Origin: an uncultured Flavobacteriales bacterium
GTDB taxonomy: Bacteria > Bacteroidota > Bacteroidia > Flavobacteriales > Schleiferiaceae
Direction: 5' to 3'
NCBI GenBank assembly: GCA_913055685.1
Contig: CAJXKC010000001.1
Coordinates: 930,001-994,000 of the forward strand
DNA: 64,000 bases
Position 1 is the first letter of the stretch; every line of letters starts with the position of its first letter. Made by a program: the position numbers and the translations under genes. The notes below the pieces were generated by a model, which saw only the letters and a list, made by a program, of their open reading frames with translations, ran no database searches and had not been told where the DNA came from. Shown here in pieces: positions 1 to 64,000 of this stretch.

Positions 1-13
1 GGATTTTTATGAT

Positions 14-1459
14 ATGACAAAAACAGGGATCGACGGCATACACTATTATGTTCCCTCACTAGTATTGCCAATTGAAGTATTAGCTGAGGCAAGGGGAATC
101 GATTATGCAAAACTAAATAAAGGATTGGGTCTCGAGGGCATGGCGCTTTGCGATGCCGACGAGGATGTGGCCACCATGGCCGCCGAAGCAGCCCTTCGAC
201 TGATGGAAGAACAAGGGCTAAATCCAGCAGAGATTGATCGTATTTATCTAGGAACAGAATCTGCTTTGGATGCAGCTAAGCCTACGGCCGCCTATATATT
301 GGGGATTATCGAAGAGCGATTGACCCCTAAATTTGGACCACGCTGCTTGCGCAATTGCGATATCATAGACATGACTTTCGCTTGCATTGGTGGAGTAGAT
401 GCCTTGCTGAATTCAGTAGATTATATCCGCTTAAATCCAAGTCGGAAGGCTATCGTTATTGCTGCTGATAAAGCGCAATACGATCTAGGCAGCACCGGAG
501 AATATACGCAAGGGGCAGGTGCGGTAGCACTTTCCATTAGTGCCAACCCAAAACTTTTGATTCTAGATGAGACCTACGGGGTGGCTACAAAAAGTGAATA
601 TGATTTCTTTAAACCGCGCCGGGTGTACAATAAAACTGAGTTATTGAAGGCTGCTGCTTCCTTGCTTGGTACCAACATAAGTCCCAAAGATGTGGAGGCG
701 CTTTTGGAAAGCGCTAATCATCCTTTCTGGGGCAGTGATAAGTCGGAGATTGAGTTATTTAAGGAAGAACCTGTTTTCGACGGACCTTATTCCAACGACT
801 GTTATAAGGCTCGAACCTCGGAGGCTTTAAAGCACTTAGAATCCCAAAGAGAAGGTTTTAACTTATTGGAGGATTGGCCTTATATGGTTTTCCATTTACC
901 CTATGCCTTCCAAGCTCGCCGCATGTTCACCGAAATGTGGCTCGAACGATTGAGCGCAGCTGACCTAGCTAACTTAGTCGCAGAATTAGGTATGCCATCC
1001 GGCAAAAGCCCAAATTGGGATATGGACTTTTTAAAAGCAGCTTCCAAATCGGCGTATTACCGCCAATTTATTTCCGAACGCATTGAGGCTGGTGAAAGGG
1101 CTTCCTCCAAAATTGGTAATATGTATACTGCTTCAATCTTTATGAGCTTCCTTTCCTTGTTAGAAGTGGCTAGGGAAGAAGGACGTTATTTGAAAGATCA
1201 GAACATAGGGTTTATTGCTTATGGCAGTGGATCGAAGTCCAAAGTGTTTTCAGGTCGATTCGCCGAAAACTGGCAAAGCGCCTTGCCGCAGGAAAATATT
1301 TTTGCTAGCCTTGAAAATAGAAGGCTCGTGAGCTTTGAAAGCTACGAAGCCTTGCATAGAGGCAGTCAAAAAGACCCGGTGCTTGCGCGTAAAGGCATAC
1401 GTTTTCAGGGCCTAGCAACCGAAGCTAATCGGGAGGGATATAGATATTATAAGAACTAA
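14..1459 (+). CDS. hydroxymethylglutaryl-CoA synthase family protein
   Basis: 481-aa ORF; thiolase-fold HMG-CoA synthase-like N-terminus (GIDGIHYYVPSLVLP..., RIYLGTESALDAAKP, NCDIIDMTFACIGGVDALLN). Confidence 0.88.
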   Translation: MTKTGIDGIHYYVPSLVLPIEVLAEARGIDYAKLNKGLGLEGMALCDADEDVATMAAEAALRLMEEQGLNPAEIDRIYLGTESALDAAKPTAAYILGIIEERLTPKFGPRCLRNCDIIDMTFACIGGVDALLNSVDYIRLNPSRKAIVIAADKAQYDLGSTGEYTQGAGAVALSISANPKLLILDETYGVATKSEYDFFKPRRVYNKTELLKAAASLLGTNISPKDVEALLESANHPFWGSDKSEIELFKEEPVFDGPYSNDCYKARTSEALKHLESQREGFNLLEDWPYMVFHLPYAFQARRMFTEMWLERLSAADLANLVAELGMPSGKSPNWDMDFLKAASKSAYYRQFISERIEAGERASSKIGNMYTASIFMSFLSLLEVAREEGRYLKDQNIGFIAYGSGSKSKVFSGRFAENWQSALPQENIFASLENRRLVSFESYEALHRGSQKDPVLARKGIRFQGLATEANREGYRYYKN

Positions 1460-1462
1460 TCG

Positions 1463-1966
1463 ATGGAGGAAATTCGCAATAAGGTAGCCGAAAGTGGTCT
1501 AATCACCCTTAGTCTGGAGGACTACTATCCGCGAGCAGCACGCTTAAATTTGGATATTGCTCCCTGGCTTTATGAGGGCATGATATTGCGTGAAAAAGAT
1601 TTTAGAGCCCACTTAAAGGAGCACGATTGGTCGCAATACCAAGACGCTTATGTGGCGGTATTCTGTTCGGCCGATGCTATTGTTCCCCAGTGGGCGTATA
1701 TGCTCTTGGGCTCCTATCTGCAAGGTCTGGCCAAGAAAGTAGTTTTTGGTGATCAGGCAATTCTGGAAACGGTAGTGATGGATGAAGTGCTTTCAAAACT
1801 GGATCTGGAACAATTCAAGGATAAAAGGGTGATCCTTAAAGGTTGTGGGTCTTTGCCAATTCCGCCACAGGCCTACCTAAAGTTTAGTATGGAATTACAA
1901 AAGGTAGTAAAGAGCCTCATGTTTGGGGAAGCTTGTTCTACCGTACCGATATACAAGAAAAAGTAG
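1463..1966 (+). CDS. DUF2480-like conserved protein
   Basis: 167-aa ORF 4 bp after the upstream stop; pattern recalled for the Bacteroidota DUF2480 family. Confidence 0.7.
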   Translation: MEEIRNKVAESGLITLSLEDYYPRAARLNLDIAPWLYEGMILREKDFRAHLKEHDWSQYQDAYVAVFCSADAIVPQWAYMLLGSYLQGLAKKVVFGDQAILETVVMDEVLSKLDLEQFKDKRVILKGCGSLPIPPQAYLKFSMELQKVVKSLMFGEACSTVPIYKKK

Positions 1967-1974
1967 TTGGAGAC

Positions 1975-2784
1975 ATGGATTTTGATATTCTTGGTATAAA
2001 GCAGGCAATTCGTGAAGAACGCGAAGCCTTATTAAAGCATCCTATTTATAATCAGTTTCAGGATCTTGGACAGCTTCGCATTTTTATGGAGCACCATGTT
2101 TTTGCAGTCTGGGATTTCATGCTTTTGCTGAAGGCTTTGCAACGTCGCTTAACCTCGGTGGAAGAAGCTTGGACCCCAAGTGAAAGTCGCATTGCCCGAC
2201 GTCTTATCAATGATATTGTACTAGCCGAAGAAAGTGACCTCGATATAAATGGGGAGCCAGCTAGCCATTACGAGATGTACCTACACGCAATGAACCAATG
2301 CGGTGCCGATACTAGGGCGATTAATCACCTGGTGCGCAAGGTACGCGAGGGGCATAGTCTTAAATCGGTGATGAAGTACAATGTGGCGGAATTAGATCCA
2401 GTGGTCCTCGACTTCATCAGAACTTCTTGGGAAATAGTTCGCGATGGTGGGACGCATGAAATTGCCGCCGCTTTTACTTTTGGTCGCGAAGATTTAATCC
2501 CCGATTTATTTACAGAGATTGTTAGAGATCTAAACGCCAAGTTCGGTGGCGAGTTAAGTGCTTTCGTGTATTATTTGGAGCGCCACATTGAAATCGATGG
2601 CGATGAACACGGACCCATGGCCGAAAAGATGATCCGCGAGCTTTGCGGTAATGATCAACAGAAATGGGAGGAAGGAAAACAGGCAGCTAAGAAAGCCCTA
2701 GCTGCCCGTTTAAAATTATGGGATTCGATTGCTACTCGACTGGAGCAATGGAGTCCTGAGGAGCAGCATTCTCTAGCTTATTAA
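1975..2784 (+). CDS. DUF3050-like (heme-oxygenase-fold-like) protein
   Basis: ORF track start 1933, more likely ATG 1975 (MDFDILGIKQAIREERE...); HxxVFAVWDFMxLLKxLQ motif. Confidence 0.75.
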   Translation: MDFDILGIKQAIREEREALLKHPIYNQFQDLGQLRIFMEHHVFAVWDFMLLLKALQRRLTSVEEAWTPSESRIARRLINDIVLAEESDLDINGEPASHYEMYLHAMNQCGADTRAINHLVRKVREGHSLKSVMKYNVAELDPVVLDFIRTSWEIVRDGGTHEIAAAFTFGREDLIPDLFTEIVRDLNAKFGGELSAFVYYLERHIEIDGDEHGPMAEKMIRELCGNDQQKWEEGKQAAKKALAARLKLWDSIATRLEQWSPEEQHSLAY

Positions 2785-3196
2785 GCATCGCTTTTCCGTT
2801 TACTAAGGCCTTTTGGGTAATTTCGTCGATGCGGGCCATTTTATCTTTTTCGGCTTTTAGGAATTCGGCTTTTTCGCTGTCGCTCCAGCTGTCATTCCAG
2901 GCACCTGAGTAATCGTGCATCCACTTCATCATAGCATCTTTAGCAAACTTTAGCTCGGTGGCGGCAGTCATAATCTCAAGGCTGTCTTCCGAACCTATGG
3001 AGGCTTGCATTAAGTCACCTTGCATTTTACTCATCGGCGTCATTTCTGGCATTACCTTATCGTGTAAAGCCATTACCTCACTTTTTAAGGAGTCGATTAG
3101 ATTAGTGCCACTGGCCGCTGAATTTGCATTTTCAGCGCTATTGTTACAAGCCACCGCAAAGGCACCTGCAACTAGGAATAGGATTAGTTTCTTCAT
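2732..3196 (-). CDS. small lipoprotein of unknown function
   Basis: MKKLILFLVAGAFAVACNN lipobox; convergent 53-bp overlap with the preceding CDS. Confidence 0.75.
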   Translation of the reverse strand: MKKLILFLVAGAFAVACNNSAENANSAASGTNLIDSLKSEVMALHDKVMPEMTPMSKMQGDLMQASIGSEDSLEIMTAATELKFAKDAMMKWMHDYSGAWNDSWSDSEKAEFLKAEKDKMARIDEITQKALVNGKAMLNKLENAAPQDSIAPVE

Positions 3197-3255
3197 AGGA
3201 AATACTTTGCGACGAAGTTAAGAAGCAAATCACCGATTATAGGTGACTTGCTTCC

Positions 3256-3263
3256 TATTTTTG
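3256..3263 (+). promoter_or_regulatory. Bacteroidota -7 promoter box TATTTTTG
   Basis: Match to TAnnTTTG, 5 nt before ATG 3268/3269. Confidence 0.5.
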
Positions 3264-3267
3264 CATT

Positions 3268-3951
3268 ATGAAAGTGAAATTGACGACTACCGACTGGTTG
3301 CGTATTGCGGTTTTGGTTTTAGTATTTGTAGGCGGAATTACCGGATCTTATTTTATCCTAAAGCCTAAGCCCCGTCTGCCTATCTATAATCCGTCTGAGC
3401 TAGATCGACGTTTAGTGGCCGAAGATATGCGCGGTAAGGGACGTAATCATAAGGTCCTGCCTTTTGCCTTAATTAATCAGTACGGCGACACTTTAAGCGA
3501 TGCCGATATGGAAGGTAAGATCTATGTGGCGGATTTCTTCTTTACGGTTTGCCCGGATATTTGCAAAGACATGGCGGTACAGAAGCGGCGCTTGCAAGAG
3601 GTTTTAAAGGATCAATCGGATTTTGCTATTCTTTCACATTCTGTAACTCCCGAAATGGATTCAGTACCGGTAATTAAAGCTTATGCTGATATGCAGGGTG
3701 CCATCCCCGGCAAATGGTACATCCTCACGGGCGACAAGCCTCAGATTTACAATTTGGCCCGCCGTTCCTACTTCGCCATTTTCGATCAAGGGGGGAAGGG
3801 CGATGAAGCGGACTTTATCCATACCGAAAACTTCGTGTTAATCGATAAAGAAAAACGCATTCGTGGCTATTACGACGGTACTAGTGAAGAGGATGTGGAT
3901 CGCTTGATACGGGATTATGGGATATTGAAGCAGGAGTATTTAGAAGAATAG
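3268..3951 (+). CDS. SCO1/SenC family protein
   Basis: TM anchor, thioredoxin fold with FTVCPDICKDM and late His (FIHTENFVLID). Confidence 0.9.
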   Translation: MKVKLTTTDWLRIAVLVLVFVGGITGSYFILKPKPRLPIYNPSELDRRLVAEDMRGKGRNHKVLPFALINQYGDTLSDADMEGKIYVADFFFTVCPDICKDMAVQKRRLQEVLKDQSDFAILSHSVTPEMDSVPVIKAYADMQGAIPGKWYILTGDKPQIYNLARRSYFAIFDQGGKGDEADFIHTENFVLIDKEKRIRGYYDGTSEEDVDRLIRDYGILKQEYLEE

Positions 3952-4094
3952 AGAAGGAGAAGAAGTTATCTTGCTTTTAGAGATATCTTACCTTCATGCT
4001 GCGCCTGTTGAACCGTCTTTCGAACGGCTCAAGATGACATCGACTGTCGATAGCAGGGATTAAGCTGCCCATTGGCTTTTCCTCTTATCTCGGA

Positions 4095-6515
4095 TCACCC
4101 TAAATCCAATTGCATTTTCTTTACCCTTTCTTCCAAGCTTTCGGTAGTCATCCGTTCCCGAAGTCGATCAACCATAATTGGAAAGCAAAAGGGACTGGGT
4201 TTTTCGAGTTCCTGAATAATTATGTCTTGCTCCGCTATGCGTTCTAAAGCTTGGCGAAGCCTTCCTTCTTCTAATTGGAACTCCAGAGCCTCTTCATAGG
4301 CTTGTTGCAATAAAAGGTTTTCGGGTTCATAATCGTTGAGCACTTTAAAGATTAAGGAGCTACTGCTTTGCAAATGCTTGTCTTTGATGGGTTCGCCGGG
4401 GTAGCCCCGATAAACCATGCCCGAGATAACCGCGATATCACGGAAGCGTCTACCCGCCAATTCAATGGCATTTACACTATGCATGATATCTTCCCGCAGG
4501 TCTACTGTGCTAAAGATGTCAGAGTCCAAGGCATCTTCGATAGGAAAAGGCTTGTCGCTCAGTAATTCGAAGCCATAATCATTCATAGCAATACTGGCAC
4601 TAAAGGGCTCTAAAAGAGATAGCCTATAGGCTAAAAGTGCCGCCATTCCCTCGTGAACCGCCCTGCCTTCAAAAGGATATACAAATAAATGATGCCCCTC
4701 TCGGCTGCACATTTTCTCGATGAGCAATTGCTCCCGCCTGGGAATAATGGAACGTTCTTCTTGTACCTCCCAGAGCGGACTAATTAGTTTGAGTTCGGGG
4801 TCGCTGCTGCTACGATTATGACTCTCCTCTAGCTTCTGGCGAAGCATCTGACCCATTTGTGCCGAAAGAGGCATCCGACCGCCTTGCCAACTGGGAACCT
4901 GTCCTTTTTTACTGCGACTTAATTTAACCTGAGCTTCCATTCCGCGGAAGCGCACCAGTTCTAGATTCCGACCAGCAAACCAAAAGACATCACCGGGCTT
5001 TAATCGCGAAATAAAATACTCTTCTATAGTGCCCAAATAACCACCACTTTCAAATTTGATTTTCACTACCCCATCGCCCACAATGGTGCCAATACTCATG
5101 CGGTGGCGCATAGCGGTGCGTCGGCGTTGGACCTTGTAAAGGCCATCTTCATCCACTTCTACCTTGTGAAACTCATCGTAGGATTCGAGGCTATCGCCTC
5201 CGTGGCGAATGAAATCTAAACACCACTGCCATTCATGGTCTTGTAGACTTTGATAGGAAAAGGTGGCCCGAATTTCCGGAAGAATCGCATCAGGCTTAAA
5301 GCCAGAACCAACGGCTAGCGTAACCAAGAATTGCACGAGTACGTCGAAAGAGCGTAGGTAAGGAAAGCGTGCTTCTACTAATTCTTCCTCAATAGCCTGT
5401 CGCAATGCGGCTGCCTCTACCAATTCTAAACTGTGGGTGGGGACAAAGTAAATTCGACTGGTGGCTCCCGGCTGGTGACCACTGCGCCCAGCCCTTTGCA
5501 TGAAGCGCGCCACTCCCTTGGGAGAGCCAACCTGTATAATGGTCTCTACCGGGCGGAAGTCCACACCCAAGTCCAAACTACTAGTGCAAACCACCGCTTT
5601 TAATTGGCCCGTATAAAGGGCGTCTTCGACCCAATTGCGTAAATCTTTTGAAATGCTGCTGTGGTGCATCGCCATTAAGCCTGCAAGCTCGGGGGCTACA
5701 TCTAATATGCGTTGATACCATATTTCTGCCTGGGAGCGAGTATTGGTGAAAATGAGGGTCGATTCCGATTCCATAATAACTGGAATTACCTTCTCCAACA
5801 TTTTTATACCTAGGTGTCCCGCCCAGGGGAGTACTTCAACCGAATCAGGTAATACCGAAACTACTTCGATGGCCTTGCGCATGCCCGAGCGAATAAGCGC
5901 GGTTTTCGCTTCTGGAAATTCGGGGCCTAGCAAAACCTGCATGGCTTCCTCCATATTCCCTATAGTTGCGGAAATCCCCCAAGTGCGTAAATTGGGATTC
6001 ATCCCTCGCAGGCGGCTCAAGGCCAACTCCATTTGCACCGCCCGCTTGGAGCCCATAAGCTCATGCCATTCATCCACTACTACCGTGTGTAGTTTTTTAA
6101 AGATGCGCTCATTCTCCTTCATGGCGAGCAGCAAATGCAAACTCTCCGGAGTAGTGATGAGCAAATGCGGCATTTGCTTTTTTTGCTTGGCACGCTGACT
6201 AGTACTGGTATCCCCTGTGCGAATGTCTACCGTGAGTTCCAGGCCCATGCCTTCGATTGCGCGTTCAGCCGACTGCCGAATTTCTTTAGCTAAGGCCCGA
6301 ATAGGGGTAATCCAAAGGATGCAGAGCCCTTTTTTGGAATTGGAATGCAATAGGGCCGGTAGGAGCAAAGAATAAGTCTTGCCACTACCAGTGGGCGCGT
6401 TTACAATACCCGAATTTCCATCGGCATAAGCGCGCCAAGCAGCCTCCTGAAAGGCGGCAGGTTCCCAGTCCAATGACCGAAACCAATCCTGCGCTTTTTG
6501 AGCAGCGGCGGCCAA
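4095..6515 (-). CDS. Lhr-like DEXH-box helicase (ligase-associated DNA damage response helicase type)
   Basis: APTGSGKTYS Walker A, VDEWHEL, SATIGN, MQRAGRSGHQPG motifs; 806 aa. Confidence 0.88.
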   Translation of the reverse strand: MAAAAQKAQDWFRSLDWEPAAFQEAAWRAYADGNSGIVNAPTGSGKTYSLLLPALLHSNSKKGLCILWITPIRALAKEIRQSAERAIEGMGLELTVDIRTGDTSTSQRAKQKKQMPHLLITTPESLHLLLAMKENERIFKKLHTVVVDEWHELMGSKRAVQMELALSRLRGMNPNLRTWGISATIGNMEEAMQVLLGPEFPEAKTALIRSGMRKAIEVVSVLPDSVEVLPWAGHLGIKMLEKVIPVIMESESTLIFTNTRSQAEIWYQRILDVAPELAGLMAMHHSSISKDLRNWVEDALYTGQLKAVVCTSSLDLGVDFRPVETIIQVGSPKGVARFMQRAGRSGHQPGATSRIYFVPTHSLELVEAAALRQAIEEELVEARFPYLRSFDVLVQFLVTLAVGSGFKPDAILPEIRATFSYQSLQDHEWQWCLDFIRHGGDSLESYDEFHKVEVDEDGLYKVQRRRTAMRHRMSIGTIVGDGVVKIKFESGGYLGTIEEYFISRLKPGDVFWFAGRNLELVRFRGMEAQVKLSRSKKGQVPSWQGGRMPLSAQMGQMLRQKLEESHNRSSSDPELKLISPLWEVQEERSIIPRREQLLIEKMCSREGHHLFVYPFEGRAVHEGMAALLAYRLSLLEPFSASIAMNDYGFELLSDKPFPIEDALDSDIFSTVDLREDIMHSVNAIELAGRRFRDIAVISGMVYRGYPGEPIKDKHLQSSSSLIFKVLNDYEPENLLLQQAYEEALEFQLEEGRLRQALERIAEQDIIIQELEKPSPFCFPIMVDRLRERMTTESLEERVKKMQLDLG

Positions 6516-6518
6516 GTT

Positions 6519-7511
6519 TTAGAAAGGTGGGTGAACTGGGCGGTTGTCGATTATCGCTTCGATACGCTCCATTACCTCGGGGCTAAGCTTTTCTTTAGCC
6601 GCTCCGGCTTTGAGATTTTCTTCGAGCTGACTAAGCTTTGAGGCGCCCAAAATAGTGGTGCTTACATTGGGGTTTTTTAAAGTCCAGGCGATAGCCATAA
6701 CTGGCATGCTTAATCCAAGGTCTTTTGCTACATCAGTAAGTTTATTCACCTTATTGAACCAGTCTTCCTGCAGGTTCATTTTGGCTAACCAATTAAGCTC
6801 CTCTAAGGAAAGGCGAGAGTTTTCGGGGACTCCATTGTTGTACTTTCCAGTGAGGACACCACTGGCCAGCGGACTCCAGATAGTGGTGCCTAGACCTACG
6901 GTTTTGTAAATCTGGCTAAACTCCACTTCTACTTTTTCGCGATGGAACAAATTGTACTGCGGCTGCTCCATGGTAGGCGGAATCAAATTGTATTGACGGG
7001 CAACCATATGGGCCTCCATAATTTCTTGCGCACTCCACTCTGAGGTGCCCCAGTACAAAATTTTACCCTGCTGGATTAAATTATGCATGGTCCAAACCGT
7101 CTCCTCGATCGGAGTTTCCTTATCGGGTCGGTGGCAGTAAAATAAATCGAGGTAGTCTACCTGCAAACGTTTTAAAGCCTGATGGCAAGCTTCGGTTAAA
7201 TGCTTACGGGTATTGCCCTTTTGGGTGGGCTTAGAATATTTTAATCCGCTGATACCAAAATAGGCTTTACTGGATACCAAATAAGAATCGCGACTCCAAT
7301 TGAGGTCCTTCAAAACCTCACCCATTAATAGTTCCGATTTGCCATCGGCATACACTTCGGCATTATCAAAGAAGTTTACCCCATGGTCGTAGGCATAAGC
7401 CATTAATTCTGTGGCTAAATCTTTACCGATTTGGGTGCCAAAAGTGATCCAAGATCCAAAACTCATTTCGGAGACTTGTAGTCCCGATTTTCCTAATCTG
7501 CGGTATTCCAT
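6519..7511 (-). CDS. aldo/keto reductase (potassium-channel beta-subunit-like)
   Basis: MEYRRLGKSGLQVSEMSFGSW, FFDNAEVYADGKSE, YLDLFYCHRPD. Confidence 0.92.
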   Translation of the reverse strand: MEYRRLGKSGLQVSEMSFGSWITFGTQIGKDLATELMAYAYDHGVNFFDNAEVYADGKSELLMGEVLKDLNWSRDSYLVSSKAYFGISGLKYSKPTQKGNTRKHLTEACHQALKRLQVDYLDLFYCHRPDKETPIEETVWTMHNLIQQGKILYWGTSEWSAQEIMEAHMVARQYNLIPPTMEQPQYNLFHREKVEVEFSQIYKTVGLGTTIWSPLASGVLTGKYNNGVPENSRLSLEELNWLAKMNLQEDWFNKVNKLTDVAKDLGLSMPVMAIAWTLKNPNVSTTILGASKLSQLEENLKAGAAKEKLSPEVMERIEAIIDNRPVHPPF

Positions 7512-9073
7512 TCTTTTTCTTTTAGGGCTCCTAAAGCTTCTTGCACATAAGCATCGTCTAGGGCATAGACCCTTTGGTAGGCTCGGGTACCAAAACGATT
7601 GTAGGCAATAAAGGCTTTGAGACGATTTTTCAAAATTGCCAGTTCAAGTTCATTCTCCTTAACAATACGTTCCGTCACTGGTTTACCAAAGAAGCTTTCC
7701 AAAACAGTGGAGTCGGCTTGCCAATGCTTTACAAAGCTATCTTCTTGCCAAAGGGCCAATTCTTTGCGGCGTTCATCCACGTATTTAAAGGCTTGCTCAT
7801 CGAGGTTAACCGTCATCGCTAAGTGATAGAGCAGGCGGGTGCTAGAAGTGGTGTCGTAACCCACTTCCACATCGGGTAGGATACCCCCAATATTGCGTCT
7901 TTCCTTTAGTTCAGTTTCCTCTGGAAGGAGCACGGTAGAATCACTGCTTTGCTCAGATCCTGTATTGCCATGGTAGTAATAAGCTTGATCGTAAGTGTCG
8001 TAGTCGCGTTGGATAGATCGGCCCGAAGGGGTGTAATAGCGCTGGGTGGTGAGTCGCATTTTAGATCCGTCTTGCAGGCTAATTTCCTCTTGAACTAGTC
8101 CCTTTCCGAAGGAACGGCGACCCACAATAATTCCGCGCTGATGATCCTGCACCGCCCCCGCTACAATTTCGCTCGCTGAGGCACTACCGCGATTGATAAG
8201 AACTGCTAAGCCTCCCTTTTCGAAGTATCCCCGACGGGAAGCGTAAAATTCTTCAATTTCCCCTTGGCGGTCTTTGGTAAATACGATCATCTGCCCTTTG
8301 GATAGAAACTCATCGGCTATTTGGTCGGCCGCTGCCAATAGGCCGCCGGGGTTATCACGAAGGTCAAGGATAATGTTCTTCGCCCCTTCATTTTGCAGGT
8401 CGCGCAATGAACGACGCACTTCTTGGGCACTTCGCGCTGTAAACTTGGTGAGCTTTATAATGCCAACCGAATCGTTTAGTAAGAAGTAAGAGCTTACCGA
8501 ATTAAGTCCGACTTCGCCTCGCTTTACATCTATTTCCAGATGTAGGTTTTCGGCCGGTCGAAAGAGGCCTAGTTTTACGCTAGTGCCGGATACACCTTTA
8601 AGCGTAGCTAGTACTTTTTGAGAATTTAAGCTTGGTCCAAAAAGCTGAACTGTGTCGGCCAAAAGTATGCGGTCACCGGCAATAATCCCCGCTTTGGCAG
8701 AAGGGCCATCGGGCATTACTTGTACCACGGTTAAACTATCATTGTAAATCTTAAACTCGATACCGATTCCCACAAAAGAGCCCCGAATCGACTCTTCACT
8801 AGCCGATACCTGATCTTCGGGAATGTAGGTAGAGTGGGGGTCGAGGTGATGTAATAACTCCGATATGGTTTGATCCAAGAGGCTATCGGTGTTCACCTGA
8901 TCGACATATTCGTAATCGATGTAATTAATGATTTGGCGGAGTTTCTGTTCTCTTTCGCTCGCCTCATTAAAAACTACGGTTTTATGAGGGAAGTTAAAGA
9001 AGACGCCTAGGCCAATGCCAAAAAGCATGGCCGCTGCCAATAATAAAGGGTATAGAGTTTTGGAATTATTCAA
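7493..9073 (-). CDS. S41 family C-terminal processing peptidase
   Basis: PDZ domain then LDLRDNPGGLL, SASASEIVAGAVQDHQRG, RRSFGKGLVQ. Confidence 0.93.
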   Translation of the reverse strand: MNNSKTLYPLLLAAAMLFGIGLGVFFNFPHKTVVFNEASEREQKLRQIINYIDYEYVDQVNTDSLLDQTISELLHHLDPHSTYIPEDQVSASEESIRGSFVGIGIEFKIYNDSLTVVQVMPDGPSAKAGIIAGDRILLADTVQLFGPSLNSQKVLATLKGVSGTSVKLGLFRPAENLHLEIDVKRGEVGLNSVSSYFLLNDSVGIIKLTKFTARSAQEVRRSLRDLQNEGAKNIILDLRDNPGGLLAAADQIADEFLSKGQMIVFTKDRQGEIEEFYASRRGYFEKGGLAVLINRGSASASEIVAGAVQDHQRGIIVGRRSFGKGLVQEEISLQDGSKMRLTTQRYYTPSGRSIQRDYDTYDQAYYYHGNTGSEQSSDSTVLLPEETELKERRNIGGILPDVEVGYDTTSSTRLLYHLAMTVNLDEQAFKYVDERRKELALWQEDSFVKHWQADSTVLESFFGKPVTERIVKENELELAILKNRLKAFIAYNRFGTRAYQRVYALDDAYVQEALGALKEKEWNTAD

Positions 9074-9506
9074 GTTCTTCTGCGGGTATCTGCGTTAATT
9101 CTACGCCTGCTTTTTCCAAAAATTGCAGACCACTGTCGTCCTTATAACGCTGAATGTATACCAATCGTTTAATACCGGACTGATGCACCAATTTGCTGCA
9201 GTCTTTGCAAGGCGACATGGTTAGGTAAAGGGTGGCGCCATTACTGCTATGCGTAGAACTTGCCATTTTTAGTATCGCATTTGCCTCCGCGTGTAGGACG
9301 TACCATTTAGTAGCATTGTCTTCGTCTTCGCATTTGTTTTCAAAGCCAGTTGGAGTGCCATTATAGCCATCGGAGACAATCATGCGGTCTTTAACAATGA
9401 TGGCTCCTACTTGCCTTCTTTGGCAATGCGAGAGTTTGGCCCATTCGCGCGCCATGCGCAGGTAGGCTATATCGTATTTACGTTGCTTCTGTAAAGCTTT
9501 AGTCAT
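9066..9506 (-). CDS. deoxycytidylate (dCMP) deaminase
   Basis: HAEANAI and MSPCKDCSKL zinc motifs; VGAIIVKDRMIVSDGYNGTP. Confidence 0.93.
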   Translation of the reverse strand: MTKALQKQRKYDIAYLRMAREWAKLSHCQRRQVGAIIVKDRMIVSDGYNGTPTGFENKCEDEDNATKWYVLHAEANAILKMASSTHSSNGATLYLTMSPCKDCSKLVHQSGIKRLVYIQRYKDDSGLQFLEKAGVELTQIPAEELE

Positions 9507-10641
9507 TTTTTAAATCCTTTAGTGGACTATTTTCGAAAAACCAAGTGAGGGCCTTGGGAAACTCGCGGCGCCAAAAATGTTCATTATGCTTGGCGCCCTC
9601 AATGATTTCCGAATGATGGGTCCATATTGCAGGCACACTATCGAGCAGCGCTTCACTTTTTCGAAGGTCGCGCATAAATGCTTCGGGCATGCTGCCTTCT
9701 TGATTGCCTACCACTTGGTATACAAAGGTGCGTTTTTTTGGAGGAAAATTCCGCGCCATTTCCAGCACTTCTGGATTAAACCAATAGGAGGGAGAAAAAA
9801 CTAATCCGCCGCCAAAAGTATCGGGGTATTTAAGCAAGGCATACATCGAAATTAAACCGCCCAAGGAGCTGCCGCCGATGTAAGTATGTTCGCGGCTGGC
9901 TAGACTACGGTAGTTTTGGTCGACCCAAGGTTTTACTTGCCCCACCACAAAGTCCAAATAAGCATCGCCCTCTCCGCCGCCGTGCTTTTCATTGAGGAAG
10001 GGGCTTAATTCATCAATGCGCTTGATCCCGCCGTGATTAATGGCGACTACAATTAGGTTTAATTTTAAGGAGTCTAAGGTTTGGGCTACTTGCCATTTAT
10101 CCGGACTACCCTCTAAGCCCAAGAATAGGTTTTGTGCATCTTGTAAATAAAGTACGGGATACTTGTCTTTAGTCGAGTGATAGTTTTTCGGTAGGTAAAC
10201 CCATATTTTTCGCTGCTCGCCCTTATAAAGTAATTGCTTATTGCTTTTTAAAAGTGCCACGCCTTTCGGCGGATGGTCACCTTTTTGTTCAAAGCCTGCG
10301 ATTTGGAGGTAAATCGTATCCCCATCATGGTAATAACCCTGGCGATTTTGAACCGGGTGCCCATCAGCGGAAGCTTCGACTACATCCCAGCTGAGCCCGC
10401 ATATTTTGTATTGCAAATTGCGACGACTAAGCTTGGTGCGAAGTATCCCTCCTTTAAATTGAAAATTGGGGTCACCGGCTTGCCAGCGGTTAAAATTATG
10501 CGCCAAGAAAAGCGCTTGGGCCGTATCTACCCCGGGATTAGGTTTAAGAATAAAGGTGACCTGTGCCTTGGCCGCAAGTAAAAAGTTAGTGGTAAGGAGA
10601 AGAGTGAATAGAAATTTTCGCAGCATGGGAAATCCGATCAA
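9499..10641 (-). CDS. secreted esterase / enterochelin esterase-like alpha/beta hydrolase
   Basis: Signal peptide, CBM48-like N-part, GGSSLGGLISMYALLKYP nucleophile elbow, KHNEHFWR; likely start ATG 10626. Confidence 0.85.
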   Translation of the reverse strand: MIGFPMLRKFLFTLLLTTNFLLAAKAQVTFILKPNPGVDTAQALFLAHNFNRWQAGDPNFQFKGGILRTKLSRRNLQYKICGLSWDVVEASADGHPVQNRQGYYHDGDTIYLQIAGFEQKGDHPPKGVALLKSNKQLLYKGEQRKIWVYLPKNYHSTKDKYPVLYLQDAQNLFLGLEGSPDKWQVAQTLDSLKLNLIVVAINHGGIKRIDELSPFLNEKHGGGEGDAYLDFVVGQVKPWVDQNYRSLASREHTYIGGSSLGGLISMYALLKYPDTFGGGLVFSPSYWFNPEVLEMARNFPPKKRTFVYQVVGNQEGSMPEAFMRDLRKSEALLDSVPAIWTHHSEIIEGAKHNEHFWRREFPKALTWFFENSPLKDLKND

Positions 10642-10680
10642 GCGCTTTGGCCGTAAATGATAGAAATGAATAATGAAATT

Positions 10681-11220
10681 ATGAAAAAATTAGCTCTACT
10701 CACATTTGCTTTAAGTCTAAGCCTTGGCCTTTCGGCCCAAACCGTAAAAGTTGGTGGCGAAGCCATGTATCCAATGAAGGATATCGTAAGTAATGCCGTA
10801 AACTCTGAGGATCATACCACTTTGGTGGCTGCAGTAAAAGCGGCCGATTTGGTGGAGACCTTGCAAGGTGATGGTCCCTTTACCGTTTTTGCTCCGGTGA
10901 ACGATGCCTTCGAAAATTTGCCTGAAGGTACCGTGGAGAGTCTTTTAGAAAAGAAGAACAAAAGTAAACTGCAGGCGGTACTAACTTATCACGTGGTGGC
11001 AGGGAAGTACGACTTCCAAGCCATTGCTAAGCTTATCAAGGAAAACGGTGGCAATGCCGAGTTGAAAACAGTGCAAGGCTCATTGCTTAAGTTTCGTATG
11101 AATGGTCCGCGCAATATTAGCGTGGAAGATGGACAAGGCGCAGTTGCCAATATTTCGGTATATGATGTATACCAAAAGAATGGGGTTATCCAGGTAGTTG
11201 ATAAAGTACTACTCCCTTAA
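10681..11220 (+). CDS. fasciclin-domain protein
   Basis: Signal peptide, GDGPFTVFAPVNDAFENLP and LTYHVVAGKYDF; ORF track start 10657. Confidence 0.9.
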   Translation: MKKLALLTFALSLSLGLSAQTVKVGGEAMYPMKDIVSNAVNSEDHTTLVAAVKAADLVETLQGDGPFTVFAPVNDAFENLPEGTVESLLEKKNKSKLQAVLTYHVVAGKYDFQAIAKLIKENGGNAELKTVQGSLLKFRMNGPRNISVEDGQGAVANISVYDVYQKNGVIQVVDKVLLP

Positions 11221-11302
11221 GTTTCTAGATAGAACATCTGACTCATCGTGATTTTGATCGAACGGGTAATAGATTAGTCAGGTGTTATGTTGTTTGGTTG
11301 GT

Positions 11303-11335
11303 AAGGCGACTCCGCAAGGGGTCGCCTTTTCTTTT
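11303..11335 (+). terminator. rho-independent terminator
   Basis: AAGGCGAC...GTCGCCTT followed by a T-rich tail. Confidence 0.8.
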
Positions 11336-11392
11336 AGTTAGTGATTAATTCAAATATTAATACATAGAATTATGATGTATAGAATTAAAATG

Positions 11393-11400
11393 TATATTTG
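11393..11400 (+). promoter_or_regulatory. -7 promoter box TATATTTG
   Basis: TAnnTTTG match ending 4 nt before ATG 11405. Confidence 0.55.
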
Positions 11401-11404
11401 TCCT

Positions 11405-11752
11405 ATGTATTCAAAAGAACTTTTAAAAGGAACCTTGCAGGTGATGATTTTACAGCTCTTAGCCGAGCAGGGCAGTATGTACGGTTATGAGATTTACCAA
11501 AAGGTAAAAGAGTTATCGGATGAGAAAATTATCCTCAAAGACGGTTCACTCTATCCGGCCTTAGCCAAGCTGCATAAAGATAAATTGGTGCAGTTTAAAG
11601 AAGTGGCGGTAGGCAAGCGTAAACGCAAGTATTACGAATTAACCAAGCAAGGCCAAGAGCAGCAGGTATTAGGTATCGAAGAGCTCAAGGAGTTTATGGC
11701 TACCCTTAGTAAAGTCTTGTTCCCTAATCAGAATAACTATGCGCTTAACTGA
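11405..11752 (+). CDS. PadR family transcriptional regulator
   Basis: MYSKELLKGTLQVMILQLLAEQGSMYGYEIYQKV, LKDGSLYPALAKL. Confidence 0.92.
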   Translation: MYSKELLKGTLQVMILQLLAEQGSMYGYEIYQKVKELSDEKIILKDGSLYPALAKLHKDKLVQFKEVAVGKRKRKYYELTKQGQEQQVLGIEELKEFMATLSKVLFPNQNNYALN

Positions 11753-12362
11753 AGCTCAAGAAGATAAAATACGTGCGATAGTAGAAGGGCACCAGTTTAA
11801 GGTACCCGGACTCTCGGATGATATCATTGACCACCTTTGCTGCTACCTCGAGTTTGAAGGAAAGGAAAACCTAGATTTTGATAGTCAGTTGGAGGAAGCT
11901 ATCAATATTTTGGCGCCCCATGGTTTGGCCTCCCTAGAACAGCAAACGCTGTTTTTGCTTAATGCTAATAAAATTATACTTATGAAAAGATTCTTTTATG
12001 TCTTCGGACTATTAGCCAGCATGACCTTTAGTGCCGGTGTGCTCTTCAAAATTTTGCATTGGCCTGGCGCGAATGTGATGCTCTTCGGGGGAGCTTTGGT
12101 CTTCCTCTTTATTTTCTTGCCTTTCTGGACCCTTGATCGTTTTAAGTTCAAAATGATTAAAAAGTCCTACGATCGCTGGCGCTTGCTAAGCGGACTCAGT
12201 GCAGGAATACTATTCGGACTGGCCTCCATATTTAAGGCGCTACACTTAATGGGTGCCCCTTGGATACTAGTAGCCTCGGTCTTTGTTTTCGTGGTGTTCT
12301 TTTTACCCCTGTATTTCTTTAAGATTTACCGGCGGTCAATCGGAATGGAAGAAGAGGCTTAG
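11739..12362 (+). CDS. membrane protein with duplicated GldL-like TM hairpin
   Basis: Overlaps the PadR gene by 14 bp; FKILHWPGANVMLFGG and FKALHLMGAPWILVAS repeats. Confidence 0.7.
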   Translation: MRLTEAQEDKIRAIVEGHQFKVPGLSDDIIDHLCCYLEFEGKENLDFDSQLEEAINILAPHGLASLEQQTLFLLNANKIILMKRFFYVFGLLASMTFSAGVLFKILHWPGANVMLFGGALVFLFIFLPFWTLDRFKFKMIKKSYDRWRLLSGLSAGILFGLASIFKALHLMGAPWILVASVFVFVVFFLPLYFFKIYRRSIGMEEEA

Positions 12363-12374
12363 GCCTCTTTTTTT
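12352..12374 (+). terminator. rho-independent terminator overlapping the stop codon
   Basis: AAGAGGC TTAG GCCTCTT + T7. Confidence 0.8.
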
Positions 12375-12479
12375 GTTTATAGACCGGGGATGCTTCACCA
12401 GTGGAAGTTCAGGGCTAACAAATTCCGCTGCATTAATTTAGAAAACCTAATGATTTAAACTCTAGAAAAAAGGAATTCC

Positions 12480-14255
12480 CTATTCCTCCACCAGCATGGC
12501 TCGTATCTGATTGGCATAGTCCAATATAAATTCCGCGCGCTCAGCCTCCCGCTTCTCCGGCATGCTGGCCAAAACTTTTTCCTGGTGAAATTTCACCTGG
12601 TCTACAATTTGAAGGGCCTTGTCAATCCGCTCAAAGCTCATTTCTACCATTGCTAGTTGCAAAGACACCTGATCTTTATGGGGAAATTTTTCGGTGGGCA
12701 CATATTCTTCCAATTGGTCCAATAGTTCGAGGCATTTAGCATCATAAGTGCTGTCGGGTTTGGCGAATAGGGTATTGATAAAAATTACTCGCGTGCCTAA
12801 GGCGTATTTCTGTGCTGATTGCATTTCGTGGCCATAATCTCTATATCCCCAATCTTCCATGAGTAAATTGTAGCTCGCATCGAAGTCCACCGTGCCTAAT
12901 TGCCCCGGGGTAACGTCGTACTCCACCGTATCGAGAAGAATGGCCATTCCTCGGCGCACCAAATGGCTGCTAAAGCTCATTAACTTAGAGCCTTCGGTAA
13001 AGGCATCAAAGCAAAGCGGCGCATCGTTGTTGGCCATAATATCTAAGAGGAGCATTTCGGAACGTGTGCCTCGGTCAATTCGTTGCACCAAAGTGGTGCC
13101 GCGGTAGTTAATTTCAACAAAGGGACTGGGGCTTTTCCAAGTGCTCATCTTCGTGCCTACGAAATGATTTTTTGGGTCTTTTAGATAGCGAACTAAATCC
13201 TCCCATTTAATTGATTCACGCTCACCCTCAGGACGAACCAGGGTAATCTGACTAGCTTCATTGGCTAGCATTTCCTCGCTTAGACTTAAATTAATGGCTT
13301 GCTGCTCTCCGTGGGCTTCGCGGTAAAAGTTGATGTAGGCGGGGATGTTCAGTAAGCTTCGGTTGAGCACCCGTACATCGGGTCTTACCTTGTGAAAATC
13401 TTGCTCGTAATAAAGCGGGTAGGTGTCATTGTCTCCATTGGTAATGAGAATGGCATTGGGCGGACAAGAGATTAAGCGATTTCGGGCCTCAGCGGATATG
13501 AAACTGTGGTAAAGGTTACGGGTTAAGAGGCTCTTGGCCTTAGCATAAGAATAGTATTGTCGTAGGTCGAGATAGGCGGTCATAATCTCATTGGCAGCCT
13601 TTATTTCGGGCTCTCCAACCGGCGTGGGGTAGTTTTTGGTTTGGCGCGATAAACTGCGAAAACAATTACGGGCATTTTCGCGGTTGTGCATGTATTCGAG
13701 TAATTCCCCGTCGCTTAATTTGTCATCCGGACTACTGATATAGGCTTTCTTGGCATCTTGGAAAATAGCTCCACGCGCTTCAATGAGGCTAGTCGCTTTA
13801 GAAGAGTAGGCTCGGCCTAAAGCATAAAGCTGATCATCACTTAAATCTTCTTTTCCGGCTAAACTATCAATTACATCATCCTCCCAGCCGGCATAACCAT
13901 AGAAGGCTTGCAATTGGTAAGGCTTTCCCGTGCGTAGTACTTCGTTTTCCGCAACTGCTTTTGGGTCCCGAAACTCGGGGGCAGCATCGAAGTCAAGTTT
14001 TTGGTATGCGCCAGTCTTGGCATCCCAAAAAAGGTAGCGACCGCTTATTTGCGCTTGGCCATCAAAATTGTAAACGGTATAATACCAGCCATCAGGATGT
14101 TTTTCCCAAACTGGTTCGCTGGGTCCCTCGAAGCGGGGCATGTAGTTTTTGTGGAACTCGACTAATACCTCTTGATAAGTGGGTTTTTCTTGGGCTTGGG
14201 CAAAGCAGCCGAAGAATAGGAACAGAATAAAATACCGCATATGCTTTTTTTGCAA
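12480..14255 (-). CDS. exported protein resembling the C-terminal part of DUF2723 proteins
   Basis: Signal peptide; ILITNGDNDTYPLYYEQDFHKVRPDVRVLNRSLL motif. Confidence 0.6.
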   Translation of the reverse strand: MQKKHMRYFILFLFFGCFAQAQEKPTYQEVLVEFHKNYMPRFEGPSEPVWEKHPDGWYYTVYNFDGQAQISGRYLFWDAKTGAYQKLDFDAAPEFRDPKAVAENEVLRTGKPYQLQAFYGYAGWEDDVIDSLAGKEDLSDDQLYALGRAYSSKATSLIEARGAIFQDAKKAYISSPDDKLSDGELLEYMHNRENARNCFRSLSRQTKNYPTPVGEPEIKAANEIMTAYLDLRQYYSYAKAKSLLTRNLYHSFISAEARNRLISCPPNAILITNGDNDTYPLYYEQDFHKVRPDVRVLNRSLLNIPAYINFYREAHGEQQAINLSLSEEMLANEASQITLVRPEGERESIKWEDLVRYLKDPKNHFVGTKMSTWKSPSPFVEINYRGTTLVQRIDRGTRSEMLLLDIMANNDAPLCFDAFTEGSKLMSFSSHLVRRGMAILLDTVEYDVTPGQLGTVDFDASYNLLMEDWGYRDYGHEMQSAQKYALGTRVIFINTLFAKPDSTYDAKCLELLDQLEEYVPTEKFPHKDQVSLQLAMVEMSFERIDKALQIVDQVKFHQEKVLASMPEKREAERAEFILDYANQIRAMLVEE

Positions 14256-14256
14256 A

Positions 14257-15234
14257 TTAGGAATTATTGAATTGGGCTTGCACTTTATCCAAGAGTTCCG
14301 CCAATTCTAAACTAGTAGAAAGGGGCAGCTTGGAGCTTTCTTGGTGTCCGGCCGCCAAACAACGATGCACTTCTTCAATTTCATGCACATAGCCCAAACC
14401 GCGGTAGGCTAGTTTAATCTCTCTTACTTTTTGATTGATATCGAGGCTTAATAACTCGCTATGATGAAAGCGACGATGCAGTTTTATTTCGCCTTTTTCA
14501 CCAATTATCCGGGCTTCGGTAGGGGTTTCCTCTTCCAGGCTGCTCAGTAAATGGGCTTCGGCACCAGAGGGGTAGTTGAGTTCCACTTCGCAACGAATAT
14601 CCACCCCGCTTGGACCCATTTTAGCCGATACTTTTATTGTATCTGCTTTGCCCAAGCTGAGCAAGCTGAGGTACAGTGGGTAAATACCGATATCTAGTAG
14701 GGAGCCGCCTCCCAAATCGGGGTTAAAGAGTCGGTGATCGGGATTAAAGGCTGGTCTAAAACCAAAATCAGCCGAAAGGCGCTTGATCGGACCAATAATT
14801 TCGGCCTTTAGTAATTCAAGGTATTTTTCGGTAATAGGTATAAAGCGAGTCCAAATGCCTTCCATTAAAAATACTCCGTGCGCGCGCGCTTTTTCGATTA
14901 AGGCTTTCGCCTGATGCGCATTTAAGCCCATGGGTTTTTCCACTAAAACGGCCTTGCCGGCCTCAATCGCTAAGGAGGCATGCTCGAAGTGAAAGCTGTG
15001 GGGAGTGGCAATGTAAACGATATCAACCTCTGGATCTTCGCATAAAGCATGGTAGTCGTGGTACATACGTTCGGCGCCAAACTCGAAGGCAAAATCTTGG
15101 GCGCGTTTAGCACTACGCGAGGCCACCGCCTGTAATTTAGCTTCGGGAACTAGGGCCAGGTCTGCGGCCATTTTGCGGGCAATTTTACCCAAACCCAGAA
15201 TGCCCCAACGGTGACTTTGTTGCGATTTTTCCAT
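14257..15234 (-). CDS. Gfo/Idh/MocA family oxidoreductase
   Basis: WGILGLGKIARKMAADL Rossmann start, DIVYIATPHSFHFEHASLAIEAGKAVLVEKPMG. Confidence 0.93.
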   Translation of the reverse strand: MEKSQQSHRWGILGLGKIARKMAADLALVPEAKLQAVASRSAKRAQDFAFEFGAERMYHDYHALCEDPEVDIVYIATPHSFHFEHASLAIEAGKAVLVEKPMGLNAHQAKALIEKARAHGVFLMEGIWTRFIPITEKYLELLKAEIIGPIKRLSADFGFRPAFNPDHRLFNPDLGGGSLLDIGIYPLYLSLLSLGKADTIKVSAKMGPSGVDIRCEVELNYPSGAEAHLLSSLEEETPTEARIIGEKGEIKLHRRFHHSELLSLDINQKVREIKLAYRGLGYVHEIEEVHRCLAAGHQESSKLPLSTSLELAELLDKVQAQFNNS

Positions 15235-15237
15235 CTT

Positions 15238-16155
15238 CTAGAGATTGATCCGGTATTCCAAATTTGCAATAAAACTGCGGGTTAGACCATCGGGCCTTGC
15301 CTCGCGAACCAGTAGGGGAAAGCCGGCATTTAATTGCAGGGCGCTACTATTGCTAAGGCTGTAGGCGAGGTAAAAATTAACATTTAGGGTTAAACCTTGC
15401 GAGCCTTCAATTTCAAATTCTTGGCCTCGAAAATTCTGGTAGCGGTCGTTTTGTAAATGGTAAATGGGTAAAAGGCTGGGGGTGAGACTAAGCTTTGGGT
15501 TTAAGGTCAAAGGGTAGGAGATCCGCAGTAAAACATCGCCGGCTCTCTGGAAACCATAGGTATTCTGAAAGGCGCTTAAATCTGAGTTGAAGGGATGGAA
15601 ACCCGGTCTAAATAAGTTGTTGTTCTGAATTAGCGGTTGCTGCCACCCTGCGCTAATTTGCCATCCTGCAAATTGATAGGCGGCGCCTAAAATAAGGTCG
15701 TAAGTGCCTAAACTCGATTGGTAATCCATAGGTAGATGACTACCATTTTCACTGCGGTCGCTACGGTTAAAAGGAATTTTAGCGCCGAGAGTAAAACTCA
15801 GTTGGCCATTCGCTTGATAAGTACCATTAAGAAAAAGGTCACCCAGACCAAAGGTGGAAATACCATTTCCGTTTTGCCCTAAACTGGTCGCCTTAACGCT
15901 TAGACCCCAAGCCGCATTTAGCTGACGGCGAAATTCGAGATAGGCTCCATAAACGTTAATAGAATAGTCGGCCGAACCATAAAAACTGCCCACTTTTAAT
16001 TGGTTCTTGGGTCCATCTTCTTGCGTCATTTCCTCTTGTGGATGCAGTCCGTTTACTGTACAAAAACCGGCATCGCTGCAACCCTGACCACTTAAGTTTA
16101 AACCACCAATAAGGAAGCTAAGGCTTAAAAAAAGTACTGCCCTCCAATTATTCAT
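15238..16155 (-). CDS. outer membrane beta-barrel-like protein of unknown function
   Basis: Signal peptide from MNNWRAVLFL; alternating beta-barrel pattern; ORF track start 16218. Confidence 0.6.
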   Translation of the reverse strand: MNNWRAVLFLSLSFLIGGLNLSGQGCSDAGFCTVNGLHPQEEMTQEDGPKNQLKVGSFYGSADYSINVYGAYLEFRRQLNAAWGLSVKATSLGQNGNGISTFGLGDLFLNGTYQANGQLSFTLGAKIPFNRSDRSENGSHLPMDYQSSLGTYDLILGAAYQFAGWQISAGWQQPLIQNNNLFRPGFHPFNSDLSAFQNTYGFQRAGDVLLRISYPLTLNPKLSLTPSLLPIYHLQNDRYQNFRGQEFEIEGSQGLTLNVNFYLAYSLSNSSALQLNAGFPLLVREARPDGLTRSFIANLEYRINL

Positions 16156-16275
16156 GCTTTTTTGCTTTGCATTGATAAACGAAAATAGCTGAATAAAAGT
16201 GGATGAAGGGCTTTTCATTTCCCCGCAATTTTAATTTAAGATAGCCTCTGTCGTCCTTTTTTATTTCTTTACAGT

Positions 16276-16944
16276 ATGAAAAACCTGTTCTATTTATTCG
16301 CCTTAAGTTTTTGTTTTACTTCTCAATTAAGGGCTCAGGCTCGGGCCGATACCAATTCATCGGCAAGCTTCGAAATGATTTACATGCTGGAGAACCGCTC
16401 CATAGATCAACTTTCGTATTTAGCCGAATTCCCTTTTGAGGATACTAGATTGCACATCACCGGGGGCTTCGCTTTCCGGATAAAAAGTCGTTCCATCTTA
16501 GCCCGCATTTTCGCTTTACGCGGGATGAGCTCCGAGCAATCGGTGCGACATAGTTCGGTGGGGCTGCAAGTAGGCTATGAATATGCTTTTGCCGACCATT
16601 GGTCTACCTCCTTCCTTAGTGGCTTTCGACTCGAAAATGGGAAAGCGAGCCATGCCGTGGATACCAGCGGCATTATTGCACCTGGATATGTCCCTAATGT
16701 AAGGGAGTGGAATTACCAGCTGCATTACATTCAAAATCAGCTAAATCTGAGCTATTGGTTTGCTGAGGGTCCGCTGCCTTTCCTGATGCCCAAATCGCTC
16801 ACCTTGGGTTTCTCCTATGGCTTTGCCATTAACCCTTCCCAATTTTGGTTTACCGGTCAGGGAGACATCCCCCAAGCTGGCGTAAAGGCATTTGGAAACA
16901 TTTGGCAAGTAAGTATTCGAATGGAGTGGTACCTTACAAATTAG
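16276..16944 (+). CDS. putative outer membrane protein
   Basis: Signal peptide and beta-barrel-like alternating pattern. Confidence 0.55.
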   Translation: MKNLFYLFALSFCFTSQLRAQARADTNSSASFEMIYMLENRSIDQLSYLAEFPFEDTRLHITGGFAFRIKSRSILARIFALRGMSSEQSVRHSSVGLQVGYEYAFADHWSTSFLSGFRLENGKASHAVDTSGIIAPGYVPNVREWNYQLHYIQNQLNLSYWFAEGPLPFLMPKSLTLGFSYGFAINPSQFWFTGQGDIPQAGVKAFGNIWQVSIRMEWYLTN

Positions 16945-16992
16945 ATAAAGTTAGGCTGGCATCGGGCGAGAAGAAGATCCCAGCAAGCTCAA

Positions 16993-18276
16993 ATGGTTTC
17001 CAAGCATTATTATATGGGTTCACAGAGGGTTGCAACTTCAGTAACTGATTTGGCAAGTCAACTTAGTAGTACAGGATCAGGAAGTGAGTTTGGAGGACCA
17101 GCTAATCAGAGTAATGCTTCAGATCCAGTCATTCAAGACTTTGAAGCGACTATGACTTGTTTATATGGGAATCAGGTAAGTTTTGGGTTTGACCCAGCTT
17201 TAGACTTACCTTTAATGGATGAAGTTGCCTTTGTAGACTGTAATGAAGGAGTTGTGGTAGATCCAAATCAAATCGTGGCAGAAGACCCAGAATGTGCCTG
17301 CGAGCAATCCACCTATTGGGCCTCGCAGTACGAGGCGGATTGTCCTTCATATAATATCATGTATTGGTACCATCCTGATTACCTTGGGTCTGTAGAAGCG
17401 GTTACAGATATTGACGGCGAGGTTTACCAATTCTTCCACAACACCATATGGGGAGAAGATATCGTAAGCCAGAAATCCTACCTTTATAATCATTACTCTA
17501 GTCCCTATCGATTTAATGGTAAGGAAAAGGATTGGGAGACTGGAAATCACTATTATGGGGCGAGGTATTATGATCCGAAGTTGAGTGTGTGGTTGAGCGT
17601 GGATCCTCTCGCCAGTAAATTTCACAATTTATCCCCTTATAACTTCGTAGAAAATAATCCTCTAATGATGATTGATCCCGATGGTAGGGGGCCGTGGATT
17701 TATGATCAACTGGAAGATGGTACCTATCAACGAAGAAAGGTGGAGGAAAATGATGGTGGAGAGAATTTCCATACTTATCATAATAATGATGGGACAACCA
17801 GTTATTACGATCAGAAGGCAGGTACGTTTGTAACGGTCAATAATAGTGAAACAAAACAAAAATTGGCGAATTACATAGCTACTGTTGCTAGGAGACGAGA
17901 AGCTGTTAAAAAAACAAGGGAGGTAATAAATAATATTGGTGATGGAATTGCAACTGTTGGATATGTTGCCGCACCTTTTACTGAAGGGGCAAGTTTAACG
18001 CTTTCAGCTGTGGGAGAAGGAATTTCTCTTACGGGTAAAGCAATAACCAATGCAGCTAATTTTGAAGAAAGTGGTGCTACAACTGAGAACATGGTAGATC
18101 TTGGTGTTGATGTTTTAATAGAATTAGCTCCGCTTCCATTAGAAAACGTAGTAAAGAAATCTAATTTAGATGACGTTTCAAAAAAGATTATTAGGTCTGA
18201 AATTGGAAAGGTTAAGCAGACTGGCGAATATGTAATTAAGAAAGAGATAGAAGAAAATAGATCGAATGGCAACTAA
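16993..18276 (+). CDS. orphan RHS repeat-associated core domain protein with C-terminal tip
   Basis: YYMGSQRVATS, YHPDYLGSVEAVTDIDGEVYQ, YRFNGKEKDWETGNHYYGARYYDPKLSVWLSVDPLA, YNFVENNPLMMIDPDG. Confidence 0.88.
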   Translation: MVSKHYYMGSQRVATSVTDLASQLSSTGSGSEFGGPANQSNASDPVIQDFEATMTCLYGNQVSFGFDPALDLPLMDEVAFVDCNEGVVVDPNQIVAEDPECACEQSTYWASQYEADCPSYNIMYWYHPDYLGSVEAVTDIDGEVYQFFHNTIWGEDIVSQKSYLYNHYSSPYRFNGKEKDWETGNHYYGARYYDPKLSVWLSVDPLASKFHNLSPYNFVENNPLMMIDPDGRGPWIYDQLEDGTYQRRKVEENDGGENFHTYHNNDGTTSYYDQKAGTFVTVNNSETKQKLANYIATVARRREAVKKTREVINNIGDGIATVGYVAAPFTEGASLTLSAVGEGISLTGKAITNAANFEESGATTENMVDLGVDVLIELAPLPLENVVKKSNLDDVSKKIIRSEIGKVKQTGEYVIKKEIEENRSNGN

Positions 18277-18466
18277 AGTTTGTGGAGTTTTATTAATTGT
18301 GTTTGGGGTTTATATTTTCAGAATTGGATTGAAGTATGATGATTCTGATAGTGCTCATTTGATGAATGTTAAGTTAATCGGAGCTGCAATTTTATTAGTT
18401 ATTGGTGGACTCGCTTTAATCTTAACATCGAAAACCATGTGTGAAATTATAGGAGTATTTTGCTAA
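18266..18466 (+). CDS. 66-aa membrane protein, candidate immunity protein for the RHS tip
   Basis: Start overlaps the RHS 3' end by 11 bp; two predicted TM helices. Confidence 0.5.
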   Translation: MATKVCGVLLIVFGVYIFRIGLKYDDSDSAHLMNVKLIGAAILLVIGGLALILTSKTMCEIIGVFC

Positions 18467-18539
18467 AACAGATGGGGGATAACTAAAATATTAAGAGGAT
18501 TAATGTTGCATTTATTGGGAAGAGGGAGACACTGTAAGT

Positions 18540-18658
18540 CCCCCTAAAAATCCAACAGTTTAAAAGTGTGTAAATTTAAACTGTTGACTATGAAGAAATC
18601 AAGATTTTCAGAAAGCCAGATCAGTCATGCTTTAAAGGAGCATGAGGACTTGGAATAA
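18540..18658 (+). pseudogene. IS3-family left-end/orfA remnant
   Basis: MKKSRFSESQISHALKEHED* (18590-18658) matches the usual IS3 orfA N-terminus (MKKSRFTESQIV...); truncated after 22 codons. Confidence 0.6.
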
Positions 18659-18660
18659 AA

Positions 18661-18768
18661 CCCCTTTCAGGTTCAAATTTGGATCAGTCCATATTGGAAG
18701 GCACTGTAGAGGGGTATAAAGTGTTTTATCAAGAACGAATTAGTCCTAACTTAGGTAATGATGAGTAA
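18661..18768 (+). pseudogene. 3' coding tail of unknown protein (possible detached toxin tip)
   Basis: Open frame PLSGSNLDQSILEGTVEGYKVFYQERISPNLGNDE*, no start; stop overlaps the next ORF start. Confidence 0.3.
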
Positions 18769-18955
18769 AATTGAAACTTCCGATTTAATAATAGGTGCAG
18801 CCTTTCTTGCATTAAGTGGCGTGATTTGGTACTTTTCTTATAAGGCCAAAATCTCATCCAAGAATGGTATTGACAGAGCCAATGCCATTCAGCTCAATAC
18901 AGGAGCGATAGGCTTTGCAATGGTAGGACTATATTACATCCTGAGAAATCTTTGA
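18758..18955 (+). CDS. 65-aa membrane protein, unknown (candidate second immunity-like ORF)
   Basis: ATGATGAG overlap with the previous frame; two TM segments. Confidence 0.4.
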   Translation: MMSKIETSDLIIGAAFLALSGVIWYFSYKAKISSKNGIDRANAIQLNTGAIGFAMVGLYYILRNL

Positions 18956-18957
18956 AA

Positions 18958-19380
18958 ATGAAATTTATAATTGCTTATCTTTTGATAATATTATTTCCCA
19001 TCTAACTTTTATCTCAAAATGAGAATGGAAATAATGAATACCAAGAAATCAACCCCAATAAGGGTTCAGGTGGTTTTTCTTTGGTGGATCAGTGGCCGAT
19101 GTATCCTGGTGGGGAAATAGGTGTTAATGAGCATGTTAAGAATGAATTGAAATACCCTGAAGAGGCCTTAAGCGACAGCATTCAAGGGCGAGTAGTTGTC
19201 CGTTATGTAGTACAGACAGATGGTAATGTTGGAGAGATCGAAGTAGTGGAAAGTGTCCATCCACTTTTAGATGAGGAAGCGATGCGCGTTATCAGGGCAA
19301 TGCAAAAATGGAAACCTGGTATTCAGCGCGGAAAGCCAATAAAGGCAGCGTACTTACAAGCTTTTAATTTTAACCTTTAG
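18958..19380 (+). pseudogene. TonB C-terminal-domain protein interrupted by in-frame TAA
   Basis: MKFIIAYLLIILFPI*LLSQNENGNNEY...SLVDQWPMYPGGE...VVVRYVVQTDGNVGEIEVVES...WKPGIQRGKPI; TAA at 19003-19005. Confidence 0.7.
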
Positions 19381-19382
19381 TT

Positions 19383-19410
19383 AAAGCCCGGCCGTTGAGC
19401 CGGGTTTTTT
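19383..19410 (+). terminator. rho-independent terminator
   Basis: GCCCGGC-CGTTGA-GCCGGGTTTTTT. Confidence 0.8.
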
Positions 19411-19820
19411 ATGGGGTATAAGCCTGCCTTGTTTTGTAATCCCTGAGCAGTGAAGAAACCACCATGATCACGGTGTTCATTTCTTAGGTCAGTAGCTGGT
19501 CCACTTGTTACCTTCCCTAAAACCCGCACTAGTAAAACCTACGAGGCTAATAAATTAATCATCAAGTACTTGTTCTTTAAATATCGAAGTGATTGCGAGC
19601 GTAGAGCTTGGGACTATAGTTGCCGAATTTTTGATGCTTTTAACAAGATGCATCTAGACCTTAAAAAAAAGCGATTAGTCGTGAGTCATAGAATTTCAAG
19701 GGATTCCTATTATCACCTAGCAGGGAAGAACGCATTTCTTTGGATAAATTACTTCGTGAATTAGACATTTCCAATAAATGGATCATACTTATGGCGGTAA
19801 CCATTGAAAAATTTAGCGGA

Positions 19821-19842
19821 AATGTTTCAGTAATGTTTCAGT
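19821..19842. repeat. tandem 11-bp duplication AATGTTTCAGT x2
   Basis: Two perfect adjacent copies. Confidence 0.7.
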
Positions 19843-19848
19843 GAAAAA

Positions 19849-19884
19849 CAAAAAACCCTTGCTAATCTACTGACTAACAAGGGT
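19849..19884 (-). terminator. terminator downstream of tRNA-Leu
   Basis: On minus strand ACCCTTG...CAAGGGTTTTTTG. Confidence 0.6.
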
Positions 19885-19901
19885 CGATCTTCTTTTTGAA
19901 G

Positions 19902-19983
19902 TGCCCAGGACCGGAGTCGAACCGGTACGCCCGAAGGCACAGGTGTTTGAGACCAGCGCGTCTACCAATTCCGCCACCTGGGC
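19902..19983 (-). tRNA. tRNA-Leu (anticodon CAA)
   Basis: Minus strand GCCCAGGTGGCGGAATTGGTAGACGCGC...TCAAAC...GGTTCGACTCCGGTCCTGGGCA; acceptor stem GCCCAGG/CCTGGGC; long variable arm; CCA not encoded. Confidence 0.92.
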
Positions 19984-20044
19984 TTGCTGCATTGAATTGC
20001 TTCAATGAGGGCGGCAAATATAAAAACAAATTGAATGGGAATTC

Positions 20045-20422
20045 TCAGATGTGGCCTTTTTCTTCGTAGCGCTTTTTACCGCGTTCCAGCATATCCCTAA
20101 GCTCGGCTTTCAAATCATCATCAAGCTGTTTAATGTGGAAACAGCTCTTGCCCTTTAGCATCTTCTTCAGCCCTTCCGAAAGCTCGTATAAGTCGGGGTC
20201 GGTATAAATAGGGAAGAAGTACAAGCGAATGTCCTTAGGCTTACGAACGGTTGAGGCAAAGTAAAAGCCATCTACTTCCTGCTTGCCTTGCATTACGCGT
20301 TTGGTGCCGGCCACTTCAATGCCATTCTCACCTTCTTTGCGCACCTGCAAGGGCGCGCCCAATTCTTTTAGGCTGCTCCTCAACCACGCCTCAATATGGT
20401 TTAAGTCTTTACTAAGGCTCAT
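20045..20422 (-). CDS. DUF1801-like conserved protein
   Basis: 125-aa ORF; DIRLYFFPIYTDPDLYEL..LKKMLKGKSCFHIKQLDDDL. Confidence 0.6.
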   Translation of the reverse strand: MSLSKDLNHIEAWLRSSLKELGAPLQVRKEGENGIEVAGTKRVMQGKQEVDGFYFASTVRKPKDIRLYFFPIYTDPDLYELSEGLKKMLKGKSCFHIKQLDDDLKAELRDMLERGKKRYEEKGHI

Positions 20423-20952
20423 TAATCGGTAAATCTAGAGTCGCTTTCCATGGTGTGGCCACAATTACTGCAGGTGCGTAATTTTTCCGAATTGTAGTAT
20501 TCCTTAAAACGGGGTAAGAAGTCGGTTTCGATATTGCTTAAGTGGAAATAGGTTTCATGCAGCTTATGGTTGCATTTATCACAGAACCACAATAAACCAT
20601 CCTTGTGTTTGTCTTCGCGTACCCGTTCTACCACTAAGCCAATCGAGCCTTCGCTGCGCATGGGCGAATGGGGAATGTTGGGTGGTAAGAGAAACATGTC
20701 ACCCGGACCTAATTGAATATCTACCGCTTGGCCTTCGTCTTGAATGCGTACCGTGATATGACCCTCTAATTGATAGAAGAGTTCTTCCGTTTCGTTGTAA
20801 TGGTAGTCCTTTCGCGCATTGGGTCCGCCTACAATCATCACAATATAATCTTCCCCTGCCGGATACAAGTTTTTGTTGGCAACCGGGGGTTTTAGTTTAT
20901 CGCGGTTTTCGTCGATCCAGGCTTGAAGGTTAAAGGGTTTAGCTACGGCCAT
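20422..20952 (-). CDS. nbaC: 3-hydroxyanthranilate 3,4-dioxygenase
   Basis: Cupin with DYIVMIVGGPNARKDYHYNETEELFYQLEG and rubredoxin-like CDKCNHKLHE...CSNCGHTM C-terminus. Confidence 0.92.
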   Translation of the reverse strand: MAVAKPFNLQAWIDENRDKLKPPVANKNLYPAGEDYIVMIVGGPNARKDYHYNETEELFYQLEGHITVRIQDEGQAVDIQLGPGDMFLLPPNIPHSPMRSEGSIGLVVERVREDKHKDGLLWFCDKCNHKLHETYFHLSNIETDFLPRFKEYYNSEKLRTCSNCGHTMESDSRFTD

Positions 20953-21023
20953 AATTTCTTCTTTGGGGCTAAGATAAGAAATGCGAAGGCTGAGACTAGA
21001 GCGCTAATTTGATTTTAAGGCAT

Positions 21024-21066
21024 AAAAAAATCCCGACCTGAGTTTCACTCATCGTCGGGACCTTTA
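21024..21066 (-). terminator. rho-independent terminator (A/T tracts on both sides)
   Basis: TCCCGAC...GTCGGGA stem with flanking A- and T-runs. Confidence 0.75.
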
Positions 21067-21087
21067 TTTTTTCAGCTTACGCTATTC

Positions 21088-21408
21088 TTACATGCCATCA
21101 GCATGCTCAGCGTGCTCGCTGTGATCACCTTCTGCGTGCATAGGCTTCTCTACAGCTTCGTTCATAGCGTCAGCAGCCTCGTCGGCAACTTCAGCTACAG
21201 TGTCAGCAGCAGCTTCCATAGCGTCGCCAGCTTCTTCAGCAGCATCTTCCATAGCGTCACCCGCTTCTTCCATAGTTTCAGCAGCGTCGTCAGCTACTTG
21301 TTCCATGGTGTCACCTGCTTCGTCAGCAGCTTCTTCAGCTGGAGCGTTGTTACATGCTACTGCACCAGCGAACATAAGTGCAAATGCAAAAAAACTTACT
21401 TTTTTCAT
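21088..21408 (-). CDS. Ala/Glu/Asp-rich low-complexity lipoprotein
   Basis: MKKVSFFAFALMFAGAVACNN lipobox; repetitive AGDAMEDAAEEAGDAMEAAADTV. Confidence 0.75.
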   Translation of the reverse strand: MKKVSFFAFALMFAGAVACNNAPAEEAADEAGDTMEQVADDAAETMEEAGDAMEDAAEEAGDAMEAAADTVAEVADEAADAMNEAVEKPMHAEGDHSEHAEHADGM

Positions 21409-21444
21409 CCTTCTCTCGAGATTTGGTTGTTAAACAATTAAGCA

Positions 21445-21452
21445 CAAATGTA
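21445..21452 (-). promoter_or_regulatory. -7 promoter box TACATTTG
   Basis: TAnnTTTG on minus strand upstream of the 21408 start. Confidence 0.45.
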
Positions 21453-21489
21453 GGCAAAAATCAATCCTACACTAGTGTGTAGTAAAAAA

Positions 21490-23025
21490 TTATCTTTTTA
21501 GTAATGTGCTAAGGCTCAGTTTCTCCCTTAGGATATTAGCCAAGTTTGAGATCGGAACGCGCTCTTGTTCCATCGTGTCGCGATCCCTTACCGTTACACA
21601 TTTATCCTCTTTTGTTTCATGGTCTACCGTAATACAGTAGGGGGTTCCAATGGCATCGTGTCGGCGGTAACGCTTACCAATAGCGTCTTTCTCGTCGTAC
21701 TGCACATTGTAATCGTAGCGCAATTCATCGATAATTTCCCGTGAAATTTCCGGTAGACCGTCTTTCTTCACCAGGGGAAGAATGGCTGCTTTTACTGGCG
21801 CTATTGGTGCGGGAATGCGCAATACGGTGCGGCTGCTGCCATCTTCCAATTGCTCTTCGCGGTAAGCGTAAGAAAGCACCGCTAAGAACAAACGGTCTAA
21901 GCCAATTGACGTTTCAATTACATAAGGCACGTAGTTCTTGCCTAATTCGGGATCAAAGAACTGCAGTTTTTTTCCGCTGTGCTCTTCATGCGCTTTTAGG
22001 TCGAAATCGGTTCTGCTATGAATACCTTCCAACTCCTTAAAACCAAAGGGGAAGTTAAATTCGATATCCGCGGCAGCATTGGCATAGTGGGCCAATTTCT
22101 CGTGGTCGTGGAATCGGTAAAAGGACTCATCCATACCCAAGGCTTTATGCCACTTGATACGTTCCTCTTTCCAGTATTCGTACCACTTCATTTCTTCACC
22201 GGGGCGTACAAAATATTGCATTTCCATTTGCTCAAATTCGCGCATGCGGAAGATGAACTGACGGGCAACAATTTCATTACGGAAAGCCTTACCGGTCTGA
22301 GCAATTCCAAAGGGAATCTTCATGCGGCCAGTCTTTTGCACGTTTAGGAAGTTTACAAAAATCCCCTGTGCCGTTTCTGGACGCAGGTAAAGGGTAGAAC
22401 TACCTTCGGCTACCGAGCCCATTTGGGTGCCAAACATGAGGTTAAACTGGCGTACATCGGTCCAGTTTTTAGAACCGCTTATCGGACATACAATGCCTTT
22501 TTCTTCGATTAAGGCTTTTACGTCTTCCAGGTCGCCTGCCTCCAAACTGCGCGCTAGACGCTTAACGCTGGACTCGGCTTCATCGAGGTATTTTTTAACC
22601 CGTGGATTCGTTTCGCGGTAAAGCGCCTCGTCGAAGTCGGCCCCAAAGCGTTTTTTAGCTTTTTCAACTTCTTTCTCCGCTTTCTGCCTTTGTTTTTCGG
22701 CATAGTCCTCTACCAAAACATCGGCGCGGTAACGCTTCTTAGAATCTTTATTATCGATTAAGGGATCGTTAAAGGCATCGACGTGACCACTAGCTTTCCA
22801 AGTGGTAGGGTGCATAAAAATGGCGGAGTCTAAACCCACAATATTTTCATGCATTTGCACCATGGCTTTCCACCAGTATTCGCGCAAATTCTTTTTCAGT
22901 TCAACGCCATTCTGTCCGTAATCGTAAACGGCTGATAAACCGTCGTATATTTCACTCGATTGGAAGATAAAACCGTACTCTTTAGAGTGGGCAATTACCT
23001 TCTTAAATAAGTCCTCTTGATTCAT
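21490..23025 (-). CDS. glyS: glycine--tRNA ligase
   Basis: Class II aaRS: GIVCPISGSKNWTDVRQFNLMFGT, LRPETAQGIFVNF, SIGLDRLFLAVLS. Confidence 0.95.
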   Translation of the reverse strand: MNQEDLFKKVIAHSKEYGFIFQSSEIYDGLSAVYDYGQNGVELKKNLREYWWKAMVQMHENIVGLDSAIFMHPTTWKASGHVDAFNDPLIDNKDSKKRYRADVLVEDYAEKQRQKAEKEVEKAKKRFGADFDEALYRETNPRVKKYLDEAESSVKRLARSLEAGDLEDVKALIEEKGIVCPISGSKNWTDVRQFNLMFGTQMGSVAEGSSTLYLRPETAQGIFVNFLNVQKTGRMKIPFGIAQTGKAFRNEIVARQFIFRMREFEQMEMQYFVRPGEEMKWYEYWKEERIKWHKALGMDESFYRFHDHEKLAHYANAAADIEFNFPFGFKELEGIHSRTDFDLKAHEEHSGKKLQFFDPELGKNYVPYVIETSIGLDRLFLAVLSYAYREEQLEDGSSRTVLRIPAPIAPVKAAILPLVKKDGLPEISREIIDELRYDYNVQYDEKDAIGKRYRRHDAIGTPYCITVDHETKEDKCVTVRDRDTMEQERVPISNLANILREKLSLSTLLKR

Positions 23026-23030
23026 GCCGG

Positions 23031-23038
23031 CAAAGGTA
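23031..23038 (-). promoter_or_regulatory. -7 promoter box TACCTTTG
   Basis: Minus-strand TACCTTTGCCGGCATG; only 5 nt before the glyS ATG. Confidence 0.55.
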
Positions 23039-23075
23039 AATGATTGATCGAAATGCCATCCCCCGAAAGGGGAAA

Positions 23076-23657
23076 TTAGCGCAGGCCTAGTAGTAAAGTT
23101 GCGTTTTCGGAAAAGAGTTTCACCGATATAGCCAATAGGATAACCCCGAATACCTTACGAAGGATGTTTAGGCCACTTTCACCAAAGAGCTTTTCTAGTC
23201 GGGCCGCGCTTTTCAGTACCGCAAAAACCAAGAGACTATTGATGATGATGGCCACCACGATATTTTCGGCGGCAAACTCGGCGCGAATCGAAACGATGGT
23301 GGTCATTACCCCCGCTCCAGCAATTAAGGGGAAGGCTAGGGGTACAATGGAGGCCGATTTAGGCTCCTCGTCTTTAATGAGGGTGATACCCAAGACCATT
23401 TCTAAGGCTAGGATAAATAGAACTAAGGCACCAGCTACCGCGAATGAGTTGATGTCTACCCCTAGATATTTTAGGATGCTTTCGCCTAAGAAGAGGAAGA
23501 CAATCATGATTCCGGCCGCTACAATGCTGGCCTTCTCACTTTGAATATGCCCCACCTTTTGGCGTAAGGAGATAATTAATGGAATACTGCCCATGATGTC
23601 GATCACGGCAAAGAGAATCATGGTGGCGGAAAGTATTTCCTTGAAATCGAATTGCAT
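23076..23657 (-). CDS. MarC family integral membrane protein
   Basis: IDIMGSIPLIISLRQK, LAFPLIAGAGVMTTIV; start trimmed to MQFDFKEIL. Confidence 0.88.
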   Translation of the reverse strand: MQFDFKEILSATMILFAVIDIMGSIPLIISLRQKVGHIQSEKASIVAAGIMIVFLFLGESILKYLGVDINSFAVAGALVLFILALEMVLGITLIKDEEPKSASIVPLAFPLIAGAGVMTTIVSIRAEFAAENIVVAIIINSLLVFAVLKSAARLEKLFGESGLNILRKVFGVILLAISVKLFSENATLLLGLR

Positions 23658-23725
23658 AGCCTTGGATTTTGCGGCCGCGAAATTAATCATATTCCGCAGC
23701 CGCAACACCCAAGAACTAAACTTAA

Positions 23726-24166
23726 TTATCGGATAACCTTAACTTTAACCGCATTGGGTCCTTTTGGACCTTTCATGGTCTCGAAGCTAACTAGGTTTCC
23801 TTCTATAACTTCTTCTTCCAAAGCATTGACGTGTACGAAAATACTCTGACCACTCTTCTTGTCTTTGATAAAGCCATAACCCTTGCTGTGGTTGAAATGG
23901 GTGACAGTACCCTTGCGTTGACCATCGTCATCGGGAGCTGCTTCTACTCGCTCCATGTTTAAGCTAATGTCTTTGGCTTTTACCTTTTCGGCTTGCTCGG
24001 GCGGAGTATCATGGAAATTACCATAAACATCCATGTAGGTGATGTTGTCACCCTTATCCTCTGGATTAGCTTTACGCTCTTCTTTACGGCGGGCTTTTTC
24101 TTCTTTTTTCTTTTGGCGCTTCTTCTCGCGCTCCTTTTTCCCGAAAGTTTCTTGAGATCTTCCCAT
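23726..24166 (-). CDS. cold-shock domain protein with Lys/Arg/Glu-rich N-terminal extension
   Basis: KGTVTHFNHSKGYGFIKDKKSGQSIFVHVNAL CSD; N-terminal KKEREKKRQKKKEEKARRKEERK. Confidence 0.92.
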   Translation of the reverse strand: MGRSQETFGKKEREKKRQKKKEEKARRKEERKANPEDKGDNITYMDVYGNFHDTPPEQAEKVKAKDISLNMERVEAAPDDDGQRKGTVTHFNHSKGYGFIKDKKSGQSIFVHVNALEEEVIEGNLVSFETMKGPKGPNAVKVKVIR

Positions 24167-24174
24167 ATATGATT

Positions 24175-25395
24175 TTACGATTCTACAAAGGTGTAAGCCA
24201 TGCCAGTCTTTCCGGCACGACCGGTTCTTCCTACGCGGTGGATATAGCTATCCAAAGTCTGAGGAATTTGATAATTGATAACGTGGCTTACGTCGTCGAC
24301 GTCGATTCCACGTGCAGCCACATCGGTTGCTACTAGAACTTGGATGTGCCCTTTCTTAAATTTATTTAAAGCTTTTTGGCGGTAATTCTGACTCTTATCG
24401 CCGTGGATTTCATCGGCTCGGATTCCAGCCTGACTAAGCTTCCGCTTTAATTTTGATACCCATCTTTTGGTTTCAGCGAAAAGGATAACCCGATTGAAAT
24501 CATCTTGCTTTAGCATATCGATGAGGATGGGCATTTTACTTTCGCCGGCCGCTACTTCAATAAGCTCCTGCTGAATATGGTCATTACTGGTGTTACCGCT
24601 GCTAATTTGCAAGCGCACCGGATTATTCAACAAAGCCTGAATTTTACGTTCTTGGTTTGGGTCTAGTGTGGCCGAGAATAAAAGGTTTTGCCTTTCGATA
24701 GGCAGGGCGTCGATAATCTTGTTGAGATCGCGTTCGAAACCCATGTCCAGCATACGGTCGAACTCATCAATAATCAAGCATTTTAATGCTTTAAAATGGA
24801 TGGCACCCCTTTGGTAAAGGTCTAGTAATCGACCAGGAGTAGCTACGATTAAATCGTTGCGCTTCCCTGCTAATTCAAGGTCTTTATTCATGTTAGTGCC
24901 GCCAATAAAGGTGGAGTTGTAAAGTCCCAGACCTTTATTAAGACTGCGGTATTCATCCGAAATCTGCAGAGCAAGTTCGCGGGTTGGAGCAAGCACTAAA
25001 GCTTGAAACTTTCCTTCGATCTGTTTTTGTAAAATAGGCAATAGGAAGGCGGCTGTTTTCCCGCTTCCCGTTTTAGCAATGCCTAAAATATCTCTCCCTT
25101 CAAGTTGTGCTTTTAAGCTCTTTTCTTGAATTTCAGTGGGTTTGGTATAACCTTTCGCTTCGAGATTTTTAAGGAGTTTGTCGTGCAAGCCGCTTTCGCT
25201 GAAATCGAAACTGGCTTCGAAAACCACTTCCTTGCGAACTTGGGCTTGTTGAATTAAATCGGAGCGCTTTAAATCCGACTCCTTTTTTTTCTTTTTACGC
25301 CTATCTGGGCGTCCGTTTGAAGGGGCAGCTTTTGGGCCTTTCCCATTCGGTGACCGACGTGAATTTTTTCCACGGGTCGCATATCTATGTGACAT
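24175..25395 (-). CDS. DEAD/DEAH-box RNA helicase
   Basis: AKTGSGKTAAFLLP, LVLAPTRELA, DEFDRMLDMGF, FSATL, HRVGRTGRAG. Confidence 0.95.
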   Translation of the reverse strand: MSHRYATRGKNSRRSPNGKGPKAAPSNGRPDRRKKKKKESDLKRSDLIQQAQVRKEVVFEASFDFSESGLHDKLLKNLEAKGYTKPTEIQEKSLKAQLEGRDILGIAKTGSGKTAAFLLPILQKQIEGKFQALVLAPTRELALQISDEYRSLNKGLGLYNSTFIGGTNMNKDLELAGKRNDLIVATPGRLLDLYQRGAIHFKALKCLIIDEFDRMLDMGFERDLNKIIDALPIERQNLLFSATLDPNQERKIQALLNNPVRLQISSGNTSNDHIQQELIEVAAGESKMPILIDMLKQDDFNRVILFAETKRWVSKLKRKLSQAGIRADEIHGDKSQNYRQKALNKFKKGHIQVLVATDVAARGIDVDDVSHVINYQIPQTLDSYIHRVGRTGRAGKTGMAYTFVES

Positions 25396-25434
25396 ATTTC
25401 TGTTTTTAGGGCCTGTCGAGGCCGATGAGGTTCG

Positions 25435-26373
25435 CTAATTGCGACCTAATTGATAAAGCATCTTTCCATGTGCTCGCAGAGCAGACCAGAAAGTAGGTTG
25501 GCAGTGATAAGGAATATTAAACTCCTTAGCTGTTTCGGAAACTATCGCCGCAATTTGGGGATAGTGAAGGTGGTTGATGTGAGCAAATAAATGATGCTCC
25601 ACTTGGTAATTTAAACCACCAATTAACCACGAGAACCAATTGCTACGTGGGGAGAAATTACTGGTAGTTAGCAATTGGTGTACGGCCCAATTGTTCTCTA
25701 TTTTCCCTTCCACGGGCAGGGGGTAGCTACTCGAAGGTACTACGTGCGCCGTTTGGAAAATGATGGAAAGTAAAAATCCGGTTAAAAAGTGCATGGTAAA
25801 AAAGCCAATGATAACCCAAGACCAATGCGGAGCGATGATCATCTGTAAGAATAAAATGTAGCTGAGGTATACAATTTTACCCAGACTAATTTTCCATATG
25901 CGTAGACGAAATTCTTTTTTGGTTTTGATATGGCCCATTTTATAATAGCTGAGCGCCCGCTTGTAATCGGTGTAAGCTACTTTAATGATGGTCATTAAGC
26001 CATATAAAAACCAGGCGTAGATGTATTGGTAACGGTGAACCTTTTTATAACGATCGTGGGGTGAAAAACGCAATAAGGGCGGACCAATTATATCCTCATC
26101 ATGTTCGTGGATATTGGTAAAGCTGTGGTGTAATACATTGTGCTGGATGCGCCAAATTGTAGCGTCACCGCCTAACAAGTTCATTACCCATCCCGCTAAA
26201 CGGTTTACCCATTTCTTGCGGCTTAAACTTTGGTGATTGGCATCGTGCATGATGTTTACGCCGATACCTGCGGTGCCAAATCCCATCAAAACCCATAAGA
26301 GCAAATAGATTCCAAAGCTTTCAACGCTACCGGAAACTAAAAATCCGAAGGGCACAAAAAACAGGGCTAGCAT
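25435..26373 (-). CDS. fatty acid desaturase (acyl-CoA desaturase family); N-terminus probably extends upstream to about 26517
   Basis: His boxes HDANHQS, HNVLHHSFTN, NYQVEHHLF. Confidence 0.9.
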   Translation of the reverse strand: MLALFFVPFGFLVSGSVESFGIYLLLWVLMGFGTAGIGVNIMHDANHQSLSRKKWVNRLAGWVMNLLGGDATIWRIQHNVLHHSFTNIHEHDEDIIGPPLLRFSPHDRYKKVHRYQYIYAWFLYGLMTIIKVAYTDYKRALSYYKMGHIKTKKEFRLRIWKISLGKIVYLSYILFLQMIIAPHWSWVIIGFFTMHFLTGFLLSIIFQTAHVVPSSSYPLPVEGKIENNWAVHQLLTTSNFSPRSNWFSWLIGGLNYQVEHHLFAHINHLHYPQIAAIVSETAKEFNIPYHCQPTFWSALRAHGKMLYQLGRN

Positions 26374-26560
26374 TATAAAGGTCTTTAGCCACTGCTGGCC
26401 ATTACCTTGTTTGCTAATATTATGATCTTTGAAGTACTGGTTAACCCTTTGATTTAGGGTTTTGAAAAATTGACGATCGGTAGACTGAGAGAAAGAGAAC
26501 TGAGCGATAAAAAAAATCTTAAAATTAAACTAGTGGCTTCCTAGCTTAATCATTTAAGAA

Positions 26561-26576
26561 GATGCCTGAGGGCATC
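26561..26576. promoter_or_regulatory. perfect inverted repeat GATGCC-TGAG-GGCATC upstream of desaturase
   Basis: 6-bp palindromic arms, tetraloop. Confidence 0.35.
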
Positions 26577-26658
26577 GCTAAGAATTACGGCGCGAAGGTA
26601 GTCTTTTAAATTTGGATAAATGTATTTTCGGCAATAAGCTTTAAAGAACAGCGCTTAG

Positions 26659-26666
26659 TACCTTTG
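26659..26666 (+). promoter_or_regulatory. -7 promoter box TACCTTTG
   Basis: TAnnTTTG 4 nt before ATG 26671. Confidence 0.6.
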
Positions 26667-26670
26667 CAAA

Positions 26671-27246
26671 ATGATATCAATTGGCGATACCCTTATCTCG
26701 GAGGACATCCTCGAAAAAAAGTTTGTTTGTGACCTTACTGCTTGCAAAGGTGCTTGTTGTGTAGAGGGCGATGCCGGAGCGCCTCTAGAGCCAGAGGAAG
26801 TGAAAATTTTGGCGGATGAATATGAAAAGGTTAAGCCTTATTTGCGTCCCGAAGGGATTAAAGCCATAGAAGAACAAGGCACGCATGTAATCGATGAATT
26901 GGATGGCGAACCCGTAACCCCTTTAGTAAATGATGCCGAATGTGCCTACGTGGTTTTTGATGAAAATGGCACCACCCTTTGCGGGATCGAAAAAGCATGG
27001 AAGGAAGGGAAAACGTATTTCCGGAAACCGGTAAGTTGTCATTTATATCCTATCCGTATTCAAAAATACAGCAGCTTCGAAGCAGTGAATTACCATAAGT
27101 GGAAGATCTGTTCGGCGGCATGCTCGCTGGGAGAATCGCTTAAGGTGCCCGTCTATAAGTTCACCAAGGATGCGCTTATTCGTAAATATGGGCCGGAATG
27201 GTACACCGATTTAGAGAAGGCAGCAGAGCATTTCGCGAAGTCTTAA
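26671..27246 (+). CDS. DUF3109 family cysteine-rich protein
   Basis: KFVCDLTACKGACCVEGDAGAPL, SCHLYPIRI, CSAACSLG. Confidence 0.9.
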   Translation: MISIGDTLISEDILEKKFVCDLTACKGACCVEGDAGAPLEPEEVKILADEYEKVKPYLRPEGIKAIEEQGTHVIDELDGEPVTPLVNDAECAYVVFDENGTTLCGIEKAWKEGKTYFRKPVSCHLYPIRIQKYSSFEAVNYHKWKICSAACSLGESLKVPVYKFTKDALIRKYGPEWYTDLEKAAEHFAKS

Positions 27247-27368
27247 GTCTCTGTATATCAGTGATTGTTGTTTATTTTTCTGAGTCTCAGTATCTTGTAG
27301 ATGACTTAATTCACCGCCTTTATGAACAAGGCCCGAGGTTTTCAACAATCCGTGTGAATTAAAAAGGG

Positions 27369-27401
27369 AAAAATCCACTCAAATCAGGTTGGATTTTTTT
27401 T
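27369..27401 (+). terminator. rho-independent terminator
   Basis: AAAAATCC...GGATTTTTTTT. Confidence 0.6.
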
Positions 27402-27478
27402 ATCTCCCGAAAAACCTGAGCATTCCGACGAAGGTCAAAAATCAGCCTGTTAATAAATGGGGTCAATTGTGAAAAAGT

Positions 27479-27494
27479 AGGCTTTGCGAAGCCT
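27479..27494. repeat. inverted repeat AGGCTT-TGCG-AAGCCT in nrdB leader region
   Basis: Perfect 6-bp palindromic arms. Confidence 0.4.
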
Positions 27495-27652
27495 TGCTTC
27501 ATTAGTCATATTTGTATAGCAAGCTACTATCCTAGGGGAATTAGCATCTCTACTTACAAGGTTTAAAATACTGTAAATCAGCGGGATGAACATTTATCTC
27601 TAGGCTTTATAGCCCTTATAATCAGCGAGTAAACAAGAAAAAAGAAGCAGGC

Positions 27653-28627
27653 ATGGCAGCAGTAGAACCCATTTTACAAGAGAACAAGAACCGCTTTGTT
27701 TTATTCCCCATTGAACATCATGACATTTGGGAGTGGTATAAAAAACAAGAGGCGAGTTTTTGGACCGCGGAGGAAATCGATTTGCAACAGGATATTACTG
27801 ATTGGAATACCAAATTGAATGATGATGAGCGCTACTTCATTAAGCACATCTTAGCTTTCTTCGCTGCTAGCGATGGTATTGTGAACGAAAACTTAGCGGA
27901 GAACTTCGTAAATGAAGTGCAGTTTACCGAAGCAAAGTTTTTCTACGGTTTCCAAATTATGATGGAGAATATCCATTCGGAAACCTACAGCTTATTAATC
28001 GACACTTACATTAAGGATAAAGAAGACCGCAATCGTTTGTTCCGCGCCATTGAGAACTTCGAGGCGATTAAGAAAAAAGCCGACTGGGCTTTAAAATGGA
28101 TTGAAAGTGACTCTTTCGCCGAGCGTCTTATTGCTTTTGCTGCGGTAGAGGGTATCTTCTTTAGTGGCGCTTTCTGTTCTATTTTTTGGTTAAAGAAGCG
28201 TGGTCTAATGCCTGGACTAACCTTCTCCAATGAATTGATCTCACGTGATGAAGGATTGCATTGTGATTTCGCGGTACACCTTCACAACAATCACCTAGTG
28301 AATAAAGTACCGGAAGAGCGCATCAAGGAGATCATCATTAATGCCTTAGATATTGAGCGCGAGTTTATCACTGAGTCACTGCCCGTAAACCTTATCGGAA
28401 TGAACTCAAATTTAATGACGCAGTACCTCGAGTTTGTAGCCGACCGTTTATTGGTGGAATTGGGCTGCAGCAAGGTATACAACGTAGAAAATCCATTCGA
28501 CTTTATGGAAATGATTTCACTACAGGGAAAAACCAACTTCTTCGAAAAACGCGTAGGTGAATACCAAAAAAGTGGTGTGGTACAAGGAAGCCAGTCGAAC
28601 ACCATTTCCTTCGACGCCGATTTTTAA
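27653..28627 (+). CDS. nrdB: ribonucleoside-diphosphate reductase beta subunit
   Basis: Ferritin-like R2: [51 protein letters not shown]. Confidence 0.95.
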
Positions 28628-28670
28628 TCTGATATAAACGACCCAACAGACAACAACCAAATTTCGAGAT

Positions 28671-31187
28671 ATGCACGTAATAAAAAGAGATGGCCGCAAA
28701 GAAGCCGTGAAATTCGATAAGATCACGGCTCGGATTCAGAAACTATGCTACGGATTAAGTGATCTAGTAGATCCTACTAGTGTAGCAATGAAAGTTATTG
28801 AAGGTATTTACGAGGGGGTTACCACTTCTGAGTTAGATAGCCTTGCTGCAGAGGTAGCGGCAAGCATGACTACTCGTCACCCGGATTATGCTCAGTTAGC
28901 AGCTCGCATTGCCGTGAGTAACTTGCATAAGAATACCAAAAAGTCTTTCAGTGAAACCATGCGGGATTTATACGACTATGTAAATCCTAAGAATGGCAAG
29001 CATGCCCCTATGATTGCCAAGGATGTAATGGAGATCATTGAAAAGAATGCGGCTCTTCTTGATTCTACCTTAATTTATGATCGCGACTTCGGTTACGATT
29101 ACTTCGGCTTTAAAACCTTAGAGCGATCTTACCTTTTGCGTATCTCTGGTAAAATTGCGGAACGTCCTCAACACATGTTAATGCGGGTGGCCATCGGTAT
29201 TCACATGGAGGATTTAGACGCGGCGCTCGAAACCTATAATTTGATGAGTAAAAAATACTTTACTCATGCCACTCCTACCTTATTTAATTCCGGGACACCG
29301 AAGCCTCAGATGAGTAGCTGTTTCCTTATTACCACTAAGGAAGACAGTATCGACGGCATTTATGATACATTGAAGCAAACCGCGCGTATTTCACAAAGTG
29401 CCGGTGGTATTGGTTTAAGCATTCACAATGTGCGCGCTACTGGCTCTTACATTAGCGGAACCAACGGTACCTCCAACGGAATTGTGCCCATGTTACGCGT
29501 ATTTAACGATACCGCGCGTTATGTAGATCAAGGTGGGGGTAAGCGTAAAGGTTCTTTCGCGATTTATGTAGAACCATGGCATGCCGACATCTTCGATTTC
29601 TTGGATTTAAAGAAGAACCATGGTAAGGAAGAATTACGTGCCCGTGATTTATTCTACGCTCTTTGGATTCCCGATTTATTTATGGAGCGCGTAAAAACCG
29701 ATGGGGAGTGGACCTTAATGGATCCTAATGAGTGCCCAGGTTTATTCGACGTACACAGCGAAGAGTTTAACAAGCTCTACACCAAATACGAAGAGGCCGG
29801 TAAAGGTCGTAAGACCATTAAAGCCCGTGAGCTTTGGTCTAAGATTATGGAGTCGCAAATTGAAACCGGTACTCCATACATGTTGTACAAGGATGCTGCT
29901 AACGCGAAATCGAATCAGCAGAATCTTGGAACTATTCGTTCTTCGAACCTATGTACCGAAATTATCGAGTACACTAGCGAAGATGAAGTAGCAGTATGTA
30001 ATCTTGCTTCTTTAGCCTTACCAATGTTTGTTGAAGGTGAGAAGTTTGATCACCAAAAGTTATATGAGGTGACCTATAAGGTGACCAAAAACTTGAACCG
30101 TATTATTGATCGTAACTACTATCCTGTGCCAGAGGCGCGCAATTCGAATATGCGTCACCGTCCAGTAGGGTTAGGTGTTCAAGGATTAGCAGATACCTTT
30201 ATTAAACTACGACTACCCTTTACTTCGGAAGAAGCAAAGCAGCTTAATAAAGACATTTTTGAAACCATTTACTTCGCTTCCTTAAAAGCTAGTAAAGATG
30301 AGGCAGCAGTAGACGGAGCCTATGAATCTTACGAAGGTTCACCCATTTCTCAAGGCAAATTCCAGTGGAACCTTTGGGGTATTGATGAGTCACAATTAAG
30401 CGGTCGTTGGGATTGGAATGCACTACGTGCAGAAATCAAGGAGACTGGCGTGCGTAATTCACTTTTATTAGCGCCAATGCCTACCGCTTCTACTAGTCAG
30501 ATTTTAGGTAATAATGAGTGTTTTGAGCCTTATACTTCAAACATCTATACCCGTCGGGTATTGAGCGGTGAGTTTATTGTGGTTAACAAACACCTATTGT
30601 TAGACCTTGTAAATCTTGGTCTATGGAATGATGAGCTTAAGAATGAGATTATCCGTGCCAATGGTTCTATCCAGCATATTGATGTGATTCCAGAAAATAT
30701 CAAGGAATTGTACAAAACCGTTTGGGAGCTTAGTATGCGTGATATCATTGATATGAGTGCTGAGCGTGGTTGGTTTATCGATCAGTCACAGTCCCTTAAC
30801 TTATTCGTCGAGGGGGCCAATATGGCTAAACTAACCTCCATGCATTTCTACGCTTGGGAAAAAGGCCTTAAAACGGGTATGTATTACTTGCGTACTAAGG
30901 CTGCTACCGATGCTATTAAGTTTACGGTGCAAAAGCAAAGCAAGAGTGAGGTAGAGCCGGTGCTTAGCAGTAAGCAAACCGAGAAAATCACCGAAAAGGA
31001 AACGGCGACCGCCGCGGCCAAGCCAGCTGAGGCAACAAAGGCTAGCATGGAGCAGGCTGCAGCGGTAGGTGAAATTCGCGCCAGCGAATTAGCAAAGGCG
31101 GTTAAGGAACAAGCGCAAATGACTCCTGAAGAGCAATTAAGCTGCAGCCTTGACAACCCAGATGATTGTATTGCCTGTGGATCTTAA
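28671..31187 (+). CDS. nrdA: ribonucleoside-diphosphate reductase alpha subunit
   Basis: ATP cone ([18 protein letters not shown]), [32 protein letters not shown]-terminal CIACGS. Confidence 0.96.
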
Positions 31188-31213
31188 GGGTCCAAATCTT
31201 TAGAAATAGATGG

Positions 31214-31243
31214 AAAGTCGGTACTTTGGTGCCGACTTTTTTT
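31214..31243 (+). terminator. terminator hairpin directly abutting the next ATG
   Basis: AAAGTCGG...CCGACTTTTTTT then ATG 31244. Confidence 0.7.
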
Positions 31244-31729
31244 ATGCGCATCAAGATTATATTATACCCACTATTATTGCTTCTGAGTTTTGCTGTTCAT
31301 GCCCAGGAGCTTACGGCTGAGCAAGCTATTACTAAGGTTTTTAAGGTATTATCGGGTCAGGAAACATCGCTGCCCGAGAATAAGGCCGACTTAATTCAAA
31401 ATGGTGCTTGGGAAGCATTGGCTTACCTTGATCAAAACCAGAGCTTTGAACTAAGTGAAGGGGATTTGCAAGAAGCCGTTCCCGATTATTATCGCTTTAA
31501 GAATAAGGAGCTGATTTTTAAGCTTATCAACCAAAAGAACCACAATGAGTTTGGGATAGAAGGTCGCTTAAACTACCGTTGGGACAAAGACTACATTTTG
31601 GTGCTTGACTCAAAATCAGGGGTCGAGAGAGACCGTTGGCGCTTGCTATATGTGGATTCACTATACTTAGCCTTGGAGATGGGAGAGCTTAGAGTATTTT
31701 TCACCCATACCCCAGCCCTAGAGCCTTAA
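31244..31729 (+). CDS. exported protein of unknown function
   Basis: Signal peptide MRIKIILYPLLLLLSFAVHAQ; ORF track start 31166 overlaps nrdA. Confidence 0.6.
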   Translation: MRIKIILYPLLLLLSFAVHAQELTAEQAITKVFKVLSGQETSLPENKADLIQNGAWEALAYLDQNQSFELSEGDLQEAVPDYYRFKNKELIFKLINQKNHNEFGIEGRLNYRWDKDYILVLDSKSGVERDRWRLLYVDSLYLALEMGELRVFFTHTPALEP

Positions 31730-31733
31730 ACAC

Positions 31734-31741
31734 TAACTTTG
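31734..31741 (+). promoter_or_regulatory. -7 promoter box TAACTTTG
   Basis: TAnnTTTG 17 nt before ATG 31759. Confidence 0.4.
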
Positions 31742-31758
31742 TTTGAAATTTAAAAAAC

Positions 31759-32163
31759 ATGACCGTGGATCGTCAAAACCTGGAAATCGCTAAAATCCAA
31801 AAGGAAATTGAAAGGTACCTGAGTTTAGGAAGTACCCAAATGATATTTGACTACCGTGAAACAGGTCAGGGTGTGCGCTTAGATGTGATAACCGTAAACC
31901 CACGACATAATCAGTCTTTTCTTTTTCATTATACCATAGGTTACGATCGTATCGATGCTCTAAAGCAAATGTATACCTATGTGAAGGAACACAATGAAAA
32001 ACAAAATTCCTACACGATACAATGGTGTGTAAAGGGCGACAATGACTTACATACCTCTTATTTCCGCGCAAAGGATATTCCAGAGGCTTTAGATAAATTA
32101 AATTTTGGTCGCGACCCCAATAGTTTAACCATTTTCAGCGTTGTATTAAACCCCCTGAGCTAG
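31759..32163 (+). CDS. conserved hypothetical protein (134 aa)
   Basis: ORF with coding-like composition, short spacing. Confidence 0.65.
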   Translation: MTVDRQNLEIAKIQKEIERYLSLGSTQMIFDYRETGQGVRLDVITVNPRHNQSFLFHYTIGYDRIDALKQMYTYVKEHNEKQNSYTIQWCVKGDNDLHTSYFRAKDIPEALDKLNFGRDPNSLTIFSVVLNPLS

Positions 32164-32217
32164 TAAGCAAAATAAATTTTATACCTTGTGGGAAACAGGG
32201 AAAAAAGGGTTTTAACT

Positions 32218-32379
32218 ATGGAAAAAGCAAGGCGCCAAGAAATTCGGCAGCGAGCTAAACGCATCAAGAAGGCGCAAACCAAACTAACTACCAAAGACTA
32301 TTTACAGAGAGCCATCGTAGTAATGGTTATCGTTTTAATTCTTGCGGCAGCAATGTTTATTTATAATAACCTGCGCTAA
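32218..32379 (+). CDS. small single-TM protein
   Basis: MEKARRQEIRQRAKRIKKAQTKL...RAIVVMVIVLILAAAMFIYNNL: basic N-terminus plus TM. Confidence 0.45.
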   Translation: MEKARRQEIRQRAKRIKKAQTKLTTKDYLQRAIVVMVIVLILAAAMFIYNNLR

Positions 32380-32495
32380 TTAGGAAGGGAGCTCCGCGTG
32401 GCGACTTAGTGTTTATTTTACGTCTTTGAGCTTATTGTTCTGATAATCAGAATAATTTTAGTAAGTTAGTGGCACTAACTAAACAAGGATACACT

Positions 32496-32591
32496 ATGTC
32501 TAATACTATTAAAAGCTCAGATTGGGCTCAGAGAGTGGGAATAGTGATGATAATCGTAGCGATTGTGGCATTTGCCTTATCGGTTACATAA
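32496..32591 (+). CDS. 31-aa single-TM microprotein candidate
   Basis: MSNTIKSSDWAQRVGIVMIIVAIVAFALSVT*; not in ORF track. Confidence 0.35.
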   Translation: MSNTIKSSDWAQRVGIVMIIVAIVAFALSVT

Positions 32592-33609
32592 AGGGGTTAG
32601 AAGCCTCAATCCTACTCTTGAGTTGATCGATCCGATTTTTGATTCGGATAAAGAATTTGTTCCTCTCTTTTTCAGAAATACTGCTGATAAGAGAGGACTT
32701 TTTTGTTTGCCCCTCAAGATAAGTACGCATCTTAGCAACCAAGTTGGGATCATTGGTGTTTAAGAAATTGAGTCCGGCATAGGGAACGAAGTACTGCGCC
32801 TTGTTCTCGTCGAGTTCAGCCAGGATGTGATTATCCATGATGAGAATCTCATGGTAGTACATTTCGTATTTGGCTGAAGAGAATTCATCGGGCTTGGTAG
32901 GATGAACTTTTTTACCATGCAAGGCCTGCTTGTAGATCATTTTCATCATTTCCTGAAATTCATCACAAACCTGCACGGCCTCTTCCTTGGAACTAAGAAG
33001 CCCGGCCTCGTAATAATACTCCAATTGATTTACCATACTAAGGATGGTGGTATCATTCCAGATTTCGGTGGAGTTTATATGCGAATAGGTTTCCCAAAGT
33101 TCCTTGGCAAGATCCAATAAGTCGCTGGGAATTAATTGTTCCTTAAAACTCATGCCCTCAAGATGATCGATGCCGTAAATAGACTTCAACCAAACATAAA
33201 TTTTGAAGGCAGCGAGTTTAGGAAAGCGAAATTGATAATAGATCGGAAGATCTTTGGCTTGATAGATTAATCGATGGTGCTCATATTTCTGAATGCTCTG
33301 AAGCTGCCCTAGGCTCTGCAATAAATAATTGCGGAAAGCTTCCACGCTATCAATGAAGCTGCTTTTTTGAAATACAACCGATTGGTTACTCGTTACAGAT
33401 AGGTGATTAAGAGAAAGGCCAAAGTGATTGGCGATTTTCACACTATCGTTTAAACTCAATTCGGTTGTTCCGCGCATGCGGCGATAGGCAGAATCCTTAC
33501 TACAACCCAGTAATTCGCTAAGGGTGTCGGCCAACATTTCGTTGTCTCCGACTCTGGCGCGAACCATCTCAAAGAGAATGTTTTGATATGAACTTGGATT
33601 CTTAACCAT
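32584..33609 (-). CDS. HTH-domain regulator-like protein of unknown function
   Basis: N-terminal HTH (LADTLSELLGCSKDSAYRRMRGTTELSLNDSVKIANHFGLSLN) plus about 250-aa helical domain. Confidence 0.65.
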   Translation of the reverse strand: MVKNPSSYQNILFEMVRARVGDNEMLADTLSELLGCSKDSAYRRMRGTTELSLNDSVKIANHFGLSLNHLSVTSNQSVVFQKSSFIDSVEAFRNYLLQSLGQLQSIQKYEHHRLIYQAKDLPIYYQFRFPKLAAFKIYVWLKSIYGIDHLEGMSFKEQLIPSDLLDLAKELWETYSHINSTEIWNDTTILSMVNQLEYYYEAGLLSSKEEAVQVCDEFQEMMKMIYKQALHGKKVHPTKPDEFSSAKYEMYYHEILIMDNHILAELDENKAQYFVPYAGLNFLNTNDPNLVAKMRTYLEGQTKKSSLISSISEKERNKFFIRIKNRIDQLKSRIEASNPFM

Positions 33610-33620
33610 AATTGCTTTGC

Positions 33621-33628
33621 CAAAAGTA
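33621..33628 (-). promoter_or_regulatory. -7 promoter box TACTTTTG
   Basis: TAnnTTTG on minus strand upstream of 33609. Confidence 0.4.
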
Positions 33629-33876
33629 GAAGCTTGCGCTTAGGCTTCCTAGGTCTCTTTTATTCGGAGACGACAAACTTGTATTTTTTCACGCCAAAAA
33701 TGCTTCAAAGACAACATAAAGGTAAAAATCGATTTTGAAAAACTCATTTTTAGTAAATAACGCAATTCACAAAGAGAATAATTTGCAAAATATCAGTCTA
33801 GTATTCGTTTATCCCTTTATAAGCGTTTAAAAATTGCAAGTGCTTTCATATTCTGCCATTTTCTTATTTTAGTATC

Positions 33877-34203
33877 ATGAGCAGTCCGGAGAAAGAGTAT
33901 CAATCTTTAAGTGAGTTTTATCCCTATTACCTAGAAGAACACCAAAACCCTGCTTGTCGTAGGCTGCACTTCACAGGAACAGCTTTAGTTATCATCTCTT
34001 TTTTACTTTTCCTGATCACCCTTAATTGGGTTTTCTTACTAATTATTCCGGTTTTAGGTTACGGATTTGCCTGGGTGGGGCATTACTTTTTCGAACGGAA
34101 TCAACCGGCAACCTTCCGCTATCCATTTTATAGTTTAGCGAGCGATTTTATCATGTTTTGGGATCTGCTTAGGGGAAAGGAAAAGTTTAAAGACTCTAAA
34201 TAA
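33877..34203 (+). CDS. Mpo1-like / DUF962 protein
   Basis: FYPYYLEEHQNPACRRLHFTGT, WVGHYFFERNQPATFRYPFYSLASDF. Confidence 0.9.
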   Translation: MSSPEKEYQSLSEFYPYYLEEHQNPACRRLHFTGTALVIISFLLFLITLNWVFLLIIPVLGYGFAWVGHYFFERNQPATFRYPFYSLASDFIMFWDLLRGKEKFKDSK

Positions 34204-34263
34204 GGAACTTTGAAATTTACCTAATTGATTTTCTTAGCTTTATGCTTAATAATGTATAAGGCA

Positions 34264-36542
34264 ATGAAGAAGAGTTTTTCGCTGTTATTGCTAGTGGCGC
34301 TGTTAATCTCAGCATGTAAGAAAGACCGTAGTGGCGATGATGCGCCGAGCGATGCGGTCCAAAGTTTTGAAACCTCAGATTTAAGTATACCCGATGGCTT
34401 TAGCTTTCAAACCACCGAAAGGGTAAGTTTGAATCTGGATATTGAGGCGGCTCCGCTACCTGGAAAATATTTATTGCAGGTTTTCGATCAAAAGCCATCC
34501 GTAATATCCAAACCTATTTACGAGGTGTTTATTAGTGAGCAATCGGCATTTAGTCAGGCGATAGAGATTCCTAGCTCTACTCAGAATATCTATTTAGTGC
34601 TACAGTCGCCAGATCGCTCTAGCTTCTTGACCATTTTACCAAAGAGCTCGAGTATCACACATACCTTTTATCGCCGCAAGTTTAAAGTTGAGCCAGAAAG
34701 TAATGGCCCGCCTTGTTCTTCGGGCTGCGATGTGGTTAGAGGGCACTTTGGGAATTGGGTAGCCAATAACAATTTTGAAGAGGTTTCGCATAATGGCAAT
34801 GGTCATGGCAATGGCAATGCTTATGCTTACGGTCATAACCATCATAATGAACATGACCACGACCGAGTTTATTGCGTCACTGGAACCTACAATGGTTCGG
34901 GAAGTATTAGTATCACCGAAGGGGCTATTGTACGGCTTTGTGGCACCGGTAGCATCCCAACCTTAAGCATCCACGACGGAGTTTTAAAGATTTTATCGGG
35001 TGCCAATGTTACCATTAACAATCTTAACATTGACAATGTAGCTGGCAATGAGCTAATTGTTTATCAAGGTGGAAGTTTAACAATCACGAATTGGTTTACG
35101 CCGCATAGCACTGTAAATAATTATGGCACTATTAACTCAGCCGCATTGCATTTACTTCCAGGTAAGACACTCAATAATTATGGTTTTCTGCACCTAAATG
35201 CAGATAATCTGGCCATTATTGAAGGGAACCTTGTAAACCATGGGTCTACCATGAGCACCGGGCCAATCATTGTGAAACATGGCGGTCGGATAACCAACCT
35301 TTGCACGATGGAACTTCATAATGACTTAAACGTGGAGGGCCTTATGGCGAATCAGTCTTTCCTTAAGGTAGACGATAAGTTAACCATTGTTGGCGGTGCA
35401 GAATTGCTGATGTACGACGGAGCCATAAGCCATGTGGGTAGTGTTTTAATAAATGGAAAGGTTGACGGCTTTGGGAATACCAGTATGTTAAAAGTTAAGG
35501 TCGTAGTGATGCCTATACTACCGCTCAGATAAAACGTAATATTTACCTCTGTGATTTGGATGGGGTAGAGAATATTCCTGCTTCCGTTTACCGCGATGGA
35601 GCGAAAGAGGAGTGCAGCTTATATATACCGGTTACGGCATGTAATCCCGAAGGAAATGGTATCATAACTATAGTGGATACCGATAATGATGGAGTGGCCG
35701 ATGAATTGGATAAATACCCCAATGATCCTAACAAAGCCGAGGACTTCTATTATCCTAATGAAGATAGATATGGTGCATTGGCTTTTGAGGACCTTTGGCC
35801 AGCCTATGGTGATTATGATTTTAATGATCTAGTCCTCGATTACCGCTATCATATTGTTTCCAATGCCGACAATTTAGTGACCGAGGTAAATGTTACCGTG
35901 GTAACTAAAGCCCTAGGGGGTAGTCTGCATAATGGTTTTGGATTCCAATTTAATGTGCCTTCCTCCGCAGTGGCTTCGGTGAGCGGAACAAAGTATTTCA
36001 ATAACCTAATAAATACCAATGCCAATGGTACCGAAGCGGGGCAATCCAAAGCGACCATAATCGCATTTGATGACGACCAGAAGTTATTCCCAAATAATTC
36101 GGCGGCATTCGTGAATACAGTTAGTGCAAATCCGCATCTAGATTACGACACCACGCGAATTCAGATTAGCTTTAGTCAGCCGCAGCGAGGAGAGGACCTA
36201 GGTATTTTTCCATTTAACCCGTTCATCTTTATTGATCAGAACAGAGGACGGGAAGTACACCTACCGGCCAATGCCCCCACTGATCTTGCAGATGTAAGCC
36301 TATTCGGAACTGTAGACGATAATACCAACCCATCTTCAGGTAATACCTATAAAAGTAAAGACAATGTGCCCTGGGCGCTGCATTTGGTTAAAGGTTACTC
36401 CTATCCAGAGGAAAGGGTTGACCTAAATGCTGCCTATAATTACTTCTCCGCTTGGGCTCAATCTGGCGGTCAGAGTTTTAAAGACTGGTACGAAGCAGAA
36501 CCGGGCTACCGGAATGCTATTGATTTCTACCAGAACCAGTAG
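34264..36542 (+). pseudogene. LruC-domain lipoprotein, first tandem copy, split by 1-nt frameshift near 35497
   Basis: ORFs 34225-35532 and 35556-36542 align collinearly to the intact 735-aa copy downstream; open +1 reading GRSDAYTTAQIKRNIYLCDLDGVEN bridges them. Confidence 0.8.
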
Positions 36543-36560
36543 ATAGAGTTTAAAATTTTA

Positions 36561-36606
36561 AAAAACCCAAAGAACGGTCCTTAGATCGTGCTTTGGGTTT
36601 TTTAAT
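36561..36606 (+). terminator. rho-independent terminator
   Basis: AAACCCAAAG...CTTTGGGTTTTTT. Confidence 0.75.
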
Positions 36607-36704
36607 TTTTATTGGGGTAGCCCTTCTAGGGTCGAAAGGCGAAAAGCTTTAATCCATTAACGGTATTAACGATTTTTCTGAATACCATTCATCGAGGAAA
36701 TCGG

Positions 36705-36712
36705 TAATTTTG
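36705..36712 (+). promoter_or_regulatory. -7 promoter box TAATTTTG
   Basis: TAnnTTTG 60 nt before the GTG start at 36772. Confidence 0.4.
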
Positions 36713-36771
36713 TCTAGAATAAGGGTTCATTCACCGAGAACAGCGGTAATTTTACCCTAAACCTAATTATC

Positions 36772-38979
36772 GTGAAGACTTTAAAGTTCCCTCTCTTTCT
36801 AAGCTTTGCTCTGCTGTTTTTATCCGCCTGTGAGCGAGATGGAGAAACTGTAGATAATGCACCCCAAGTTTACCAGTCACAGCAATCTACCTTTGACCTT
36901 AGTATCCCAAACGGATTTAATTTCGAAACTACCGAGGACATTGTTCTCGATTTAAACCTTGACCAGGCTCCTTTGGCTTCGGCCTATCTTGTGAAGGTCT
37001 ACACCCAATTTCCCTCCACTGCTGCTAGTCCGGTTTTCCAGTCCTTTATATCCAGGAATGCTCCTTTAAATGCTAAGGCTACGGTGCCCGCAGGAGCTTC
37101 TGAAATTTACTTGGTGCTACAGTCTCCCGAGGGTTCTAGTTTTCTCACAGTTGTTCCTAAGACCAGCCGAATTACCCATACTTTTTACCAAGCTAAGCGC
37201 AAAATGGCGAAGGCCGGAACTGTTAGTCCCGATTGTGTAAGTGGCTGTGATCATACTATCAGTAATTTAAATTATAGCCTCGACGCGAAGAAGAAGAACG
37301 ATGTATACTGTTTAACCGGAAGCTACTCCACTGGCGCTAATGTTTCCCTTACTAAAGGATCATTAGTACGCTTATGCGGAACCGGCACCATCCAGAGTAT
37401 TACTATAAACGATGGTGAGGTTGAGGTTTTATCTGGCGCGGATGTTACGGTTACCAATTTCAATATCAATTCGAAGAATGGTAATGAGCTCATCATATAC
37501 CCTGGTGGTTCATTAACCATTACCAATTGGTTTTCACCCAATAGTGATGTTACCAATTATGGAACATTAGACGTTGCGGCCTTAAACTTAAATTCGGGTG
37601 CCGATTTGGAGAATCACGGTACTTTTACCGTTAGCACCAACAATTTCGCCACCTTTAATGGGGATGTAGATAATTACGGAAGCTTTAGCATTGCCGGTAA
37701 TGCTAATATCAACAGCGGTTCTAAGTTTAAGAATTTCTGCACCATGACTTTCGGTGGAGATTTGCAGATGAACGGTGATGTGGATAATGAATCCTATATC
37801 AGCGTAAGCGGAGCCTGGACCATTAATAGTGGTGCCGATCTAGTATTGGAAAACGGCGCGATGGCTATTTGTGAAGATTTGACCCTTAATGGTCTTATTG
37901 AAGGTAAAGGCAATACCAGTCTTTTTAAGGTGGAAGACCGTAGCGACATTAATTGGGGAGGCGTTATTAAGAAGAATCTAGAGTTCTGCGATGCCAATGG
38001 AATAGAGAATATGGCCAATGCCAATTCTATAAAACAAGATGCGGTGGCCGCTTGTAATGTGGTAATACCTAGCGATGCTTGTAATCCAGTCGGTAATGGG
38101 CAGCCGCAGGTAAGTGATGCCGATGGGGATGGTGTGGCCGATGAATTAGATGCTTACCCCAATGATGCTTCCCGCGCAAGCGACTCGTATTTCCCATCCG
38201 AAAGCACCTATGGTACATTGGCTTTTGAGGATTTATGGCCGGCGTATGGCGACTACGACTTTAATGATTTGGTGGTAGATTACCGTTATCAGCAAGTGCT
38301 TAATGCCAATAACGAGGTGGTTGATTTAAAGGCACGCTTTGTGAGTAGAGCGGCCGGAGGAGCCTTGAAACTGGGCTTTGGTATCCAATTAGATTTGAAT
38401 CAGTCTGCAGTTAGCGCGGTAAGTGGAACTCGTTATTTTACCAATCTTATTTCCACCAATGCCAATGGTACAGAAAGCGGTCAGACCAAAGCGGTGATTA
38501 TTGTATACGATAACTCAAAGGATGTACTTGTGAATAACACTGGTCAGGCTTTCGTAAATACCGTTAGTGGTAATACCGCTATCGATCCTGATACGGCCAA
38601 TCTTACCATTAGCTTCTCCAATCCACAAAGCATAGCGAGCTTAGGCACGGCGCCCTATAATCCCTTTATTTTCGTAGATGAAAACCGCGGTCGAGAAGTG
38701 CACTTAGCAGGAGAAGAGCCTACTGATAAAGCAGATGCTAATTTATTTGGAACGATTGATGATAATACGGATCCTAATGGCAGTACCACTTATAAGAGTG
38801 AAGATAATTTACCTTGGGCCATTCACGTGGTAGGAGGATTTAATTATCCAGAGGAAAAAACCGACGTGTCACAAGCCTACAACTATTTCAGTATTTGGGC
38901 ACAGTCAGGTGGCTTAAGTTACAGTACTTGGTATCAAGACCAACCCGGTTATATCAATAGTGCCGATTTGTATCAATAG
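36772..38979 (+). CDS. LruC domain-containing lipoprotein (second tandem copy)
   Basis: Lipobox LFLSACERD; DADGDGVADELDAYPND; FEDLWPAYGDYDFNDLVVDYRY; GTIDDNTDPNGSTTYKSEDNLPWAIHV. Confidence 0.88.
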   Translation: MKTLKFPLFLSFALLFLSACERDGETVDNAPQVYQSQQSTFDLSIPNGFNFETTEDIVLDLNLDQAPLASAYLVKVYTQFPSTAASPVFQSFISRNAPLNAKATVPAGASEIYLVLQSPEGSSFLTVVPKTSRITHTFYQAKRKMAKAGTVSPDCVSGCDHTISNLNYSLDAKKKNDVYCLTGSYSTGANVSLTKGSLVRLCGTGTIQSITINDGEVEVLSGADVTVTNFNINSKNGNELIIYPGGSLTITNWFSPNSDVTNYGTLDVAALNLNSGADLENHGTFTVSTNNFATFNGDVDNYGSFSIAGNANINSGSKFKNFCTMTFGGDLQMNGDVDNESYISVSGAWTINSGADLVLENGAMAICEDLTLNGLIEGKGNTSLFKVEDRSDINWGGVIKKNLEFCDANGIENMANANSIKQDAVAACNVVIPSDACNPVGNGQPQVSDADGDGVADELDAYPNDASRASDSYFPSESTYGTLAFEDLWPAYGDYDFNDLVVDYRYQQVLNANNEVVDLKARFVSRAAGGALKLGFGIQLDLNQSAVSAVSGTRYFTNLISTNANGTESGQTKAVIIVYDNSKDVLVNNTGQAFVNTVSGNTAIDPDTANLTISFSNPQSIASLGTAPYNPFIFVDENRGREVHLAGEEPTDKADANLFGTIDDNTDPNGSTTYKSEDNLPWAIHVVGGFNYPEEKTDVSQAYNYFSIWAQSGGLSYSTWYQDQPGYINSADLYQ

Positions 38980-38995
38980 GCTAATAAAAGAGCAT

Positions 38996-39036
38996 AAAAA
39001 AAGTCCTGGTGGAATAAACCCACCAGGACTTTTTTA
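38996..39036 (+). terminator. bidirectional terminator between convergent genes
   Basis: AAGTCCTGGTGG...CCACCAGGACTT flanked by A- and T-runs. Confidence 0.85.
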
Positions 39037-39050
39037 TTGATGGTGTATAA

Positions 39051-40229
39051 TTACTTAAATGCTTGAATACCGGTAATATCTGCACCCGTAATTAGCAAGT
39101 GAATATCATGAGTACCCTCGTAGGTTACCACCGATTCGAGGTTCATCATGTGGCGCATGATAGAGTATTCGCCGGTAATACCCATGCCGCCAAGCATTTG
39201 TCGTGCTTCACGCGCGATCTTTAAGGCGATTTCAACACTATTACGTTTGGCCATTGAAATTTGCGCGGTGGTCGCTTTACCTTCATTCTTAAGGGTTCCT
39301 AATCGCCAAACCATTAATTGGGCTTTGGTGATCTCGGTAATCATCTCCGCCAATTTCTTTTGTTGTAATTGGAAGCCAGCAATAGGTTTACCGAACTGAA
39401 GACGTTCTTTAGAATAGCGTAAGGCCGTGTCGTAGCAGTCCATTGCGGCACCTAATGCGCCCCAAGCAATACCGTAGCGTGCGCTATCTAAACAGCTTAA
39501 TGGAGCCCCTAGTCCGCTGCGTCCCGGTAATAAATTTTCTTTAGGCACCTTTACATTATCGAAAACCAACTCGCCGGTAGCACTAGCTCTTAAACTCCAT
39601 TTATTGTGAGTTTCTGGAGTAGTAAATCCTTCCATCCCGCGTTCCACGATTAATCCGTGAATACGACCTTCTTCGTTTTTAGCCCAAACTACCGCTACAT
39701 CGCAAAAGGGAGCATTGCTAATCCACATTTTGGCGCCGTTGAGTACGTAATGATCACCCATGTCTTTGTAATTGGTGATCATTCCGCCAGGGTTTGAGCC
39801 AAAGTTGGGTTCGGTTAAGCCGAAAGAACCCAGAAACTCGCCCGAGGCCAGTTTAGGAAGAAACTTACGCTTTTGCTCCTCAGAGCCATAGGCGTAAATG
39901 GGGAACATTACTAGCGAAGACTGAACCGAGCAAGTGGAGCGCACTCCTGAGTCGCCGCGTTCAATTTCCTGCATCATTAATCCGTAGGAAATTTGGTCGA
40001 GGCCCGCGCCCCCATATTCCTCCGGAATGTAAGGTCCGAATGCGCCAACTTCTGCCAAACCTTTTATGAGCTGGTCTGGAAAAGCTGCTCTTTGAGCGTA
40101 GTCTTCTATGATGGGACTTACTTCTTTCTTCACCCAATCGCGGGTGGCATTGCGCACTAATTTGTGCTCCTCGCTTAATAAGTCGTCTATCTGATAATAA
40201 TCTGGAGATTCAAATAAATCGCTCGCCAT
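39051..40229 (-). CDS. acyl-CoA dehydrogenase (glutaryl-CoA dehydrogenase-like)
   Basis: GSFGLTEPNFGSNPGGM, NGAKMWISNAPFCDVAVVWAK, YEGTHDIHLLITG; ATG 40229 preferred over TTG 40247. Confidence 0.93.
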   Translation of the reverse strand: MASDLFESPDYYQIDDLLSEEHKLVRNATRDWVKKEVSPIIEDYAQRAAFPDQLIKGLAEVGAFGPYIPEEYGGAGLDQISYGLMMQEIERGDSGVRSTCSVQSSLVMFPIYAYGSEEQKRKFLPKLASGEFLGSFGLTEPNFGSNPGGMITNYKDMGDHYVLNGAKMWISNAPFCDVAVVWAKNEEGRIHGLIVERGMEGFTTPETHNKWSLRASATGELVFDNVKVPKENLLPGRSGLGAPLSCLDSARYGIAWGALGAAMDCYDTALRYSKERLQFGKPIAGFQLQQKKLAEMITEITKAQLMVWRLGTLKNEGKATTAQISMAKRNSVEIALKIAREARQMLGGMGITGEYSIMRHMMNLESVVTYEGTHDIHLLITGADITGIQAFK

Positions 40230-40244
40230 ATGATCAATTTTTGG

Positions 40245-40252
40245 CAAATGTA
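40245..40252 (-). promoter_or_regulatory. -7 promoter box TACATTTG
   Basis: TAnnTTTG 15 nt before ATG 40229 (minus). Confidence 0.45.
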
Positions 40253-40303
40253 GTTATCCATTGAGTGTTTAGCTTACATTTATTGCATAAATCCCTATTA
40301 AAT

Positions 40304-41107
40304 ATGAAGAAAAAATACCTTTACGTTTTAAGCACTGCTCTGGCTTTATTCATTGCTCAGGACGCCTTTACTAGTAGTGGCGGTTCGCCATCTGGAAACA
40401 GTGGTTCTCCTGCCTCAAATGGCAATACTTGTGCCCGATCGGGTTGTCATTCTACTGGCACTGCGGCGGGTCAGACTATTAGCATTACCACCGATATTCC
40501 TGCCGGTGGATTTATGGAAGATTCTATTTACAGTATAACGGTAACTGCCAATAATGGTGGTGCTAGTTCTGATCGCATGGGCTTTATGGCCAGTGTAGAA
40601 TCACCTAGTGGGCATACTGGGAACTTACAAATTACGGATGCGGCCCGTACCAAGAAGGCTGGGTCTTATGTTACGCATACCTTCTCGGGTATTGCAGGAA
40701 GCAATGGTGAAAATATTTGGAACTTTGACTGGGATGCGCAACAGTCGCCTGATCAATCTACGGTTTACGTAGCAGTAAACTTTAGTAATAATAATGGCAC
40801 CACATCTGGAGACGTCATTTTAACCGAATCCTTAGTGCTTAGCAAAGGGTCCGGTATAGGCTTACAGGAACTTAAGCGTGAAAGCATGAGTGCCTACCCT
40901 AATCCAGCCATAGACCAGCTGGTAGTAGCCGGTGAAGAGTTTAAAGCACCTTATGTTGTGCTTAATGCGGCGGGCATGCGCGTGAAAGAACTGAAGCTTG
41001 TAAACCGAGAAGGACAGCATTGGTATTTTAATGTTTCTGACCTAAAGACCGGTGTATATCTAATTCAAGATTCTGAGGGTCGCGGTATTCGATTCACCAA
41101 GAACTAA
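40304..41107 (+). CDS. secreted choice-of-anchor V-like protein with T9SS C-terminal sorting domain
   Basis: CARSGCHS motif; C-terminal SAYPNPAIDQLVV...LKTGVYLIQDSEGRGIRFTKN. Confidence 0.8.
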   Translation: MKKKYLYVLSTALALFIAQDAFTSSGGSPSGNSGSPASNGNTCARSGCHSTGTAAGQTISITTDIPAGGFMEDSIYSITVTANNGGASSDRMGFMASVESPSGHTGNLQITDAARTKKAGSYVTHTFSGIAGSNGENIWNFDWDAQQSPDQSTVYVAVNFSNNNGTTSGDVILTESLVLSKGSGIGLQELKRESMSAYPNPAIDQLVVAGEEFKAPYVVLNAAGMRVKELKLVNREGQHWYFNVSDLKTGVYLIQDSEGRGIRFTKN

Positions 41108-41122
41108 TAATATCTTTGGGAC

Positions 41123-41773
41123 GTGGAAGTAGCAATTACATCACGTCCAACCGACTGGGTAATAATTGTCGGTTTGCTTAGTGCCATTCTTTTGGTGTGG
41201 ATACGTTCATTCGACACCAAAAGGATGGCTCTTTTTTTGGCCTTTCCTTGGCAAGCGGGGGCAAGTGATTTTGCTTTAGAGTTTAATTCGGACCACCTTA
41301 ATTACCGGGCCGATCGCTTTTTATTAATCGTAGCTTGGCTTATTAGTCCGCTGCTAATCCTAGCCCTAAAACTTCCCTTCGCTGAAGGTGCATTGCAGTT
41401 TTATTCTTGGGCCGATTACCTGCGAGTATTGGTTTTGGCAGGTTTTTTTATCGCCTTTAAATTATTCATGGCCAGTATTATTGGCTACGTGTTTCAAGTG
41501 CAAGAAGCGCTTATTCAGGGTCAGAACCTTTCTTTAGCCTATTTTTCTTGGTTGGCCATTTTAGGGGCCTTTAGTTCCTTCCTGGTCTATTTTAGTGATT
41601 TTCCGCTTGTTGTGGCTTATGCCCTATGGCTAGCCTTGGCAATTGGGGTTTTCTGGGCCCTTTTCCGAAGTATTGCATTTAGCTTTAGCCTAGGCTTAGA
41701 AACAAGCTATATTATTTTATACCTTTGCGCGCTGGAAATAATACCTCTGCTTTACCTTTTCTCCTTGAGTTAG
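41123..41773 (+). CDS. DUF4271-like membrane protein
   Basis: Multi-TM ORF between T9SS protein and HemD-like gene. Confidence 0.65.
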   Translation: MEVAITSRPTDWVIIVGLLSAILLVWIRSFDTKRMALFLAFPWQAGASDFALEFNSDHLNYRADRFLLIVAWLISPLLILALKLPFAEGALQFYSWADYLRVLVLAGFFIAFKLFMASIIGYVFQVQEALIQGQNLSLAYFSWLAILGAFSSFLVYFSDFPLVVAYALWLALAIGVFWALFRSIAFSFSLGLETSYIILYLCALEIIPLLYLFSLS

Positions 41774-41809
41774 CAATTTGTAAATCAGCGGTTTAATAAA
41801 AAACGCACT

Positions 41810-42556
41810 GTGAAGGTAAAATCTATTCTTGTATCGCAGCCCGAGCCGCAAACCGAGAACTCGCCTTATTTTGATCTTGCAAGCAAGTACAAATTAAAGG
41901 TTGATTTCATCCCTTTCATTCACGTGGAAGGCGTTGATGTGGCAGATGTACGAAAGCAAAAGATAAACTTGTCCAATCATACTGCCGTAATTCTTACTAG
42001 TAGAAATGCAGTAGATCATTATTTCCGGATTGCAGAGGAAATGCGCTACACGGTGCCAAATGATATGAAGTACTTTTGTACTTCTGAGGCCATTGCCTAC
42101 TATCTGCAGAAATACGTGGTGTATCGTAAGCGTAAAATCTACTTTGGTAAGAGTAAGTTTGCTGATCTTGCTCCTTTGTTCAAGAAACATAAGGATGAGA
42201 AGTATCTCTTACCTACATCGGATATCTTAAAACCCATGATTCCAGATACCCTGGAAGAGTGCAAGGTGAACTATACCCGCGCCATTTTATACAATACCGT
42301 AAGCAGCGATTTATCGCATCTAGCAGATGTGAAGTATGATATTTTGGTGTTCTTCAGTCCTTCAGGAATTAAGTCTCTTTTCGAAAACTTCCCCGATTTT
42401 GAACAGGGAAATACTAAGATTGCCGGTTTTGGTACCACCACCCACCGCGCTATTGAAGAGGCCGGTCTTACCGTAAATATTAAAGCCCCTTCGCCTAAAT
42501 ATCCTTCCATGACTATGGCTTTGGAGGATTATATTAAGACGGAGAACAAGAAATAA
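41810..42556 (+). CDS. uroporphyrinogen-III synthase family protein
   Basis: KSILVSQPEPQTENSPYFDLA, VILTSRNAVDHYFRI, DILVFFSPSGIKSLFENF, IAGFGTTTHRAIEEAG. Confidence 0.88.
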   Translation: MKVKSILVSQPEPQTENSPYFDLASKYKLKVDFIPFIHVEGVDVADVRKQKINLSNHTAVILTSRNAVDHYFRIAEEMRYTVPNDMKYFCTSEAIAYYLQKYVVYRKRKIYFGKSKFADLAPLFKKHKDEKYLLPTSDILKPMIPDTLEECKVNYTRAILYNTVSSDLSHLADVKYDILVFFSPSGIKSLFENFPDFEQGNTKIAGFGTTTHRAIEEAGLTVNIKAPSPKYPSMTMALEDYIKTENKK

Positions 42557-42578
42557 TAGCAGTATTTTATAACTTCCA

Positions 42579-42616
42579 AGCCCTGACCTAGCCATGCCAG
42601 TGTCAGGGCTTTTTTT
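42579..42616 (+). terminator. terminator hairpin directly abutting rnpA ATG
   Basis: AGCCCTGAC...GTCAGGGCTTTTTTT then ATG 42617. Confidence 0.75.
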
Positions 42617-42976
42617 ATGGATTACAGGTTTAAGAAAACAGAGCGCTTAAAAAGTGCGGAGCGCATTTCGGAAGTCTTTAAGCAAGGATTGGTGCTTAAA
42701 AAAGGTTTTCTGATTATCCGATTTGTAGAAAACAATTTGGATGCTCATCGTATTGCCTTTAGTGTACCTAAGCGCAAGGTCGCATCCGCTGTAAAGCGCA
42801 ACCTCATTAAAAGGAGGCTTCGAGAGGTATACCGTTTAAACAAGCCTCTTTTGGATGAAATATGGCCAGATAAAAAAATGGATTTGGTTTTGCTTTATTT
42901 AGCGAGCGAGGTGAAGGATTACGAAAGAATTGAGGCGAATTATCAAAAAGTATTGCGCAGTCTTAACAATGCATAA
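42617..42976 (+). CDS. rnpA: ribonuclease P protein component
   Basis: FSVPKRKVASAVKRNLIKRRLREVYR RNP motif. Confidence 0.94.
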   Translation: MDYRFKKTERLKSAERISEVFKQGLVLKKGFLIIRFVENNLDAHRIAFSVPKRKVASAVKRNLIKRRLREVYRLNKPLLDEIWPDKKMDLVLLYLASEVKDYERIEANYQKVLRSLNNA

Positions 42977-43021
42977 GAATTGTACTCGTTTTAGCTAAAT
43001 TAGCAGTCAATTCGCAGATCC

Positions 43022-44665
43022 ATGCCGAAAAAGTATTCTCGTTTTACAGGTCCTATTGCCCTAGTCTTAGTCTTAGTTTTTTCCTTGGCTTATCGCCCAG
43101 ACTATTTCGAGATTAGCAAGCAGCTCGATATTTTCACTAATGTTTTTAAAGAGGTATCCCTTTACTACGTAGACGATACCGAACCTGGAGAATTAGCGGA
43201 GGAGGCGATTAATTCCATGCTGTCTTCGCTCGACCCCTATACCAATTACATTCCTGAAGAGGCGGTAGAGGATTTTAAAATTCAGCAAACTGGAAATTAC
43301 GGCGGAATTGGTGCTTCGGTTGGCATTATTCGGGGGGAGGCGCTAGTGACCTCTGTTTTTGAAGGCTTTGGGGCTGATAATGCGGGTCTAAAGGCAGGTG
43401 ATGTTATTATAGAAGTTGATGGTCAGTCGACCGAAGATCGAGATGAAAATGCCGTTTCGGAAATATTAAAAGGCGCGCCAGGTACCATTACCGAGCTAAA
43501 GGTAAAACGGGGTGATGCCATTGTTGATCTAAAGGTAGAGCGAGAAGAAGTGCATCTTAAAGCAGTGCCCTTCGCAGGCTACGTAAAGGATGGTTACGGT
43601 TATATTTCCCTTAATAGCTTTACACAGAATGCCAGTGGCGAGGTTTTGCAAGCTTGGAAAGAGCTTAAAAAGCAAGGTGACTTAAAAGGCATTATCCTCG
43701 ACTTAAGAAATAATCCGGGAGGATTGCTTAGTGAAGCTATTGGTTTAACCAATTTATTTATACCTGAAGGTAAGCCGGTAGTGCTTACTAAGGGAAAGTT
43801 AGAGGAGTGGCAAAAAACCTACGAAACTCCTAAGCCGGCATTCGACACTAAGGTTCCTGTAGCGGTTTTGATTAACTCGGGTTCCGCTTCCGCTTCAGAA
43901 ATCGTAGCAGGAACTTTACAAGATTATGATCGTGGCATTATTGTTGGTCGTCGTTCTTTTGGCAAGGGATTGGTACAGGAATCGCGGATGTTACCCTATG
44001 GAGCCCAGTTAAAGGTTACCATTGCCAAGTATTATACCCCCAGCGGGCGCCTTATTCAAGCTATCGATTATGCGGAAAGAGCCGAAGATGGATCAGTTTC
44101 AAAGATTCCGGATTCATTACGAACGGCTTTTAAAACATCTAATGGTCGGACGGTATTAGATGGGGGTGGTATTGATCCCGATATCGAAACTGAATCGCAG
44201 CAGGCTAATGATCTTATTGTGGCCCTATTCCGGGATTTGCATTTGTTTGACTATGCTACTGAGTTTTACCGAAAAACCGATAGCATTGATGCAGCCACCA
44301 ATTTTAAAATTAGTGAAGCAATTTGGGCCGACTTCACCCAGTGGTTAGGGAAACGTGATTTTGATTTTGATAATCAAACGGGAAGGTTAATTAAACTATT
44401 GGAAGAGGCCGCCGAAAGAGAGGCTTACGATCAGGCTATTGCCGAAGAGCTCAAAACCCTTAAGCAAGCTTACGAGAAACATAAACAAGGGGAGCTGGAA
44501 AAAAATAAAGACCTGGTAAAGGATCTTTTACAAGAAGAGATAGTAGCGCGTTATTATTATGATGCCGGTCGACTTGCCAATGCTTTGCAGCATGATACCG
44601 ATATTAGCACCGCCCTTAAGTATCTTGAAGATAGCGCTGCTTATCAGGCCATTTTAAAGCCTTAG
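43022..44665 (+). CDS. S41 family C-terminal processing peptidase
   Basis: GGIGASVG PDZ, LDLRNNPGGLL, SGSASASEIVAGTLQDYDRG, RRSFGKGLVQE. Confidence 0.94.
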   Translation: MPKKYSRFTGPIALVLVLVFSLAYRPDYFEISKQLDIFTNVFKEVSLYYVDDTEPGELAEEAINSMLSSLDPYTNYIPEEAVEDFKIQQTGNYGGIGASVGIIRGEALVTSVFEGFGADNAGLKAGDVIIEVDGQSTEDRDENAVSEILKGAPGTITELKVKRGDAIVDLKVEREEVHLKAVPFAGYVKDGYGYISLNSFTQNASGEVLQAWKELKKQGDLKGIILDLRNNPGGLLSEAIGLTNLFIPEGKPVVLTKGKLEEWQKTYETPKPAFDTKVPVAVLINSGSASASEIVAGTLQDYDRGIIVGRRSFGKGLVQESRMLPYGAQLKVTIAKYYTPSGRLIQAIDYAERAEDGSVSKIPDSLRTAFKTSNGRTVLDGGGIDPDIETESQQANDLIVALFRDLHLFDYATEFYRKTDSIDAATNFKISEAIWADFTQWLGKRDFDFDNQTGRLIKLLEEAAEREAYDQAIAEELKTLKQAYEKHKQGELEKNKDLVKDLLQEEIVARYYYDAGRLANALQHDTDISTALKYLEDSAAYQAILKP

Positions 44666-44666
44666 C

Positions 44667-45947
44667 ATGTTTAAGGATTCAAAATTTTGGTATAGGTTAA
44701 TTTTCTTCTGCCTCTTGTACTACGCCATTCTTTTGCCGTGGCAGTTGCAATGGTTGCCGGCTACCTTAGCAATGATGGTAGGTGGCTTATTTTGGATCCT
44801 GGCTTTGGATTTTAAGGCTAAAGCACGCATTCTTTCTTCCAATATGCTGGCAAGTTTAATGTTCCTATCCTACATTTTTGTGGTGGTGGGGGCGGTGTAC
44901 AGCCCCGAATCTAAAGAAGCGGGTAAAGAGATCTTCTCTAAATTACCCATCTTAGTTTGGCCTTTAATATTGGGCTCAATTCCGAGCTTTAGAAAGGCCG
45001 AAATTGGAGGGCTATTAAAGGTTTTTATTTCCTCCACGGCCATAGCAATGCTAGTGGCTTTCCTCTATGGTCTTTACCGCTACCAAGCAGGCGGTATGCC
45101 TTATGTATTTTATTTTAATGATTTACTGACATTAGTAAAAGTACCAGCTCATTATATGGGCATGTACATCACTTTTGCTTATGCTTTGGTTTTGCAACGC
45201 TGGGCAATAGGAAGACCTTTCTACGCCAAGAAATGGCTCAATCTGGTTCTATTACTCTTCTTTGCTTTTAGCTTAGTGTTTATCTGGGTAAGAATGCAGT
45301 ATTTGCTTTTCTTTTTTGTGAATGCCCTGATCGCGATGAGCTACCTTAAGAATAAATTTGGTTACGGGAAGGCTAGTTTATATTTCAGTTTATATTCGAT
45401 TGCTTTTGCCTTGCTTCTTATTGCTATTCCTGGCAGTCGCAAGCGACTTACCGACACTTACAATGAGCTTCGATCTTTTAATCAAATGATCGATAATAAA
45501 CAGACTAATCCGCGCAAGTTCTTGTGGGCCGAAGGCTTGGTTTTGGTATCAGATAATTTATGGTGGGGTTTAGGAACCGGGGCGGAGAATACTGCGCTTA
45601 ATGAGCGATTGGAATCGGTTGACGCTATTTTTTGGGATGGAAAAACCACCTATCAGCTCTATGAAATGGGCTTCAACTATCATAATAGCTATTTGCAAAT
45701 CTTTGCCGCAAATGGTATCTGGGCTTTCCTAACCTTTTTAGCTCTCTTGTTCTATCCCTTCTTTAAACTTCGGAAGCACCCATTTAGGCACGAAGCACGC
45801 ATTTTTCTCTTTATCATTATCCTGAGTTTTTTAACCGAGAGCATGCTGCAAAGGCAGGCGGGCGTCTTGTTCTTTAGCTTCTTTTATACTTTGCTCTTAG
45901 TAATGCCTAGTGCCGAGATGTCGGCAAGCAAGTTAGAAGATTCTTAG
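44667..45947 (+). CDS. O-antigen ligase (WaaL-like) family membrane protein
   Basis: Multi-TM; LWAEGLVLVSDNLWWGLGTGAENTALNERL, YHNSYLQIFAANGIWAFL. Confidence 0.85.
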   Translation: MFKDSKFWYRLIFFCLLYYAILLPWQLQWLPATLAMMVGGLFWILALDFKAKARILSSNMLASLMFLSYIFVVVGAVYSPESKEAGKEIFSKLPILVWPLILGSIPSFRKAEIGGLLKVFISSTAIAMLVAFLYGLYRYQAGGMPYVFYFNDLLTLVKVPAHYMGMYITFAYALVLQRWAIGRPFYAKKWLNLVLLLFFAFSLVFIWVRMQYLLFFFVNALIAMSYLKNKFGYGKASLYFSLYSIAFALLLIAIPGSRKRLTDTYNELRSFNQMIDNKQTNPRKFLWAEGLVLVSDNLWWGLGTGAENTALNERLESVDAIFWDGKTTYQLYEMGFNYHNSYLQIFAANGIWAFLTFLALLFYPFFKLRKHPFRHEARIFLFIIILSFLTESMLQRQAGVLFFSFFYTLLLVMPSAEMSASKLEDS

Positions 45948-47197
45948 GCCTCTTTTTTCTTGATTAAGAAAAGAGGGAAGAACACATTGAAGAGTACTAC
46001 TGCCCAGGCCCTCTCGAACATACTTTCGGTAATCATGGAAATACTAAAGAAGACTAGGGCCGCCAAAACCGCACTGTTTCTGCTCTTTATAGCTTGCCAC
46101 ATATAAGCAGCCAAAAGGCTAAGCAAGACAAGGAAGCCCATCAGGCCTAAAGCCAAGCTGGTTTCCAAATATTGATTGTGGGCATTGTAACGTCGCTCTA
46201 GGCCTTGATGAAAACCTAATTCTTGGTAGCTATTAAATAGAACTTGTTCTGCATCGCCAATACCATGGCCAAACCAAGGTTTCTGCGCAATAGCATGCCA
46301 GGCACATTTCCATTCTGCCAAGCGATAAGTGGCACTATTAAAGCTGGAACCACTTATATCGTATGAGAAATCGGGGAAAGCCAAATACCTTTCTTTCACC
46401 GACTGAGGGGCGAAACTTAGAAAGCTAATTACCAAAGCAAAAACTAAGGCGCCGCTAACTAGTAATGCCTTCCACCTTAGGTCTTTAAGCCACCAATAGA
46501 CGAGTAAAGTGCCAATCACCAAAGCCAAGGCAAGGATGTTTATTCTACCCTGGAGTAAGAACAAGCCAAAACTTAAAAAGAAAATAAGGGGAAAAACCAG
46601 TAAAGCTTGGTTCTCCTTTTCCCGCCAGCGGAAGAGTAAAAGGATTATTGCTATGCCAAAGTGGGTGCTTAAATAACCCGGATGCATAAAGGGCTCGGCA
46701 AAGGTTTCGTATAAAAAGTAAAAGTGCTCTTGCGTGCCATTCGGTAGTACAAAACTAAAAGACTGACTTTGGTAGCTGCGCCATCCGGCGTAAGCCAAAG
46801 CACTAATTAAGCAGGCTAGATTAGCCCCGATAAAGAGCCAGCTAATTTTATTGATTTCGTCTTTCCTAAGATATTGTCCTAAGCCAAATAGTATTAGGGG
46901 AGCTAGAAGAAAGCTAAATTTTGTTTCTAAATCGGCCTGGCCACCATCTACATTCTCACTGTAAAAAAGACTAAGTGCATATAGGCTAAAGAAAAGGATT
47001 GAGGCTATGCTGGCGGGCTGCTTAAGGCTGTATTTCCAGTCGCTTCGTTTAAAGCTTAAAATCGATAAAAGCGCTAAAACCGCTAGGCTTAAATTGCTGA
47101 GTGGTGAAAAACCAAAGGGGAGGCTAATTAGCCCCAAAGCTAATAGGATAAGGGCAAGGCGCTTAATACTCGGATTTGAATAACTAAGCCTGGCCAC
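45944..47197 (-). CDS. O-antigen ligase (WaaL-like) family membrane protein
   Basis: Multi-TM; CAWHAIAQKPWFGHGIGDAEQVLF, YNAHNQYLETSLALGLMGF. Confidence 0.87.
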   Translation of the reverse strand: MARLSYSNPSIKRLALILLALGLISLPFGFSPLSNLSLAVLALLSILSFKRSDWKYSLKQPASIASILFFSLYALSLFYSENVDGGQADLETKFSFLLAPLILFGLGQYLRKDEINKISWLFIGANLACLISALAYAGWRSYQSQSFSFVLPNGTQEHFYFLYETFAEPFMHPGYLSTHFGIAIILLLFRWREKENQALLVFPLIFFLSFGLFLLQGRINILALALVIGTLLVYWWLKDLRWKALLVSGALVFALVISFLSFAPQSVKERYLAFPDFSYDISGSSFNSATYRLAEWKCAWHAIAQKPWFGHGIGDAEQVLFNSYQELGFHQGLERRYNAHNQYLETSLALGLMGFLVLLSLLAAYMWQAIKSRNSAVLAALVFFSISMITESMFERAWAVVLFNVFFPLFLIKKKEA

Positions 47198-48260
47198 TTT
47201 TCTTTCTTTTATGCTTTAATAAAAAGGGAATTTGCGATAGAGCCAAGGCGCTAATTACTAAGCCGCTAAAAATTACCGAGGCCCTTAAATAAGGGTTTAA
47301 TAGCCAAGTAAGGGCGATTAATAAAGCATTGGTGCCCACCAACCAAAGGGTGGTTTGCACATGACTCAGCCCCAAGTCCAATAGGGCATGATGCAAGTGA
47401 TTTCGATCGGCCTTAAAGGGAGAAACTCTTTTTATAAAAAGTCGGATGAATATTACTCGTGCGCTATCCAAAATAGGCAGAATAAGAATCGAAAAACTAA
47501 AGAGCATAGCGTCTATATGCACCAAAATTTGCTCATCCGTTAAGGCATTAGTTTCCAAAAAATAAATGGTGAGTAGGGCGGCGAAAAAACCTAAAATCAT
47601 AGAACCTGTATCGCCCATAAATATCTTTGCTCTCACCAAGTTAAATCGCAGGAAAGCCAATTGGGCCCCTACAATACAAACAGCTAAAGTTAAGAACAGC
47701 GGTTGCTCTAAAGCATAGAATACCAGGCCATAAACCGAGCTCACCAAGATTCCAGTTAATGAACTCAGGCCATTAACGCCATCGATAAAGTTGAAGGAGT
47801 TAATAATGCCCAAAAAGAATACAAAGCTAAGGCCGATACTCGACCAATAGGGAAGGTCGTATACGCCAAAAAGGCCATAGAGTTGTACCAGACGCACGTC
47901 GCCCTGAATGGCGACAATGCCTACAGCTAAGATCTGACCAATAAGTTTTTTATAGGGCACCAAGGGGTAGAGGTCGTCTTTTACCCCGGTGATAAATAGT
48001 AAAAAGAGGGCTACTAAGACGGAATTTAAGGTGCTATTGGCAAGGTGTGCCGTGTAAAAAACGAAAGATATTAGTAGTCCGCCAAAAATAGCTATGCCCC
48101 CAAGAGGAGAAATACGCTGACTATGTTTTTTCCGCTCATCGGGTTGGTCGTAGAGCTTCTTTACCAATGAGATGCGAATAATAGCAGGAATGGAAAAGTA
48201 GGTAATCAAAAAGGCCGTGAGTCCCGCGGCAAAGTAGATTTGATTTTGATAGTTTTCCAT
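47184..48260 (-). CDS. MraY/WecA/TagO-type glycosyl-1-phosphate transferase
   Basis: KHSQRISPLGGIAIFGG, FNFIDGVNGLSS, FMGDTGSMILGF, DRNHLHHALLDLG. Confidence 0.94.
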   Translation of the reverse strand: MENYQNQIYFAAGLTAFLITYFSIPAIIRISLVKKLYDQPDERKKHSQRISPLGGIAIFGGLLISFVFYTAHLANSTLNSVLVALFLLFITGVKDDLYPLVPYKKLIGQILAVGIVAIQGDVRLVQLYGLFGVYDLPYWSSIGLSFVFFLGIINSFNFIDGVNGLSSLTGILVSSVYGLVFYALEQPLFLTLAVCIVGAQLAFLRFNLVRAKIFMGDTGSMILGFFAALLTIYFLETNALTDEQILVHIDAMLFSFSILILPILDSARVIFIRLFIKRVSPFKADRNHLHHALLDLGLSHVQTTLWLVGTNALLIALTWLLNPYLRASVIFSGLVISALALSQIPFLLKHKRKKSGQA

Positions 48261-48280
48261 AGACTTCAAAAGTACAATTC

Positions 48281-49114
48281 CTAAGCGTCACTTTGCTTTT
48301 GCTCCAAGGCCGCTTTATTGATGACTTTTCTTTGCGGGTCGAAAAACCAGCCGTGCTTATTGAAGTACTGCCAGGCCGAGCGCAGGTGCAAGAAAAGGGG
48401 GCGCCATGAGCGGTAGCTACTTTTCTGGTATTCGTGAATTACCTCTACTTCTGGCCAATACAGGTTTTTTCCTTTTTCATTGAGGCGCCGTGAGAGGTCT
48501 ACGTCCTCGAGGTAAAGGAAAAACCGCGGGTCAAATCCGCCAATTGCCCTTAAAGATTCTCCGCGGCAGAACATAAAGCAACCACTAAGAACCGGTACCT
48601 GTAAAGCTTTATTGGCGTCAAAGTTTAGCATCTCATAAGCCTCTTTTTGTCCGCGAACTAAAGCTCCCAAAGAAGAGGGTAAAAAGCGTCTAAGGAAAAG
48701 ATCGCTCGGTTTTGGTAGGAGCTTCCGCAGGCCTTGGTCTTTGCCATTAGGCCAAATTACCTTAGGCATAATGAGACTCAGATCATCTTCTTGATCCATT
48801 TTCGCCAACAGCTGCTCAAGAATTTTGGCCTCAAAGCGGATATCGGGATTGGCAATTAAGTGGTACTTAGCCTCGTATTTAGGATTTAGGATTACCAAGT
48901 TGTGGGCATTTCCGTATCCTAAATTTTTAGGAGAAGCGATGTACTCTACCGACTCTGGGCAATCCTCAAAATTGAAAGCGGTTTCTCCTGGAGCATTATC
49001 CACGAAGACTAAGCGCCAATTTAATTTGGAGGAGGCACAGGAGTCGATGAGGTTCTGCACTTCTTGTGCCTCATTGCCATAAATGACTACTGATATGCAA
49101 AGGTCTAAGGCCAT
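48281..49114 (-). CDS. family 2 glycosyltransferase
   Basis: SPKNLGYGNAHNLVI, LIANPDIRF, FDPRFFLYLEDVDLSRRL. Confidence 0.93.
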   Translation of the reverse strand: MALDLCISVVIYGNEAQEVQNLIDSCASSKLNWRLVFVDNAPGETAFNFEDCPESVEYIASPKNLGYGNAHNLVILNPKYEAKYHLIANPDIRFEAKILEQLLAKMDQEDDLSLIMPKVIWPNGKDQGLRKLLPKPSDLFLRRFLPSSLGALVRGQKEAYEMLNFDANKALQVPVLSGCFMFCRGESLRAIGGFDPRFFLYLEDVDLSRRLNEKGKNLYWPEVEVIHEYQKSSYRSWRPLFLHLRSAWQYFNKHGWFFDPQRKVINKAALEQKQSDA

Positions 49115-49115
49115 A

Positions 49116-50000
49116 TTACAAGGCTAATGCTTCGGGATTATTTTTCCTTAAGCTACGGAAATAAGCCTTCTGCTTTATACGGTAAAAATACAGCCAGAGA
49201 TAGACGCTTGCCAAATTGAAATTGAGCTTTAGAATACTAAGCAGGGCGCCGCCAAGTGCTTTGCTGGCAAAGAGTCCCAATTGATGCTCGAGTCTATGCC
49301 GAAAATGCACCGCTAAATAACCATCGGTATAAGAGGCAAAGCGTTTTTTAATTTGCGGCTGACCAAGCTGTTCGTATTTGCCAAACCTCGAAGGGTGATA
49401 GTTTTTAAGCTCAGGTAAAAAGCAGAATTCTTCTAACTGGCAGGCGCGTAGGTAATAATCGAGGTCCTCGGAACTGCCCCATTTGGCACCTACGCCAAGT
49501 TTTTCATCAAAGGGACCAATTTCCGCTATTAAAGCAAAGGGAATGATTAGGGAGACACTGGCAACAATGCCTTTCAGTTCCGTTTTGCCGCACTTTTCAA
49601 TTTTTGGGTAGCTACGGTAATCGCCTCCGTCTTCAACATTACAAATTTTTGCTAGTAGGGGTTTAGGCAGATCTAGGTGCGGCTTAATGGCCTGAAAAAA
49701 GTCGGCTTTAAAAGTGCTGTCGTCATCTGGGAAGAGCAGGTATTTTGCCTCAATGTTTTTTTGGGAAAGATGCTTGAGTCCTAGATTACGGGCTGCGGAA
49801 AGACTCATTTGCTGTCCCACTTCGATACTTTCAATGCTGAGCTTTGGATCTTGTGATGTCCAATTGCGCTGTGGACCTTGATTAACCAGTAGCAGGTGAA
49901 CTCCGAGCCCTTCGGTATTCCCTTCTATGGACTCAATAAGACCCTCCAGGAGAATCGCCTCCTTGCCGGTGCTAAGCATTATAAGGTCCGTCTTAATCAT
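49116..50000 (-). CDS. glycosyltransferase family 2-like protein
   Basis: SLSAARNLGLKHL, LLFPDDDSTF, KWGSSEDLDYYLRA. Confidence 0.82.
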   Translation of the reverse strand: MIKTDLIMLSTGKEAILLEGLIESIEGNTEGLGVHLLLVNQGPQRNWTSQDPKLSIESIEVGQQMSLSAARNLGLKHLSQKNIEAKYLLFPDDDSTFKADFFQAIKPHLDLPKPLLAKICNVEDGGDYRSYPKIEKCGKTELKGIVASVSLIIPFALIAEIGPFDEKLGVGAKWGSSEDLDYYLRACQLEEFCFLPELKNYHPSRFGKYEQLGQPQIKKRFASYTDGYLAVHFRHRLEHQLGLFASKALGGALLSILKLNFNLASVYLWLYFYRIKQKAYFRSLRKNNPEALAL

Positions 50001-50977
50001 AAGTCTCGTACGAAGGTAGTTCCGGCATTCGGACTAAGCCTATTGTAAATTAAGGAAATGACAAATTTCGGAAGTAATCGGGCCATCCATAAATAGTATT
50101 TGGCAATGGCAAGGCCAGGATTAAGTTGGAGGCAGGCTTTTAAATGTTCTTTGGCCTTGCTGCGATTAAAGCAATGAAAAATGAAAGAGCGGCCCAGGTA
50201 CAAATGGTACATACTGGCTTTAAAATTGGCCGTCGCCTTTTCTTTGGTTTTGATGGCGCGCATTCGCTCTAAGTCCGTATCACTCATTTTACCTGCGCGA
50301 ATAGCCCGATGAGTTATTTCATCAAATTCTTTCGGATTGGCTTTAGCGGAAAGGGCAGTAGGTACAATCCGATATTGAACTACCACTTCCGGCAATTGAT
50401 GGACCTTGCCATGCATCGATAATTGATACATGAGCATATAGTCTACGATGTATTGCTTTACCGGTTCATAATAACCACCAACGGCGTCGAAGGCCTTTCG
50501 GCTGAACATCACCGAGCTATGCGACCATGGGTTTCGTAAATCTTGATGTTTTCGAATATCCGCATCTTCCACCGGTTTTTTTTCGGTGTAGAGGTAATTA
50601 CCGTCTTTGTCGATTATGTCTACAAAGCCGCCCACAAGACAGTATTCTGGATTATTCTCCAAAAAACCACTTTGCTTTTCCAGTCGATTAGGTAGGCAAA
50701 TGTCGTCGGCATCAATAATAGCGATATAGCGACCATTGCTTGCGCTGATGGCTCTATTCTTTGCTTTGGCCACCCCGGTGTTTTCTTGAACAATAAGCTT
50801 AATTCGCGAATCTTGGTAAGTTTCAATAACCTCTACCGTTTCATCGCTGCTACCGTCGTCGATAATAATGAATTCGAAATCCTCCAGACTTTGGTTTAAA
50901 ACTGAGTCGATGGTTTCCCCAATGTAGGGCATACCATTTTTTACACTCATTACCACACTTACTAAAGGATGTTTCAT
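49997..50977 (-). CDS. family 2 glycosyltransferase
   Basis: VSVVMSVKNGMPYIGETIDSVLNQSLEDFEFIIIDDGSSDETV; start trimmed to MKHPLVS. Confidence 0.94.
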   Translation of the reverse strand: MKHPLVSVVMSVKNGMPYIGETIDSVLNQSLEDFEFIIIDDGSSDETVEVIETYQDSRIKLIVQENTGVAKAKNRAISASNGRYIAIIDADDICLPNRLEKQSGFLENNPEYCLVGGFVDIIDKDGNYLYTEKKPVEDADIRKHQDLRNPWSHSSVMFSRKAFDAVGGYYEPVKQYIVDYMLMYQLSMHGKVHQLPEVVVQYRIVPTALSAKANPKEFDEITHRAIRAGKMSDTDLERMRAIKTKEKATANFKASMYHLYLGRSFIFHCFNRSKAKEHLKACLQLNPGLAIAKYYLWMARLLPKFVISLIYNRLSPNAGTTFVRDL

Positions 50978-52212
50978 TTTCGGCTTACATTGTAAAAGGT
51001 TAAGGCTGCTAAAAGGGCTAAAACCGACTCGGTAATAAGTCTTGCAATTGCCGCTCCTTGGGCTTGCCAATTCGAAATGAGCAGGTAATTCACAATGATA
51101 CTAAGGATGCCCGTGCAAAGCACAATGTACATATAGTTTCGGTCTCGATTTAAAACTAGTAATCCTTGTTGTAAATATAGATGGGCAAAAACCCCGATGA
51201 ATAAGATGGGAGCCATCCACTGCAAATAGGGAATGCTGTCTAAATAATCATTGCCAAAAATAAGCGGCACTAGCCAAGCTGAGAGAAATATTAAGGCCAA
51301 TACTATAACAGCCACGGCCACGGCTAATAATGCCAGAAAGCGACGGTGCTTCTTTCGGTAGGCGCTTTCATTTTCCTTAACCAAAGCCGAAAGGTGTGGG
51401 AAGAGGGCCCCGTGTAAAGGTTGGAAAAGCACATTTTGACCGACGTTAATCAATTTACTTGCCGCCGCAAATAAACCCAGTTGCTGCGGACTCATTAAAA
51501 AACCTCCCATAGGGATGGAGATGAAGCCATAGAGTCGGGTCGAGAAATTGGAAATGAAAATGAATCGGGATTCCCATAGTACTTCCTTCATGGCTGAAGT
51601 CCTAAAGGCTAACCAACGCAGTCCTGGCATCCGCCGGAAGGCTATAATGAGTAAAATTAATGCGATGCCAATAGTAGCTGAACCATTAATAAAATTAAGC
51701 CAGAGATAATCCTCCGGACCGTGAATGAACAGGAATATCGAAAGCATAGCAAGGCCTTTCATGAGCACATTGCTAATCGCGATATTAATGGCCTTCTCGG
51801 TGCCCAGAAATAGGAAGTCAGGGTTAATGGCCGCGCCCATTATTAATGGGATACTTAGCAGCATTAGGTCTAGGTTTTCCTGAAACTTGGGGACCACGAG
51901 GAGTAATATGCCGAGAATGCCAAGCGAACATACAAGGAGGACCAGTTTAGCGCTTAATACCGCCGAAAATACTGCTGATAGCTTTTGCGGATCTTGTTTC
52001 ATCTGGGCAACTTTGCGAGTGGCGGTAGTGAAAAATCCAAACTCCACCACCGAAACAAAATAGACCATTATTACCCCCGCAAATTCAGTCAGTGCGTAGG
52101 AAGTAGGACCCAGCACTCTGGTCACATAGGGAATGATAATTAGTGGGAAAGCGTAGTTGGCTAACTGGGATAGCGATAAATAGCTAATATTTCGTGTTAG
52201 ATTTGTAGCCAA
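50974..52212 (-). CDS. oligosaccharide flippase (Wzx-like)
   Basis: Multi-TM; NISYLSLSQLANYAFPLIIIPYVTRVLGPTSY. Confidence 0.9.
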   Translation of the reverse strand: MATNLTRNISYLSLSQLANYAFPLIIIPYVTRVLGPTSYALTEFAGVIMVYFVSVVEFGFFTTATRKVAQMKQDPQKLSAVFSAVLSAKLVLLVCSLGILGILLLVVPKFQENLDLMLLSIPLIMGAAINPDFLFLGTEKAINIAISNVLMKGLAMLSIFLFIHGPEDYLWLNFINGSATIGIALILLIIAFRRMPGLRWLAFRTSAMKEVLWESRFIFISNFSTRLYGFISIPMGGFLMSPQQLGLFAAASKLINVGQNVLFQPLHGALFPHLSALVKENESAYRKKHRRFLALLAVAVAVIVLALIFLSAWLVPLIFGNDYLDSIPYLQWMAPILFIGVFAHLYLQQGLLVLNRDRNYMYIVLCTGILSIIVNYLLISNWQAQGAAIARLITESVLALLAALTFYNVSRK

Positions 52213-52272
52213 TAATAGGATTTGCCGACAAAATTAAGCTTTTGCGGCTTAGGCCTGAAATGATATTTTGAT

Positions 52273-52914
52273 TTGAAAAAGAGTGGTTTCTATTTGGGCT
52301 TACGCCGATGGTGGGTGGCTTATAAGTTGATTTTCAAGGGGTATTCTTACCTTAATAAAACGGGTTTTATTAAGAGTCACCAATACATCGAACCAGTAGA
52401 TGCCAAGGGTAATCCAATTCCTTGGATGAATTACGCCTTTGTAGAGTTCTTAGATGAGCGCTTGAGTAAGGACTTGAAGATGTTTGAATATGGGGCAGGA
52501 TACTCTTCCCTTTATTTTGCGGAGCGGGTGGCGGAAGTGGTTTCTATTGAATATGATAAAGCTTGGGAAGCAAAGCTCAGGGAATTATTAAAGGACTGTT
52601 CCAATCATCAACTTATTGTTTGTCCGGTGGGCGAAGAGTACATTAAGGCTGCTCAAGATCAGAGTCGGGCCTTTGATTTTATTCTCGTTGATGGTCGTGA
52701 GCGAGTGGCCTGCTTGGAAGCAGGAATTGAGGCCCTCAGCGAAAGAGGGGTTATTGTTTTAGATGATTCGGATCGGGAAGAATACCAGGCTGCCTTTAAA
52801 ATTGCTGCAGATAGGGGTTTTAAACACCTACGCTTTTCAGGCTTAAAGCCTTTTTCTTTTGTGAGAGAAGAGAGTACGGTTTTTTACCGTGATGCCAATT
52901 GTCTAGGTCTTTAA
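52273..52914 (+). CDS. SAM-dependent methyltransferase-like protein
   Basis: MFEYGAGYSSLYFAERVAEVVSIEYD, FILVDGRERVACLEAG; start codon TTG or downstream. Confidence 0.7.
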   Translation: MKKSGFYLGLRRWWVAYKLIFKGYSYLNKTGFIKSHQYIEPVDAKGNPIPWMNYAFVEFLDERLSKDLKMFEYGAGYSSLYFAERVAEVVSIEYDKAWEAKLRELLKDCSNHQLIVCPVGEEYIKAAQDQSRAFDFILVDGRERVACLEAGIEALSERGVIVLDDSDREEYQAAFKIAADRGFKHLRFSGLKPFSFVREESTVFYRDANCLGL

Positions 52915-52935
52915 GAGGCCTAATGTTGGCCTGAA

Positions 52936-54861
52936 TTAAAGAATACGGTTTAGACGCTTATTGATTTCTACGCGCAGTAAGGTGAGCTGTTTGATGGTGC
53001 TTAATTCGTCTTCGCTTAAACTTTCGCCTAGTTTTAGTTTTTCTTGACTTTCACGAATAAGCTGACTAATCTTTTTCTCTTTAAGTCTGAGCACTGCTTC
53101 TTCGGTAAAGCGTTTCAGATAGGTTTCCTTATCGGGTGGGTAAATTCGCTTTCGGCGCCAATCATGAAGCTCCGGTTCTTCAGCAATTAGGTCTACTACT
53201 AAATGCATTAGTTCCTTATCTCCGCCGCGCAGAAATTCCTCTGCTTTTGCAATTCGCTGTTCCTCGTTAAACACTTTTAGATAGTGTTGGTATATGGCTT
53301 GAAAATGGGGGTGCTCGAAGCTAAGGTTATCATTTACTAATTCGGTGAGGATGTACTCACAAATGCTTTCTTCCTCTTCCGAATCTTCATAAAAAGGAAA
53401 AATAGTCTCTCCGTGATTTAGCAATAGACTACAAAGCTCCCGCTCTTGAACATAAAGGGGATTGTCTTCTAAGGCGGCAGGGGCCTCTACCACTTTCATG
53501 ACTTCTTGCTCCTTGAGGCCTTGTTTTTCCCTTTGTTGGCGCTGGTTTTCCTTTTCGATGCTTCGCGCTCTTATCTGACCAAGTTCACTAAAAAGCAGGC
53601 GTTCTTCGAGGTCTAAAAGTCTGGCCGTTTCTTGGATGTAAGCACTGCGTTCGAGCTCATCGGGAATTAGCGCAATACTCTGCACCATTTCACGAGCCGC
53701 CTTGGCCTTAGCGAGCGGATCATTGCCTACTTCCGCAAGAAGTAATTTGGCTTTAAAGGCTAAGAAATTGGTTTTTTCTTCCTTGAGGTAATCCTTTAAC
53801 TCTGCTTGGGAGACACTTTTCGCGAAAGAGTCCGGATCTTCTCCTTCTGGGAAAAGAACCGTGCCCACATTCATGCCCTGCTCCAAAATGAGATCAATAC
53901 CACGTAAACTGGCTTTAATTCCGGCTGGATCACCATCGTATAGCAAAGTTATATTGCGCGTATACCTTTTTATTAGTATGATCTGATCAACGGTTAGGGC
54001 GGTGCCGCTGCTGGCAACCACATTTTTGATGCCGGCTTGGTGCAAGCTAATCACATCGGTATATCCTTCAACTAGAAAACATTCATCTGCCCTGGCAATG
54101 GCCGTTTTGGCCTGATAAATACCATAGAGAATCTTACTCTTATGGTAAATATCGCTTTCGGGGCTATTAAGATATTTGGCCGCCTTCGCGTCCTTTTTTA
54201 ATATTCGACCACCAAAACCAAGTACGCGGCCGGTGTGACTCAGAATGGGGAACATTACCCGGCCTCGGAAACGATCAATTTTTCGTTCACCATCTACTTT
54301 AACGAGGCCTACCTTATCCAAATACTCTAATTGGTAACCCTTTTCGAGGGCATGGTCACAGAAAATTTGGTAGCCATCCTGGCTGTAGCCCAATTGAAAA
54401 TCTTTTATGGTCTCATCGGTAAAGCCCCGCTCTTTAAAATAGCTCAAGCCAATGGCCCTTCCGGTATCATCCTTCCACAGTTGTTCTTGAAAGTAGTCGT
54501 TGGCGAATTGATTGACCAGGAACATGCTTTCGCGCTCGCTGCGTTTTTCCTGTTCTTCCTCGCTTTGCCCCGTTTCTTCTACCTCAATATTGTAGCGCTT
54601 GGCTAAATAGCGTAAAGCTTCGGGATAGGTGAACTGCTCGTGTTCCATTAAAAAGGTAATCACACTACCACCCTTGCCGCTACTAAAGTCCTTGAAAATT
54701 TGCTTAGCCGGAGAAACCATAAAGGAAGGGGTCCTTTCATTACTAAAGGGGCTAAGGCCTTTAAAATTGCTTCCCGCCTTTTTAAGGGTCACAAAATCAC
54801 CAATAACCTCCTCAATACGGGCGGTATCCATGATTTTCTGTATGGTTTCTTGGCTTATCAA
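52936..54861 (-). CDS. dnaG: DNA primase
   Basis: Zinc-binding N-terminus, KDFSSGKGGSVITFLME, FRGRVMFPI, FLVEGYTDVISLHQAGIKNVVASSGTAL, LLYDGDPAGI. Confidence 0.96.
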   Translation of the reverse strand: MISQETIQKIMDTARIEEVIGDFVTLKKAGSNFKGLSPFSNERTPSFMVSPAKQIFKDFSSGKGGSVITFLMEHEQFTYPEALRYLAKRYNIEVEETGQSEEEQEKRSERESMFLVNQFANDYFQEQLWKDDTGRAIGLSYFKERGFTDETIKDFQLGYSQDGYQIFCDHALEKGYQLEYLDKVGLVKVDGERKIDRFRGRVMFPILSHTGRVLGFGGRILKKDAKAAKYLNSPESDIYHKSKILYGIYQAKTAIARADECFLVEGYTDVISLHQAGIKNVVASSGTALTVDQIILIKRYTRNITLLYDGDPAGIKASLRGIDLILEQGMNVGTVLFPEGEDPDSFAKSVSQAELKDYLKEEKTNFLAFKAKLLLAEVGNDPLAKAKAAREMVQSIALIPDELERSAYIQETARLLDLEERLLFSELGQIRARSIEKENQRQQREKQGLKEQEVMKVVEAPAALEDNPLYVQERELCSLLLNHGETIFPFYEDSEEEESICEYILTELVNDNLSFEHPHFQAIYQHYLKVFNEEQRIAKAEEFLRGGDKELMHLVVDLIAEEPELHDWRRKRIYPPDKETYLKRFTEEAVLRLKEKKISQLIRESQEKLKLGESLSEDELSTIKQLTLLRVEINKRLNRIL

Positions 54862-54918
54862 TTAGCTAAGACAGAAAAAGCACGCCGAAGCATGCTCTTC
54901 CTTTTGTTTTATTATGAT

Positions 54919-55743
54919 TTATTTGGTTTTATCTTCTACCAAGTGCAAGTCCATTTGTGGGAAAGGAATACCTACCCCTTCTTGGTCGAAGGCCTTTTTA
55001 ACCTTTTCATTTAGGCCATTAACAATATCCCAATAATCGTCGGTAGTAGACCATCCGCGTAAGCGTATGTTCACGCTACTGTCGGCCAGTGCTTCTACGA
55101 AAATAGTAATGCCCTTATCGGCAATAAAACGACTTTCTTCCGCCGCTAAGCGATGTAAGATCTCTTTAGCTTTATCAATGTCATCACTGTAACCAATACC
55201 AAAGGTCATGTCGATTCGACGGGTTTCATTGAAACTGTAATTGGTGATAGTGTTATTGGAAAGTTGTCCGTTAGGAACAACGATTTCCTGACCTTGAGGA
55301 GTTGTTAGGTAAGTATAGAAGATTTGAATTTCACGAACGGTACCCGAAGTCCCAGCTCCTTCGATAAAGTCACCCACCTTAAATGGTTTTAAGATTAGGA
55401 TAAGTACTCCACCAGCGAAATTGGATAAACTTCCTTGTAGAGCCAAGCCAACCGCTAAACCGGCAGCACCAAGAACCGCTACGAAAGAGGTCATTTCTAC
55501 TCCGACCATTCCAGCTACCGAAATAATAACCAATACCTTGAGGATGGCATTAACCAAAGAGCTTAGGAAAGGAACCAGACTAGCGTCTACGTTTCTCTTC
55601 TCTAGAGTTTTACGGAACACCTTGGTTATTTTCTTTACTACCCAAAGTCCGATAATAAGGGTAATAATGGCTAACAAAATATTGCCTCCGTATTGCACAA
55701 CTAAATTGATGGCTTTATCAATATATTCTTGATAATCTTCCAT
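54919..55743 (-). CDS. MscS family mechanosensitive ion channel
   Basis: AAGLAVGLALQGSLSNFAGGVLILILKPFKVGDFI, VPNGQLSNNTITNYS. Confidence 0.95.
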   Translation of the reverse strand: MEDYQEYIDKAINLVVQYGGNILLAIITLIIGLWVVKKITKVFRKTLEKRNVDASLVPFLSSLVNAILKVLVIISVAGMVGVEMTSFVAVLGAAGLAVGLALQGSLSNFAGGVLILILKPFKVGDFIEGAGTSGTVREIQIFYTYLTTPQGQEIVVPNGQLSNNTITNYSFNETRRIDMTFGIGYSDDIDKAKEILHRLAAEESRFIADKGITIFVEALADSSVNIRLRGWSTTDDYWDIVNGLNEKVKKAFDQEGVGIPFPQMDLHLVEDKTK

Positions 55744-55770
55744 GGAAAAATCGATTTATTGGTTTAAACC

Positions 55771-55778
55771 CAAATGTA
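55771..55778 (-). promoter_or_regulatory. -7 promoter box TACATTTG
   Basis: TAnnTTTG on minus strand upstream of 55743. Confidence 0.4.
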
Positions 55779-55779
55779 A

Positions 55780-56754
55780 TTATTTGCTGCGTTCAATCAC
55801 GTATTTAGCCAGTTCAAGTAAGGATTTTTTCTCCTCACTTTCTGGTTCACCGGCTACCAGGTCTATAGCCTTTTGGTAAAACTCTTGCATTTTTTGGCTG
55901 GCGTATTCAATTCCGCCCGAGTCGCGCACCATGGCCATTACTTGTTCCACCTTTTTACGGTCGTGATTGTGCTTTTTGACCACTTTAATCATGAACTTCT
56001 TATCCGACTTGCTAGCATTGCGCAAGGCATAGATCAAGGGAAGGGTCATTTTTTGTTCCTGAATATCAATCCCCGTGGGTTTACCGGTGCGAGCGGTAAG
56101 CTGGAAGTCGAAGAGGTCATCTTTTATTTGAAAGGCGATGCCTAAGTACTCACCAAATTGGCGCATCCGCTCGATTTGCTCTTCGCTAGCACCTACCGAG
56201 GCGGTACCAACAGCGCAACAAGAAGCAATGAGAGAGGCGGTTTTTTTAGTGATAATATCAAAGTAAACCGATTCGTCGATATCGAGACGGCGGGCTTTTT
56301 CGATTTGTAAAAGTTCACCTTCACTCATGTCGCGTACAGCCGTGCTAATAAGTTCGAGTAAACGGAACTCTTTGTTTTCTACCGAAAGTAGGAGTACGCG
56401 TGAAAGCAGGTAGTCGCCAACCAAGACCGCAATTTTATTCTTCCAGAGGGCATTGAGGGAAAAGAACCCTCTTCTCATGTTCGAGTCGTCCACTACATCG
56501 TCATGCACTAAAGTTGCGGTATGCATAAGTTCGACCAAAGCAGCTCCTCGGTAAGAAGCTTCTCCTATGGAGCCATGCATTTTGGCACTTAGAAAAACCA
56601 GCATGGGCCTTAGTTGCTTGCCTTTGCGCTTTACAATGTAATAGGTAATACGATCGAGCAGGGCTACTTTGGAAGCCATGTAATCGCGAAACTTAGGCTC
56701 AAAGGCCTTCATTTCTTCTTGGATAGGAGCTTGTATCTGTTTAAGGCTCGACAT
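55780..56754 (-). CDS. polyprenyl synthetase family protein
   Basis: LVHDDVVDDSNMRRG (first Asp-rich) and IKDDLFDF (second Asp-rich). Confidence 0.95.
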   Translation of the reverse strand: MSSLKQIQAPIQEEMKAFEPKFRDYMASKVALLDRITYYIVKRKGKQLRPMLVFLSAKMHGSIGEASYRGAALVELMHTATLVHDDVVDDSNMRRGFFSLNALWKNKIAVLVGDYLLSRVLLLSVENKEFRLLELISTAVRDMSEGELLQIEKARRLDIDESVYFDIITKKTASLIASCCAVGTASVGASEEQIERMRQFGEYLGIAFQIKDDLFDFQLTARTGKPTGIDIQEQKMTLPLIYALRNASKSDKKFMIKVVKKHNHDRKKVEQVMAMVRDSGGIEYASQKMQEFYQKAIDLVAGEPESEEKKSLLELAKYVIERSK

Positions 56755-56762
56755 TCGGCCAC

Positions 56763-56770
56763 CAAAGGTA
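56763..56770 (-). promoter_or_regulatory. -7 promoter box TACCTTTG
   Basis: TACCTTTGGTGGCCGAATG on minus strand. Confidence 0.5.
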
Positions 56771-56808
56771 AATGAAAGGCTTAAATGCCGGAAATTTTGG
56801 GCGCTTTT

Positions 56809-57867
56809 CTATGCTTGCTCTAGCTCAACCTGATTTTTGTTGGCAAGCTGACCACAAGCGGCATCAATATCTTTACCTCGACTACGCCTTACCGTGGCTA
56901 CCACATCAATGGCCTGTAAAGCTTTTTGATAAGCCTCAACTGCAGCATAGTCAGCCTGTTGGAAAATACCATCGTCGATGGGATTGTATTCAATCAGGTT
57001 CACCTTGGTGGGGACTTGCTTACAGAAATCGACCAAGGCCTGAATGTCTTCTGCCTTGTCATTAATGTCTCGCCAGACTACATATTCTAAGGTAACCCGA
57101 CTCTTGGTTTCGGCATACCAATACTTTAAAGCTTCAATTAAGTCGCTTACCGGGTTTTTAAGATTAATGGACATAATCTTGTCTCGTACCTCATCGCGAG
57201 CCGAGTGCAGACTTAAAGCCAGTTTAAATTTGGGCTTTTCGTCGGCCAGTTTGCGTATCATTTTAGATAGGCCTACAGTAGAAACGGTGATGCGCTTGGG
57301 GGACATACCTAGGCCTTCTGGTGAAGTGATTTTCTCGATTGCCGCTAGCACATTATTGTAGTTCATCAGCGGCTCTCCCATCCCCATAAACACAATATTG
57401 GTGAGGGGTCGACCGTAGAAGTTCTCCGCTTCATTTTTAATCGCCACCACTTGATCGTAGATCTCATCCGGATTGAGGTTGCGCATCCGCTTTAAGCGAG
57501 CTGTTGCGCAAAAATTGCAATCAAGGCTACAGCCTACCTGGGAGCTAATGCAAGCGGTGATGCGAGTGTCGGTAGGGATTAAAACCGATTCTACCACCTT
57601 TCCGTCGTATAGTCGGACAGCATTTTTGATGGTGCCATCTTCACTTCTTTGCATCTCATCGACCCGAATGTGATTAATCACAAAGTTTTCTTGGAGGTGT
57701 TCACGAAGCTCTTTCGACAAATTTGTCATGTCGTCGAAATCCTTTATACCCTTCTGCCAGAGCCATTCAAAGATTTGATTGGCACGGAAAGGTTTTTCGC
57801 CCAGCTCAACTAAATAGCTTTTTATTTCTTTGCGACTTAATGCGCGGATGTCTCTTTTATCGCTCAC
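56809..57867 (-). CDS. rlmN: 23S rRNA (adenine(2503)-C(2))-methyltransferase
   Basis: SSQVGCSLDCNFCATARLKRMRNL radical-SAM Cys cluster, FMGMGEPLMNYNNV; GTG start. Confidence 0.95.
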   Translation of the reverse strand: MSDKRDIRALSRKEIKSYLVELGEKPFRANQIFEWLWQKGIKDFDDMTNLSKELREHLQENFVINHIRVDEMQRSEDGTIKNAVRLYDGKVVESVLIPTDTRITACISSQVGCSLDCNFCATARLKRMRNLNPDEIYDQVVAIKNEAENFYGRPLTNIVFMGMGEPLMNYNNVLAAIEKITSPEGLGMSPKRITVSTVGLSKMIRKLADEKPKFKLALSLHSARDEVRDKIMSINLKNPVSDLIEALKYWYAETKSRVTLEYVVWRDINDKAEDIQALVDFCKQVPTKVNLIEYNPIDDGIFQQADYAAVEAYQKALQAIDVVATVRRSRGKDIDAACGQLANKNQVELEQA

Positions 57868-57871
57868 GCGG

Positions 57872-57879
57872 CAAAGGTA
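57872..57879 (-). promoter_or_regulatory. -7 promoter box TACCTTTG
   Basis: Ends 4 nt before the GTG start of rlmN. Confidence 0.5.
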
Positions 57880-57972
57880 GTTAGAAGCATTTTCATAGGC
57901 TTTAAACTTGGGCTCTTAAAGTCCTATTTAGTTGAATTTCTGTAATTTGAGGACCAAACCAAATTCAAGACT

Positions 57973-58125
57973 ATGAAAAAGATAGCCGGAGTTTTACTTC
58001 TAATCCTCGGATTGTATATGATTTACCTGAGCTTCCCAGCTGGGGGAGGGGTGATGCGCCCACCGATGGTAAGTGGCTTAGCTTTTCTAATTATCGGGGG
58101 AGTTTTCCTCTCGCCGAAGGCTTAG
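57973..58125 (+). CDS. 50-aa two-TM small membrane protein candidate
   Basis: MKKIAGVLLLILGLYMIYLSFPAGGGVMRPPMVSGLAFLIIGGVFLSPKA*; not in ORF track. Confidence 0.4.
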   Translation: MKKIAGVLLLILGLYMIYLSFPAGGGVMRPPMVSGLAFLIIGGVFLSPKA

Positions 58126-58135
58126 CTAATAGCAT

Positions 58136-58168
58136 AAAAAAACCCTGAATTCTCATTCAGGGTTTTCT
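58136..58168 (+). terminator. bidirectional terminator
   Basis: AACCCTGAAT TCTC ATTCAGGGTT with A/T tracts. Confidence 0.85.
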
Positions 58169-58186
58169 ATTTAAAATAGGTTTTGC

Positions 58187-59242
58187 TTAGATGATTAACA
58201 TCGCATCACCGTAGCTTAGGAAACGATATTTTTCCTTCACCGCTACTTTATAAGCTTCCATTAATAAATCATAACCAGCAAAAGCGGCGGTCATCATCAT
58301 TAAAGTGCTCTGCGGTGGATGGAAGTTTGTTACCATGCGGTCGGCGATTTGGAACTCATAGGGAGGGAAGATAAACTTGTTGGTCCAGCCATCGAATGGC
58401 TTTAAATGTCCATCTGTGCTAACCGAGCTTTCTAAGGCACGCATCGAAGTGGTGCCAACAGCACAAACCTTTTTACGCTGATCAATAGCCTTGTTTACCA
58501 CGTTTGCCGTTTGATCGTAAATGGTGTACTGCTCTGAGTCCATTTTATGCTTACTAAGGTCTTCTACTTCTACCGGACGGAAAGTTCCTAGTCCAACGTG
58601 TAAAGTAAGTTCGCCAAAGTTTACCCCTTTAATTTCGAGGCGCTTCATTAATTGTTTGCTAAAGTGGAGGCTAGCAACGGGAGCAGCTACGGCGCCTTCA
58701 TTTTTAGCGAAGATACTCTGGTAGCGATCCTCATCTTCGGGTTCGGGTTCGCGATCGATGTATTTTGGAAGGGGCGTCTGACCCAATTCCTTCAATTTAG
58801 CGCGGAACTCTTCGTAAGAACCATCAAATAAGAAGCGTAAAGTTCTACCTCTTGAGGTGGTATTGTCAATTACCTCAGCTACTAAACTGTCGTCTTCGCC
58901 AAAGTAAAGTTTGTTACCGATTCGAATTTTACGAGCAGGGTCTACTAAAACATCCCAAAGGCGACTTTCGGCATTTAACTCACGCAATAAGAAAACTTCG
59001 ATGCGGGCACCGGTCTTTTCCTTGTTGCCATACATGCGAGCCGGAAATACTTTGGTGTTGTTTAAAACCAAGGCATCGCCTTCATCGAAATAGTCGATAA
59101 TGTCGGAGAAGGATTTGTGCTCAATGGTTCCTTCTTTGCGGTTTACCACCATAAGGCGGCTTTCATCACGATGGGTAGTAGGGTACTTCGCTATAAGTTC
59201 CTGTGGAAGCTTATAGTTGAAGTGAGAAAGTTTCATTTTCAT
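58187..59242 (-). CDS. queA: S-adenosylmethionine:tRNA ribosyltransferase-isomerase
   Basis: [73 protein letters not shown]. Confidence 0.96.
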
Positions 59243-59278
59243 AGCTTACGGGCTTTGAATTTTGATAAAGAAAGGCGG

Positions 59279-59286
59279 CAAAAATA
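59279..59286 (-). promoter_or_regulatory. -7 promoter box TATTTTTG
   Basis: TAnnTTTG on minus strand upstream of queA. Confidence 0.4.
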
Positions 59287-59317
59287 GGAAATTTTTCCGC
59301 TGAATTTGAGGCGATTG

Positions 59318-60028
59318 CTACCAGTCTTCTCCGAAGCGCTTTTTGATGAGCTCAATTAAGCGGTCTTCGTAAGGCTTCTTATCCTCCCAATTGTAATCTG
59401 GCTTTACCAAGTTCTCCACAAAGTACATGCTCTCGAGGTAGGTGTCTAAGGTATTGAGTTGGGAGAGCACCCGATTAAAATCTTCTTGTGAACCATTAAA
59501 AAGATGCTTTACAAAAGCAATTCGGTCGTTAAGGCCAACCTGAATAGCGGCACCTTTACCCAATTCATCATTGATGGATTTAGGGGCTTCCATTTCATCG
59601 TTTATGCCTTTACGCTCCTCACGCTCTTCGGTATTTTGCTTGCGCTGAAGTATTTGCGCTTCGGTTTCCTTGATTTCTGCCCTTAGCTCGTCTTTCGTTT
59701 GGTGCTGAACCGGGTCGATGGGCTTCACCAAAGTTGGACTTGGGTCTTCATAAGGAGCCTGTGTCTTGGTCTCAATTGGAATCTCTTCGGTCTGTTCCTC
59801 GGGAATTTCAATTTGTACTGGCTCGGAAGGACGCTCCGCTTTAGGAGTCTCAGTTTTTTGCTCACTTTTCTTTTGGTCGGCTTGCTTTTCTTCTAGGTAG
59901 TTAAGCAGCAACAGTCTCTCGTAAAGCATCTGTACGCGAGTGAGTTGCTCAGGTCGAGAAAGCTCATTATTGTTTTCTAAAATGAAATAACAAAGCTCTT
60001 TCAGTTCCTGGCGTACATTATCTTTCAT
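59318..60028 (-). CDS. conserved hypothetical protein with charged Glu/Lys/Pro linker
   Basis: 236 aa; conserved-looking C-terminal [28 protein letters not shown]. Confidence 0.7.
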
Positions 60029-60049
60029 TGAGGGCGTCTTTATTGCTTA

Positions 60050-60057
60050 GATTTGTG
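60050..60057 (+). promoter_or_regulatory. -7 promoter box TAGATTTG
   Basis: TAnnTTTG 18 nt before tdk ATG 60076. Confidence 0.45.
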
Positions 60058-60075
60058 AGTCTATTAAGATCAAAA

Positions 60076-60675
60076 ATGTTCCTCGAAAATACAGTAAATC
60101 ATCAAAAACATAGTGGCTGGATCGAAGTAATCTGCGGAAGTATGTTCTCGGGAAAGACGGAAGAGCTTATCCGTCGCATGAAGAGAGCGCAGTTTGCCCG
60201 TCAAAAGGTGGAGATTTTTAAACCTATGGTAGATACACGTTATTCGGAAGAAGAAGTGGTGAGCCATGATAACAATGCCATACGTAGTACGCCGGTGGAA
60301 AGCAGTTCCAATATCCTTATCTTAGGAGATGGGGTTGATGTAATTGGGATTGACGAAGCCCAGTTTTTTGATGAAGGAATTGTGGAAGTTTGCAATGAAC
60401 TAGCCAATCGAGGAACGAGGGTAATTGTGGCTGGTTTGGATATGGATTTTCAAGGACGACCTTTTGGTCCAATGCCTTATCTAATGGCTACGGCCGAATA
60501 CGTTACTAAAGTGCATGCTGTTTGTGTGCGCACTGGAAATTTAGCGCATTACTCGCATCGAACTAGTAGAGAACAGTCTAAGGTTTTCTTAGGTTCCAAG
60601 GAAGAATATGAACCACTAAGCCGGGCAGCGTTTAATGAAATCCGCGCCCAAGAAAAGAAACTTGATTCGCGATAG
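60076..60675 (+). CDS. tdk: thymidine kinase
   Basis: [54 protein letters not shown]. Confidence 0.95.
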
Positions 60676-63121
60676 TCTTTACATAGCGAAAGCAATTGGG
60701 GCCGAACATCCCTGGCAAGAATCTCAAATGGTGCGTCACCTGCTCTGGGATAGTCGCCAACTGAGTACTATTCAGGGAACTTTATTTTTTGCCATTCGCG
60801 GGCAAAATCACGACGGACACGCCTTTGTGGATGAACTCTACAATAAAGGCTTGCGATTATTTGTGGTAGAACAGGATCCCGAAATTGCTTACGCGGATGC
60901 TTTATACCTAAAAGTTGATAATAGTCTTAAGGCTTTACAAGCATTGGGTAAGAGAATTCGGCTTGATTCAAAAGCACAGTTTTTTGCGGTAACCGGATCA
61001 AATGGCAAAACCATAACCAAGGAATGGCTGTGGCGCTTAATGGATGGCCCACAAAAGGTATTTCGGAATCCAAAATCCTATAATTCGCAAATAGGCGTAC
61101 CTCTTTCTCTATGGGAAATGGAAGATAATACCGAGGTAGCCATATTGGAAGCTGGTCTTTCCATGCCGGGTGAGATGCAAGCTTTACAGAAAATACTAGG
61201 TCCCAAAGCGGGGATTTTCACCAATATTGGTTCGGCACACGGTGAGAATTTTAGCAACATTACCGAAAAGGTAAAGGAGAAGCTAAGTCTGTTTACAGAC
61301 AGTGAGTACTTTGTTTTTCCCTACGACGATAAAGATTTAAAGCAGGTGCTTTATAAGCAAGATGATTTGTTTCAGTTAAAGTTTAAGCCCTGGTCCTTTG
61401 AAGCTGTTCCTGGTTGTGCTCAGATGGAAATTTTGCAGCGCAAAAGCGATTATTGTCGTTTTAAATTTCACTGGGATGATCAATCTGCCCTTTTTGAAAT
61501 ACCCTTTGGTGATGCGGCCTCACTCGAGAACGTGGGCAATGCACTTTATTTAGCCTTAATTGAAGGCTGGCCGGTGGCGCATCTACAGGATCGACTTTTA
61601 CAATTGGCACCCGTGCAAATGCGCTTGCAAATGAAGAGGGGTCGAGAGCAGTCCTTACTTATCGATGACTCTTATAATAGCGACCTAGAGTCGCTGCGCT
61701 TAGCCTTGCATTTCTTGGATGAGCACGGTCGAGATCGAAAGAAAATACTGGTGCTTAGTGATCTTCTTCAAAGCTCTTTTAAAGGTTCGGCTTTGTATAA
61801 GCAGGTCCTTGATATAATTCAGCGCTTTAAATTGGAACATATTTACGCCATTGGTCCGCGTTTAAAGCAATATGGTTTGGGGGATTTACCGGTAAGCTAT
61901 TTCGATAGTACCGAGGCTTTTATCCAGGAGCTTCATCGCATTGATTGGCGAGATCGAGCAATATTACTTAAGGGTTCTCGCCCCTTCCGTTTTGAGCGTA
62001 TCGATCACCGGCTAAGTCTTAAACACCACGAAACGGTTTTAGAAGTGCATTTAGATCGATTGGTACATAACTTAAATTACTACCGCGGTCGTTTAATGCC
62101 TGAGCAGAAATTAATGGTAATGGTAAAGGCCTTTGCCTATGGCAGCGGTAGTGAGGAAGTGGCTCGCGTACTTCAGTTCCATGGAGTAGATTATTTGGCG
62201 GTAGCTTATGCCGATGAAGGGGTAGCCTTGCGCAAGGCGGGTGTTTATATGCCCATTATGGTCTTAAACACTGAGTCGGAAGCACTTTATGAAATGATGG
62301 AATACGACTTAGAACCTGAGGTTTATAGTCTCCACCGTTTGCAAGAAGTAGCAGAGATTGCCCAGCAAAGCAATAAAGACCTAAAGATTCACCTGAAATT
62401 AGAAACGGGTATGAATCGCCTCGGTTTTACGGAGGCGGACCTTGAGGAGCTTGCACAACTACTAATATCCAACCCCAAATTAAGGGTGCAATCTTGCTTC
62501 TCGCATTTAGCAGCATCCGATGATCCTGGGGAAGCCGATTTTACCCGAGCGCAGATTAGTCGTTTTCGCAAGATGTCCGATTTTATAGAAGAAGGTCTTG
62601 ATTATAGTTTTATGAGGCATATTGCCAATACGGGTGCGATAGAGAATTATCCTGAGGCATATTTTGACATGGTCCGGCTGGGTATAGGTCTCTACGGGGT
62701 AGCTGCCCATCCCGAAGAGCAAGAAAAACTGCGCGCGGTGAGCGAATTGAAAGCTACTGTCTCGCAGGTGAAGAAAGTCGCTAAAGCTGAGTCGGTAGGC
62801 TACGGCCGTACTTGGTATGCCGAAAAAGATACTCGAATCGCAGTGGTTTCCATCGGTTATGCAGATGGATTTCCACGTAGTCTAAGCAATGGTCGGGGTC
62901 AGGTTAAAATCGGTTCAGATTTATTCCCGGTGGTAGGTCGGGTATGCATGGACATGATAATGGTTGAAATCGCAGATGCTGAGGTTAATGAAGGCGATGA
63001 GGCATTGATTTTTGGAGCCGATTTACCGATTCAAAAAATGGCTGAGGCCATTGGCACCATTCCCTATGAAGTGCTAACGGGAATTTCATCACGCGTAAAG
63101 CGTATCTACTACATGGCTTAG
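60635..63121 (+). CDS. bifunctional UDP-N-acetylmuramoyl-tripeptide:D-alanyl-D-alanine ligase / alanine racemase
   Basis: MurF part: [26 protein letters not shown]. Alr part: [39 protein letters not shown]. Confidence 0.94.
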
Positions 63122-63230
63122 GGCATTTGTACTAGAAATTAGCTTCCATTTTTCTCAAAATAGGGAAAGTGCCCGATTGAGCACAGACTCCTAAGCCTCT
63201 AGTTTCGAATCAAAATTTAAACCCCCTTTT

Positions 63231-63854
63231 TTGATGAAAAAACTAGTTTACCTTCTCAGCTTCTTAGCCGCTTTTAGTTTGGGCTCCTGTGAAAAGGAAT
63301 CGACCGACACAAGCGATGATCCTACCAATAATAATGGTGGTGGGAGCAGTTCTTTAGCCAATAATACCTTGGTAGCCGGTGCACAAAGTTCCACGCTAAA
63401 TATGTACACGGCGTATATCGCTACCGATGTTAATACCAATAAGGATTATATAGACATATTTATTTTTAAAGATAGCCCTGCTAATCGTGAAAATTACCTA
63501 CAGATTTTCCTGCATGAGATTCCTTCTAGCTCAAAAGCCATGACCTGGATTTCGGGCTCTTCTCACCCCGGAGATATTGCCGCAGACGAATTTATTTTAT
63601 TCCCTAAGGTGGCCGATCAGCGCTGGTATGGTGTGTACTCGACTAATGGTTTTGAGACCACCGGCGATATGCAAGCAACTGTAAATGGATCCAAGCTTAC
63701 TCTTAGTTTCGAGGATATTGAGCTTGCCGATAATTTTATAAGTGCTAATGTGAATGCACGCGAAAACCTATCTGGTAAAGTAACCTTTGATTTGAGCGAT
63801 TTACAAAACCTAGGAAATAGCCCCAGTTCGTTCAAGAACTTAATTGACGAATAG
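63231..63854 (+). CDS. lipoprotein of unknown function
   Basis: MMKKLVYLLSFLAAFSLGSCEKE lipobox, Asn/Gly/Ser linker. Confidence 0.7.
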   Translation: MMKKLVYLLSFLAAFSLGSCEKESTDTSDDPTNNNGGGSSSLANNTLVAGAQSSTLNMYTAYIATDVNTNKDYIDIFIFKDSPANRENYLQIFLHEIPSSSKAMTWISGSSHPGDIAADEFILFPKVADQRWYGVYSTNGFETTGDMQATVNGSKLTLSFEDIELADNFISANVNARENLSGKVTFDLSDLQNLGNSPSSFKNLIDE

Positions 63855-63860
63855 ATATAA

Positions 63861-63894
63861 AAAAGCCCCGGGACGGATAAGGTCCCGGGGCTTT
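63861..63894 (+). terminator. strong bidirectional terminator
   Basis: AAAGCCCCGGGAC...GTCCCGGGGCTTT (13-bp stem). Confidence 0.88.
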
Positions 63895-63913
63895 CAATTA
63901 CCTAGTATTTCTT

Positions 63914-64000
63914 TTATTCTGAGAAATTCAAAAGCGCGTCTAAAGTCTCGCGACTTACCGCATGGTAGTTAGGTCGTGCTTTCGCGTATATGTCTTGGGC
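63914..64000 (-). CDS. 3' end of a CDS running off the window
   Basis: Minus-strand open frame ...AQDIYAKARPNYHAVSRETLDALLNFSE*; product not recognised. Confidence 0.5.
   Translation of the reverse strand, partial: AQDIYAKARPNYHAVSRETLDALLNFSE

Follow-up and report, generated by a model that had tools for sequence, protein, structure and literature searches.

Organisation of the locus

Region 16945–18466 of the window (i.e., the whole 64,000-nucleotide stretch of DNA analysed here) contained a 427-aa ORF (16993–18276) and a 66-aa ORF (18266–18466), both on the forward strand and overlapping by exactly 11 bp. A preliminary interpretation based on the nucleotide sequence (hereafter, the sequence-only reading) had described an orphan RHS core with a C-terminal tip, a 66-aa ORF overlapping the tip by 11 bp, and a 48-bp gap from a preceding outer membrane protein (OMP) ORF; all of these elements were confirmed. 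The first part of the 427-aa ORF (residues 1–231; 16993–17685, forward strand) corresponds to the 3′ end of an rhs gene, comprising a pre-core portion and the RHS-associated core. The core was recognised by TIGR03696 at residues 153–231 (E = 2.7e-21, 75.8 bits; cut-off, 32.5 bits), and residues 1–152 were likewise identified as RHS sequence by alignment with the long RHS ORFs of congeners. The core is closed by DPLA(204)-x20-DPDG(228), in which both DP pairs of the reference DPxG-x18-DPxG are retained, with the first Gly replaced by Ala and a spacing of 20. The YD-repeat shell was absent from the 427-aa ORF, which is a fragment, and no signal peptide was visible in it.

The remainder of this ORF (residues 232–427) is a variable tip, which can be divided into a core-to-tip linker (residues 232–305; 17686–17907, forward strand) and a C-terminal tip domain representing the putative toxin (residues 306–427; 17908–18276, forward strand). 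Compared with a related locus in a Bacteroidota MAG (L028), amino acid identity was approximately 56% over most of the linker and 79.5% in the tip domain. The GC content decreased from 0.43–0.49 upstream to 0.33–0.40 across the tip and the small ORF. The 66-aa ORF (18266–18466, forward strand) encodes a putative cognate immunity protein, assigned on the basis of its linkage to the tip and two hydrophobic segments (residues 4–22 and 35–53; threshold, Kyte–Doolittle mean of 1.6).

Upstream, the OMP-like ORF (16276–16944) stops 48 bp ahead of the ATG of the RHS ORF and lies in the same frame, with only a TAG stop and 16 codons between them. Since no relative of the OMP-like ORF was found among 58 related genomes, the shared frame is uninformative with respect to function, and inclusion of the OMP gene in the system was rejected. 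RHS homology begins beside the ATG of the 427-aa ORF, and therefore this codon may not be the native start.

RHS genes in the host genome and its congeners

Residues 1–231 aligned over their full length with 3,563-, 3,591- and 3,685-aa open frames in three congeners (50%–55% identity), where they matched the region preceding the tip; shorter orphan ORFs in these genomes also matched. Matches numbered 9, 4, 2, 15, 4 and 4 in the six congeners sampled. The RHS loci of three congeners (G003, G004 and G005) were organised as arrays, in which an RHS ORF precedes a series of orphan ORFs that combine a core with a tip, and every one of these orphans has a small ORF of its own downstream. These orphan cassettes carry tips other than that in the window. 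The fragment in the window is shaped like such an array unit but is solitary: a search of the host genome (2.96 Mb, 99.93% complete, 8 contigs) for further RHS genes with the same core, as proposed in the sequence-only reading, returned a single core above the cut-off, that of the 427-aa ORF itself. The suggestion that the fragment is a displaced RHS tip was supported by the alignment of residues 1–231 with the long ORFs of congeners and by the finding that, in L028, this tip domain terminates a long RHS ORF.

Distribution of the tip family

In sequence searches against Pfam, NCBIfam, PHROGs, PADLOC and PDB, the tip yielded nothing above noise and no match to a structural domain, in agreement with the initial failure to recognise a toxin family in it. 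The small ORFs produced only noise-level matches in the family searches (Pfam, NCBIfam, PHROGs and PADLOC). Weak matches to ApoL (E = 0.05) and DUF6944 (E = 0.09; 0.016 for the Limnovirga tip) were not used, and a match to the SipB-like model PRK15374 was also disregarded (E = 0.0022), as its score was 16.8 bits and the model cut-off is 828.

The tip family is rare. No convincing relative was detected across 298 genomes of the host's order. Several matches in a genus with 600-kb genomes (E = 0.002–0.01) were discarded; in the one inspected (L007), the alignment resembled glutamate dehydrogenase. Another candidate (L006) was rejected as a metalloprotease-like secreted protein. A sample of 396 genomes from the phylum provided one relative, in Limnovirga soli (40% identity over nearly the whole tip, E = 6.1e-45). 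A scan of 84,980 genomes with the single tip protein, a plasmid search and a scan of viral contigs gave no matches. A two-row profile applied to 84,980 species identified three loci, namely, L028, Limnovirga (L029) and Parapedobacter composti (L030), the last being a more distant relative than the other two. One further locus (L058 in genome G1123; E = 6.9e-11) was obtained when 319 genomes of the order to which Limnovirga belongs were searched with a profile. The tip of genome G275 (L020) was a weak match (E = 0.009 within its genome) and was retained in the family because it aligned over the same Gly-rich stretch. The tip forms the end of long RHS ORFs in L028 and in the distant relatives L020 and L030.

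Linkage of the tip and the two-TM ORF

A small ORF accompanied the tip in each of the six family members. The L028 tip forms the C-terminus of an RHS ORF of at least 1,103 aa, and a 66-aa ORF starts 5 bp after it (3360–3560; 74% identical to that in the window). The Limnovirga tip is the last part of an orphan ORF that overlaps by 4 bp a 67-aa two-TM ORF, which shares 26% identity and a common C-terminal K..C.....FC pattern with the 66-aa ORF of the window. The more distant tips of L030, L020 and L058 are followed at +2, −1 and −11 bp, respectively, by ORFs of 62, 60 and 56 aa, all of which contain two hydrophobic segments. Thus, a 56–67-aa two-TM ORF was found at −11 to +5 bp after the tip in six of six family tips (window, L028, Limnovirga, L030, L058 and the weakly matching L020), which were selected by tip similarity and not by the neighbouring ORF. 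As a control, the same script was applied across 22 loci to all RHS cores whose stop could be read; of the 15 other evaluable tips, none preceded a two-TM ORF of ≤ 70 aa, the next ORFs there being 90–246 aa. The probability of 6/6 versus 0/15 is approximately 2e-5 (hypergeometric, calculated by hand), a figure that serves as a guide only, as the tips are related. Homologues lacking a linked small ORF, which the sequence-only reading had regarded as evidence against a pair, were therefore not encountered among these six.

Two of these loci showed additional features. Downstream of the pair in L028, two more small two-TM ORFs were observed (4415–4588 and 4604–4780), possibly representing a polyimmunity array. 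The array that contains the Limnovirga pair also includes a 1,536-aa RHS ORF, a tyrosine recombinase and further orphan tips; in this L. soli RHS array (L027, 1–12219), orphan tips occur on both strands, one of them with a HELVGH motif.

Comparison between the window and L028 defined the boundary of the conserved module. Amino acid identity was 58% in the core and 56% in the linker, against approximately 79% in the tip domain (residues 306–422) and 74% in the small ORF. At the DNA level, a 573-bp match (75%) began shortly ahead of the tip domain and continued as far as the small-ORF stop codon. The higher identity and the DNA match over these two elements indicated that they travel together on different cores. 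The dN/dS ratios between the window and L028 (Nei–Gojobori) were 0.09 for the tip domain and 0.065 for the small ORF (i.e., 0.07–0.09), although these values are approximate because dS was near saturation (1.5 and 2.1). The ratios indicate purifying selection on both elements across the two lineages together; given this scope and the near-saturated dS, they are not proof of ongoing selection in the host genome. Joint conservation elsewhere and purifying selection indicate that the pair of ORFs is more than a chance arrangement. The earlier proposal of a cognate membrane protein, putatively conferring immunity, was supported by the linkage and the low dN/dS ratios. Together, the tip and the small ORF belong to an undescribed small family of putative toxin/immunity pairs without a model in the libraries searched.

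Region downstream of the pair

The pair is followed by a 117-bp left-end remnant of an IS3-family element including the first orfA codons (18531–18647, forward strand), with 94% identity to positions 5773–5889 of a locus in congener G005 (L056). The IS3-family copy at that locus (5757–6916) has both transposase frames open and lies near the tRNA-Leu locus of G005. Apparently the same transposase frame was also observed downstream of an orphan tip in the RHS array of G005 (L050, 9635–10207).

Next to the remnant, in-frame translation revealed the open tail of a truncated ORF, possibly the end of a second tip (18650–18768, forward strand; ending in ..GIKPLSGSNLDQSILEGTVEGYKVFYQERISPNLGNDE*). It overlaps by 11 bp a 65-aa small membrane ORF (18758–18955, forward strand), the same layout as in the first pair. 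Hydrophobicity and this overlap point to the 65-aa ORF as a possible second immunity gene, with one segment above the Kyte–Doolittle cut-off and a weaker second one. It matched PHROG 35545 weakly (E = 0.0034), and only weak matches were obtained across 328 genomes of the order. Judging from this arrangement, the ORF tail and the 65-aa ORF are probably the remnant of a second tip/immunity unit.

Farther downstream, a small ORF at 18960–19380 resembled the TonB C-terminal domain and contained an in-frame stop after an apparent signal sequence. A tRNA-Leu(CAA) gene (19901–19983), or its immediate vicinity, marks the point from which similarity to three congeners at the DNA level extends rightward; to the left of this gene, no synteny with the same three congeners was found. 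Either a tRNA-adjacent variable region (integration hotspot) or a rearrangement breakpoint is a possible explanation for this boundary.

Putative mode of action and alternative explanations

Based on the anatomy, linkage and conservation described above, 16993–18466 can be regarded with high confidence as an orphan RHS toxin-tip/immunity cassette, in which the 66-aa protein very probably protects the cell from the putative toxin tip. The membrane-targeting effector proposed in the sequence-only reading is plausible as a fair guess, and the evidence from the tip itself was divided. The tip domain is short (approximately 120 aa), and it contains a conserved Gly-rich, hydrophobic stretch (GDGxAxxGYxAAPFTEGAxL...GEGxS). 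Two AlphaFold models predicted, at low confidence (pLDDT of 49 and 53), an all-helical tip domain and a beta-rich linker (model strands at 4–52). No strong TM segment exceeded the Kyte–Doolittle cut-off in the tips of the window, L028, Limnovirga, G275 or Parapedobacter, with maxima of 1.1–1.5 in the four relatives. A glycine-zipper toxin was rejected as an interpretation because the window tip lacks a strict GxxxGxxxG-type zipper and those in the relatives were no commoner than in shuffled sequence. Membrane action is favoured by the two-TM partner in 6/6 tips, the Gly-rich hydrophobic stretch, the low-confidence all-helical predictions and the precedent of Tse5/Tsi5; it is disfavoured in that most tips contain no strong TM segment and a glycine zipper is lacking. 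We consider the chances of membrane action to be about even.

The tip might instead be a soluble enzyme or another non-membrane toxin of an unrecognised family, with the two-TM protein acting not on a pore but by blocking entry or a receptor in the inner membrane. That most tips contain no strong TM segment is consistent with such a toxin, and two-TM immunity proteins (Imm17, Imm-CdiI) have been proposed to prevent toxin uptake (PMC3482391). Nevertheless, the size of the tip domain, its predicted helical fold (low confidence) and its conserved Gly-rich hydrophobic stretch are less easily reconciled with an enzyme, and no conserved His/Cys/Glu catalytic signature was apparent in the alignments, making this explanation rather improbable. 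It is also conceivable that the tip is a mere translocation (pre-toxin) region and that the ORF is truncated, its enzymatic toxin domain having been lost. The IS remnant shows that the locus has been disrupted, and the Gly-rich hydrophobic stretch presumably resembles the regions preceding the toxin domain in other long RHS proteins, a likeness in favour of this reading. However, the ORFs of the window, L028 (a long RHS ORF) and Limnovirga terminate at nearly identical positions, differing by only a few residues, and a small ORF directly follows each of these ends, so that loss of a terminal domain is highly improbable.

Finally, the fragment could be decayed debris that is unexpressed and useless to the host genome. 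Truncation of the 5′ end near the ATG, a genome without a main rhs gene, and the IS remnant and truncated second unit downstream would all be expected of debris. Against this, both frames are intact, and purifying selection over the two lineages together was strong; decay is unlikely, although it deserves more weight than the loss of a toxin domain.

Overall, the explanation we prefer (probability, ca. 0.65) is an orphan cassette consisting of a probably membrane-depolarising tip and its putative immunity protein. In long RHS proteins, the aspartate motif of the core would release the tip. By analogy with Tse5/Tsi5, the helical, partly hydrophobic C-terminal domain would then insert into the inner membrane of the target and collapse the membrane potential, and the two-TM protein, situated in the same membrane, would bind and block the tip. 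Delivery of the tip by the host itself is very unlikely, as its cassette has neither an RHS shell nor an export signal, and there is no main rhs gene with which it could recombine. The remaining benefit to the host could be immunity against neighbours bearing the same tip. More tentatively, and with the odds somewhat against it, these loci may represent an undescribed Bacteroidota family of membrane-depolarising tips with 56–67-aa two-TM immunity proteins, unrelated in sequence to the described pore-forming tips, which survives here as a stand-alone immunity device without a main rhs gene.

The pair was defined by comparison across genomes rather than from one genome, has a clear domain boundary (residues 306–427) and yields a specific prediction, namely, that the tip depolarises membranes and the 66-aa protein relieves this effect. 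As a genome that retains an orphan cassette but no other RHS core, the host is also a natural setting in which to ask whether defence explains the persistence of orphan immunity genes.

Comparison with known systems

Orphan tip/immunity units are already well known as a kind, and the present family is one for which the libraries searched hold no model. Orphan rhs-CT/immunity pairs have been shown to be functional (PMC3967940). As in the orphan rhs-CT/rhsI of Salmonella Typhimurium LT2 (PMC3967940), the window contains a displaced piece of the rhs 3′ end that retains part of the core, carries a variable tip and is linked to an immunity ORF, without the part required for delivery. In LT2, however, the orphan adjoins the main rhs gene and recombines with it, whereas no other RHS core exists in the present genome (99.9% complete).

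For the suggested mode of action, the closest parallel is Tse5/Tsi5 of Pseudomonas aeruginosa. Tse5-CT forms pores, and Tsi5, which has two predicted transmembrane regions, reverses the depolarisation (PMC9637101). Both systems combine an RHS tip whose function cannot be assigned by sequence with a two-TM membrane immunity protein (PMC9637101; PMC10684867), and we infer a similar action from this likeness. Unlike Tse5/Tsi5, the present pair belongs to a different phylum, and the tip profile found no related PDB chain. With respect to immunity, Imm17 is a two-TM family linked to polymorphic toxins in Bacteroidetes and other groups; for two-TM immunity proteins such as Imm17 and Imm-CdiI, Zhang et al. 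raised the possibility that they prevent uptake of the toxin (PMC3482391). The 66-aa ORF is similarly small and toxin-linked with two TM helices, but neither it nor its relatives matched Pfam Imm17, and the WxW motif is absent. EsxX and TelE (PMC12744356), which belong to LXG/T7SS and not to RHS systems, differ further from the window tip in that the latter has no strict glycine zipper; they nevertheless resemble it as C-terminal toxins with a Gly-rich hydrophobic stretch, and their membrane immunity proteins also occur as orphans.
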